Source of the DNA: Candidatus Peregrinibacteria bacterium
GTDB lineage: Bacteria; Patescibacteriota; Gracilibacteria; UBA1369
DNA length: 38,324 bases
Assembly: GCA_003153355.1 (NCBI GenBank)
Contig: PLYH01000003.1
Span: 1-38,324 of the forward strand
Direction: 5' to 3'
The notes beneath the pieces were generated by a model that saw only the letters and a program-made list of their open reading frames with translations, was not told where the DNA came from and searched no databases. Numbering within the stretch: position 1 is the first letter of the stretch; the number at the start of each line of letters is the position of its first letter. Position numbers and translations under genes: made by a program. Below are positions 1 through 38,324 of this stretch, piece after piece.

Positions 1-113
1 CGACTCCAACTCCGAGCTCGAACATCAACATAACGACACCTACTCCTAGTCCGACGCCGACGCCTAACCCAACGCCAACACCGACACCGACCCCAACTCC
101 CTCTTCCGGGTGA
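1..113 (+). CDS. C-terminal tail of a Pro/Thr-rich protein (5' partial)
   Basis: Reading from base 3, 36 codons run to a TGA stop at 111-113. The peptide is almost entirely Thr-Pro and Ser-Pro repeats ending in Ser-Ser-Gly. Such (TP)n tails are usual as wall- or surface-spanning linkers or C-termini of exported proteins, and the same composition recurs in lipoproteins elsewhere in this window. The gene begins before the window, so its main domain and function are unknown. The use of TGA as a stop here helps establish the standard genetic code. Confidence 0.6.
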   Translation, partial: TPTPSSNINITTPTPSPTPTPNPTPTPTPTPTPSSG

Positions 114-161
114 AACCTGGAGCATGCATTTCTTTGATTTTATTTTTTATCTTATAAATTT

Positions 162-593
162 ATGGACACTCATGACATTTCAAATCAAAAAGGGAAAAAC
201 CCTTTGGCGGCAGGATTGGGATTTGCCGTTGCCATGGCGCTGGGAGCATCTTTAGGAATTCTTTTCGCTCCAAAAAAAGGAACTGAAACTCAAAAGGACA
301 TTTCAGAAAAAGCCGCGGTATTGGCAAAAAAATTCAAGAAAACCCGTAAAGAAATGCAGGAATCTCTTGAAAAGATTTTCGGAGAAGTGACCAAAGAACT
401 CGAAGAAAATTATCTTGAATTGCAGGGAAATATCTTAGCCGCAGTCGATGACATTAAAGATCAGGCTGAGCTCACTGAAAAAAAATATGATGAGATTGTT
501 CAGGATGCTGTCGAACAGTTTTCCGAAGGCAAGAAGTGGAGTGAAAAATCCGTTCATAATCTTACCAAAGAGTTACAAAAAGACTGGAAATAA
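162..593 (+). CDS. YtxH-like membrane-anchored coiled-coil protein
   Basis: This is a 143-residue protein with a hydrophobic segment at about residues 17-36. The segment ends in the characteristic LFAPKKG turn of YtxH-type proteins, where a Gly-rich membrane helix is followed by 'APxxG'. The rest is a long, charged, Lys/Glu-rich helical region with coiled-coil character. YtxH-like proteins are small general-stress or envelope proteins without a defined biochemical activity. It heads a tight group with the lmo0937-type membrane peptide (632) and the CPXCG protein (788), probably one transcript. The ATG at 162 has no Shine-Dalgarno sequence; its leader is T-rich. Family assignment is fairly sure, role is not. 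Confidence 0.75.
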   Translation: MDTHDISNQKGKNPLAAGLGFAVAMALGASLGILFAPKKGTETQKDISEKAAVLAKKFKKTRKEMQESLEKIFGEVTKELEENYLELQGNILAAVDDIKDQAELTEKKYDEIVQDAVEQFSEGKKWSEKSVHNLTKELQKDWK

Positions 594-631
594 TTTTTTC
601 TGTTTTTAGACAATCCCTTAACTACACTTTT

Positions 632-778
632 ATGCTTTGGACAATTTTCGTCATTCTTCTGATTTTATGGGTGCTTGGATTGGTGAGCTCCTATACCTTC
701 GGAGGATATATTCACATTTTGCTGGTCATCGCCGTTGTGGTCCTGATCATAAGACTCATCCAGGGACGCAGAGTTTAA
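632..778 (+). CDS. lmo0937-family small membrane protein (48 aa)
   Basis: This 48-residue ORF opens MLWTIFVILLILW and ends in LIQGRRV. It has two hydrophobic helices separated by a short Ser-Tyr-Thr-Phe-Gly-Gly turn. This matches, almost position for position, the widespread lmo0937 (DUF5670) family of very small membrane proteins, which are of unknown function and often near stress genes. It lies 38 nt after the YtxH-like gene and 9 nt before the CPXCG gene, so co-transcription is likely. It is short enough to be missed by length cut-offs, but sequence conservation makes it a convincing gene. Confidence 0.8.
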   Translation: MLWTIFVILLILWVLGLVSSYTFGGYIHILLVIAVVVLIIRLIQGRRV

Positions 779-787
779 TTTAAACTT

Positions 788-940
788 ATGGATTATCGCT
801 CATTTCAATGTCCGTATTGCTTCACTAAAATCACCGTGATTTTGGATCTTTCCGCAATAAATAAAAAATATGTTAAAGATTGTGATGTTTGCTGCAATAC
901 GATTGAAATTGGTTTTGGAGTTGTTAAGGCCATGGCGTAA
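788..940 (+). CDS. CPXCG-type cysteine-rich small protein, copy 1
   Basis: This 50-residue protein has two cysteine pairs, CPYC near residue 8 and a CDVCC cluster near residue 33, the pattern of the CPXCG-motif cysteine-rich family (zinc-ribbon-like, function unknown). It is a clear duplicate of the gene at 1267-1449: residues 5-40 align with only a few substitutions. Copy 1 is shorter: after the GFGV segment it ends in Val-Lys-Ala-Met-Ala and lacks the acidic '...GEVIDFYAKTLEE' end of copy 2. It may therefore be a decaying or diverging copy. It is last in the 162-940 cluster. Confidence 0.7.
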   Translation: MDYRSFQCPYCFTKITVILDLSAINKKYVKDCDVCCNTIEIGFGVVKAMA

Positions 941-958
941 CTTATCTTTCTGCGTCGA

Positions 959-987
959 TTGATATATAGGCGCGATGGGTATATTTT
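959..987 (+). promoter_or_regulatory. Predicted sigma-70-type promoter for the 1026 lipoprotein
   Basis: TTGATA (959-964), a 17-nt spacer and TATTTT (982-987) lie 39 nt upstream of the ATG at 1026. The spacing is ideal and both boxes are near consensus. No Shine-Dalgarno sequence follows; the leader is T/A-rich. Confidence 0.45.
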
Positions 988-1025
988 AGTGTCATATAAA
1001 TTATTATTTTTTTATTTCTGACTTC

Positions 1026-1205
1026 ATGAAACATTCAAAGCTCATCGCTCTGGGGATTTGTTCTCTTGCAATTGCTGCTTTAGCCGGTTGCACGCCGCCA
1101 ACCACAACGACGACAAACTCGACCTCGACAACAACCGCGCCATCACCTGCACCGACACCAGTGGCACCATCAAGTTCAACAACAACAACGACGAACGGAT
1201 ACTAA
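1026..1205 (+). CDS. Thr-rich mini-lipoprotein (59 aa)
   Basis: This 59-residue precursor has a Lys-containing N-terminus, a hydrophobic core and a lipobox (Leu-Ala-Gly-Cys, Cys at residue 22). A mature part of only about 38 residues follows, made almost wholly of Thr, Pro, Ser and Ala. The signal peptide is closely related to that of the larger lipoprotein on the opposite strand at 1471-2100 (both begin MKH.KLI.LGICS and end ALAGC), so the two are duplicates of which this one lacks the globular domain. It is followed immediately by a strong terminator. It may be a truncated duplicate or a genuine short surface lipopeptide. Confidence 0.65.
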   Translation: MKHSKLIALGICSLAIAALAGCTPPTTTTTNSTSTTTAPSPAPTPVAPSSSTTTTTNGY

Positions 1206-1219
1206 AATCCATCAAAAAC

Positions 1220-1255
1220 AAAAGGCCCGAGCAAATTTCTCGGGCCTTTTGTTTT
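1220..1255 (+). terminator. Rho-independent terminator
   Basis: A perfect 12-bp stem, AAAAGGCCCGAG at 1220-1231 pairing with 1239-1250, encloses a 7-nt loop and runs into TTTTGTTTT. It lies 14 nt after the stop of the Thr-rich lipoprotein. The second CPXCG gene starts just 11 nt after the T-tract, so that gene depends on read-through or on a promoter inside this element. Confidence 0.9.
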
Positions 1256-1266
1256 CATTTATTTTT

Positions 1267-1449
1267 ATGGAAGAACACTCATTTCAATGTCCATATTGCT
1301 TCGCTAAAATCACCATGATTTTGGATTTATCAGCAATAAGCCAGAAATATGTTGAAGATTGCGAAGTTTGCTGCAACCCGATTGAAATCAGCTTTGGAGT
1401 TGAGAACGGTGAAGTCATTGATTTTTATGCCAAGACTTTAGAAGAATAA
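1267..1449 (+). CDS. CPXCG-type cysteine-rich small protein, copy 2
   Basis: This 60-residue protein begins MEEHSFQCPYC and has a second cluster, CEVCCNPIEI, about 25 residues later. The length and the acidic C-terminal strand (GEVIDFYA) match full-length CPXCG-family proteins, probable small zinc-ribbon proteins of unknown role. I chose the ATG at 1267 over an in-frame ATG at 1249 because family members start with Met-Glu-Glu, and because 1249 falls inside the preceding terminator. It is the intact paralogue of the gene at 788-940 and converges on the lipoprotein gene at 1471. Confidence 0.8.
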   Translation: MEEHSFQCPYCFAKITMILDLSAISQKYVEDCEVCCNPIEISFGVENGEVIDFYAKTLEE

Positions 1450-1470
1450 GCTTCCAGTCTGCATTTTTGA

Positions 1471-2100
1471 TTACATCCTGGATAGGGCGACTGTAGCGAG
1501 TTGCTCCTCAGCTTTGAGGACATCTGGAACGCCGATGACTGCGACTCGTAAGTAGCTTGAACCCTTCATGACGCTGATCGACATGGAGCCGTCGTAGTAC
1601 GCTTGATCACCAAACCCACTGATATCCTTCGCCGGAATCTTTGTTTTATAATCATCGTAGTACATTTTTGCCTGGGAGCCATTTACCAAGACTACCCGCA
1701 CACTATTGGTGACCGGAACGTCTGGATTGGTGCCTACGGGAACGCCAGGCCCATAGAAGACGCACGCGTGGCCGCCTTCAACCCAAGCTTTGCCCATAAC
1801 GGGGGCTTTCACCGCCTGACTAAGAGCATTACCTGCTTCGGATTGTGTTATCACACTGCAGGAATCTGCTGTTGACGCGATTGTCGCCGATGTTGGTGGT
1901 GTTGTTGTCGTTGACGCTGTCGCGGAAGCGGTTGTTGTTGTCGCTGGAGCGGGCGTGGGTGTTGTTGGTGATGATGGTGGTGTCGTTGTAGCGGACACGG
2001 GCATTGTTGTTGTTAATGGCGTTGTTGTTGTTTTACACCCGGCTAAAGCAATAAGAGCGATAGAACAAATTCCCAGGGTAATGAGTTTTAAATGTTTCAT
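1471..2100 (-). CDS. Lipoprotein with Thr/Pro linker and DUF3558-like globular domain
   Basis: This 209-residue precursor has a lipobox at Ala-Leu-Ala-Gly-Cys (Cys 22), a 55-residue Thr/Pro/Ala/Ser linker, then a compact domain from about residue 80 that starts with a Cys (CSVITQSEAG). A second Cys occurs near residue 112 (HACVFYGPG). The order 'C-S-x-[IL]-T-x-x-[ED]' followed by a mid-domain Cys, and the closing hydrophobic strands, resemble DUF3558-type lipoproteins; that assignment is tentative. It is expected at the outer face of the membrane. Its signal peptide is duplicated in the 1026 gene. A promoter is predicted directly upstream at 2130-2157. Confidence 0.75.
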   Translation of the reverse strand: MKHLKLITLGICSIALIALAGCKTTTTPLTTTMPVSATTTPPSSPTTPTPAPATTTTASATASTTTTPPTSATIASTADSCSVITQSEAGNALSQAVKAPVMGKAWVEGGHACVFYGPGVPVGTNPDVPVTNSVRVVLVNGSQAKMYYDDYKTKIPAKDISGFGDQAYYDGSMSISVMKGSSYLRVAVIGVPDVLKAEEQLATVALSRM

Positions 2101-2129
2101 ATGATTCGTAGAGAGATATGATATCTTCG

Positions 2130-2157
2130 ATCATACCCACCTTTTCGCAATACTCAA
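2130..2157 (-). promoter_or_regulatory. Predicted promoter of the 1471-2100 lipoprotein
   Basis: On the minus strand, TTGAGT (2157-2152), a 16-nt spacer and TATGAT (2135-2130) lie 30 nt upstream of the ATG at 2100. Both boxes match sigma-70 sites well. Confidence 0.45.
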
Positions 2158-2160
2158 AAT

Positions 2161-2172
2161 TTATCATGATAA
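2161..2172. promoter_or_regulatory. 12-bp perfect palindrome between divergent genes
   Basis: TTATCATGATAA is a perfect dyad in the 130-nt gap between the minus-strand lipoprotein and the plus-strand DEAH helicase, directly upstream of the minus-strand -35 box. It could bind a dimeric regulator, but no regulator gene is nearby and chance cannot be excluded. Confidence 0.25.
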
Positions 2173-2230
2173 TGACTTTCATTCCTGCGCAACTTTCGTT
2201 ATCGTTTCTTCATAGTGACAAGCTTACGAT

Positions 2231-4342
2231 ATGAAGATTCATTATCCAGCAGAACTGCCGATCAGCTCGCACAGCGAGGAGCTTATTCAGGCGATTCGCA
2301 AAAATGACGTGACGATCATCGTGGGTGAAACGGGATCGGGCAAATCGACGCAGATTCCCAAAATGATTTCGGAGGCGCTGGGTACGAAAGCGATGATCGC
2401 GTGCACGCAGCCTCGAAGGATCGCCGCGGTTTCCATCGCGACGCGCATAGCGGAGGAATGCGAGATTGATGTAGGAACGACGGTGGGATACAAAATCCGT
2501 TTTGACGACCTGACGTATCCTGGAACAAAAATTATCGTGTGCACGGATGGGATTTTACTTCAGGAGATTAAGTTTGACGTCCTGCTTGAAAAATATGACG
2601 CGATTTTCGTCGATGAAGCTCACGAGCGGAGTCTGCGCATCGATTTTCTGCTCGGACTACTGAAGGACATTCAAAAAAAACGCCGGGAACAATTTATGAA
2701 TCCGCTGAAAATTATTATCGCTTCGGCAACGCTCGACACCGAGAAATTTTTTGATTTCTTTTCGAATCACCGGGAAAAATCTTTGACCGTGGCGGAATTT
2801 TTGGTTTCGGGCCGGATGTTTCCGGTAGATGTTGAATATCATCCACTGACGCATGAGGAGGAAATTTCGACAAAAATCGCCAGGATGGTTGATGAGATTC
2901 ACATGTCCAAAAAGGCCGGCGATATTTTAATTTTTCTTCCGGGCGAACAGGAAATAAGCCTGACCATCAATGCCATCCAGCGGCTTGGTTTTGCTGATTT
3001 GCGCTGCTTGCCGCTGTTCGGCAGATTACCGATGGAAGAACAGACCGCCATTTACAATGCACATCCCAAGAAGCGCCACGTAGTCGTTTCAACCAATATT
3101 GCCGAAACTTCTTTGACCGTGCCGGGCGTTACCGTTGTGATCGATTCCGGCCTGGCGAGGATGACCGATTTTAATATTTATACGGGAATCGGAAGTCTCA
3201 CGGTTCAGGAAATTTCACAGGCTTCCGCCATTCAAAGAACGGGCAGAGCGGGCCGCATTGAACCGGGAAGGTGTTTACGACTTTATTCCGAGGAAGATTT
3301 CAAAAGCCGAGAGAAGTTTACCCGGCCAGAAATTCAGCGCTCGGATCTGGCGGACGTGGTTTTACAAATGATTTTGATGGGCATCACGAATATTCATGCT
3401 TTTGAATTTATGGATCCGCCGGAGCATGCTTCTTTTGACCAGGCGCTGCGCACGCTCCGCACGCTCGGAGCGCTCAATCGCGATGAAAAGTTAACGGACA
3501 TCGGACTTAAAATGGCGCATTTGCCACTCGATCCGAAAATTTCGCGGATGCTCCTGACGGCGGAAGATTACGCCTGCGTGGCCGAAGTGGCCGTCATCGC
3601 TTCGTTTCTGTCACTGAAGGATCCGTTTTTGCGGCCTTTCGGCGATGAAGAAGGTTCGGATAAATCACGGCGATATTTTCAGCGTCTGGGAATGCCTTAC
3701 CCGGAGGCTCAATCAAAAAAACCTTATTTTAACGGCAAGAGAATGGTTCACCGAAAAATATTTTCCAATTTCGGAAGAGCCGAATCTTTTCATTCCGATC
3801 TTCTGACTTTTCTTGCGGTGTGGAAAAAAGTTTTCATCTATAAAGAAGCCGCTGACCGTGAACAGTATTGCAAAAGCCATTATCTGGACTTCCAGGCCCT
3901 GGAAAAAGCCAAGGAAATTTATGAACAGCTGACCGACACGCTCATTCAATTTTACGGCGAAGAGTTCAATCCTCATCTGGAAAAACTTCACGCGATGCTG
4001 GATCCTGAAAATCTGAAAAACGATTCGGAAATAAATAATACGGGCATTCTCCGGTCCATTTCCAGCGGGCTTGTCCAAAATCTCTGCCAGAGAAACAACT
4101 TCGGGAACTATACCTCCTCAAAAGTGGACCGCATTTTTATCCATCCCAGTTCGCTTTTTTACAGCCGCTATCCCAAATGGATCATCGCTACGGAAATTGT
4201 GGAAACGACCAAGCGCTTCGCCCGCAATATCACCGAAGTTGATCCGGCGTGGTTCCAGAACAGTTTTGCCAATCACAAAAATACGAAAAAGAAGCGGTCA
4301 AGAAATCTTCACGACCGCCGTAAAAAAAGGAGACGAAGATAA
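2231..4342 (+). CDS. hrpA: DEAH-box RNA helicase, short HrpA/Prp43-like form
   Basis: This 703-residue superfamily-2 helicase would unwind or remodel RNA using NTP in the cytoplasm. Visible motifs are Walker A GETGSGKST (residues 32-40), TQPRR (59-63), DEAH (128-131), SAT (165-167) and QRTGRAGR (about 335-342). Winged-helix/HA2 and OB-type regions follow, with the usual 'FIHPSS' element near residue 640. The protein ends in a very basic Lys/Arg tail. Proteobacterial HrpA has about 1300 residues, so this version is nearer in length to HrpB and to eukaryotic Prp43. The gene has no Shine-Dalgarno sequence. It converges with the YggT-type gene, the two stops being one base apart. The DEAH family call is certain; HrpA versus HrpB subtype is less so. 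Confidence 0.9.
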   Translation: MKIHYPAELPISSHSEELIQAIRKNDVTIIVGETGSGKSTQIPKMISEALGTKAMIACTQPRRIAAVSIATRIAEECEIDVGTTVGYKIRFDDLTYPGTKIIVCTDGILLQEIKFDVLLEKYDAIFVDEAHERSLRIDFLLGLLKDIQKKRREQFMNPLKIIIASATLDTEKFFDFFSNHREKSLTVAEFLVSGRMFPVDVEYHPLTHEEEISTKIARMVDEIHMSKKAGDILIFLPGEQEISLTINAIQRLGFADLRCLPLFGRLPMEEQTAIYNAHPKKRHVVVSTNIAETSLTVPGVTVVIDSGLARMTDFNIYTGIGSLTVQEISQASAIQRTGRAGRIEPGRCLRLYSEEDFKSREKFTRPEIQRSDLADVVLQMILMGITNIHAFEFMDPPEHASFDQALRTLRTLGALNRDEKLTDIGLKMAHLPLDPKISRMLLTAEDYACVAEVAVIASFLSLKDPFLRPFGDEEGSDKSRRYFQRLGMPYPEAQSKKPYFNGKRMVHRKIFSNFGRAESFHSDLLTFLAVWKKVFIYKEAADREQYCKSHYLDFQALEKAKEIYEQLTDTLIQFYGEEFNPHLEKLHAMLDPENLKNDSEINNTGILRSISSGLVQNLCQRNNFGNYTSSKVDRIFIHPSSLFYSRYPKWIIATEIVETTKRFARNITEVDPAWFQNSFANHKNTKKKRSRNLHDRRKKRRRR

Positions 4343-4343
4343 T

Positions 4344-4694
4344 TTATTCAACATCGTGAGGTCTGCCGGCGATGATCGCGATGAGCTTGGCGATTCCCCA
4401 TGCCAAGATTGCAAAAACCGCGATGGCAATTAATGTCGCAGGTTCAAATACAGCTGTCGTTTCTGCGCCGGGAGCTGTCGCATTTCCAAAAATCGCGCGG
4501 AACGGATAAATGAAAAAATCAGAAAAAGAATAAATGAAGGCTACGAATCCGCTCGAAGGATTTGCTCCGGTCATTCTAAAAACAAGCCGGAATAAAAGCA
4601 AAACATCAATGGCTCCGGCAATATAATAAACAATGTGCTGGATATTATGGTATTCGGGTTCTTTGACAACGACTTTTTTAATTTCTTCCGGCAT
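4344..4694 (-). CDS. YggT-family membrane protein
   Basis: This 116-residue integral membrane protein has a hydrophobic stretch near residues 20-42, a short loop with the YGGT signature region (FRMTGANPSSGF..FIYSFSDFFIYPFRAIF), and a second helix near residues 85-108. YggT proteins are small membrane proteins of unclear role, linked to osmotic stress, photosystem-related assembly or division in different bacteria. It is single-gene here, with its own near-consensus promoter (4722-4751) and a leader of about 20 nt. It faces the helicase tail to tail. Confidence 0.8.
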   Translation of the reverse strand: MPEEIKKVVVKEPEYHNIQHIVYYIAGAIDVLLLFRLVFRMTGANPSSGFVAFIYSFSDFFIYPFRAIFGNATAPGAETTAVFEPATLIAIAVFAILAWGIAKLIAIIAGRPHDVE

Positions 4695-4721
4695 AAGTGT
4701 CTGATTAAAGGACTGTTAAAA

Positions 4722-4751
4722 ATTATACATCATGTTGTTGATTTACACCAA
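4722..4751 (-). promoter_or_regulatory. Predicted promoter of the YggT-type gene
   Basis: The minus strand reads TTGGTG (4751-4746), an 18-nt spacer and a perfect TATAAT (4727-4722). The expected start point is about 20 nt before the ATG at 4694. Confidence 0.55.
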
Positions 4752-4793
4752 TTTCCTCAGCATCTGGACTATTGGATTAGGACCAGAGAGTAT

Positions 4794-4822
4794 TTGCCTT
4801 AAAATCCCAAAACGGATATTCT
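4794..4822 (+). promoter_or_regulatory. Predicted promoter of the 4851 lipoprotein operon
   Basis: TTGCCT (4794-4799), a 17-nt spacer and TATTCT (4817-4822) lie 28 nt before the ATG at 4851. Boxes are moderate but spacing is ideal. Confidence 0.4.
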
Positions 4823-4850
4823 TTCCAAGAAACTGCATTCAAATAATTCC

Positions 4851-5363
4851 ATGAAAAAAGTATTTTTTATTTTCATCGGCTCCATGCTGATGATGGGCGG
4901 CTGTCAAAATACCATGCCTGCTGCCAGGGGAACTTTGACTCAGGAAGTTTCGCAGCAGCAGATCAGTCAGGAATCAACTGTTTCGCTTCAAATTCAACCG
5001 CCCTCTCAATCTCCTCCACCTGCACCGGTGCCAACGCCTTCTCCACGACCCGTGGGCGCCTCAGGCATCCGAGGAACAGCGACGATCGGCCCAACATGTC
5101 CGGTTCAACGCATTCCGCCCGACCCTACATGCGCGGATAAGCCTTATGCCGCTCTCCTGAATTTTTCGACCCAGAGCGGGACTCTTGTGAAACAGGTTCA
5201 AGCCAAGGGCGATGGCAGCTTTGAAGCGGCGTTACCTGCAGGAGTATATGTCATTACCCAGGCTGAAGGAAAAATTTATCCACGGCTGAGTCCGCAAACG
5301 GTTACAGTAAAACAAGACCAGTACACCTCCATTCATTTATCATTCGACAGTGGCATCCGCTAA
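4851..5363 (+). CDS. Lipoprotein with carboxypeptidase-regulatory-like domain
   Basis: This 170-residue precursor has a lipobox at Met-Met-Gly-Gly-Cys (Cys 18). A Gln/Ser/Pro-rich linker extends to about residue 75, followed by a beta-rich domain beginning GIRGTATIGPTCP. That domain contains two conserved cysteines (CPVQRIPPDPTC) and ends with a 'GVYVITQAEG...P.LSPQTVTV' sandwich. This resembles the small transthyretin-like/carboxypeptidase-regulatory domains found in many exported proteins. It overlaps the next gene by 14 nt, so the two are translationally coupled or at least co-transcribed. No catalytic function is implied. Confidence 0.7.
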   Translation: MKKVFFIFIGSMLMMGGCQNTMPAARGTLTQEVSQQQISQESTVSLQIQPPSQSPPPAPVPTPSPRPVGASGIRGTATIGPTCPVQRIPPDPTCADKPYAALLNFSTQSGTLVKQVQAKGDGSFEAALPAGVYVITQAEGKIYPRLSPQTVTVKQDQYTSIHLSFDSGIR

Positions 5364-5919
5364 GAACAAATGGGCTTCAGTCATCCATTGCTGGTTAATT
5401 TTTGCCGTCGTTATTACGATGATGTCAGGTTTGGTCTATGTTGCCGTACAGCAAGACCTGAGGCTCGGAGGCAACGATCCTCAGATCCAAATGGCTGAAG
5501 ATACAGCCGCCGCCCTGAGTAATGGGCAGCAGCCGATTTCCACGGTTCTTTCTCCGTTCAGTTTGGATATTTCAAAAAGTCTGGCCCCTTTCATCACGGT
5601 TTTTGATGATGCAGGAAATCCGGTTGGTTCTTCGGGACAGCTCGACGGCAAAATGCCGACATTGCCGTCCGGGGTCGCGGATTATGTCAGGACCCATGGC
5701 GAAGACCGCATTACCTGGCAGCCGCGAACGGGCGTAAGGATCGCTGCGGTGATTACGATTTACACCAGCGGAACAAAATCCGGATTCGTTTTGGGCGGCC
5801 GTTCTTTACGTGAAGTTGAATCCAGGGAAGATCTGGTCCTGTCACAGGTTACTGCGGTATGGCTGATGTCTCTCATTCTGGTTTTTGTGATCTTATTTTT
5901 TGGACGATACGGAGAATAA
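5350..5919 (+). CDS. Two-helix membrane protein with extracytoplasmic sensor-like domain
   Basis: A GTG start at 5350, inside the end of the preceding lipoprotein gene, gives 189 residues. Membrane helices lie near residues 10-32 and 165-184. The loop between them, about 130 residues, would be outside the membrane and resembles the extracellular half of a PAS/Cache-like sensor (a 'FITVFDDAGNPVGSSG' strand-turn). The protein stops seven residues after the second helix with no HAMP, kinase or other output domain. I do not recognise a named family. Coupling to the upstream lipoprotein suggests the two work together at the membrane. Confidence 0.65.
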   Translation: MASAKNKWASVIHCWLIFAVVITMMSGLVYVAVQQDLRLGGNDPQIQMAEDTAAALSNGQQPISTVLSPFSLDISKSLAPFITVFDDAGNPVGSSGQLDGKMPTLPSGVADYVRTHGEDRITWQPRTGVRIAAVITIYTSGTKSGFVLGGRSLREVESREDLVLSQVTAVWLMSLILVFVILFFGRYGE

Positions 5920-5930
5920 AAAGATAAAGC

Positions 5931-5959
5931 TTGACATAAGCTAAATAATGTTCTAAATT
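5931..5959 (+). promoter_or_regulatory. Strong predicted promoter of the DEAD-box helicase
   Basis: A perfect TTGACA (5931-5936), a 17-nt spacer and TAAATT (5954-5959). The 10-bp palindrome CTAAATTTAG (5953-5962) overlaps the -10 box. The start point would be about 5966, giving a leader of about 120 nt, far longer than others in this window. Confidence 0.65.
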
Positions 5960-6023
5960 TAGTCAGGTTTTTATTTAGAAATTCAATTCGGATTTATAGA
6001 GTAGGCTTCTGCATCAGATTTAG

Positions 6024-6059
6024 CTGGCTCTACCACCCGCCCCGGCGGGGAGCATCCAG
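6024..6059 (+). promoter_or_regulatory. GC-rich structured element in the helicase 5' leader
   Basis: An outer stem CTGG (6024-6027) pairs with CCAG (6056-6059). It continues as CTC/GAG (6028-6030 with 6050-6052, three-base bulge 6053-6055). An inner hairpin CCCGC (6036-6040) pairs with GCGGG (6045-6049). No T-tract follows, so this is not a terminator. It sits 27 nt before the helicase ATG. Inferred to be a leader structure, possibly a self-regulatory or temperature-sensitive element as in other DEAD-box helicase mRNAs. Confidence 0.45.
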
Positions 6060-6085
6060 TTTAAATTTCGCAACTATTTATTTTT

Positions 6086-7432
6086 ATGCAAAAGCACAAC
6101 TCGAATTTTTCAGGGAACTCAAATAACAGCAACAGCGGATCAGGCGGCGGTGGCCGTTCAAGCGGCGGAGGCGGAGGTTACTCACGCGGCGGTTATGGAG
6201 GAAAATCTTACGGCGGAGGTCGCTCCGGCGGCGGTTCTTCTTATGGCGGCGGACGCAGCCGTTTTGGAAAAGGCAATTTCCGTGCGCCAATGCAAAAGAG
6301 CAGACGCATGGCCGGTTCTACCATCAACGTCAGTCTTTTGATCAACAAAGTGAATGACGACGCATTTTTGAAACCGACCGAACATGTGCTTCAGCACCAG
6401 TTCGATGATTTTAAAATGGATCCGCGCATCAAAAATAACGTCAAACAGAAAGGTTATATCAGTCCGACGCCGATTCAGGATGTTTCCATTCCGGTAGGTC
6501 TGGAAGGAAAAGACGTGATCGGCATTGCGAATACCGGAACCGGAAAAACGGCGGCATTTTTGATTCCGCTTTTGAACAAGATGCTTGATAACCGCTTACA
6601 AAAAGCGCTGATTCTTGCTCCGACTCGTGAACTGGCTCTTCAGATCAGCGATGAATTGCGTGAATTCGGCAAGGGTTTCAACCTTGCTTCGATTCTCTGC
6701 ATCGGCGGAAGCAACATCATGCATCAGATCCGCATGCTCAGACAGCCTCATAATTTTATTATCGGAACTCCGGGAAGAATTCTTGATCTCATCGACCGAC
6801 GTCTTCTTCACCTGGAACATTTTAAGAATGTCGTCCTTGATGAAGCTGACCGCATGGTTGATATGGGTTTCATCAATGACATCCGCATGATCCTCAGCAA
6901 ATTGCCAAAGGAACGCCAGTCATTTTTCTTTACGGCCACTCTTGAAGCGAAAGTTGAAGAACTGATCCGTCAGTTCATGATCAGTCCGGTGAAAGTTTCC
7001 GTGAAGATGCGCGATACTGCTGCGAACGTGGAACAGGATATCGTTCACGTGCCGAAAGATAACCAGGGGAAACTGAATGTTCTGATTGAACTTTTGAGAA
7101 AGCCCGGTTTTGACCGCGTGCTTGTGTTCGGCCGCACTAAACACGGCGTGGAAAAAGTCGCGAAAGCTCTTCTGGCGGCCGGAGTGAAATCCGACTCCAT
7201 TCACGGCAATAAATCTCAGAACTACCGCCAAAAGGCTCTCCTAAGGTTCAAAAAAGGTGAGATCAAAGCTTTGGTGGCAACCGACGTGGCAGCGCGCGGA
7301 CTGGACATCAGTAACGTGAGCCACGTGATCAATTTTGACATTCCGGCGACTTACGAAGATTACGTTCACCGCATCGGCCGAACCGGCCGAGCCGATCGCA
7401 AGGGCGTGGCATTAACTTTTGTCACTCAATAA
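6086..7432 (+). CDS. DEAD-box RNA helicase with N-terminal Gly/Arg-rich extension
   Basis: This is a 448-residue ATP-dependent RNA helicase. Residues 1-70 are a low-complexity Gly/Ser/Arg/Tyr region with RGG- and YGG-like repeats. The core carries the Q-motif region (SPTPIQ), ANTGTGKT (about 149-156), PTRELA (about 179), DEAD (about 252-255), TAT in place of SAT (about 282), ARGLD (about 411) and HRIGRTGR (428-435). The protein ends only 13 residues after motif VI, so the last part of the second RecA lobe is minimal. Expected roles are RNA unwinding in ribosome assembly or mRNA turnover, perhaps in condensates. It has a strong promoter and a long structured leader. The 7439 gene follows after 6 nt. 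Confidence 0.92.
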   Translation: MQKHNSNFSGNSNNSNSGSGGGGRSSGGGGGYSRGGYGGKSYGGGRSGGGSSYGGGRSRFGKGNFRAPMQKSRRMAGSTINVSLLINKVNDDAFLKPTEHVLQHQFDDFKMDPRIKNNVKQKGYISPTPIQDVSIPVGLEGKDVIGIANTGTGKTAAFLIPLLNKMLDNRLQKALILAPTRELALQISDELREFGKGFNLASILCIGGSNIMHQIRMLRQPHNFIIGTPGRILDLIDRRLLHLEHFKNVVLDEADRMVDMGFINDIRMILSKLPKERQSFFFTATLEAKVEELIRQFMISPVKVSVKMRDTAANVEQDIVHVPKDNQGKLNVLIELLRKPGFDRVLVFGRTKHGVEKVAKALLAAGVKSDSIHGNKSQNYRQKALLRFKKGEIKALVATDVAARGLDISNVSHVINFDIPATYEDYVHRIGRTGRADRKGVALTFVTQ

Positions 7433-7438
7433 GTCCTC

Positions 7439-8125
7439 ATGCACGGACAAAAAATTGATGATTTTGTCTCGGGGCTGAATGCGGATGAAATTCTTGAAAG
7501 AATTCAAAAAAGTCTTCCTTCAAAAGATCATCCGGTTTATCCGTTTACGGTTCTTTACCTCGCGGTGAATGAACTCATGAACGCAGAAATAAAAACTCTG
7601 GAACATCTCCGTGACGAACATCTGGCAAAATTTCTGAGCACTTTAAACATTGCTTTTGTTTCACTTTTTGCCGATGCTTTTATCGATAAAAACGATTCGT
7701 GGAAGCCTCTTTTTCAGACCCGTGTCAAAAACCAGGGCATCCAGTCACTGATGGGAATCGCCATTCACATCGGCGACGACTTGATGATGGCGATTCAGAC
7801 AACCGCTCACGTCATGCAAAAAAAATACGGCATCGATATTTTTCAAAACCGAGAATATCACCGGATTTACCGAACTCTGCGCCCGAAACTGATGGAGGTT
7901 TTTTCTTTAACACTTGAAATGTTTCCGAATAAATCTTCGCATGTCCGTCATTTCCGGCTTTTCAAAAACTTCGGAACGCTGATGATGCGGATTTCGCGGG
8001 CGATCGTTTGGTGGACCGCGAAAACTTCGATTCGTCACCCCATGCTGAGGCGTCCCCTGAGGGCGATGATGCAAACTTTGACGCTGATCACTTTAAAAAC
8101 TCTGGAATCGCTGGGAAAGGGGTGA
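7439..8125 (+). CDS. Conserved-looking helical protein, possibly DUF5995-like
   Basis: This 228-residue, mainly alpha-helical protein has no signal peptide or clear membrane helix. A central stretch, '...FADAFID..DSW...F......QSLMGIAIHIGDDLMMAIQTTAH', resembles DUF5995 proteins, where a 'LLGxNAHIxxDL' segment forms a His/Asp-containing helix; the resemblance is by eye and tentative. The C-terminus is rich in Arg and hydrophobic residues. It starts 6 nt after the DEAD-box helicase stop and ends in TGA, so it is probably co-transcribed with the helicase. Function unknown. Confidence 0.7.
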   Translation: MHGQKIDDFVSGLNADEILERIQKSLPSKDHPVYPFTVLYLAVNELMNAEIKTLEHLRDEHLAKFLSTLNIAFVSLFADAFIDKNDSWKPLFQTRVKNQGIQSLMGIAIHIGDDLMMAIQTTAHVMQKKYGIDIFQNREYHRIYRTLRPKLMEVFSLTLEMFPNKSSHVRHFRLFKNFGTLMMRISRAIVWWTAKTSIRHPMLRRPLRAMMQTLTLITLKTLESLGKG

Positions 8126-8132
8126 ATTTGTG

Positions 8133-8161
8133 TTGGATTTTTTCTGCGGACCTGTTAAATT
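8133..8161 (+). promoter_or_regulatory. Predicted promoter of the acyltransferase-like gene
   Basis: TTGGAT (8133-8138), a 17-nt spacer and TAAATT (8156-8161), preceded by a TGn extended -10. The start point would be about 20 nt before the ATG at 8189. Confidence 0.5.
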
Positions 8162-8188
8162 GCTGTCTTCCCGTATTATTTGAAGCAT

Positions 8189-9235
8189 ATGAATAAATTG
8201 CTTACAGGAGCCGCTGAAGCCGTGGGGCACGCAGCCAAGATTGTTGTCAGCCGCACAGGAAAAATCGCCGAAAGAATGTTTCTTCCCGTTATGCGCATTG
8301 CTTTGGAGCGCAATGAGTTGGAAAAACTCGATATCCCGACACTTTATAAAATTCTTGAGGAACAGGCCGCTGAATCTGCCGGGCCGGTCCAGACCGTTCA
8401 GGAGAGTGTGAAAGGACAAATCGCATTTCTTTATGAAATTTCCCGAGCCATTGCCAGCGTGCGCGGGAAAAATCTGCACCACATGGATGCGAACAAGATC
8501 ATTAAAGATTGCGAAGAAGGTTTTTTGGACAGAATGAAAACGATGGGAATGGAGGTTCATTATGAATCCGAAGTGAGTCCGGAAGAAATCGCAAAAAAAC
8601 CTTCGCTGATTTTAGCGACGCATCAGGGCGGAGGCTGGGAAAATTATCTGGCCCAGGCGATTACCGGCATTGAATGCGGCATAGTGGCGAAAGGCGAGCT
8701 CATGAAGATGCCTTTTATCGGCGATGGCTTACGCAGTAAAAAAGCCATTGGCGTTGACCGTAAGATGCTCAACAATCCAAAAAAGAGACGGATTGAGATC
8801 GACCGCATTGCAGCCGGACTCGTTCAACATCTGGAAGCCGGAGAAAATATGCTGGTGTTTTTTGAAGGCACGCGAAGCGATGACGGCGAAATTGCCGCGA
8901 CTAAAGGCCGCAAAGCCTGGGCAAATGATTTGCTGGCGGCCGTTGACAGAATCTGGGCTGAAAAAACTTCTTCAAAAGATTTTCAAAAATTACTGCTCGT
9001 TTTCCATACCATGACGGCGATGCCGGACGTTCCTGAAAAAGATTTTTTCCTGAGCAGGTTCCGTCTGGGTTCAGCTTTAGGCGCAAAACTGGTAAAAGCT
9101 GACGGCTTAAAAACAAAGGATTCTAGCGATCTTTATGACCCAACAACGCTGTTTGGAAAAGCGCGTTCGGAATTAAAAGATATGCTCATCCGTCTTATCT
9201 TGAAACACGACGGGAAGCATTCAGCTGATAAATAA
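8189..9235 (+). CDS. PlsC-like acyltransferase with altered catalytic box
   Basis: This 348-residue protein resembles 1-acylglycerol-3-phosphate acyltransferases. It has LATHQGGGWEN (His 145), 'VAKGELMKMPFIGDGLRSKKAIGVDR' (about 166-191, the family's second block) and FFEGTRSDDG (224-233, equivalent to FPEGTR). In PlsC the first block is HX4D; here the residue five after His 145 is Trp 150, followed by Glu 151, so the catalytic Asp is replaced or shifted. The N-terminal 130 residues are an extra helical region. A TTG start three codons upstream (8180) is possible but the ATG is preferred. It may acylate a lipid precursor, use a different acceptor, or be inactive. Confidence 0.75.
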   Translation: MNKLLTGAAEAVGHAAKIVVSRTGKIAERMFLPVMRIALERNELEKLDIPTLYKILEEQAAESAGPVQTVQESVKGQIAFLYEISRAIASVRGKNLHHMDANKIIKDCEEGFLDRMKTMGMEVHYESEVSPEEIAKKPSLILATHQGGGWENYLAQAITGIECGIVAKGELMKMPFIGDGLRSKKAIGVDRKMLNNPKKRRIEIDRIAAGLVQHLEAGENMLVFFEGTRSDDGEIAATKGRKAWANDLLAAVDRIWAEKTSSKDFQKLLLVFHTMTAMPDVPEKDFFLSRFRLGSALGAKLVKADGLKTKDSSDLYDPTTLFGKARSELKDMLIRLILKHDGKHSADK

Positions 9236-9248
9236 AAACATTCCGTGC

Positions 9249-9593
9249 TTATTGGATCATTTTCTTGAGCTCTCCGCTTTGGAAAAGTTCATCCACAATG
9301 TCAACGCCGCCGATGAAATTTCCTTTGATGAAGATCTGAGGCAGGGTCGGCCAGTCGGTGTAATCTTTGATCGCTTCGCGCATCTCAAAATCTTCCAGAA
9401 CGTTAAAACCCTGGAACGGAACTTTCAGTTCTTCAAAGATATCTTTCACCCGCGCGCTGAAGCGGCACAACGGTTCTTCGGGTGTTCCTTTCATGAAAAC
9501 AAAAATCGGATGGCTGTTGATGAGCTGTTCGATCCTTTTATGATGATCGCTGGTGACCGTGATTTTTACGTCGGAATCATTATCATTGTTCAT
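9249..9593 (-). CDS. grxD: Monothiol glutaredoxin (Grx4/GrxD type) with CRFS active site
   Basis: This 114-residue protein matches the Grx4 family along its whole length: FVFMKGTPEEP, the active-site Cys 43, ARV, 'GFNVLEDFEMREAIKDYTDWPTLPQIFIKG' with the cis-Pro TLPQ, and GGVDIVDEL. Family members carry, bind or deliver [2Fe-2S] clusters, normally with a CGFS motif and often with BolA as partner. Here the motif reads CRFS (codons TGC CGC TTC AGC), replacing the invariant Gly. Its ATG overlaps the bolA stop as ATGA, a coupled pair. The gene converges on the acyltransferase, 13 nt apart. Confidence 0.9.
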   Translation of the reverse strand: MNNDNDSDVKITVTSDHHKRIEQLINSHPIFVFMKGTPEEPLCRFSARVKDIFEELKVPFQGFNVLEDFEMREAIKDYTDWPTLPQIFIKGNFIGGVDIVDELFQSGELKKMIQ

Positions 9594-9835
9594 AGGGCGG
9601 AGGTTTTAATGTTAATGGAATGGAGCTCACCTGATTTGATAAGTTCGTCAAAAGCGGCATAAACCATTTTATGCTGTTCAATGAGCGTTTTATTTTTAAA
9701 ATCGGCAGCCGTTACTTTGACGCTCAGATGCATACCGTCTTCGCCGTCTGTGATTTCAAATTCACCTTTGGGAAAAGATTTTTGAAGGCATTGTTCCATT
9801 TCGTCCACGAGCAGCTGGTTGATGGCCTGGCACAT
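9590..9835 (-). CDS. BolA-family protein
   Basis: This 81-residue protein has the BolA/IbaG layout: an N-terminal helix, a strand-rich middle (FEITDGEDGMHLSVKV), the 'FKNKTLIEQHKMVYAAF' helix and a C-terminal 'GELHSINIKTSAL' strand with the conserved His near the end. BolA proteins pair with monothiol glutaredoxins to hold or hand over Fe-S clusters. The direct ATGA overlap with the glutaredoxin gene supports that partnership strongly. It has its own promoter in the 73-nt gap after the UvrD-like gene. Confidence 0.88.
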   Translation of the reverse strand: MCQAINQLLVDEMEQCLQKSFPKGEFEITDGEDGMHLSVKVTAADFKNKTLIEQHKMVYAAFDELIKSGELHSINIKTSAL

Positions 9836-9860
9836 AAATTTTGGATAGGTTCAGGTAGGA

Positions 9861-9890
9861 ATTGTAGCGCGGGAATGCGGATTGGCGCAA
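9861..9890 (-). promoter_or_regulatory. Predicted promoter of the bolA-glutaredoxin pair
   Basis: The minus strand reads TTGCGC (9890-9885), an 18-nt spacer and TACAAT (9866-9861). The start point would be about 20 nt before the ATG at 9835. It could allow the pair to be expressed apart from the upstream repair genes. Confidence 0.5.
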
Positions 9891-9908
9891 GCCCGGGTTT
9901 GATGAAAA

Positions 9909-11594
9909 TCACCAGATCGTAAGCTGTTTTTTCTTCCAGATTTTTTTATTGCTGATTTTTTCTGGCTGAATTTCCATCAGGTGATCGGAAATTTCTTTGA
10001 GAAATTTTGAAGGTTCCACGATTTTGTCCCGTTTGGTTTTGGCATACGTCAGAAAAACTCTTTCTTTGGCGCGAGTCAGGCCAACATACATCAAACGCCT
10101 CTCTTCTTCCAGATTCTGCTGAACATCGGCTGTTTTGGACAGATACGGCAATATGCCTTCCTCCACTCCGGCGATGAAAACCACAGGAAATTCCAAGCCT
10201 TTTGATGCGTGGATGGACATGAGCGTTACGGCTTCCATCCGCGGATCATAGGCATCGGCTTCCTGGAGAAGCTTCAGTTCGTCAAAAAAAAATTTGAGAT
10301 TTTGAGGACCGGTTTGTTCATCAAACTGCGTGGCAAAATTCATCAGGTGTAAAATGTTTTCCGATTGTTCGAATTGTTCCAAATGGAAAGTTGAAAGAAT
10401 GGTTTTGATGGTTTGTGCCGGATTTTGTTCCCCGATGTTTTGGCGGAATGTCTGATACTGCTGTTGAAAACCCTGATATTGAGATTGGAGTTCCTGTGGA
10501 AGATGCCCGGGATCGAGCGCACACATGAGATGCTGGATGACCGTTGTGATTTCGTCTTCCATAAACCAGCTTTTCTCTGCGAGGCGTTGGGAAGGAAGTC
10601 CTTCTTTTTTGAGTGCGGTTGCCAAAAGTTTTCCCTGGTGATTGGTCCGGTAAATGACGGCGATGTCGGTAAAATGGCAGTGTTCGTCGTATTCATGACC
10701 GGTTTTTTGGTCATGATCGATCATGGTGGTTCCGCCGACGAGCTTATTGATTTCTTTGGCGATAAAAATGGCTTCGCTGAGCGGTGACTGGCATGGCAGA
10801 AAAGAGATTTTTGGCCCTTGTTTGGCAACGCTGCGAAGATTTTTATGAACGCGCCGGGTGTTGTGTTCGATGAGTGCATTGGCACAATCGACAATATTGG
10901 GCGTTGAACGGTAATTTTCTTCCAAACGGAAAACTTTGGTTCCCGGAAAATCTTTTTCAAAACGCAGAAAATGTTCCACGTCGGCTCCGCGAAAAGCGTA
11001 AATGGCCTGGTCAGGATCGCCGATGGCGCAAAGTTTTGTCATAGGACCGGTGAGCTTTTGGATAAGCTGATATTGAACTTCATTCACGTCCTGATATTCG
11101 TCCACAAAAAGGTAGCGGATTTTTTGATGAAGCTGATGAGTCAATTGAGCGTTGCCGTTCAGGAGTTCGAGCGATTTCGTAAGGATGCCGTCAAAATCCA
11201 GCGCTTTGAGTTCTGCAAGTCTTCGTTTATATAATTCGATGTCTTCCCCTGCCGCTTTGAAAATTTCCTGCTGTTCTTTTTTTGAAAGAATTCTCTGGTT
11301 TTCGTCGAGATTTGCGCGGAGGATCTGTAAACAAAATGAGTGAAACGTTCCGGCGAACGGAAGTTTTGAGTTTGGCGGAAGAAGTTTCTTTAAGCGCTGC
11401 GCCAGCTCTTCCCCGGTCTTGCGTGTGAAAGTGATGGCGAGGATTTCTTCAGGTTTTGCCAGATTTTTCTGAATGAGCGCCGCGATTTTTTGCGTGATCG
11501 TGTGGGTTTTTCCAGTACCGGGTCCTGCGACGATGAGAAGATGTCCTTCATTATAGGCAACGGCTTCTTGTTGTTGTGGATTGAGCTGGGTCAT
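9909..11594 (-). CDS. UvrD/PcrA-like superfamily-1 DNA helicase (short form)
   Basis: This 561-residue 3'-5' DNA helicase contains MTQLNPQQQEAV, Walker A GPGTGKT (24-30), TFTRKTGEEL, GTFHSFC, VDEYQDVN (Walker B), GDPDQAIYAFRGAD, ENYRSTPNI, MSIHASKGLEFPVVFIAGVEEG and YVGLTRAKERV. All core motifs are present, but the length is well below the usual 720, so the 1B/2B inserts are reduced. The ATG at 11594 is preferred because the longer frame upstream lies inside the PHP gene and encodes unrelated sequence. It follows the EndoQ-like gene after 22 nt and is presumably co-transcribed and involved in repair. Confidence 0.9.
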   Translation of the reverse strand: MTQLNPQQQEAVAYNEGHLLIVAGPGTGKTHTITQKIAALIQKNLAKPEEILAITFTRKTGEELAQRLKKLLPPNSKLPFAGTFHSFCLQILRANLDENQRILSKKEQQEIFKAAGEDIELYKRRLAELKALDFDGILTKSLELLNGNAQLTHQLHQKIRYLFVDEYQDVNEVQYQLIQKLTGPMTKLCAIGDPDQAIYAFRGADVEHFLRFEKDFPGTKVFRLEENYRSTPNIVDCANALIEHNTRRVHKNLRSVAKQGPKISFLPCQSPLSEAIFIAKEINKLVGGTTMIDHDQKTGHEYDEHCHFTDIAVIYRTNHQGKLLATALKKEGLPSQRLAEKSWFMEDEITTVIQHLMCALDPGHLPQELQSQYQGFQQQYQTFRQNIGEQNPAQTIKTILSTFHLEQFEQSENILHLMNFATQFDEQTGPQNLKFFFDELKLLQEADAYDPRMEAVTLMSIHASKGLEFPVVFIAGVEEGILPYLSKTADVQQNLEEERRLMYVGLTRAKERVFLTYAKTKRDKIVEPSKFLKEISDHLMEIQPEKISNKKIWKKKQLTIW

Positions 11595-11616
11595 AGCGAG
11601 TTGGGTTCGCCGTCGA

Positions 11617-12903
11617 TTAGAAAAGAGGCATCTGGTCCTGGAGCTGCGGTCTTTTGCCATCGGCAAAAATTTTGATGACGCCGAATTTTCCGTCGTAGCC
11701 GGGTTCGATATGAATTTTCCCGGTGCGGACTCTTTGGACCGCCTCGGCGATGAGCGGACTTGAAGCTTTTTGGATCGCATCCAGAGGCGCATCTAAAAGG
11801 ATATAAAACTCATTGCCGACTTTTCCGATAAGTTCCATATATTGCAGCATGACTTTTTTTGACGACGTGGAAGTTTCCAAAACATCGGCCAGGATCTCAG
11901 ACAGCGGAACAAGATGTCGGAAAGGAATTTTATTCGGACGGTCACCGATTTTCCGGTCAGCCAATGTCTCGACACGGTTCATCACGCCGATAATAATTTT
12001 CTTGCCGCACTTGGGACAGATGCCGTCGAGTTTTTTGGTTTCTTCCGGCGTGAGGGAAACATTGCAGTTCATGTGGCCGTCCAGATGGTATTTCCCTTCT
12101 TCGGGATAAAATTCCACGGTTTCTATAAAGCGCTTGGGGTCGCCTTTTTTTAGGGCGTCCAATATTTCAAAATAGGAAAGTTCACAATGAAAACGATTGG
12201 CTTCGCGTCCGAGTTTTCCAGGTGAATGCGCGTCGGAATTGGAAACGAGCGTCACATTATCCAGTTGTGAAAGCCTCCAGTTCATGGCCGGATCGGAAGA
12301 CAAACCAGTTTCAATCGCAGTGATGTTCGGCGTGAATTCTTCAAAACATTCCTCCAGACTATTGAAGCCGGAACTATGGCCGAGCACTCCAAAATGCGGC
12401 GTCCACGCGTGCGCGGGAATGATCATGCAGTCGGGCGAAGCTTCCAGCGCAATTTTCACGAGCTCTTTGGCATCCAGACCTAAAATGGGGCGGCCGTCTG
12501 CCATTAAATTCCCGACTTTGCTTAACGTTTCATTAATTTTTGCGGCCGCAGAAAAAGACGGCGCTGCAAGAATCATGTGAACTTTGCGGACTTTGCCGTT
12601 TTTGGAATAGATGCAGCTGATTTCCACCGTCAGCAAAAATCTCATGATGGAGCGGCATGAAGGCGGAACTTCTTTCACCATTTCCGCTTCAAGTTCGGGT
12701 TTAAGTTTGAAAAGTCCCGGCTCTGCTTCCTCCAGTTTTTCGCGGATCTCTTTGAACCACGCCGGATGTGTAAAATCTCCTGTTCCTATAACCTGAATGC
12801 CTTTGATCTGGCCCCATTTATATAAACTCACCAGGTTCATCTCTTTGCTGGTGGCTCTTGAGTAGTGCGAGTGGATATGAAAATCCGCTATAAAATCCAT
12901 CAT
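11617..12903 (-). CDS. PHP-domain phosphoesterase, endonuclease Q-like
   Basis: This 428-residue protein starts DFHIHSHYS (metal His 9 and His 11). It has TGDFTHP (Asp 43), VEISCIY (Glu 94), IPAHAWTP (His 165), NSDAHSP (Asp 224, His 226) and a zinc-finger region HMNC...CPKCG (Cys 280, 296, 299). This is the TIGR00375 type of PHP protein, the family in which endonuclease Q was characterised in Thermococcales and some Bacillus; that enzyme nicks DNA 5' of deaminated bases such as uracil and hypoxanthine. The domain order matches EndoQ. Placement directly upstream of a UvrD-like helicase supports a repair role. Met 1 and Met 2 are both possible starts. Confidence 0.82.
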   Translation of the reverse strand: MMDFIADFHIHSHYSRATSKEMNLVSLYKWGQIKGIQVIGTGDFTHPAWFKEIREKLEEAEPGLFKLKPELEAEMVKEVPPSCRSIMRFLLTVEISCIYSKNGKVRKVHMILAAPSFSAAAKINETLSKVGNLMADGRPILGLDAKELVKIALEASPDCMIIPAHAWTPHFGVLGHSSGFNSLEECFEEFTPNITAIETGLSSDPAMNWRLSQLDNVTLVSNSDAHSPGKLGREANRFHCELSYFEILDALKKGDPKRFIETVEFYPEEGKYHLDGHMNCNVSLTPEETKKLDGICPKCGKKIIIGVMNRVETLADRKIGDRPNKIPFRHLVPLSEILADVLETSTSSKKVMLQYMELIGKVGNEFYILLDAPLDAIQKASSPLIAEAVQRVRTGKIHIEPGYDGKFGVIKIFADGKRPQLQDQMPLF

Positions 12904-12929
12904 AAAATCATGACGAAAACATCACCATC

Positions 12930-12958
12930 ATCCTAGCTGCGGACCGGTTATTTTACAA
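12930..12958 (-). promoter_or_regulatory. Predicted promoter of the EndoQ-UvrD operon
   Basis: The minus strand reads TTGTAA (12958-12953), a 17-nt spacer and TAGGAT (12935-12930), 27 nt before the first ATG. The -35 box overlaps the stop codon of the upstream lysozyme-like gene. Confidence 0.4.
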
Positions 12959-13930
12959 ATTCTTGTTGTAGTAATACGTGACGTTTTTGAGCCAGGTGGT
13001 CGGGTGGTCGTTGCCGCTGTAGATCTGTGCTGCGCGGTAACTCGGGAAGGTGCCCCCATATCCATTGACCCATAACTGTTTAAAATAGTCATGGCTTTGC
13101 TGCGGAGTTTGAAAATGCATGAACTGGCCGTTCTTTTTAATGCCGAAGCAGTTATTGAACAAAGCGGAACCGCGGGTGTCAGCACAGTTATGCGTTTCTG
13201 TCATGGCCACAGCCATGCTTAATTTATCCAGGTCAACGCTCAAAGGTTTGGCCGGGGTTGCTGTTTTGGCAGGAGCTGGCTTTACAGGAGCCGGAGGGCT
13301 CACAGGAGGAGAGACTTTTTTGATCACTGGCTTGGCCGGCTGTGGAGTTTGCTGCACTGCTGGCTGTGACTGCGTAGGTTGTTTTGGGATTGGGGTCGAA
13401 ACGGCAGCTACGTTCGTTGAAATTATGGTTGGTACCGGCTGGGTTTGAACCACTGGCACTGGCGTTGGTGACGGAGCAGGCGCTGGAGCGGGAGCCGCGG
13501 TTTGAACCACTGTAAGCGCAGGATTTTGCTGAATCGGCGTGAACCCCTGGACACTGGGCTGCTGCGGAGGAGATTGATCACCTGTGTTTTCCGAAGATGC
13601 ATCAGCTGGCGTTTGAGAAGAGCCTTCGTCCGCCGGCAAAACGCCAGCTTCAAAATCATTGCCTTCGTTGACGCATTTCTGAATATCAACCGGCTGGTTG
13701 TTGTTTTGCGGTGCCGGCATCTGCATACCTGGCGGCAAAACGCCGGCAATAAAACCGTCGGTTTGTACTTTTGAGGAACATTGCTGGATGACCATTCCAT
13801 GTACAATCGCCGCTCCTGTTGAAAGACCGATGATTCCGATCACGATGTTCGCAACCGTCCGGACGATTTTTGTTCTCAAGTTTTTTTGCTCCTTCACCTG
13901 CGGAGCCGACGTAAGTTCATTCATAATCAC
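12953..13930 (-). CDS. Membrane-anchored protein with C-terminal lysozyme-like domain
   Basis: This 325-residue protein has one membrane helix at about residues 24-47 and then roughly 180 residues of Pro/Ala/Gln/Thr-rich linker that would extend outward. A C-terminal domain from about residue 230 contains 'AVAMTETHNCADTRGSALFNNCFGIK', 'HDYFKQLW' and 'NDHPTTWLKNVTYYYN'. This pattern matches small lysozyme/transglycosylase-fold peptidoglycan hydrolases, with the Glu in TETHNC as likely catalytic acid and two nearby cysteines that could be disulfide-bonded. Start ATG at 13930; another at 13924 is possible. It is transcribed from a near-perfect promoter shared back to back with the deacetylase gene. 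Confidence 0.75.
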   Translation of the reverse strand: MIMNELTSAPQVKEQKNLRTKIVRTVANIVIGIIGLSTGAAIVHGMVIQQCSSKVQTDGFIAGVLPPGMQMPAPQNNNQPVDIQKCVNEGNDFEAGVLPADEGSSQTPADASSENTGDQSPPQQPSVQGFTPIQQNPALTVVQTAAPAPAPAPSPTPVPVVQTQPVPTIISTNVAAVSTPIPKQPTQSQPAVQQTPQPAKPVIKKVSPPVSPPAPVKPAPAKTATPAKPLSVDLDKLSMAVAMTETHNCADTRGSALFNNCFGIKKNGQFMHFQTPQQSHDYFKQLWVNGYGGTFPSYRAAQIYSGNDHPTTWLKNVTYYYNKNL

Positions 13931-13939
13931 GCAAAAAGA

Positions 13940-13967
13940 TTGTCTTCGTTCTCAGGAGGGGTATTAT
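13940..13967 (+). promoter_or_regulatory. Predicted promoter of the polysaccharide deacetylase
   Basis: TTGTCT (13940-13945), a 16-nt spacer and TATTAT (13962-13967). The -10 box overlaps that of the opposing promoter. The predicted start point is about 21 nt before the TTG at 13995, supporting that start. Confidence 0.45.
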
Positions 13968-13990
13968 AGGGCAAAATCATCATCTGTCAA
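13963..13990 (-). promoter_or_regulatory. Near-perfect promoter of the lysozyme-like gene
   Basis: The minus strand reads TTGACA (13990-13985), a 16-nt spacer and TATAAT (13968-13963), both consensus. The start point is about 26 nt before the ATG at 13930. Confidence 0.75.
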
Positions 13991-13994
13991 TACT

Positions 13995-14846
13995 TTGAGG
14001 ATAAATTTTCATCAATATCGATCTCATTTTTTGTTTATTCTTTGCGGTTTTTTCGTAATTTTTACGCTTACGGGCTGTGCTGACCAGCAGACGACCTCAA
14101 ATGAACCATCTTCAAGCCAAATAAGCTTAGTGCAAGCCAATTTACCGGCTTATTTTCAGGAATTGCAAAAACAACCTTATATAACGAACGGCTCAAGAAA
14201 AATTCATGCCGTAGCTTTAACGTTTGATGCCGACATGACTCCTCGTATGCTCAAAATGCTTCACATGGGAAAAGTTAAAAGTTGGTATGATGAACGCATT
14301 ATTGCAACATTAAAGTCGAATGACATTCCCGCGACGATTTTTATGACCGGCATGTGGGCGGAAACTTATCCCGAAGCGCTTGAAAATTTTGTCAGTGATC
14401 CAAATTTTGAAATTGAAAACCATTCTTACGACCATGCCGCTTTTAAGGTCCCCTGCTATGGACTTGGAATGACTGAAAATCCTCAGGACGAAGTGGTCAA
14501 AGCTGAAAATGTTTTGATGAAAATCGGCGGGATTCAACCAAGATTTTTCCGCTTTCCCGGCGGATGTTTCAATGAAAAGGATCTGGAACTTGTCCATAGT
14601 CTGGGCCTTGTGCCCATTCAATGGGATGTCATTTCCGGGGATGCTTATTTGAAGAAGGCAAAATTCGTCATCAAACAGGTTTTGTCGCAGGTTCAATCAG
14701 GTTCAATCGTTGTTTTTCATTTAAACGGAGCCCCGAATGCTCCAGCCACTGCCGATGCTCTTCCCGTCATCATCCAAAAATTAAAGTCTCAGGGGTATTC
14801 CTTTATGACCCTTGATCAGCTTTTGCAGGCTTCTTTGAAATCGTAA
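13995..14846 (+). CDS. Polysaccharide deacetylase (CE4) lipoprotein
   Basis: With the TTG at 13995 the product has 283 residues. It begins with a basic N-terminus, a hydrophobic core and a lipobox (Leu-Thr-Gly-Cys, Cys 28), so it is anchored outside the membrane. CE4 motifs follow in order: ALTFDAD (Asp 78 and Asp 80; the family usually has TFDDG), ENHSYDH (metal His 143 and 147), RFPGG, 'PIQWDVISGD' and VVFHLNG. It probably removes N- or O-acetyl groups from peptidoglycan or another surface glycan. No ATG is available near the signal peptide; frames further upstream lie inside the divergent gene. The predicted promoter fits this TTG. Confidence 0.82.
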   Translation: MRINFHQYRSHFLFILCGFFVIFTLTGCADQQTTSNEPSSSQISLVQANLPAYFQELQKQPYITNGSRKIHAVALTFDADMTPRMLKMLHMGKVKSWYDERIIATLKSNDIPATIFMTGMWAETYPEALENFVSDPNFEIENHSYDHAAFKVPCYGLGMTENPQDEVVKAENVLMKIGGIQPRFFRFPGGCFNEKDLELVHSLGLVPIQWDVISGDAYLKKAKFVIKQVLSQVQSGSIVVFHLNGAPNAPATADALPVIIQKLKSQGYSFMTLDQLLQASLKS

Positions 14847-14859
14847 CTCATGAAAGCCG

Positions 14860-14887
14860 TTGCATTTAGGGAATATTTGTTTATTAT
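14860..14887 (+). promoter_or_regulatory. Predicted promoter of the 14911 gene
   Basis: TTGCAT (14860-14865), a 16-nt spacer and TATTAT (14882-14887). The start point falls about 17 nt before the ATG at 14911, supporting that ATG over the in-frame TTG at 14860, which lies inside the -35 box. Confidence 0.45.
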
Positions 14888-14910
14888 CTTTCCCAATCAC
14901 TAAATTTTCC

Positions 14911-16956
14911 ATGATTCATCCTCTCGATACTTCCGAAGATTTCCAAAAGTATGCAAAGCTTGTTCCCGAATACCAAAAACCCAGAAGCAAACGTGCGGAA
15001 GCTGAATTAAAAAAACTTACCCACGACGGAAAAAACGAAGCACTTCCGGAAAACGAAGCGCAGCGGAATATCAGGATTATTCAGGAGGTTGTGCGAGGTA
15101 AAGTTGAACAGCTTCAAGGAAATTTGATCTGGAAAAAGCATCTTCATATCGCAAAAGAAGGCGGACGGAACATTGTGGTCGGCTGTACCGATGAAGAGTA
15201 TCAGCAGGCTCCAAGAACTGACCTGAAAACTTTTCAGGATATTCTTTCCGATCCTACCGAACGCATTGCTTTTACAAGAAAAGAAAAACTCGCCAATGCG
15301 CGCCACATTAATATCAGCCCAAAACGTATTTCCAATACGCTTCTGAGAAATTTAGGTCTTGATGAATTTCTTCCTGAAAAAGGGATGCGGCAGGAAGATC
15401 AGGTTGCACGGCGGGCTCAAGCCATCCCCGCGCTTAAAGAGATGCTTGATGCACTGGCCCCTTTTAGTTTGCCGCACGAACAAGAACTCGCGAAGATGCA
15501 TTATTTCCGTTTGTTCCGTCTGGGTGCCGGAAAAAATGAAGGGAAAGTTTTGGGAACCCAGGCCGTCGGCAACAAAAAAATCCTGTTTATGACCGACCTG
15601 CACGGAGCTTACCGCAGAATTGATCATATCCAGGACGGCTATAGCGAAGAGATCGCAACCTTAATCGAGATCGAAAATACGGTTGAAGATGTCGACGTGA
15701 GTTTGAGCACGGAATGGGAACAGACCAAGGACCCTGAACAGCTCAAGGAAGTGAAAGCAAAACTTTTGGGTCTCGTTCAAAAACTGCGGTTCGTCACCAA
15801 TGCGAACAAGCAAAAAATGCGCGACCAGATCGAAGCTGCCGTGACACTGGAAACCGTTTACACCATTCCGGAAAAAAAGAAATCCAGTCTCGGCGGCGGG
15901 CAAGGCGTAACTCAGCCGGCGCGGACGATCGTGAAACTCAATCCCGGCGCTGCACGCGCTCGCATCAATACGACGCATTTGCATGTCGGCAAACGCATTG
16001 ATGAAATCACGGCGATCAAAAAATATCTGGCTGAGGACCAGACCCGCATTGAAGTATCGATTGAAGCCCAGACACAACCCTTTACCCAATTCCATGAAAC
16101 CGTCAGAAAAATGCACGAACAGTTTCATATTTATCAGCTGGCCCGTCCGATGGATGAAAATGAACGGAAGACCGCCATCCGTAATTTACGTTCGCTGAGA
16201 CGGAAAAGCGCTTTCGCGACGTCGCCGATCATGATGTTCGAACCTTATCAGGCTTTTGCCATGGTGATGGTTGAACAGATTGATTCGACGATTGAAGAGT
16301 TGATGAAAAAAGAAGATCCGTCAGCCCGGCAGAAAGCTGCATCCGAATTCACCAAAATTTATCTGATGACGAAGATCCAGCGTTTTTATACCGAACTCCA
16401 GGCTGTGTATGCAAAATTCATCAGCGGAGACGAACTGCCTGATTTTGAAAAACTGGATGATGAACTGGCACGGATATACAAATTTATATCGCTGAAGGAT
16501 GTCGCGAAAGGGATTGAAACGAAAGAGTTCAATGCTGTTTTCGGAGATCTTTACCATTTAGTTCACGGACTGCGTAAAGATTCCGACAAAGCACGTCAGG
16601 CCCTGATCACCGGCACGGACGAAACCGTAGCCAAACCTTTTATTGATATGATTCGCAACCGGTTTAAGAATTTTGATTTTGTCCAACTCATGGGGAAAAT
16701 CGGAACGAAACCGAATGAACCGGAAGGTCATCAAGGGCCGGAAGGAAATACAACCAACGGTGCACAAGCCATCGACACCGTCAGCGCGAGCACAGATGGA
16801 GCACCCAACGATGTCTTCGGGCAGGTTTCAATGGAGGTTGCGGACTCGGCCGGACAAATTTTAACAGATGTCATTGCTATCGAACCGCAAGCAGACGGCG
16901 GTTTTGATGACCTTGATAAATCGATTCTGGATGATGATCCGGCCCGGGCCGATTAA
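14911..16956 (+). CDS. Large helical orphan protein (681 aa)
   Basis: I do not recognise this 681-residue protein. It has no signal peptide or membrane segment. It is rich in Lys, Glu and Arg and predicted mostly helical, with a Gly/Ser-rich break near residues 325-335 (KKKSSLGGGQG) and an acidic, low-complexity C-terminus ending DDDPARAD. Near residue 403 there is HEQFH, which fits HEXXH, but no glutamate or His ligand pattern is evident downstream, so metallopeptidase activity is not claimed. The stop codon overlaps that of the convergent SLH gene by four bases. Base composition is like its neighbours. It is probably a lineage-specific cytoplasmic protein. Confidence 0.7.
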   Translation: MIHPLDTSEDFQKYAKLVPEYQKPRSKRAEAELKKLTHDGKNEALPENEAQRNIRIIQEVVRGKVEQLQGNLIWKKHLHIAKEGGRNIVVGCTDEEYQQAPRTDLKTFQDILSDPTERIAFTRKEKLANARHINISPKRISNTLLRNLGLDEFLPEKGMRQEDQVARRAQAIPALKEMLDALAPFSLPHEQELAKMHYFRLFRLGAGKNEGKVLGTQAVGNKKILFMTDLHGAYRRIDHIQDGYSEEIATLIEIENTVEDVDVSLSTEWEQTKDPEQLKEVKAKLLGLVQKLRFVTNANKQKMRDQIEAAVTLETVYTIPEKKKSSLGGGQGVTQPARTIVKLNPGAARARINTTHLHVGKRIDEITAIKKYLAEDQTRIEVSIEAQTQPFTQFHETVRKMHEQFHIYQLARPMDENERKTAIRNLRSLRRKSAFATSPIMMFEPYQAFAMVMVEQIDSTIEELMKKEDPSARQKAASEFTKIYLMTKIQRFYTELQAVYAKFISGDELPDFEKLDDELARIYKFISLKDVAKGIETKEFNAVFGDLYHLVHGLRKDSDKARQALITGTDETVAKPFIDMIRNRFKNFDFVQLMGKIGTKPNEPEGHQGPEGNTTNGAQAIDTVSASTDGAPNDVFGQVSMEVADSAGQILTDVIAIEPQADGGFDDLDKSILDDDPARAD

Positions 16957-18512
16957 TTTGATGAGTGCTGAATTGTTCCAGTTTGAACAACTTCAAACTC
17001 ACTGCCAGGGACTGATTTCAGCTGGTTTAAGTCGTCGTCGTTCCAACCGGAATTTTGTTCACCGCTGATGAACCAGTTGCTGCCATTATCGGCCACGATC
17101 ATTCCGTATTTTTTGAGCGCTTCCAGAACCACTTTTGATTCACCGGTGAATCCGGAAATATCGTAATTTGCTTTCAGACGCAGACGGAGTCCCATCGGCG
17201 GAAGGTTCGGATCGGTTGAACTTCCTGCTTCGTGCGTTGCCGGATGAATAAATCCCTGCTGCGTGTGCTGCACCGTAAAGCGGAGGGCGTGGTTGATGGC
17301 GCCGGCAGTCACTTCATCGTAACGAACAAGACCCGGGAAAATCGGCAAACCTGCGGCATCCGCCGAAGTCCAGCCGTCGGGACGGAGCGTATCGGTCAGA
17401 AGATCAAATTTTGCAGCGGAACCTGCGTTCCATCCGCCGGCGACTTTTTCCGCGGCGTACAGTTCGTAGAGTTTACAGTTGTCCTGGTCCACGACCAAAA
17501 CGTGCGCATCACCGCCCGGTTCAACTTTTGCGTTATCCGGAATCGGATACGGACCAGGATCGCTTTCGTCGGCGTAATCAATATTCAGGAGCGGAACCAT
17601 GGCCTGGTTTTTAGCGACAACGTTATAGGGAATTCCGTACTGGCCTCCTCCTCCAAAATCGGGATGGAGATGTCCGCCTGCACCGATACTGTTGATATAA
17701 TTCTGCGAATTCGGATCAAGAGGATAACCTGAAACATCCGTGTTCCAAGCATTATCGGCCGGGAAAATTGAGCAGCTGCCGACTTTGGGAGATCCTGCAA
17801 AAGAGACTGTGCCTCCGCCAGAAGCCGTTGTTCCGCCTGAGGTGGTTGTTGTTCCGCTCGTTCCTGAAGAAGCATTTAACTCGTCAAAAATTTTTGAATC
17901 TTTCGTTGTGACGCCTGCCTTCATGCGGTAAATCATTTCAACCATTTCTCCGCGGGTTATTTGCTGGTCAAAACTATTAATGGTCGTTGGAATAGCATGC
18001 ATATTGCCTAGAGCATTCACGTACTTTGCGTACCACTGGTTCGGAGGATAGCCTGCTCCGGCAAAATCTCCGCCGTAAGCAACCACGATAATTTTTGAAG
18101 CCTCGGCAAATGAGATTTCATTTGAGGGCTTAAAAGTTCCATCTGGATAGCCTGAAATAATCCCTAAAGAAACTGCTTTGCGGAGATAAGGAACGTACCA
18201 TTGGCCGGAAAGCAGATCCGAAAAATGCAGACCTGATAATGAATAAATATTGGTTCCCGAATCATTCGCCGAGTTGTAGCCGGAAAACGCTCCAACCGCA
18301 ATTTTGGTGAATTCTGCGCGGTTGATGGTGTTTCCAGGTTTAAAAGTCCCGTTGGGATAACCGCTGACGATGTTGTTTTGTTCAGCGTATTGAATGGCAT
18401 CGTAGTTGGCATTGGAACTGCTGACGTCGCTGAAAGAAGCCAAAGCCGTTGGCAAAAGCACGAGTCCGATTGCTGCAATCATCGCAGCAGAGATCAAGAA
18501 TTTTTTCTTCAT
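16953..18512 (-). CDS. S-layer-homology protein with conserved secreted domain
   Basis: This 519-residue exported protein has a signal peptide (cleavage after Ala-Leu-Ala, about residue 25), then SLH repeats near 26-75, 92-145 and, more degenerate, 158-205 (motifs YPNGTFKPGNTINRAE, YPDGTFKPSNEISFAE, 'QQITRGEMVEM'). A Ser/Thr/Gly linker leads to a C-terminal domain from about 245 containing 'FPADNAWNTDVSGYP', 'YADESDPGPYPIP', 'DNCKLYELYA', 'LRPDGWTSADAAGLPI', 'GLRLRLKANYDI' and 'GMIVADNGSNWFISG'. I know that block from secreted proteins of Actinobacteria and other phyla, with no firm function. The protein likely binds wall polymer through SLH. It lies 23 nt after the CapA-like gene. Confidence 0.85.
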   Translation of the reverse strand: MKKKFLISAAMIAAIGLVLLPTALASFSDVSSSNANYDAIQYAEQNNIVSGYPNGTFKPGNTINRAEFTKIAVGAFSGYNSANDSGTNIYSLSGLHFSDLLSGQWYVPYLRKAVSLGIISGYPDGTFKPSNEISFAEASKIIVVAYGGDFAGAGYPPNQWYAKYVNALGNMHAIPTTINSFDQQITRGEMVEMIYRMKAGVTTKDSKIFDELNASSGTSGTTTTSGGTTASGGGTVSFAGSPKVGSCSIFPADNAWNTDVSGYPLDPNSQNYINSIGAGGHLHPDFGGGGQYGIPYNVVAKNQAMVPLLNIDYADESDPGPYPIPDNAKVEPGGDAHVLVVDQDNCKLYELYAAEKVAGGWNAGSAAKFDLLTDTLRPDGWTSADAAGLPIFPGLVRYDEVTAGAINHALRFTVQHTQQGFIHPATHEAGSSTDPNLPPMGLRLRLKANYDISGFTGESKVVLEALKKYGMIVADNGSNWFISGEQNSGWNDDDLNQLKSVPGSEFEVVQTGTIQHSSN

Positions 18513-18535
18513 AATTGAAGTTGGTTAAATTATTT

Positions 18536-20377
18536 TTAGTTCAAATTCAAAACAAGTTTGCCGCTTAAAATTTCTTCGCGTTCGGCTTCGGTTTGATAAT
18601 CGCCGTAGGTGACAAATCTTTCGAGAAACTGTTTGCGTTCGTCAGCGGTCATGAGGCGGAACTGACTGCGGTCGATTTTAATCGGCAGGAAATATATTTC
18701 AATCTGGTCGTTGCTGATAATCATTGCCGTGCTCAGACCTTCCTGAGTGTCTGGAGAAAAATACTGGTCAAAGATGGCGTTGCCGAGAGAATAAAATATA
18801 GGACGATTCTTGTAGGTTTCATAGGTTTCAACCACGTGAGGATGGCAGCCGATCACGGCGATGGCTCCGGCATCAATGAATTCGTGCGCCAGTTGCACTT
18901 GACGGTTATTGGGACGGTGTTGATATTCGATGCCCCAGTGCATAAATGGAATCACTTTATAGCCCTGCGCGGTCAGCTCCTGAATTTTAGCGACAGCTTT
19001 GGCGTCATCGATTTTATAAACAACTTCTTCCAAACCCAAGAACGCAATTTTTTGGCCCTGCACATCAAAGGTCGCCACGCTGCGGTCGTCAATCTGCCGG
19101 GGATCACCGAAAGCTTTGATGGCGGTCTGAGCAAGCAGATCAAATGTATCATTGAAGCCTGTCACACCCATATCGAGCGCATGATTATTGGCCTGACTGA
19201 GCGCATCAAAAAAATATTTCTGGAGGAGCGGAACGATGTCCGGATTAAAACGGAACGCAATCTCTTTACTGGTTTGCACTCTTTGCTTGGCGATCGGTCC
19301 TTCAAGATTGGCAATCAAAATATCGTTGCTCTTCAGATAGGTCTGGTCCATTTTCTGGAAAGGATAATCCATGGAATGGCTGTCCATAAGACTGCGGACA
19401 ACGCGGTCAAACATCAGATCCCCGAATGCGACCATATAAATGCTGCGGCTTTGAATCAGCGGCCCGTCCGAAGAAAAACTGATGAAATTGCCGGTCACAG
19501 GATCCATGAACTGGTTTTGAAGATGCTGCGCCTTCCGTTTGAAAAGATATTTTTCAAGCACATCCACTGCAGCCGTATTATTCAAAGGGAGCATCGCGAA
19601 TTTGTCGGCGTCGAAATTTTCCAAAACGTTTTCAATAAATTTCAGCTGGAATTCCGCGACGGTCTGATCGCCGGAAGTTTTGGGAACGGTCTGGGCAATC
19701 ACAAGGGTGTCAGCGGGAAGGTTGTCATTGAGCCACGCCGCAAGTTTTTCGGTATCTGCCGGCGAAGCGTTTTCATCGACAAAAACCGGCAAAAAATTCG
19801 TACCCTGAAAGCTTCTGGCAATAAACGGAGCAACTGTTCCGGGCCAGACTTCTCTTTTGGCAATTGCATTCGCATCATCAATCTTCAAAAAAGTTTCTGC
19901 GGGAATTTTTTGCAGAAGATCTGACGGCGGGGTGAGCAGACCGTACGATGTTTTATAGCTGAGGTTGCCGACTGCTGCAATTGGTTTTACGCCCACAGCA
20001 CCGACATTTTGAGTTTTATTAAGCACTGCAAGATTTGTCGGCATCAGGATGACGACGGTTTGATAATGCTGACTTTTCTGGAGGCGGTCAAAAAAACCGG
20101 CGATCTCTTCTTTGCTTTTAAGATTAGCAGCCAACACGGCTCCCCCCACGGGATTTTCGGGAGGGAAATAGCTTTTGAGTTTATTGTAAGCCTGGTCGTA
20201 GAGAGGTTTTTGGCCCGGCATCACTTCAAAAATCTGCTGGGACTGCTGTTGTGAATTCTGTCCAAAAACGTCTGCCTTCATGCTGGCGCTGTTGGAGCTG
20301 CAGCCGGCAAAAGCCAAAGACGTTACCAGGCCGGCAAGAAGCGCCGCAGTGAACGAGCTTCGATCGAAACTTTTCAT
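18536..20377 (-). CDS. Lipoprotein: degenerate Memo-like domain fused to CapA phosphoesterase-like domain
   Basis: This 613-residue precursor has a lipobox Ala-Phe-Ala-Gly-Cys (Cys 26). Residues about 75-290 follow the layout of Memo/AmmeMemoRadiSam-B proteins (TVVILMPT, a 'GLLTPP' stretch, 'FLPVFVDENASPADTEKLAAWL', 'DTLVIAQT'), but the family's metal His residues are not present at those sites. Residues about 315-590 are a CapA/PGA_cap calcineurin-like domain: FGDLMFDR, NLEGPI, NNHALDMG, HWGIEY, GCHPHVVE and SLGNAIFDQ, with all metal-binding residues. CapA-type proteins act in poly-gamma-glutamate or other surface polymer metabolism. It probably leads an operon with the downstream SLH gene. 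Confidence 0.82.
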   Translation of the reverse strand: MKSFDRSSFTAALLAGLVTSLAFAGCSSNSASMKADVFGQNSQQQSQQIFEVMPGQKPLYDQAYNKLKSYFPPENPVGGAVLAANLKSKEEIAGFFDRLQKSQHYQTVVILMPTNLAVLNKTQNVGAVGVKPIAAVGNLSYKTSYGLLTPPSDLLQKIPAETFLKIDDANAIAKREVWPGTVAPFIARSFQGTNFLPVFVDENASPADTEKLAAWLNDNLPADTLVIAQTVPKTSGDQTVAEFQLKFIENVLENFDADKFAMLPLNNTAAVDVLEKYLFKRKAQHLQNQFMDPVTGNFISFSSDGPLIQSRSIYMVAFGDLMFDRVVRSLMDSHSMDYPFQKMDQTYLKSNDILIANLEGPIAKQRVQTSKEIAFRFNPDIVPLLQKYFFDALSQANNHALDMGVTGFNDTFDLLAQTAIKAFGDPRQIDDRSVATFDVQGQKIAFLGLEEVVYKIDDAKAVAKIQELTAQGYKVIPFMHWGIEYQHRPNNRQVQLAHEFIDAGAIAVIGCHPHVVETYETYKNRPIFYSLGNAIFDQYFSPDTQEGLSTAMIISNDQIEIYFLPIKIDRSQFRLMTADERKQFLERFVTYGDYQTEAEREEILSGKLVLNLN

Positions 20378-20409
20378 ATCAAAAAAGGTAAGGCGGGAAA
20401 TTTGGATTT

Positions 20410-20418
20410 ATTATAACA
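20410..20418 (-). promoter_or_regulatory. Extended -10 promoter of the CapA-like gene
   Basis: The minus strand reads TGT followed by a perfect TATAAT (20415-20410). No good -35 box is seen. It lies 33 nt before the ATG at 20377. Confidence 0.45.
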
Positions 20419-20456
20419 CAAACTGAGCGCACGGCTGCCGCTAAGCCGGAGGGTAC

Positions 20457-20488
20457 AAAAAAAGCGGCCCCATGCCGGGGGCCGCTTT
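20457..20488 (-). terminator. Rho-independent terminator of the 20522 SLH gene
   Basis: A perfect 11-bp stem, 20461-20471 with 20478-20488 (AAAGCGGCCCC/GGGGCCGCTTT), has a 6-nt loop. On the minus strand it runs into seven T residues (20463-20457). It lies 34 nt after the SLH gene stop and insulates the CapA-like gene. Confidence 0.9.
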
Positions 20489-20521
20489 GAATTTCTTTAG
20501 ATGCTTACACAAGAACTGAGT

Positions 20522-21694
20522 TTAGTACTGGTTCGGATAAAGTTGGTGCATGCAATTTTGCCATGCTGAAGACGGAGATGCCGGACACTGCTGGGTGGCG
20601 TAAGGGAAGTTATTATTATTATTATTCGCGATGTGGGTGTCCCATTTTTCAAGGGTCTTCACAAGAATCTTTGCAGCTTCAGCGCGGGTGATCGGACGAT
20701 CCGGATCGAAGTTACCGTTACCGATACCTGATACGATGCCCATGTTGTGAGCTGTTTCAATCCAACCTGTGCTCCAACCGCTTACGTCGTTGAAGAAAGA
20801 TTTATCAACATTGGTTGGAGAGTAGCCGAAAGCAGACATAATGATCTTGGTCGCTTCAGCGCGGGTGATTGGTTGGTTCGGGGCAAAAGTGCTTCCCCAA
20901 CCTTGAACGATGCGTCTGTCCCAAGCCGGGCGTACCCAAGGGCCCTGCCACATATCAAGATCGCTGAACGGACTGCCGCAGCTAGTATTGTAGCAACCTG
21001 GGTTTGGCTGAATACCTGCCGCTGAGAGAGCTACTTTCGTAAGTTCTGCGCGGGTGATGCTCTGGTCAGGTCTGAAACTGCCATCGCTGTAGCCTTCGAA
21101 GACACAAAGGTCATAAAGACGGCGGATGTAGATTTCAGCCCAGTGACCGTCGATATCGTTCGGATATACGTGGTTATTACACTGGCTGCTTCCAGGATTG
21201 CAGTTCGTGTAAATGTCGCATGGGTTGCTCGGCGTGTTGGCTGTACCTGTGCCGTTGGTTCCCATTGAACCGTTACAAGGAATATAGATGTCGCAAGGGT
21301 TGCTTGGAACATTTGCTGTTCCAGTGCTTCCGTTGCTACCGTTATTAGCGGTTCCGGTGCTGCCGGTTGAACCACCGTTTGCATTGCTGCAACCGTACAC
21401 ATCGCACGGATTGCTTGGGTTGTTGGCGGTACCGCCATTTCCGTTATTACCATTCCCGTTACCGTTATTTCCGTTATTGGCGGTTCCGGTTGAACCGTTA
21501 CCCCCAACGTTGCTGCATCCGTAGATGTCGCAATATTGAGTAGTGTTTACTGTGCTTGCCGGAGCGGAAGATCCGCTTGAGTTGTTGCTACCTGACGGAG
21601 CCGTCAGGGTGAAAGCTCCTGCAATAGGAGCCAACGCTATAGCGGTGGCAAAAACCGCCATAACAGCAACGATTTTCTTGAGCTGTGTAAGCAT
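20522..21694 (-). CDS. S-layer-homology protein with N-terminal Cys-Asp-[Ile/Val]-Tyr repeats
   Basis: This 390-residue exported protein starts MLTQLKKIV at 21694; longer in-frame starts add a hydrophobic stretch that does not fit. The signal peptide ends near Ala-Gly-Ala (about 27). The next 150 residues are Asn/Gly/Thr/Ser-rich and contain four copies of a Cys-Asp-[Ile/Val]-Tyr-x-x-Cys unit (CDIYGCSN, CDVYGCSN, CDIYIPC, CDIYTNC) between Thr-Ala-Asn-Asn repeats. Three good SLH domains follow from about residue 195 (YSDGSFRPDQSITRAE, FAPNQPITRAE, GNFDPDRPITRAE). A near-consensus extended promoter and a strong terminator mark it as a monocistronic, probably abundant S-layer-type protein. Confidence 0.88.
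   Translation of the reverse strand: MLTQLKKIVAVMAVFATAIALAPIAGAFTLTAPSGSNNSSGSSAPASTVNTTQYCDIYGCSNVGGNGSTGTANNGNNGNGNGNNGNGGTANNPSNPCDVYGCSNANGGSTGSTGTANNGSNGSTGTANVPSNPCDIYIPCNGSMGTNGTGTANTPSNPCDIYTNCNPGSSQCNNHVYPNDIDGHWAEIYIRRLYDLCVFEGYSDGSFRPDQSITRAELTKVALSAAGIQPNPGCYNTSCGSPFSDLDMWQGPWVRPAWDRRIVQGWGSTFAPNQPITRAEATKIIMSAFGYSPTNVDKSFFNDVSGWSTGWIETAHNMGIVSGIGNGNFDPDRPITRAEAAKILVKTLEKWDTHIANNNNNNFPYATQQCPASPSSAWQNCMHQLYPNQY
21190..21540 (-). repeat. Low-complexity coding repeat (Asn/Gly/Thr with CDIY units)
   Basis: This region of the SLH gene consists of short imperfect repeats encoding Asn-Gly-Asn, Gly-Ser-Thr-Gly-Thr-Ala-Asn and Asn-Pro-Cys-Asp-[Ile/Val]-Tyr. It is prone to slippage and length change. 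It is not a CRISPR array: repeats are degenerate, in frame and without unique spacers. Confidence 0.7.
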
Positions 21695-21726
21695 AAAGAT
21701 GTGAAAAGAAATGATATAAAGGCTGT

Positions 21727-21755
21727 ACCATAGCATATACCTTTTAATCTGTCAA
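21727..21755 (-). promoter_or_regulatory. Strong predicted promoter of the 20522 SLH gene
   Basis: The minus strand reads TTGACA (21755-21750), a 17-nt spacer and TATGGT (21732-21727), preceded by a TGn extended -10. The start point is about 26 nt before the ATG at 21694. Confidence 0.7.
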
Positions 21756-21859
21756 TACTCATTTGTCTATAGAAATATGGCGGTCTCGCTTTTCTATCTC
21801 AGGTAACTCAAAAAAGGCCCATCTATTACAAGAAAATGCGCTTATCCTAGTACTTATCT

Positions 21860-22339
21860 TTAGTAATGATACTTTTTCCCGCTTAAAATGGTGAAAGCCC
21901 GGTAGATCTGTTCAAGCAGAATCGTCCGGATCATCTCGTGGGTGAAGGTCATCGGTGAAAAAGAAAGCTTCAGCTGAGCCTTTTTAACGATCTGGTCGGC
22001 CAGCCCAAAAGGCCCTCCTATAATAAAGGTGATATTTCCACCTCCAAAATCCTTTTGTTTTCCTAAAAATCCCGCGAACTCCACCGAGCTCATAGTTTTG
22101 CCGCGCTCATCCAGAGCCACTAAATAAGTATCCTTGGGAAGATGCTTCAGAAGATCGAGCGCCTCTTTTTGTTTGGCGACGTTGCGCGTGGAGTCGTTTT
22201 GATCGTATGGAGCCGAAGTCTCTTTTAAGGTTATAACTTTAACATCTGCAAAAGGGCGAAGCCTTTTCAAGTATTCAGCTTCTGCTTCCTGGAAATAGCT
22301 TTGTTTGGTTTTTCCCAGCTGGAGGATGGCGATTTTCAT
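21860..22339 (-). CDS. rlmH: 23S rRNA (pseudouridine1915-N3)-methyltransferase RlmH
   Basis: This 159-residue SPOUT-class methyltransferase methylates pseudouridine 1915 in helix 69 of 23S rRNA using S-adenosylmethionine. Its length equals the family norm. Signature blocks are MKIAILQLGK, AEYLKRL, LVALDERGKTMSSVEFA, FIIGGPFGL (SAM-binding knot) and the C-terminal 'LSFSPMTFTHEMIRTILLEQIYRAFTILSGKKYHY'. It starts 24 nt after the giant repeat-protein gene and is probably co-transcribed with it, an odd pairing of an rRNA modifier with a surface protein. Confidence 0.97.
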   Translation of the reverse strand: MKIAILQLGKTKQSYFQEAEAEYLKRLRPFADVKVITLKETSAPYDQNDSTRNVAKQKEALDLLKHLPKDTYLVALDERGKTMSSVEFAGFLGKQKDFGGGNITFIIGGPFGLADQIVKKAQLKLSFSPMTFTHEMIRTILLEQIYRAFTILSGKKYHY

Positions 22340-22363
22340 ACCGCCATCCTAGCATAGTTTTTC

Positions 22364-25300
22364 TTATTGGCCGTACTTTTGAACGATCTGGTCCGGGGTC
22401 AGCTGGAAAAGATCTTCCATGATCGTAGGGCTGGCTGTTGAAAAACAGTTGGCTACCTGGGCGCGGGTAACAAGTTTACCAAAGAAATCCTGCGCTGACA
22501 TCCCCTCGGGATAGCACATTCCTGTGATCTTTGCATACGTCCAGGCCTTCGCAGCCCAAACGAGTTTCGGATTCTGTTTGTAATTCAGTAAGTAGCTTGG
22601 CAAAAATTTATCGACGATCGGGAATTTCACATCCTGGTTTGAATTATAACTGATGGCTGATTCAACCTGCTGCAAGAACATCGAATACAGTTCAGGAAGA
22701 GTGAAATAATCCAGCGGGGCCAGTGTTATTTTTGGAGAGGTGTCGTAAAAAGTATTGGGATCAATGCGGCCAAGAAGCGTGTTGTATCTGATATCGGTGT
22801 ATACGTCACCCAAGATTTCCTGCTGAAGCGTGGAAAGACTCGAATAGTCCGTAAAATTCTGAAGACTGGTGAGATCGGTCACGCGTCTGACACGGAAGCC
22901 GATATTGGCATTGGAATTTGTTGCTTTGATTTGATCAAATATGTAGGTGTTGATGCGGTAAACAGTCAAAGCGGCATAGACTCTTTGAAACAGGTTCTGC
23001 GGGCAGAGCGTGTCGCTTGTTAATACTCCAGGGAAATTCTGGTTCGCTTTATCGTAATCTGACTTATAGGCATCGGCCTGGTTGTAAAGCACCCACTGGT
23101 TTTGATCATTTTGACATTGAGGAGCAGCGGCTACAGGCGCTGGAGTTGGCGCAGGTGCGGGTGCCGGAGTTGGGGCAGGTGCTGGGGTTGGCGCGGGCGT
23201 GGGTGCGGGCGCCGGTGTGGGCGGAAGGCTTGGCGTTGGTGGCGGCGGAGGCAATGGAGCGGGATCACTGATATCGAATTCAATGCCTCCTATTTTTGAA
23301 GGGCTGGCTGCATGGGCGTATGGAATAAATGCCGCAAACTTTGAGCAGTCGCCGTAGATATCGACGGTGAATTTTTTGGCAGCCCGAATTTTATTAATGA
23401 TTACACCTTTTGAATCTTTGTTTTTGAAGTACTGTTTGTCGTTATTAATAAGATCGATGATGGTATTAATGTTTGGAACACTTACTCTCGGAACTATTCC
23501 GATGCCATTTGGGCCGAGATTTTGCGAAGTTGCAGCCTGCAGATCAAAAATATCCGCATTCGAATTACTGAGAAGGTTCGAGAGTTGAGGAACTTCAACA
23601 TCATCGATTTTTACAACGTAACTGTAACTTATATCGAATCCCGAAGGCGCATTCGGCAACGACCCCGTCAAAGTGATTCCATTGGTGACCGTTGGGCCCG
23701 CGATCCAAGTACTGCGGTCAAAAGCATAATTCGTGTCGGTAAACGTTGGGAAATCCGGGCAGGTCTGCGCCAGCTGCGGATCTTTGAAATTTATGGTGAC
23801 TGTTCCAATTTGAACTGTCGGTAGCGCGTCCGCGTATGCTTTGGGAATAAATGAAGATAATTTCTTCACATTTACATTCTGTAATACCGGTCTTATGCTA
23901 TCTGCCTGCACCTGACGAGGGCAGCCCGCATAAATTTTGAGCACCATCGTTTTCGTGGCCTTATCTTCAATGGTTGTCTTAAAATCTTTATTTGCCAGGA
24001 GCGTGGTCATGAGATCTTTTGTTTTCAAGGTCCATTTGAACCCTGACCCCTGTGCACCACTAGTGTCGGGGACTTGCTGAAGAATGGCAGCTAAATTACC
24101 GTTGACCGCATCGGACATTGTGCCGTTGACCGTATCGTTGATGTAAACATCAACGTAATAGTTAAATGCCGGATCGTAATCCTGGTTTGCGTTCAGGACG
24201 ATGGATTGGTCTTCCGCATTGAGCGTGTTGCGCTGTATATCTAGCTGCTGAGTAAACTGGGCTGGAAGAGTCGAGTTATTACAAACCGGTGGAGGAGGAG
24301 TCGGGTCGATAAAATTTACGGTTACGTCTCCGATTTCAACCGCACCTGCGGGAGCCGCATAAGCTTTTGGAATAAATGAAGATGCATTGCTCATATTCAA
24401 ATCCCGCAATACCGGGTTTGGATTTGGTAAACGTACCGCTTGCTGAGGGCAGACTGCATAAATCTTGATATCTATCGTTTTCGTCGTTTGATCTTGAATG
24501 ATTGTACTAAAGTCTTGATTCGCCATGAGCGTGCTCATGAGATCTTTTGTTTTCAAGGTCCATTTGAATCCTGACCCTTGTGCACCACTGGTGTCGGGGA
24601 CTTGCTGAAGAATGGCAGCTAAATTACCGTTGAGGGCGTCTGACATTGCTTGGTTGACTGTTCCGTTGACGTAAACGTCGACTGAATAATTAAATGCCGG
24701 ATCGTAATCCTGAGTCATGTTCAGCTGGATGGTTTGATCTTCCGAATTGACCGTGTTGCGCTGGATGTTGATCTGTTGAGTAAACTGTGCAGGAAGCGTT
24801 GAAGTATTACAAACAGGTACAACCGGGGCCGCAGGTTTTTCAATAGTAACGACTGCAGTGGTGTTCGAACGGAGTAAATTGAAAGTAACTGTTTGCGAAT
24901 CGCCAGGGTTCATACTTGATGCATCAACCGTACAAGTATAAGAATTTTTGCCTTCCGCACCATTAGGATCCGGAGTGCAGTTATAAGAAAGAGCTGTATC
25001 TACCGTAAAGTCTTTTGCTGGAGCAACATCTGCAGGGGCGAGTTGAACAGGCTGTAATTGTGTAGCCTGTGTAAATGCGGTGGCGGGTAAAACATCTGTC
25101 GGTGTAAGTTGGACAGGCTGTCGTTGTACAAATTGCGTAAGTGCGGTGGCGGGTAAAACATCTGCCGGGGCAAGATCTGTCTGAGCTCTTTGCATCGACA
25201 TATTCGTATTATTAACCGGGGCAACACCTGTTTGGGCTCTTTGCATCGACATATTGGTCAAAGACGTTTGAGCATGAGCAAGAGGCAAAGCTGTGCTGAG

Positions 25301-25693
25301 ATTTGTGACCGTCGTTGCCGGCTGCGTATCCAGCGGCTGGACCCTCACCTGCTTTGCCGACAGTTTAAACGTTACTGTGTTATCTGCGCCCTGGTCGAGA
25401 GTGACCTTATCAACGGTATTGCCGCCGGTTGTAGAAGCGTCCGTTTGTTTATCTACCGGGACTACCTGGACATTATAAATATTATCAGTAAATACAGTGG
25501 TTATAGGTGTGGCCGGAGTAGGAACTTCTCCTTTAAAAAGCGATCCCAGATTCATATAAATTCCTCCGCCTATTGCCAAAACGGCGAGGATGATTCCGCC
25601 AGTAATATAAAGACCTTTTTTACTTTTGGGCGGTTCAGCAGGGATCTGGTCGGGAGCTGGTTGTATTGGCTGCGGATTAATAATTTGATCCAT
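22364..25693 (-). CDS. Giant membrane-anchored repeat protein with C-terminal SLH-like segment (1109 aa)
   Basis: This orphan protein of 1109 residues has a cytoplasmic Pro-rich N-terminus, one membrane helix (about 27-48) and an outer part. Short repeats occur at about 145-230 (NMSMQRAQT; 'DVLPAT..TQ..Q.QPVQL'). Two long repeats of about 176 residues each start near 293 and 468 with CN.STLPAQFTQQ and include NGNLAAILQQVPDTSGAQGS. A diverged third module follows at 644-810, then a (PA/PT)n linker at about 812-860. The last 60 residues ('WAAKAWTYAKITGMCYPEG...LVTRAQVANCF') resemble one SLH domain. It could span the periplasm or wall between membrane and S-layer. It has a near-perfect promoter; function unknown. 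Confidence 0.85.
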   Translation of the reverse strand: MDQIINPQPIQPAPDQIPAEPPKSKKGLYITGGIILAVLAIGGGIYMNLGSLFKGEVPTPATPITTVFTDNIYNVQVVPVDKQTDASTTGGNTVDKVTLDQGADNTVTFKLSAKQVRVQPLDTQPATTVTNLSTALPLAHAQTSLTNMSMQRAQTGVAPVNNTNMSMQRAQTDLAPADVLPATALTQFVQRQPVQLTPTDVLPATAFTQATQLQPVQLAPADVAPAKDFTVDTALSYNCTPDPNGAEGKNSYTCTVDASSMNPGDSQTVTFNLLRSNTTAVVTIEKPAAPVVPVCNTSTLPAQFTQQINIQRNTVNSEDQTIQLNMTQDYDPAFNYSVDVYVNGTVNQAMSDALNGNLAAILQQVPDTSGAQGSGFKWTLKTKDLMSTLMANQDFSTIIQDQTTKTIDIKIYAVCPQQAVRLPNPNPVLRDLNMSNASSFIPKAYAAPAGAVEIGDVTVNFIDPTPPPPVCNNSTLPAQFTQQLDIQRNTLNAEDQSIVLNANQDYDPAFNYYVDVYINDTVNGTMSDAVNGNLAAILQQVPDTSGAQGSGFKWTLKTKDLMTTLLANKDFKTTIEDKATKTMVLKIYAGCPRQVQADSIRPVLQNVNVKKLSSFIPKAYADALPTVQIGTVTINFKDPQLAQTCPDFPTFTDTNYAFDRSTWIAGPTVTNGITLTGSLPNAPSGFDISYSYVVKIDDVEVPQLSNLLSNSNADIFDLQAATSQNLGPNGIGIVPRVSVPNINTIIDLINNDKQYFKNKDSKGVIINKIRAAKKFTVDIYGDCSKFAAFIPYAHAASPSKIGGIEFDISDPAPLPPPPPTPSLPPTPAPAPTPAPTPAPAPTPAPAPAPTPAPVAAAPQCQNDQNQWVLYNQADAYKSDYDKANQNFPGVLTSDTLCPQNLFQRVYAALTVYRINTYIFDQIKATNSNANIGFRVRRVTDLTSLQNFTDYSSLSTLQQEILGDVYTDIRYNTLLGRIDPNTFYDTSPKITLAPLDYFTLPELYSMFLQQVESAISYNSNQDVKFPIVDKFLPSYLLNYKQNPKLVWAAKAWTYAKITGMCYPEGMSAQDFFGKLVTRAQVANCFSTASPTIMEDLFQLTPDQIVQKYGQ
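24011..24105 (-). repeat. Direct repeat, copy B, near identical to 24539-24633
   Basis: This block of about 95 bp differs from the block 528 bp away at only a few positions, mostly third-codon. It encodes the NGNLAAILQQVPDTSGAQGS...LKTKDLM segment of the giant protein. Flanking parts of the two long repeats are more diverged. Confidence 0.8.
24539..24633 (-). repeat. Direct repeat, copy A, near identical to 24011-24105
   Basis: This is the partner of the block at 24011-24105, offset exactly 528 bp (176 codons), in the same frame. The localised high identity suggests recent gene conversion or strong constraint on this segment. Confidence 0.8.
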
Positions 25694-25726
25694 AATTTTG
25701 TTTTTAATTTATATAAACATCTTTAA

Positions 25727-25755
25727 ATTATAACATTTTTCATTACTTTTGTAAA
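25727..25755 (-). promoter_or_regulatory. Predicted promoter of the giant repeat protein and rlmH
   Basis: The minus strand reads TTTACA (25755-25750), a 17-nt spacer and a perfect TATAAT (25732-25727), with a TGn extension. The start point is about 27 nt before the ATG at 25693. Confidence 0.7.
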
Positions 25756-25785
25756 TATCGAGGAGGATGATGATTTTTATGGTCG

Positions 25786-25815
25786 TTGTAGCAGATATAA
25801 AGGGTATGTTATATT
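25786..25815 (+). promoter_or_regulatory. Predicted promoter of yajQ and the methyltransferase gene
   Basis: TTGTAG (25786-25791), an 18-nt spacer and TATATT (25810-25815), preceded by TGT (extended -10). The start point is about 21 nt before the ATG at 25843. Confidence 0.5.
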
Positions 25816-25842
25816 TGCGGCGTTCCTCTAACTTTTTGGACT

Positions 25843-26337
25843 ATGGCATCAGAATCTTCCTTTGACATTGTTTCGGATTTTGACATGCAGGAGCTGCGGA
25901 ATGCGGTTGATCAGGTGAAGCGAGAAATTCTTACGCGTTACGATTTTAAGGGCGTCACCGCGGAAATCACCCTGAATGAAGAAGATATTACGATCGTTGC
26001 CCCGGATAAGATGAAACTGAAAGCGATTCAGGATATGCTTTTGCAAAAGGTCATCAACCGGAAACTTTCACCAAAAATTCTGGAAATGAAAGAGCCTGAG
26101 CTGGCTACAGGTATGACGCTCAAACAGATCACCAAACTGATCAAAGCGCTGGACCAGGAAACCTGCAAACAGATCACGAAAATTTTGAAAGAGAAATTCC
26201 CCAAAGTCAAAGCTACGATTCAGGGCACTACAGTGCGCGTTACTTCCAAAAGCCGTGATGACCTGCAGATGGTCATTGCCGCTTTGCAGCAGGAAGCTTC
26301 GCTCAAAGTACCGGTCAAATTTACGAACTATCGTTAA
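25843..26337 (+). CDS. yajQ: YajQ-family nucleotide-binding protein (UPF0234)
   Basis: This 164-residue protein is full length for YajQ. It starts with 'SSFDIVSDFDMQELRNAVDQ' and has 'ILTRYDFKGV', 'LLQKVINRKLSPKIL' and the C-terminal 'VRVTSKSRDDLQMVIAAL...LKVPVKFTNYR'. YajQ proteins have two RNA-binding-like ferredoxin folds and bind nucleotides; some bind cyclic di-GMP and act as transcriptional co-regulators. Whether this one binds cyclic di-GMP cannot be told from sequence. The methyltransferase gene starts one base after its stop, so translation is probably coupled. Confidence 0.95.
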   Translation: MASESSFDIVSDFDMQELRNAVDQVKREILTRYDFKGVTAEITLNEEDITIVAPDKMKLKAIQDMLLQKVINRKLSPKILEMKEPELATGMTLKQITKLIKALDQETCKQITKILKEKFPKVKATIQGTTVRVTSKSRDDLQMVIAALQQEASLKVPVKFTNYR

Positions 26338-26338
26338 G

Positions 26339-27853
26339 ATGGATTCAGATTCAAAAGCTGGAACTAAGGTCCGCCGCGATGACGTGGTCGAACTTAGTAT
26401 TGAAAGCTTGGCCTTTGGCGGCGAAGGTGTTGCGCGTCTACCATCGACGAACGATAAAAAACCGCTGGTGGTTTTTGTGGAAGACGTGGTCCCGGGCGAT
26501 GTGGTTGAAGTGAAAATTTCCAGAAGCAAACATAATTTTGCGCGAGGTTTTGTTCAAAAAACAGTTCAATCTTCGAAAGACCGGATTGTTCCGCGATGCA
26601 AACATTTCGGTTCGGCGTTTGTTGAAAAAGAAAATGGAGTAAACCATTTTAATACCAGCAAAGGCTGCGGCGGATGCGTCTGGCAATTTCTGGATGTGAA
26701 TAAACAGCGCGAATATAAAGAGCAGCAGGTGCGTGACGCTCTCACGCGCATCGGTGGATTTCAGCCCGAAATTGTTTTACCGATTCTGGGCGGTGATCCA
26801 TGGTATTACCGCAATAAAATGGAATACAGTTTCAGCCGCGACGCAGGCGGAAAATTGAGTCTGGGGCTTCATCTTAAGCGGCGCCATCATGACGTGATTG
26901 AACTCACCGAATGTTTTTTATTGGAACCTTTTGCGGGCGCGCTCGTGACCTTCGTGCGGGAATTTTTCCAGAAATTTGAAGAGCAAAAAGGTTTCGATCC
27001 AGAACTGGCGCTCAAATCTTTTACCGTGCGCGTCGGCAAAAACACGGGGCAGATCATGATGATCGTGAGTGCAGAAAACGGGAAGGAAAATTTTATGGAA
27101 GATTTTAAAAATGCGTTGCTTACGTTTTGCGCGGCAGAAAAAATCGCGTTGAACTCATTATATTTTCTGCACGTCTCCAATCACAAAGGGCAAAGAAACC
27201 GGACCGAAGAAAGGCTTATTCACGGCGTTTCGACGATTCAGGAACAACTTTTGCTGAATGACGGACAGGTTTTGAAATTCGAAATTTCGCCTCAGGCTTT
27301 TTTCCAGCCGAACACCAAAATGGCGGAACTGATTTACGCAAAAACTTTGGAAGCCGCGCAGCTTACCGGCAAAGAAACCGTGTTCGATTTGTATTGCGGT
27401 ACGGGAACGATCGGGCTTTTTTGCGCTTCCAAAGCTGCGAAAGTGTATGGAATAGAACTCAATAAAAGCGCAGTGGAAAATGCTAAAGCAAATGCTTCTA
27501 TGAATGGAATTGCGAATGCCGAATTTTTGGCGGGAGACGTTCAGGAAATTTTGTCTACATTCCAGGGAGACTCGCCGGAGCCAGGGCGACGTGCCATCTT
27601 CAAGCGGAAGGGGCCGGATGTGGTTTTGGTTGATCCTCCACGCAACGGACTCGCGCCTAAAGTTGTGGACAGCGTTGCTGAGTTCGGGCCGCGGCGCGTT
27701 GTATATGTTTCCTGCAATCCGACCTCGCTGGCTCGCGACGCGGCGCTGTTCGCAAAAAAAGGGTACATGCTTGTGAACGTTCAGCCTGTGGATCAGTTTC
27801 CTCAGACGTATCATATTGAGAATGTTGCGCTGTTTAAAAAGACAGCAAATTAA
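26339..27853 (+). CDS. 23S rRNA uracil-5-methyltransferase, RlmD/RumA-like
   Basis: This 504-residue SAM-dependent RNA m5U methyltransferase has an N-terminal TRAM domain (residues about 12-75). The four Fe-S cluster cysteines are Cys 87, Cys 110, Cys 113 (CGGC) and Cys 192 (ELTEC). The QAFFQPN block, the SAM site FDLYCGTGTIGLF, the DPPRNGL block, catalytic SCNP (Cys 459) and the general base in HIEN (Glu 494) follow. This is the complete RlmD/RlmCD-type catalytic set; which uridine (747, 1939 or both) is modified is not decidable here. The ATG at 26339 is preferred because upstream in-frame sequence lies inside yajQ. Confidence 0.93.
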   Translation: MDSDSKAGTKVRRDDVVELSIESLAFGGEGVARLPSTNDKKPLVVFVEDVVPGDVVEVKISRSKHNFARGFVQKTVQSSKDRIVPRCKHFGSAFVEKENGVNHFNTSKGCGGCVWQFLDVNKQREYKEQQVRDALTRIGGFQPEIVLPILGGDPWYYRNKMEYSFSRDAGGKLSLGLHLKRRHHDVIELTECFLLEPFAGALVTFVREFFQKFEEQKGFDPELALKSFTVRVGKNTGQIMMIVSAENGKENFMEDFKNALLTFCAAEKIALNSLYFLHVSNHKGQRNRTEERLIHGVSTIQEQLLLNDGQVLKFEISPQAFFQPNTKMAELIYAKTLEAAQLTGKETVFDLYCGTGTIGLFCASKAAKVYGIELNKSAVENAKANASMNGIANAEFLAGDVQEILSTFQGDSPEPGRRAIFKRKGPDVVLVDPPRNGLAPKVVDSVAEFGPRRVVYVSCNPTSLARDAALFAKKGYMLVNVQPVDQFPQTYHIENVALFKKTAN

Positions 27854-27885
27854 AAAGAGCCCCGTTTTGCGGAGCTCTTTTATTT
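27853..27885. terminator. Bidirectional Rho-independent terminator
   Basis: AAAAGAGC (27853-27860) pairs with GCTCTTTT (27874-27881) around an inner CCG/CGG stem, with one mismatch. A T-rich tail follows on the plus strand and an A-rich flank lies before it, so it can serve both the methyltransferase gene and the convergent membrane protein gene. Confidence 0.8.
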
Positions 27886-27903
27886 TCGTATGAATTTTTT
27901 CGA

Positions 27904-28167
27904 TTATTTTTTGAAACCTTCCTGGAGTTTTGAACCTTTCACGAGGGCTGCAAATGCGCCGAGCATGATGTAGAAGAACACCAATGTCGCGAGTTTGTTG
28001 AGAAGAATGTAGTACGAAACAATGCCTCCGGTAACGTCAAAAAGCGGCAGAATCGGTTTGCCGAAGAACGCCCAGACGTACATGGCTAAGTTTAAAACGA
28101 ACGTCAGGATGAGCAGCCATCCGACAACATTAATCAATCCCATCATGAGCTTTTTATTGAAAAGCAT
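27904..28167 (-). CDS. Small membrane protein (87 aa), unknown
   Basis: This 87-residue protein has two hydrophobic segments, about residues 9-33 and 45-77 (the second possibly two helices), with a Pro-containing loop GKPILPLFDVTGG between them and a Lys-rich C-terminus. I do not recognise a family. It has its own near-perfect promoter (28205-28233) and shares a terminator with the methyltransferase gene, so it is an independent unit. No Shine-Dalgarno sequence precedes the ATG. Confidence 0.7.
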   Translation of the reverse strand: MLFNKKLMMGLINVVGWLLILTFVLNLAMYVWAFFGKPILPLFDVTGGIVSYYILLNKLATLVFFYIMLGAFAALVKGSKLQEGFKK

Positions 28168-28204
28168 AAAACTAAAGTTAAGAAATATTTGTTTCTAACT
28201 GTGC

Positions 28205-28233
28205 ATTATAGAAGGTGAGCTCAGATTTTGCAA
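28205..28233 (-). promoter_or_regulatory. Strong predicted promoter of the 87-aa membrane protein
   Basis: The minus strand reads TTGCAA (28233-28228), a 17-nt spacer and a perfect TATAAT (28210-28205), about 38 nt before the ATG at 28167. Confidence 0.65.
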
Positions 28234-28276
28234 ATGACGAGCTCGGATGGCAAAGAGAAATACGCGCGTTGAAAAT

Positions 28277-29632
28277 TTATTTTTTCTTTTTTTTGTTGAG
28301 CGAGCCGATCTCCTTTTCGATTTTCTTCAGCCAATCCAGGGCCTGCTTTTTGGTTTTGATTTCGCCGCCGAGTTGTTTTTCGCGGATTTTTTGAAGGATG
28401 AATCCGATCTTTTTTCCAGGTTTTAATTTCATGGCCTTCATGACGTCTTCGCCGTGAAGAAGCGGAGGTGGTGGTGCCGGCATACTTTGTAAATCGTCGT
28501 GATAGAGCTGGGCGATCTGGTCGATGATTTCGGTGTGCGGCGGCGTGGTGCCGCGCGCGTCGGCGTAAAAAAGATCGAGGAGGTTTTTGAAATAGACGTG
28601 ATGGAACCACACCAGCCGCCGGCCTTTTGGCATTTGCAAAAGCGGCATCACCATCATGTGATGTTCAATGAGCCAGCAGACTTCATCGATAAAACGCTTA
28701 TCAAATTTCAAACGTATCAAAAGTTTTCGGGCGATGTCGCGCGAGGCGCGGTCGTGCGTATCAAAACGGATTCTTTCTGCGAGTTTGAATGTTTCCGGTT
28801 TTCCAACATCATGCAACAACGTAGCCCAGCGCACTGGCAGCGAAGCCGTTTCCGGCAGAGCTTTCAGCGAATTCATGGCATGCGTCCACACATCCCCTTC
28901 CTGGTGATATTTGTACGGCTGAGCAACACCTTTCATTTTGGCGATCTCCGGAAGGATGATATTCAAAATGCGCGTATCTTCCATGTCCTGAAAAGCGTTC
29001 ACTGCATAAGGACTCATCATAATTTTATTGAGTTCATCGCGGATGCGTTCATTGGAGACTTTATCTATCAACACTGAAGCGTGTTTCAAGACCGCCTGAT
29101 AGGTCTCCGGCTCGTATTGAAAGTTTAATGTGTTCTTCAGCCGGATAGCGCGAAGGATGCGCAAATGGTCTTCCAGAATGCGCTCAGAGGGCTTTCCTAT
29201 AAAGCGGATTAAACGCGCTTCCAGGTCTTTCTGGCCGTCAATATAATCAAGGACCTTATCTTCGATGGGATCATAAAACATGCCGTTAATGGTGAAATCA
29301 CGGCGTTTGGCGTCCTCCTGTGCGTTGGTGAAGATGACGGCGTCGGGTCTTCTTCCATCGCTGTAGCCTGCGTCTGAACGGAATGTTGCCACTTCAAAAT
29401 AATGGCCGTTTTTTATGGCCATCATGACTCCGAACTTTTTGCCGATCGGCAGAATTTTTTCCAGTTCGCCTTTCAGCGCGGATTCGATTTCGTCGGGTTT
29501 GGCGCTGGTGACAATGTCGTAATCTTTTGGTTTGATGCCGAGCAGCATGTCGCGGACGCAGCCGCCGGCCCAGTACGCTTCAAAGCCCGCTACTTTTAAT
29601 TTTTTGATGATCTCAATGGAGGTTGGCTGCAT
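28277..29632 (-). CDS. cca: CCA-adding enzyme / tRNA nucleotidyltransferase with HD domain
   Basis: This 451-residue class II nucleotidyltransferase builds or repairs the 3' CCA of tRNA. It has GGCVRD (23-28), the DYD catalytic pair (Asp 37 and Asp 39), RRDFTINGMFYDP (about 109-121), the RNA-binding 'GKPSERILEDHLRILRAIRL' helix, and an HD domain (LLHDVGKPET, about residue 268; LIEHHMM). The C-terminal part is helical and ends in poly-Lys. Poly(A) polymerase activity cannot be excluded by sequence. The start codon lies inside one arm of a perfect 10-bp inverted repeat, and an extended -10 box sits in the loop, so expression may be leaderless or controlled by that structure. Confidence 0.93.
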   Translation of the reverse strand: MQPTSIEIIKKLKVAGFEAYWAGGCVRDMLLGIKPKDYDIVTSAKPDEIESALKGELEKILPIGKKFGVMMAIKNGHYFEVATFRSDAGYSDGRRPDAVIFTNAQEDAKRRDFTINGMFYDPIEDKVLDYIDGQKDLEARLIRFIGKPSERILEDHLRILRAIRLKNTLNFQYEPETYQAVLKHASVLIDKVSNERIRDELNKIMMSPYAVNAFQDMEDTRILNIILPEIAKMKGVAQPYKYHQEGDVWTHAMNSLKALPETASLPVRWATLLHDVGKPETFKLAERIRFDTHDRASRDIARKLLIRLKFDKRFIDEVCWLIEHHMMVMPLLQMPKGRRLVWFHHVYFKNLLDLFYADARGTTPPHTEIIDQIAQLYHDDLQSMPAPPPPLLHGEDVMKAMKLKPGKKIGFILQKIREKQLGGEIKTKKQALDWLKKIEKEIGSLNKKKKK

Positions 29633-29654
29633 GGCAATATTGTACCATGCAGCC
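29625..29654 (-). promoter_or_regulatory. Perfect inverted repeat spanning the cca start codon
   Basis: GGCTGCATGG (29625-29634) and CCATGCAGCC (29645-29654) are perfect complements around a 10-nt loop. On the minus strand the second arm contains the cca ATG (29632-29630). The loop holds TACAAT after TGG, an extended -10 placed so that transcription could start on the A of the ATG. The stop of the MFS gene is 12 nt upstream. No T-tract follows, so it is not a standard terminator. Confidence 0.65.
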
Positions 29655-29665
29655 TCTGTTACTGG

Positions 29666-31402
29666 CTAATGCGCAACGGCCGGGGCGCCTTCCTGCGCAT
29701 CAGGAAAATCTTCGGCGTCATCATCTGGTGAAACTTCCACTTTTTTGGCAGATTTCGGCGATAATCTTACGTTCGGAAGCATGAACGATGCAAAGAATCC
29801 GAGGATGGCAAAGAAGATGCCGTAGCTTACTGAATTTTTGTTGGCGTTGGCGATGGCTTGTTCGCTGACGTTATGAATGTCGGCCTGAATCGAGGTCGGC
29901 AGTTTCATTTTGATCTGAGCGCCGCCGCTGAATTCAACGTTTGAAGTTTGTGATGAAACGGTCTGTTCAAGATATGGCTTGAGCAGGTTTGGAATGTGCT
30001 GGTTGTTCTGAATGCCGATGGTGATGTTGCCGGCAAGCGCGGTTAACATGGCTGCCCCGATGATCGCTGAACCAAAGGAAGATCCCATCTGACGGAGCGT
30101 GCTGTTCACGCCGGAAGCTTCACCGGCTTCACTGACAGGAACGGCGGAAAGCGCGAGGTTACTGACCTGAGCCATAATGAAGCCCATGCCCATACCATAG
30201 AGCGCGAGGCCGGGAGCAAACGTCCAGGCATCGGCATTCACGCTGAAACTCTGCTGAATAATAATCATGGCCGCAATGTCGAGCAGAAGCCCTAATTGCA
30301 CCAACCGTTTCGGAGGAATGATTTTGCTGATAAAAGCCGAAAGCGGGGCGCAAATGAGCAATGAAATCGAAAGCGGGAGCAGCGCGAGGCCTGTATTGAA
30401 TGCATCTAAACCTCTTACTGATTGCAGAAATACCGGGATCGAAAAGATGATGCCTGCCTGGCCCAACGACATAGTGGTGGTCGTCAGCATGCCTGAGCTG
30501 AACTGACGGTTCTTAAAGAGCTTCATGGAAACCAAAGGCTTTTTGCGTGCTTTTTCCAGATGCAATTCCCAGGCAATGAACAGTGAGATAATAATCGCAC
30601 CGAGCGCGATGGCAAAAGGAGTAACGGAATAGCCCCAAAGATCAAGGGTCTGTCCAAAAATATTGAACGCCTGAGTGGCTTTCCACCAGCCGTAGGTTGA
30701 AGCTTCAATCACTCCGAAAACGATTGAAAGCAAGCCTGTTGCGGAAAGAAATACACCGATCCAGTCCAGGGTCGGTTTTTCTTTGGACGGTTCGTCTTTA
30801 TTGATAAGAATTGAGCCGATTAACAAAAGAATGGTAACAAACACGTTAATACGGAAACCCCATCTCCAGCTGAAATTTGTAGCTAAATAGCCTCCTAAAA
30901 TCGGACCGATTGCTGCTCCGCCGGCGGCTACTCCGCCCCAAACGCCAAATGCCAATGCGCGGTCGCGTCCTTTAAAGTTGGCGACAAGTAAAGCTGAGGT
31001 CGCAGGCATCATTAATGCTGCGCCGATACCTTCAATGATGGATTCGCCGATGAGAAGCATCGGGAAATTGGTGCTTATAGATGCGATAAATGATCCGACG
31101 GCAAAAATGATCGCGCCAAGCATGAACATTTTTTTGCGGCCGAACATGTCGCCCAAACGTCCGCCGGTCACCGTAAGTGCCGCGAGCGTGAGCGAATAAG
31201 AGGTAATGACCCACTGAAGACTTTGGATGTTGGTGCCAAGGTCACGGATGATGTTGCCGAGGGAAACGTTGAGCAAAGTTGTATCTATCACAATGATCAA
31301 TACGGCAAAACTCATCACGACGAGGCTTCCCCATTTACGGAAAGCGGATTGAGGAGCTTGCTCATTTTCTATAATGGTCGTTGATTCGTTCATCTTTTGC
31401 AT
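29666..31402 (-). CDS. DHA2-type (14-helix) MFS drug exporter
   Basis: This 578-residue major-facilitator transporter has the pattern of drug:H+ antiporters of the DHA2/EmrB-QacA group. A cytoplasmic N-terminus leads to 'LIIVIDTTLLNVSL' in helix 1 (motif D1), motif A 'GGRLGDMFGRKKMF' between helices 2 and 3, motif C 'GGAAIGPILGGYLA' in helix 5 and roughly 14 hydrophobic segments. There is a large outer loop near residues 455-515 and an acidic C-terminal tail. It lies 17 nt after the MarR gene, so the two form a regulator-exporter operon exporting an unknown toxic compound. Met 1 or Met 4 may be the start. Confidence 0.92.
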   Translation of the reverse strand: MQKMNESTTIIENEQAPQSAFRKWGSLVVMSFAVLIIVIDTTLLNVSLGNIIRDLGTNIQSLQWVITSYSLTLAALTVTGGRLGDMFGRKKMFMLGAIIFAVGSFIASISTNFPMLLIGESIIEGIGAALMMPATSALLVANFKGRDRALAFGVWGGVAAGGAAIGPILGGYLATNFSWRWGFRINVFVTILLLIGSILINKDEPSKEKPTLDWIGVFLSATGLLSIVFGVIEASTYGWWKATQAFNIFGQTLDLWGYSVTPFAIALGAIIISLFIAWELHLEKARKKPLVSMKLFKNRQFSSGMLTTTTMSLGQAGIIFSIPVFLQSVRGLDAFNTGLALLPLSISLLICAPLSAFISKIIPPKRLVQLGLLLDIAAMIIIQQSFSVNADAWTFAPGLALYGMGMGFIMAQVSNLALSAVPVSEAGEASGVNSTLRQMGSSFGSAIIGAAMLTALAGNITIGIQNNQHIPNLLKPYLEQTVSSQTSNVEFSGGAQIKMKLPTSIQADIHNVSEQAIANANKNSVSYGIFFAILGFFASFMLPNVRLSPKSAKKVEVSPDDDAEDFPDAQEGAPAVAH

Positions 31403-31419
31403 AGTTTAAAATAAATTAT

Positions 31420-31875
31420 TTATGAATGTGAGCGGTCCGCGGTTTCAAGGTTGTTCAGCACTTTTCGGGGTATGGTGATCATGGCATCGAGCTCTTTGTC
31501 GCTGATTGTTTCAAAGGTCTTGGCAATGCGTTCCATATGATTTTTTTTAAAGGTTTCAAATTTCTTCTTTCCATTGTCCGAAAAATTGATGTGTACGATT
31601 CTGCGGTCTTTTTTATCGTGACTCCTCTGGATAAATCCGGCGATCACCAGCCCTTCGATCATCTGGGTTGCTGCGCTGCTGGTGATGCCCATTTTTGAGG
31701 CGACGTCTTTCACAGTCAGTTCTTTTCCCTGCGCGATCGCATAAAGAATATGCACTTGGGAACGGTTTAAATCGTACTTCTGGAAAAAACTGTCTTTTCT
31801 TGTTCCCAGGGCTTTTTGCAGAGACATAAAGCCTTCAAACATTTCCTGGATTTTTTCCTTGCGTGATTGAGTCAT
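31420..31875 (-). CDS. MarR-family transcriptional regulator
   Basis: This 151-residue winged-helix repressor of the MarR family has the helix-turn-helix at about residues 52-72 (LTVKDVASKMGITSSAATQMIEGLVIAGFIQR) and the wing 'SHDKKDRRIVHINFSDNG'. MarR proteins dimerise and release DNA on binding small phenolic or toxic ligands. It is first in the operon with the MFS exporter. Twin 13-bp palindromes overlap its own perfect promoter, so autorepression relieved by an export substrate is the likely logic. Confidence 0.95.
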   Translation of the reverse strand: MTQSRKEKIQEMFEGFMSLQKALGTRKDSFFQKYDLNRSQVHILYAIAQGKELTVKDVASKMGITSSAATQMIEGLVIAGFIQRSHDKKDRRIVHINFSDNGKKKFETFKKNHMERIAKTFETISDKELDAMITIPRKVLNNLETADRSHS

Positions 31876-31893
31876 AATTTTTACTGAGGATAT

Positions 31894-31933
31894 ATTAGGG
31901 ACTAATTATATTAGTTACTAATGTATTTGTCAA
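31894..31933 (-). promoter_or_regulatory. Perfect sigma-70 promoter with two MarR-type operators
   Basis: The minus strand reads TTGACA (31933-31928), a 17-nt spacer and TATAAT (31910-31905). Two matching palindromes, ATTAG-TTA-CTAAT (31910-31922, inside the spacer) and ATTAG-GGA-CTAAT (31894-31906, over the start site), have centres 16 bp apart. This is the expected arrangement for repression by a MarR dimer. The start point is about 23 nt before the ATG at 31875. Confidence 0.85.
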
Positions 31934-31967
31934 GACTAAAGATCACGGTGGCTATTTGGCTTTCACC

Positions 31968-31997
31968 TTTACTTAAACGGGGGACGCGTGTTATAAA
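31968..31997 (+). promoter_or_regulatory. Predicted promoter of the 32021 gene
   Basis: TTTACT (31968-31973), an 18-nt spacer and TATAAA (31992-31997), preceded by TGT (extended -10). It lies 23 nt before the ATG at 32021. Confidence 0.5.
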
Positions 31998-32020
31998 CTT
32001 CAATCAAATATTTCTTTCTT

Positions 32021-32842
32021 ATGATTGAAGAAGTCCGGAAGGCGTATCAGGAAAAAACGATCGGTTTGGATCAGCATCTGCAGCGGAGCGAAGACCAGTT
32101 GGTTTACAACAGGTTCGCCCACGAAGTTCATCAGCATCTTATTAAAACACGGCGAGCTTTGCAGGGATTTTTCGATTCCCTTGAAATGCTGCCTTCGAAC
32201 TACAAAACAGCCGGAAACGTGACCGAATTGGCGCGAGCGCACCAGCATAAAAAAAAGGATGAGGATCAAAAAATTGATCTGGTGGTGTTTTTCACTGCGA
32301 TCCAGAAAGCGGCTTCAACGATCGTAAAAGGAGGACTTCATTTGCGTCAGCAAAATCTTTATAAGCCGACTAAGGGCGATGCCGATCTTGTGGACGATCT
32401 TCTGGAGGAGGGCAAAAAAATCGTTGTGTTCTGCGAAGAGCATGGCCTTCCACCCCATGACGCGGAATTTTTAAGACGTACGTTGGCGACCATGGGCTAT
32501 GAAGGTTTCAAAAAACTTCTTGAAGATCCGGAGTTTGAGGTTTTACGGAAAAAACCCGTTCTTTTTCAGCAGGCTGTCCTCCATCAACAGGGAGATCCTG
32601 TGGCTTTTTTGAGAAGTAAAACGAATTTTGTAAAAAAAGGCGCTGAAGAACTGAAGGCCTGCGGGAAATTCGATGACCTCGCCAAAGGCAGCGACGAAAT
32701 TTACATCGAGGCTCTGCTGCATTACGCGGACAATAAACGTTTCAGCAATCCGCACGATTATCTTGTTTATCTCCGCAATGAACGTAAAAGACGTGCCGAG
32801 AAAGGGAAAAGGAAAAAGCGCAGCGCCGATATTGAGTGGTAA
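32021..32842 (+). CDS. Helical orphan protein (273 aa)
   Basis: This 273-residue cytoplasmic-looking protein has no signal peptide or membrane helix. It is helix-rich, with frequent His, Gln and Lys (for example 'QHLQRSEDQLVYNRFAHEVHQHLIKTRRALQGFF') and a strongly basic C-terminus (RNERKRRAEKGKRKKRS), suggesting nucleic-acid contact. I do not recognise a family. It has its own promoter, and tsaD follows after 31 nt. Confidence 0.7.
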   Translation: MIEEVRKAYQEKTIGLDQHLQRSEDQLVYNRFAHEVHQHLIKTRRALQGFFDSLEMLPSNYKTAGNVTELARAHQHKKKDEDQKIDLVVFFTAIQKAASTIVKGGLHLRQQNLYKPTKGDADLVDDLLEEGKKIVVFCEEHGLPPHDAEFLRRTLATMGYEGFKKLLEDPEFEVLRKKPVLFQQAVLHQQGDPVAFLRSKTNFVKKGAEELKACGKFDDLAKGSDEIYIEALLHYADNKRFSNPHDYLVYLRNERKRRAEKGKRKKRSADIEW

Positions 32843-32858
32843 TTACCGCACAGGAATA

Positions 32859-32867
32859 TGGTAAACT
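32859..32867 (+). promoter_or_regulatory. Possible leaderless promoter of tsaD
   Basis: TGG followed by TAAACT (32862-32867) is an extended -10 with six bases between it and the ATG at 32874. Transcription would begin on or beside the A of the start codon. No convincing -35 box is seen, so this is tentative. Confidence 0.35.
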
Positions 32868-32873
32868 GGGCGC

Positions 32874-34007
32874 ATGAGAATTTTAGGCATTGAAACTTCG
32901 TGCGATGAAACATCTGCGGCCGTTGTGGAAGACGGTGTGCGGGTTTTGAGCAACGTGATTTTTTCCCAGGTGCCGCTGCATCAGATTACAGGCGGAGTTG
33001 TCCCTGAAGTCGCGGCTCGCGAGCACGTGGTGAAAATTATGCCGGTGGTTGAGGAAGCTATAGAGATCGCGGCCAAAAATTTGCGTACAAAAAAAAGCTG
33101 GCGTGAACAAAAGTTTTCGATGCAAGATATAGACGTCATCGCAGTGACACAGGGGCCCGGCTTGCTGAGTTCGCTGGTGATCGGGACGACGGCTGCTTCG
33201 ACGATTGCGACGGTTTTGGGCAAACCCTTGATCGGAGTGAATCACATTGCCGGACATATTTATGCGAACTGGCTGAATCGTTCACGCGACCACGTTGAGT
33301 TTCCGTGCGTTGTTTTAACGGCTTCGGGAGGGCATAACGAACTTGTCCTGATGCGCGAGCATGACCGGTTTGAATTGATCGGCGAAACTTTGGACGACGC
33401 GGCCGGCGAGGCTTTTGACAAAGTCGCGCGCCTGCTTGGGATGGGTTATCCCGGCGGCCCGCAGATTGCGCGGGCGGCGCACGCGGGAAACGCTTTATGC
33501 TATTCGTTCCCCAAAGCGTACATGGGCGAAGACAATTTTGATTTCAGTTTTTCAGGGCTCAAAACTGCGATGCTGAATTTCATAAAAGAAGAACATCGCG
33601 CGAACAACATTTTGAGCGAGACGTTTATTGCCGATTGCTCTGCTTCGTTTCAAGAAGCCGTGTGCGGGGTTCTTTCCGATAAACTTCTGCATGCTTCACA
33701 AAAATTCCGCGCGAAAACCATCATCATTTCCGGCGGAGTTTCGGCGAATCAGCGGCTGCGCGCAATGATCGCCGAGAAACTTGAAGGCGAATATTTTCAC
33801 GACCATAAAGGACACAAAGTTACGCTGCGCACGAAGCCGGTTTTCGATTTTCCCGCTGACATTTCTTTCTGCACGGACAACGCGGCGATGATCGCGGGGG
33901 CTGCGTATTTCCATGTCCAAAGATCTGGCGGGCTTGCCAAGTTTTCTTCCAGGAAAGCAACTGCAGTTATTTTGGGCGATCCGAATTTACGGCTCTATTC
34001 AAAATAG
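32874..34007 (+). CDS. tsaD: tRNA threonylcarbamoyladenosine transferase TsaD
   Basis: This 377-residue member of the Kae1/TsaD family transfers the threonylcarbamoyl group onto A37 of ANN-decoding tRNAs, working with TsaB, TsaC and TsaE. Hallmarks are MRILGIETSCDETS, VPEVAAREH, TQGPGLLSSLVIG, metal motif HIAGH (His 124 and His 128), ASGGHNELV, DDAAGEAFDKVARLLG, FSFSGLKTA, SGGVSANQRLR and the terminal CTDNAAMIA. It is about 40 residues longer than usual. One insert, rich in Lys/Arg, lies near residues 68-83 and another near 311-330. The start has no Shine-Dalgarno sequence. Confidence 0.97.
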   Translation: MRILGIETSCDETSAAVVEDGVRVLSNVIFSQVPLHQITGGVVPEVAAREHVVKIMPVVEEAIEIAAKNLRTKKSWREQKFSMQDIDVIAVTQGPGLLSSLVIGTTAASTIATVLGKPLIGVNHIAGHIYANWLNRSRDHVEFPCVVLTASGGHNELVLMREHDRFELIGETLDDAAGEAFDKVARLLGMGYPGGPQIARAAHAGNALCYSFPKAYMGEDNFDFSFSGLKTAMLNFIKEEHRANNILSETFIADCSASFQEAVCGVLSDKLLHASQKFRAKTIIISGGVSANQRLRAMIAEKLEGEYFHDHKGHKVTLRTKPVFDFPADISFCTDNAAMIAGAAYFHVQRSGGLAKFSSRKATAVILGDPNLRLYSK

Positions 34008-34044
34008 TATCCAAAAATATACTGGAACAGAGCCACGTTATCCC

Positions 34045-34072
34045 TTGTTTCAAGGCGATTTCGTGCTATACT
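34045..34072 (+). promoter_or_regulatory. Predicted promoter of hisS and following genes
   Basis: TTGTTT (34045-34050), a 16-nt spacer and TATACT (34067-34072), with a TGC extension. The start point is about 23 nt before the ATG at 34102. Confidence 0.55.
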
Positions 34073-34101
34073 TCCTTGGTGTTTACCATCATTAAAATTT
34101 T

Positions 34102-35475
34102 ATGGACAGCAAGAAATTGAACGTTACGAATGAAGAAGATGAAGGCGCATCCACAGGCCCTTTGACGCCTCCGTACCAGACTCCGAAAGGCGTGCATGAC
34201 ATTCTTCCCAACGATCACAAATATCACACCTTCATCAAGAAAGTGGTTCGTCATCGGTGCCGTCAGGCAGGTTTCCGGCGCATCACCACTCCGATTTTTG
34301 AGTTCACGGATGTTTTCACCCGCGGCATCGGCGCCACGAGCGACATCGTGAGCAAAGAAATGTACACGTTCCAGGACCGCAAGGGCCGCAGCATGACGCT
34401 GAAACCGGAAGGCACCGCGGGCGTGGTCCGTTCATACATTCAAAACGGCATGCAGGCTTTGCCGCAGCCGGTTGAACTCTACTATATAGAACCTCACTTT
34501 CGTTACGACCGTCCTCAAAAAGGACGTTACAGAATGTTCTGGCAGTTCGGATTTGAGTGCATCGGCGAAAGCGACGCTGCGCTTGATGCGCAGGTGATTC
34601 AGATTGCTTATACGATTTTAAAGGACCTCGGCATTGCCGAACTTTTCCACCTGCAGCTCAACAGCATCGGCGATGAAGTTTGCCGTCCGAATTACATTAA
34701 CGTTCTCCGCGATTTTTATTTCGGCAAAGAACGTTCACTCTGCGCGGACTGCAAATACCGTCTTGAAAAAAATCCGCTCCGGCTGCTGGACTGCAAAGAG
34801 GAGGATTGCCAGATTCTGGCTCAGATAGCGCCGAAACTGGTGGATTATCTTTGCACGGAATGTAAAGCGTACGACAAAGATGTCAAAGAGTTTCTGGAAG
34901 AGATGGGCATTAAATTCCACCAGAACAACAGCCTGGTCCGCGGCCTGGATTACTACACCAAAACCGTGTTCGAGTTTTGGGACCGCAACGAAGGCGCGCA
35001 GAACGCTATCGGCGGAGGCGGCCGTTATGACGGTTTGATTGAACTGATGGGCGGCGCAAAAACTCCCGCGTGCGGATTCGCAGCCGGAATGGAACGCATT
35101 GTTGCCGCGATGAAGCGCGAAAAAATCCGCGTGCCGGAAAAGGACGATCTCCATGTCTTTGTAGCCCAGCTCGGCGACGAAGCAAAAAAGAAATGTCTTC
35201 CTTTGATTTCCGATCTGCGCGAAGCGGGCGTACGCACCATGGGCGCGCTTGGAAAAGGCGCGATCAAAACGCAGATGCGCCTGGCCGATAAATTCAAAGT
35301 TCCTTATACGTTGATTCTTGGGCTGACCGAAGTCCGTGAAGGCACGATCATCATCCGCGACATGTCCGTGGGCACGCAGGTGACGGTTCCGTTTGAAAAT
35401 GCGGTTGAAGAAGTGGTGAAAAGAATCGGCGAAAAAAATCTCGACACCTATACACCGGGTGAAGTCGTTTTTTAA
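34102..35475 (+). CDS. hisS: Histidyl-tRNA synthetase
   Basis: This 457-residue class II synthetase charges tRNA-His. It has an N-terminal 'TPKGVHDILP', motif 1 around 'TPIFEFTDVFTRGIG', motif 2 'EPHFRYDRPQKGRYRMFWQFGFE', the HisRS signature 'LVRGLDYYTKTVFEF', 'IGGGGRYDGL' and motif 3 'ACGFAAGMERI'. A C-terminal anticodon-binding domain starts near residue 350. The insertion domain carries CADC, CKEEDC and CTEC cysteine pairs (about residues 213-260), probably a zinc site as in some HisRS lineages. A 25-residue acidic N-terminal extension precedes the conserved part. The thioredoxin-like gene follows after 18 nt. Confidence 0.97.
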   Translation: MDSKKLNVTNEEDEGASTGPLTPPYQTPKGVHDILPNDHKYHTFIKKVVRHRCRQAGFRRITTPIFEFTDVFTRGIGATSDIVSKEMYTFQDRKGRSMTLKPEGTAGVVRSYIQNGMQALPQPVELYYIEPHFRYDRPQKGRYRMFWQFGFECIGESDAALDAQVIQIAYTILKDLGIAELFHLQLNSIGDEVCRPNYINVLRDFYFGKERSLCADCKYRLEKNPLRLLDCKEEDCQILAQIAPKLVDYLCTECKAYDKDVKEFLEEMGIKFHQNNSLVRGLDYYTKTVFEFWDRNEGAQNAIGGGGRYDGLIELMGGAKTPACGFAAGMERIVAAMKREKIRVPEKDDLHVFVAQLGDEAKKKCLPLISDLREAGVRTMGALGKGAIKTQMRLADKFKVPYTLILGLTEVREGTIIIRDMSVGTQVTVPFENAVEEVVKRIGEKNLDTYTPGEVVF

Positions 35476-35493
35476 CCCTTCGGCGTTCATCGT

Positions 35494-35904
35494 ATGAAGG
35501 AACATCAACATCAAACTCAACAAGGCATCAATCCCGGGAGCAACGATCAGAAAATGTTTTTCATGATTTTTGCAGCGGCGGTCATCATCACCCTGGTGTT
35601 CGTTTTCTGGCCGAAACAGAGCGCTTCGCTGCAGCTTCCGCCGCGTGCGGCTTTTGCCGAATGCTTGTCAACCAAAGGCGTGACGATGTACGGCCTGAAT
35701 TCCTGTCCGAACTGCCAGCTGCAACAAAGCATGTTCGAAGATGATTTCAAACGCATTCATTTTGTGGACTGCCAGCTGAACCAGGATGAATGTACGCAAA
35801 AAAACATTCAGGGTTATCCGACTTGGATGTATAATGGGCAAAGCGTGATGGGTGTCCAGACTTTCCAACAACTTTCGCAATTCAGCGGCTGCGCTGCGCC
35901 CTGA
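35494..35904 (+). CDS. Membrane-anchored thioredoxin-like protein with CPNC motif
   Basis: This 136-residue protein has one membrane helix (about 21-39) that places the C-terminal domain outside. That domain has the redox pair Cys 71-Pro-Asn-Cys 74, additional cysteines at about 57, 93, 100 and 133, and the block 'IQGYPTWMYNGQSVMGVQTFQQLSQFSGC' with the cis-Pro. It closely resembles the thioredoxin domain fused to bacterial VKOR, here without the VKOR membrane domain. It may shuttle electrons for disulfide formation, with a quinone-linked partner elsewhere. It sits between hisS and a DsbA-like gene. Confidence 0.85.
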   Translation: MKEHQHQTQQGINPGSNDQKMFFMIFAAAVIITLVFVFWPKQSASLQLPPRAAFAECLSTKGVTMYGLNSCPNCQLQQSMFEDDFKRIHFVDCQLNQDECTQKNIQGYPTWMYNGQSVMGVQTFQQLSQFSGCAAP

Positions 35905-35931
35905 CGTCCGTTTAAATTTTCACCTTACTCC

Positions 35932-37014
35932 ATGAATAAAACAAAGAAAAAAATCGAAAAATTCTTCAAGAACATTTTTGTAAAAAACGCCGATCACGAA
36001 ATCTGGATTGTAAGTTCCGTGGTGCTTTTTTTGATCTTTGCGGTTTTTGCCGCCTATACCTATCAGCCGAATTTTAACCGTTCCGTGAACAGTTTGCTTT
36101 GGGGAACCTCAACACAGCAAACCACCCAGGAAAAAGCTTTATTCCATCTGCCGGTAACCATTGTTTACGACTCCGCATCGCAGGATCAAAAAACAAAAAT
36201 GGATGAATTCCTGGCCAACTTAAGCGATCCGCAGCGGGCGCTCATCGACACGGATCTTCAGCCGACCTGGCTGGATTATAAAACTCCTCAGGCCAAGGAT
36301 CTGATGGCCCAGAGCGGACTGATGTATTTGCCGCAGGTTTTCATCGATCCATCCATTGAACAGCATCCCCAGTTTAAATCGATGCAGCAATATCTGGACA
36401 AGAAAGGAAATATTTATTTTATCCGCCTGGCGCCGCTGGAAAATCTGGCGACCCCGCCGGTCGATGAAGGCCACGCCGCGGGCATCGATCCTTCCAAAGC
36501 CAAAGTCGTGATTCAGGATTATGAAAGCTATTCGTGCGATCATTGCGCCGAAGCTGAAACAACTCTTCAACAGATTCTTAAGAACTATCCGACGACTGTC
36601 AGTGTTGTCTACAAACATTTTGAACCGGGGCCGGTCTACAATTTAGTGGCTCAGGGCGCCGAATGCGCCGCGGACCAGAATAAATTCTTCCAGATGCAGG
36701 ATGCCATTTTTAAAGGACAACCTGCCATGCTTCAAAAATTCCAAAGCATTACCGACCAGACTGCCGTTATGGCTTACATCAAGACATTGCTCGAATCTTA
36801 CGCAAAAACGCTCCGTTTGAACGCCAAGGATTTCCAAAGCTGTCTGGACAACCAGACTCATTCAGCGACCGTGGGACTGCAAACGGATAATGCCATTGAT
36901 TACGGCGTCAACCAGCCTCCGACGTTCTTCATCAACGATAAATTTCAGGACGGCTTGTTGTCTTATGACCAGTTTAAAACTATTATTGATCAGGAACTGA
37001 ACAGTAAAAAATAA
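35932..37014 (+). CDS. Membrane-anchored DsbA-like thiol-disulfide oxidoreductase
   Basis: This 360-residue protein has one membrane helix (about 25-43) and two thioredoxin-like regions outside. The first (about 65-165) lacks a CxxC. The second (about 190-355) has Cys 202-Asp-His-Cys 205, a helical insert with 'GAECAADQNKFFQMQDAIF' and 'FQSCLDN' (a likely second disulfide), and the cis-Pro loop NQPPTFFIN. This is the Thioredoxin_4/DsbA layout, expected to oxidise exported proteins. It follows the CPNC protein after 27 nt, a natural donor or partner, and precedes an SLH protein after 19 nt. Confidence 0.88.
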   Translation: MNKTKKKIEKFFKNIFVKNADHEIWIVSSVVLFLIFAVFAAYTYQPNFNRSVNSLLWGTSTQQTTQEKALFHLPVTIVYDSASQDQKTKMDEFLANLSDPQRALIDTDLQPTWLDYKTPQAKDLMAQSGLMYLPQVFIDPSIEQHPQFKSMQQYLDKKGNIYFIRLAPLENLATPPVDEGHAAGIDPSKAKVVIQDYESYSCDHCAEAETTLQQILKNYPTTVSVVYKHFEPGPVYNLVAQGAECAADQNKFFQMQDAIFKGQPAMLQKFQSITDQTAVMAYIKTLLESYAKTLRLNAKDFQSCLDNQTHSATVGLQTDNAIDYGVNQPPTFFINDKFQDGLLSYDQFKTIIDQELNSKK

Positions 37015-37033
37015 TAAAAACTAAACCTTACCC

Positions 37034-38324
37034 ATGAAAAACTCATTGCGATTTCTTACCGTCGCCATGGCAGTGCTGGGATTTGCTTTGACCGTATCTA
37101 CCGCGGTCAAGACCGCATCCGCTGCAAGCTTTTCCGATGTCCCTGAAAACTCAGAGCATTACGCCGCGGTGGAATATTTGAAAGCAAAAAGCGTTATCAG
37201 CGGCTATCCCGACGGAACCTTTCAGCCTGACCGCGACATTAACCGCGCGGAAGCTTTAAAGATTTTATTGCTTGGAACAGCCACGCCTTTGGACAGCACG
37301 CAGGCGATCGCTTTTCCAGATGTTCAGACAACGGACTGGTTTTATCAGTACGTGCGCAAGGCTTATGAACTTAAAATCGCCGAAGGCTACGCCGACGGGA
37401 CTTTTAAACCCGACAGCACCATTAACCTCGCGGAAAGTTTGAAAGTGATTTTACTGAGTTTTAAAGCCACAATTCCTGCTTCGGTAACGACCGATCCTTA
37501 TCCTGATGTCGCGGCGAGCGACTGGTACAGCACCTACGCCCAGTATTCCAAAGACAAGTCTGTGGTTGAACCTCAGGATGACGGCAAACTTCACGGCGAA
37601 AGACAAATGACGCGCGCGGAGTTCGCGGAGATCGTCTACCGCCTGATGTTCATTCAGGAAAACAAACTGAACTCTTTTCCTTTAAGCACGAACTGGCCCA
37701 CCTTCGTTCATCCGACGGACCATTATTCGGTGAAGTATCCCTTTTCCTGGCTGAAAATTGATGCCGGAAGCCATGAGATTTTCTGGAAGCAGGATATGGA
37801 CAACAGCCAGGTGAGCTTTGCGCGCATCTTCCCGAACAGCGCTACGGTTTATATTGTCGTTGATCAGAATAAAGACGCCCTTTCCCTTGATGATTATCTG
37901 GCCAAACTTCAATATGACGCTTCAGCCGCGGTTCAAAAAGATACGCTCAACGGATATCCTTATGCGAGCATCGCCATTGCCGCGAACGGACTGGAAGATT
38001 TTTATTTTTATCTGCCGAATAAAACGGTTCTGATTGTCTATACGCAGATGGGCAACGGCCTGTTGAGGCCTGAATTACAGCAGGAGCTTCAGTTTATCGT
38101 GGGCACCGTCAGTTATAACGAAACGAATCCGCCATCATCAACCCCCGCCTCCACCAGCGGCAATCCAACCGGAGATTTTCTGAGCCAGGTCCGCCAAAAT
38201 CTTTTGGTACAGGGCAAAGGCAAAGCTTTTTTGAATCAGATGACTGACGCTGTCGTGATTAACACTGACACGATCGGTATCGGCACCGGTCCGATCGATT
38301 ATTATTTCAGTGCTTCGTATAACG
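37034..38324 (+). CDS. S-layer-homology protein with PsbP-like domain (3' partial)
   Basis: The ATG at 37034 opens a frame that is still open at the window end (430 codons). A signal peptide (cleavage near Ala-Ser-Ala, about 30) leads to three SLH domains at about 31-80, 92-142 and 155-206 (YPDGTFQPDRDINRAE, YADGTFKPDSTINLAE, 'RQMTRAEFAEIVYRL'). A beta-rich domain beginning 'HPTDHYSVKYPFSWLKID', of the type seen in PsbP/Mog1-like folds, follows to about residue 355. A short Pro/Ser/Thr linker and the start of another domain come next. The mature visible part has no cysteine, so it is not an obvious substrate of the preceding oxidoreductases. Confidence 0.85.
   Translation, partial: MKNSLRFLTVAMAVLGFALTVSTAVKTASAASFSDVPENSEHYAAVEYLKAKSVISGYPDGTFQPDRDINRAEALKILLLGTATPLDSTQAIAFPDVQTTDWFYQYVRKAYELKIAEGYADGTFKPDSTINLAESLKVILLSFKATIPASVTTDPYPDVAASDWYSTYAQYSKDKSVVEPQDDGKLHGERQMTRAEFAEIVYRLMFIQENKLNSFPLSTNWPTFVHPTDHYSVKYPFSWLKIDAGSHEIFWKQDMDNSQVSFARIFPNSATVYIVVDQNKDALSLDDYLAKLQYDASAAVQKDTLNGYPYASIAIAANGLEDFYFYLPNKTVLIVYTQMGNGLLRPELQQELQFIVGTVSYNETNPPSSTPASTSGNPTGDFLSQVRQNLLVQGKGKAFLNQMTDAVVINTDTIGIGTGPIDYYFSASYN

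Follow-up and report, generated by a model that had tools for sequence, protein, structure and literature searches.

A perfect inverted repeat over the cca start codon, next to a conserved and probably leaderless promoter, in a Peregrinibacteria genome

The window analysed here, a stretch of 38,324 nucleotides from a Candidatus Peregrinibacteria bacterium (contig PLYH01000003.1), carries on its minus strand the cca gene (28277-29632), whose ATG lies at 29632-29630. The 451-aa product contains the Pfam domains PolyA_pol, PolyA_pol_RNAbd, HD, and tRNA_NucTran2_2, which identify it as a tRNA nucleotidyltransferase; the top NCBIfam model, CCA tRNA nucleotidyltransferase, scores below its cut-off. 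This ATG is the earliest possible start in the frame, and the resulting N terminus, MQPTSIEI, agrees with that of relatives. Upstream of cca, on the same strand, are located the gene of a DHA2/EmrB-type MFS drug efflux transporter (29666-31402; TIGR00711 above cut-off), with its stop 33 nt from the cca ATG, and the gene of a MarR-family regulator (31420-31875; Pfam MarR above cut-off), the presumed repressor of the marR-MFS pair. The promoter region of the pair includes, at 31890-31928 on the minus strand, a near-consensus promoter, TTGACA-N17-TATAAT, overlapped by two palindromes of the ATTAGT..CTAAT type that also overlap each other, ATTAGTAACTAAT and ATTAGTCCCTAAT. The two palindromes are likely a MarR operator of autoregulatory function, unrelated to the repeat at cca described below. 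The plus strand carries a gene for a 273-aa protein (32021-32842) with no Pfam or NCBIfam match and, downstream of it, tsaD (32874-34007).

Immediately before cca lies an extended -10 element, TGGTACAAT (29639-29647, minus strand), the hexamer of which, TACAAT (29639-29644), is separated from the ATG by six bases; a weak -35 match, TAGCCA, is found 18 nt upstream. No Shine-Dalgarno sequence precedes the ATG, where the DNA reads TACAATATTGCC. Transcription is predicted to start at the ATG or no more than one or two bases away. The initial annotation had already placed the RNA start at the ATG, and, with the start itself still a prediction, the placement of the element proves to be conserved in relatives and recurrent in the genome. 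Among 53 cca genes of the order, the window's own included, a -10 hexamer stands at a spacing of 6 in 15 and at a spacing of 7 in nine, against a background of about 1.6 per position elsewhere upstream. Many of these elements are extended (TGGTACAAT, TGATACAAT, TGCTATCAT), and in a second, looser group the -10 lies farther off, at about 20-26 nt, which would leave a short leader. The statistics for the window's own genome (G000) were drawn from 534 kb taken as stretches (C1, C2:1-200000, and C3), with gene starts called simply as the first ATG of long open reading frames, which adds noise to the spacing figures; there, a -10 at spacing 6 precedes 23 of 377 starts (2.5 expected from internal ATGs), and seven extended -10s occur at this spacing where 0.3 would be expected. 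An internal control is provided by tsaD, whose start, TGGTAAACT-GGGCGC-ATG, shares the extended -10 and the spacing of 6 but lacks a hairpin. It is also worth mentioning that this tsaD element (32850-32874, plus strand) is present though the preceding gene ends 31 nt away, which suggests promoters inside apparent operons.

Shine-Dalgarno motifs are not enriched in the genome: GGAG, GAGG, or AGGA is found at -17 to -4 in 14 of 377 starts, compared with 15 and 22 in control intervals (534 kb), and no enrichment was seen in small samples of four relatives from the order. The 3' end of the 16S rRNA in the window's genome keeps CCTCC; Candidatus Peribacter riflensis has been listed as Shine-Dalgarno-scarce, in a class lacking CCUCC (PMC10783764). 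A T at -1 is present in 61% of the ATG starts and in 18% of internal ATGs of the 534 kb, as well as, more weakly, in the four order relatives, and could possibly act as a start-context signal in place of a Shine-Dalgarno sequence. Since this sequence is not enriched genome-wide, its lack at cca discriminates little as a mark of leaderless translation. Across the order, -10 hexamers accumulate 6-7 bases ahead of the start of cca, and the genome shows the same peak, which makes it very probable that cca has a transcript of its own, begun from the extended -10, and that this mRNA is translated with no leader or almost none. A -10 abutting cca was probably already the arrangement of the order's ancestor.

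The cca start also lies within an inverted repeat at 29625-29654. As the initial annotation had described, the repeat is perfect, with 10-bp arms of which the second on the minus strand holds the cca ATG. On the plus strand the arms occupy 29625-29634 (GGCTGCATGG) and 29645-29654 (CCATGCAGCC), complementary at 10 of 10 positions and separated by 10 nt; read along the minus strand, the order is GGCTGCATGG, the loop TACAATATTG, and CCATGCAGCC. The first arm of the minus strand (29645-29654) thus falls in the spacer between the MFS gene and cca, and the second (29625-29634) comprises the start codon and codons 2-3. The extended -10 lies in the loop with its TGG within an arm. Some of the pairing thus comes at no cost from the promoter and the start codon, the TG of the element being paired with the C preceding the start and with the first base, A, of the ATG. 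The sequence ATGCAGCC, which encodes the coding start MQP in the second arm, occurs also in one relative (L015) that has no first arm.

The stem predicted in RNA comprises 12 pairs, of about -21 kcal/mol, and the arm stem, with 70% GC, sits exactly over the cca start. The local folding energy at this start is -22.7 kcal/mol, compared with a mean of -3.9 (sd 3.8) over 54 cca starts; of 391 start regions in the genome, that of cca has the second lowest folding energy, a point counted against coincidence. With 33 nt between the genes and no intrinsic terminator found by the terminator scan on the cca strand from the MFS stop (29666) to the cca ATG, read-through RNA from the MFS gene into cca is plausible, and the earlier claim that such RNA would sequester the start is borne out by the predicted fold, where the ATG is unpaired with a probability of about 0.001 (about 0.1%). 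This arrangement has the exact geometry of a selected read-through filter like that of phage T4 gene e, for which there is published precedent (PMC3014915): the long, drug-inducible RNA, made from the strong marR-MFS promoter with its MarR-like operator, would hide the cca AUG, and RNA starting from the loop promoter, without the first arm, would be translated constitutively. Such a filter is nevertheless unlikely. In the leaderless RNA predicted for cca the AUG is still partly paired in silico (unpaired 0.06-0.21), there is no known reason for harm from extra Cca, and the comparison with relatives, set out next, speaks against it on two further counts.

The initial annotation had itself taken a lack of the upstream arm in relatives as grounds for refuting its reading, and this arm is present in none of the 53 relatives. 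No inverted repeat longer than 6 bp spans the cca ATG in any of these genomes, the window's own being the sole case among 54. In the closest relative (G005, 68% identical in amino-acid sequence across 265 residues) the cca start reads TGATATAATCATCACATGCAACCAACATCC, i.e., TGATATAAT-CATCAC-ATGCAACCAACATCC, with the promoter and its spacing as in the window; the first residues, MQPTS, are shared and the first codons are nearly the same, and there is no repeat. The comparison covers relatives at about 68% protein identity and beyond, a search of the genus for further genomes having returned only the window's own.

The neighbourhood differs in relatives as well. Five relatives were examined, and in these cca and tsaD are divergent without an intervening MFS gene; the MFS protein has one close homologue (64%) in 79 genomes of the order. 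Both observations make it most likely that, in the window's lineage, the marR-MFS pair was inserted between cca and tsaD, its divergent neighbour in the ancestral state. In the genome with the close MFS homologue (G063), the DNA past the MFS stop, on reading, bears no such repeat, and no cca match is found there. If the pair was inserted in this lineage, read-through into cca, and any filter of it, would be recent, and a probably recent MFS neighbour is in itself an argument against a selected filter. The proposal that the hairpin separates drug-inducible read-through from constitutive cca expression is therefore not supported, with the first arm in 0 of 53 relatives and an MFS-cca neighbourhood that is apparently lineage-specific. 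What the proposal could still describe is a recently evolved cellular analogue of T4 gene e, in which a leaderless start would be hidden solely in RNA that reads through from the efflux operon, itself drug-inducible and newly inserted. Were this true, a switch of the gene e type would insulate an essential tRNA-processing enzyme from induction of the efflux operon; such an origin is considered quite unlikely.

When arms of 10 bp or longer and loops of 3-20 are required, the 534 kb contain 43 perfect repeats, compared with 7-14 (about 10) in shuffled sequences. As judged by inspection of the list, the excess consists mostly of A/T-flanked terminators, and for this reason the non-terminator inverted repeats of such size are near background; the chance expectation is about 0.75 per 38-kb window. 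When the coding sequence and the promoter of cca are kept fixed and the remaining upstream sequence is shuffled, arms of at least 10 bp arise in 4 of 10,000 trials (p about 4e-4), so that the repeat is individually unlikely at its place, which was counted against coincidence. Over the 391 gene starts, about 0.1 repeats with arms of at least 10 bp spanning the ATG are expected by shuffling and two are seen, the second of which is A/T-rich, with a doubtful start call; scaled to the whole genome the expectation is roughly 0.3. Among the 42 starts of the genome that have an adjacent -10, cca alone has a repeat longer than 7 bp over the start. The repeat is locally unusual, yet not beyond chance across a genome scan. 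Even with three mismatches allowed, the 30-mer has no second copy in the genome, which rules out a repeat family or a mobile palindrome.

This single copy also bears on a role of the repeat at the level of DNA, as an operator on which a dimeric regulator would occupy both arms and block the -10 between them. The dyad flanks the -10, and the arm centres are 20 bp, i.e., two helical turns, apart. However, there is no second genomic copy at up to three mismatches, the half site at no more than one mismatch has one other non-genic match in the 534 kb, and the repeat is not conserved in relatives; the palindrome used by the MarR encoded nearby is most likely another one, ATTAGTNNCTAAT-like. An operator of this kind is highly improbable, and identity of the repeat with the MarR operator was rejected, the marR promoter bearing the different, ATTAGTAACTAAT-type palindromes. 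Less far-fetched, and still improbable, is an element of the 3' end of the MFS mRNA, suggested by a strong stem that lies 11 nt past the MFS stop and would terminate transcription or protect the 3' end. The bases after the stem (AACCTCCATTG) form no U tract, which rules out an intrinsic terminator, in keeping with the negative terminator scan on this strand, and the other long hairpins of the genome are mostly terminators flanked by A/T.

The whole is probably best explained as follows. An extended -10 abutting the coding sequence would direct a leaderless cca mRNA beginning at or next to its AUG; the marR-MFS efflux pair would have been inserted later upstream, between cca and the divergent tsaD; and the perfect 10-bp repeat would have arisen in this lineage by coincidence, or through a local mutation that perfected a quasi-palindrome, possibly by template switching, rather than being an element maintained by selection. 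As a side effect, wherever RNA reads through from the MFS gene, the repeat would reduce the translation of cca. Since Shine-Dalgarno sequences are not enriched in this genome, structure at a start could matter more than usual in it, a consideration that was counted against coincidence. Read as a regulatory hairpin, the repeat would insulate cca neatly, but such a reading goes beyond the evidence, and the case is a warning that chance can produce short inverted repeats that are perfect and sit at start codons. What holds, more modestly, is a conserved extended -10 promoter of probable leaderless type before cca across a Peregrinibacteria-related order, in a genome with no detectable Shine-Dalgarno signal.

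Two known systems invite comparison. In phage T4, gene e (lysozyme), soc, 49, and I-TevI have starts sequestered in hairpins whose upstream arm overlaps a late promoter (PMC3014915, PMC2988022). As in the filter reading of cca, which the initial annotation had proposed, the long transcript hides the start, and a promoter in the hairpin region makes an RNA without the 5' arm; in the long RNA a stable helix likewise takes in the start codon, which for cca is a matter of predicted folds. The promoter geometry required for an RNA without the 5' arm fits at cca and its placement is conserved, with the RNA start predicted. The T4 genes, however, have Shine-Dalgarno leaders, similar structures are kept in related phages, and the effects on translation were measured, whereas the cca hairpin is found in 0 of 53 relatives and is known here from sequence and predicted folds. 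In the leaderless genes of Deinococcus-Thermus the -10 motif lies about 6-7 bp upstream of the open reading frame (PMC12340547), and leaderless genes with such an adjacent -10 have been found more widely in bacteria, including Actinobacteria (PMC3160421). Common to these genes and cca are a -10 about 6-7 bp before the start, usually with no clear -35, the lack of a Shine-Dalgarno sequence, and an expected RNA 5' end at the start codon. The window differs from that set in belonging to a Peregrinibacteria-related genome, where a minority of genes have this arrangement, several of the -10s are extended, and the transcription start is predicted; with cca, a further candidate is added to the bacterial groups that use leaderless genes.
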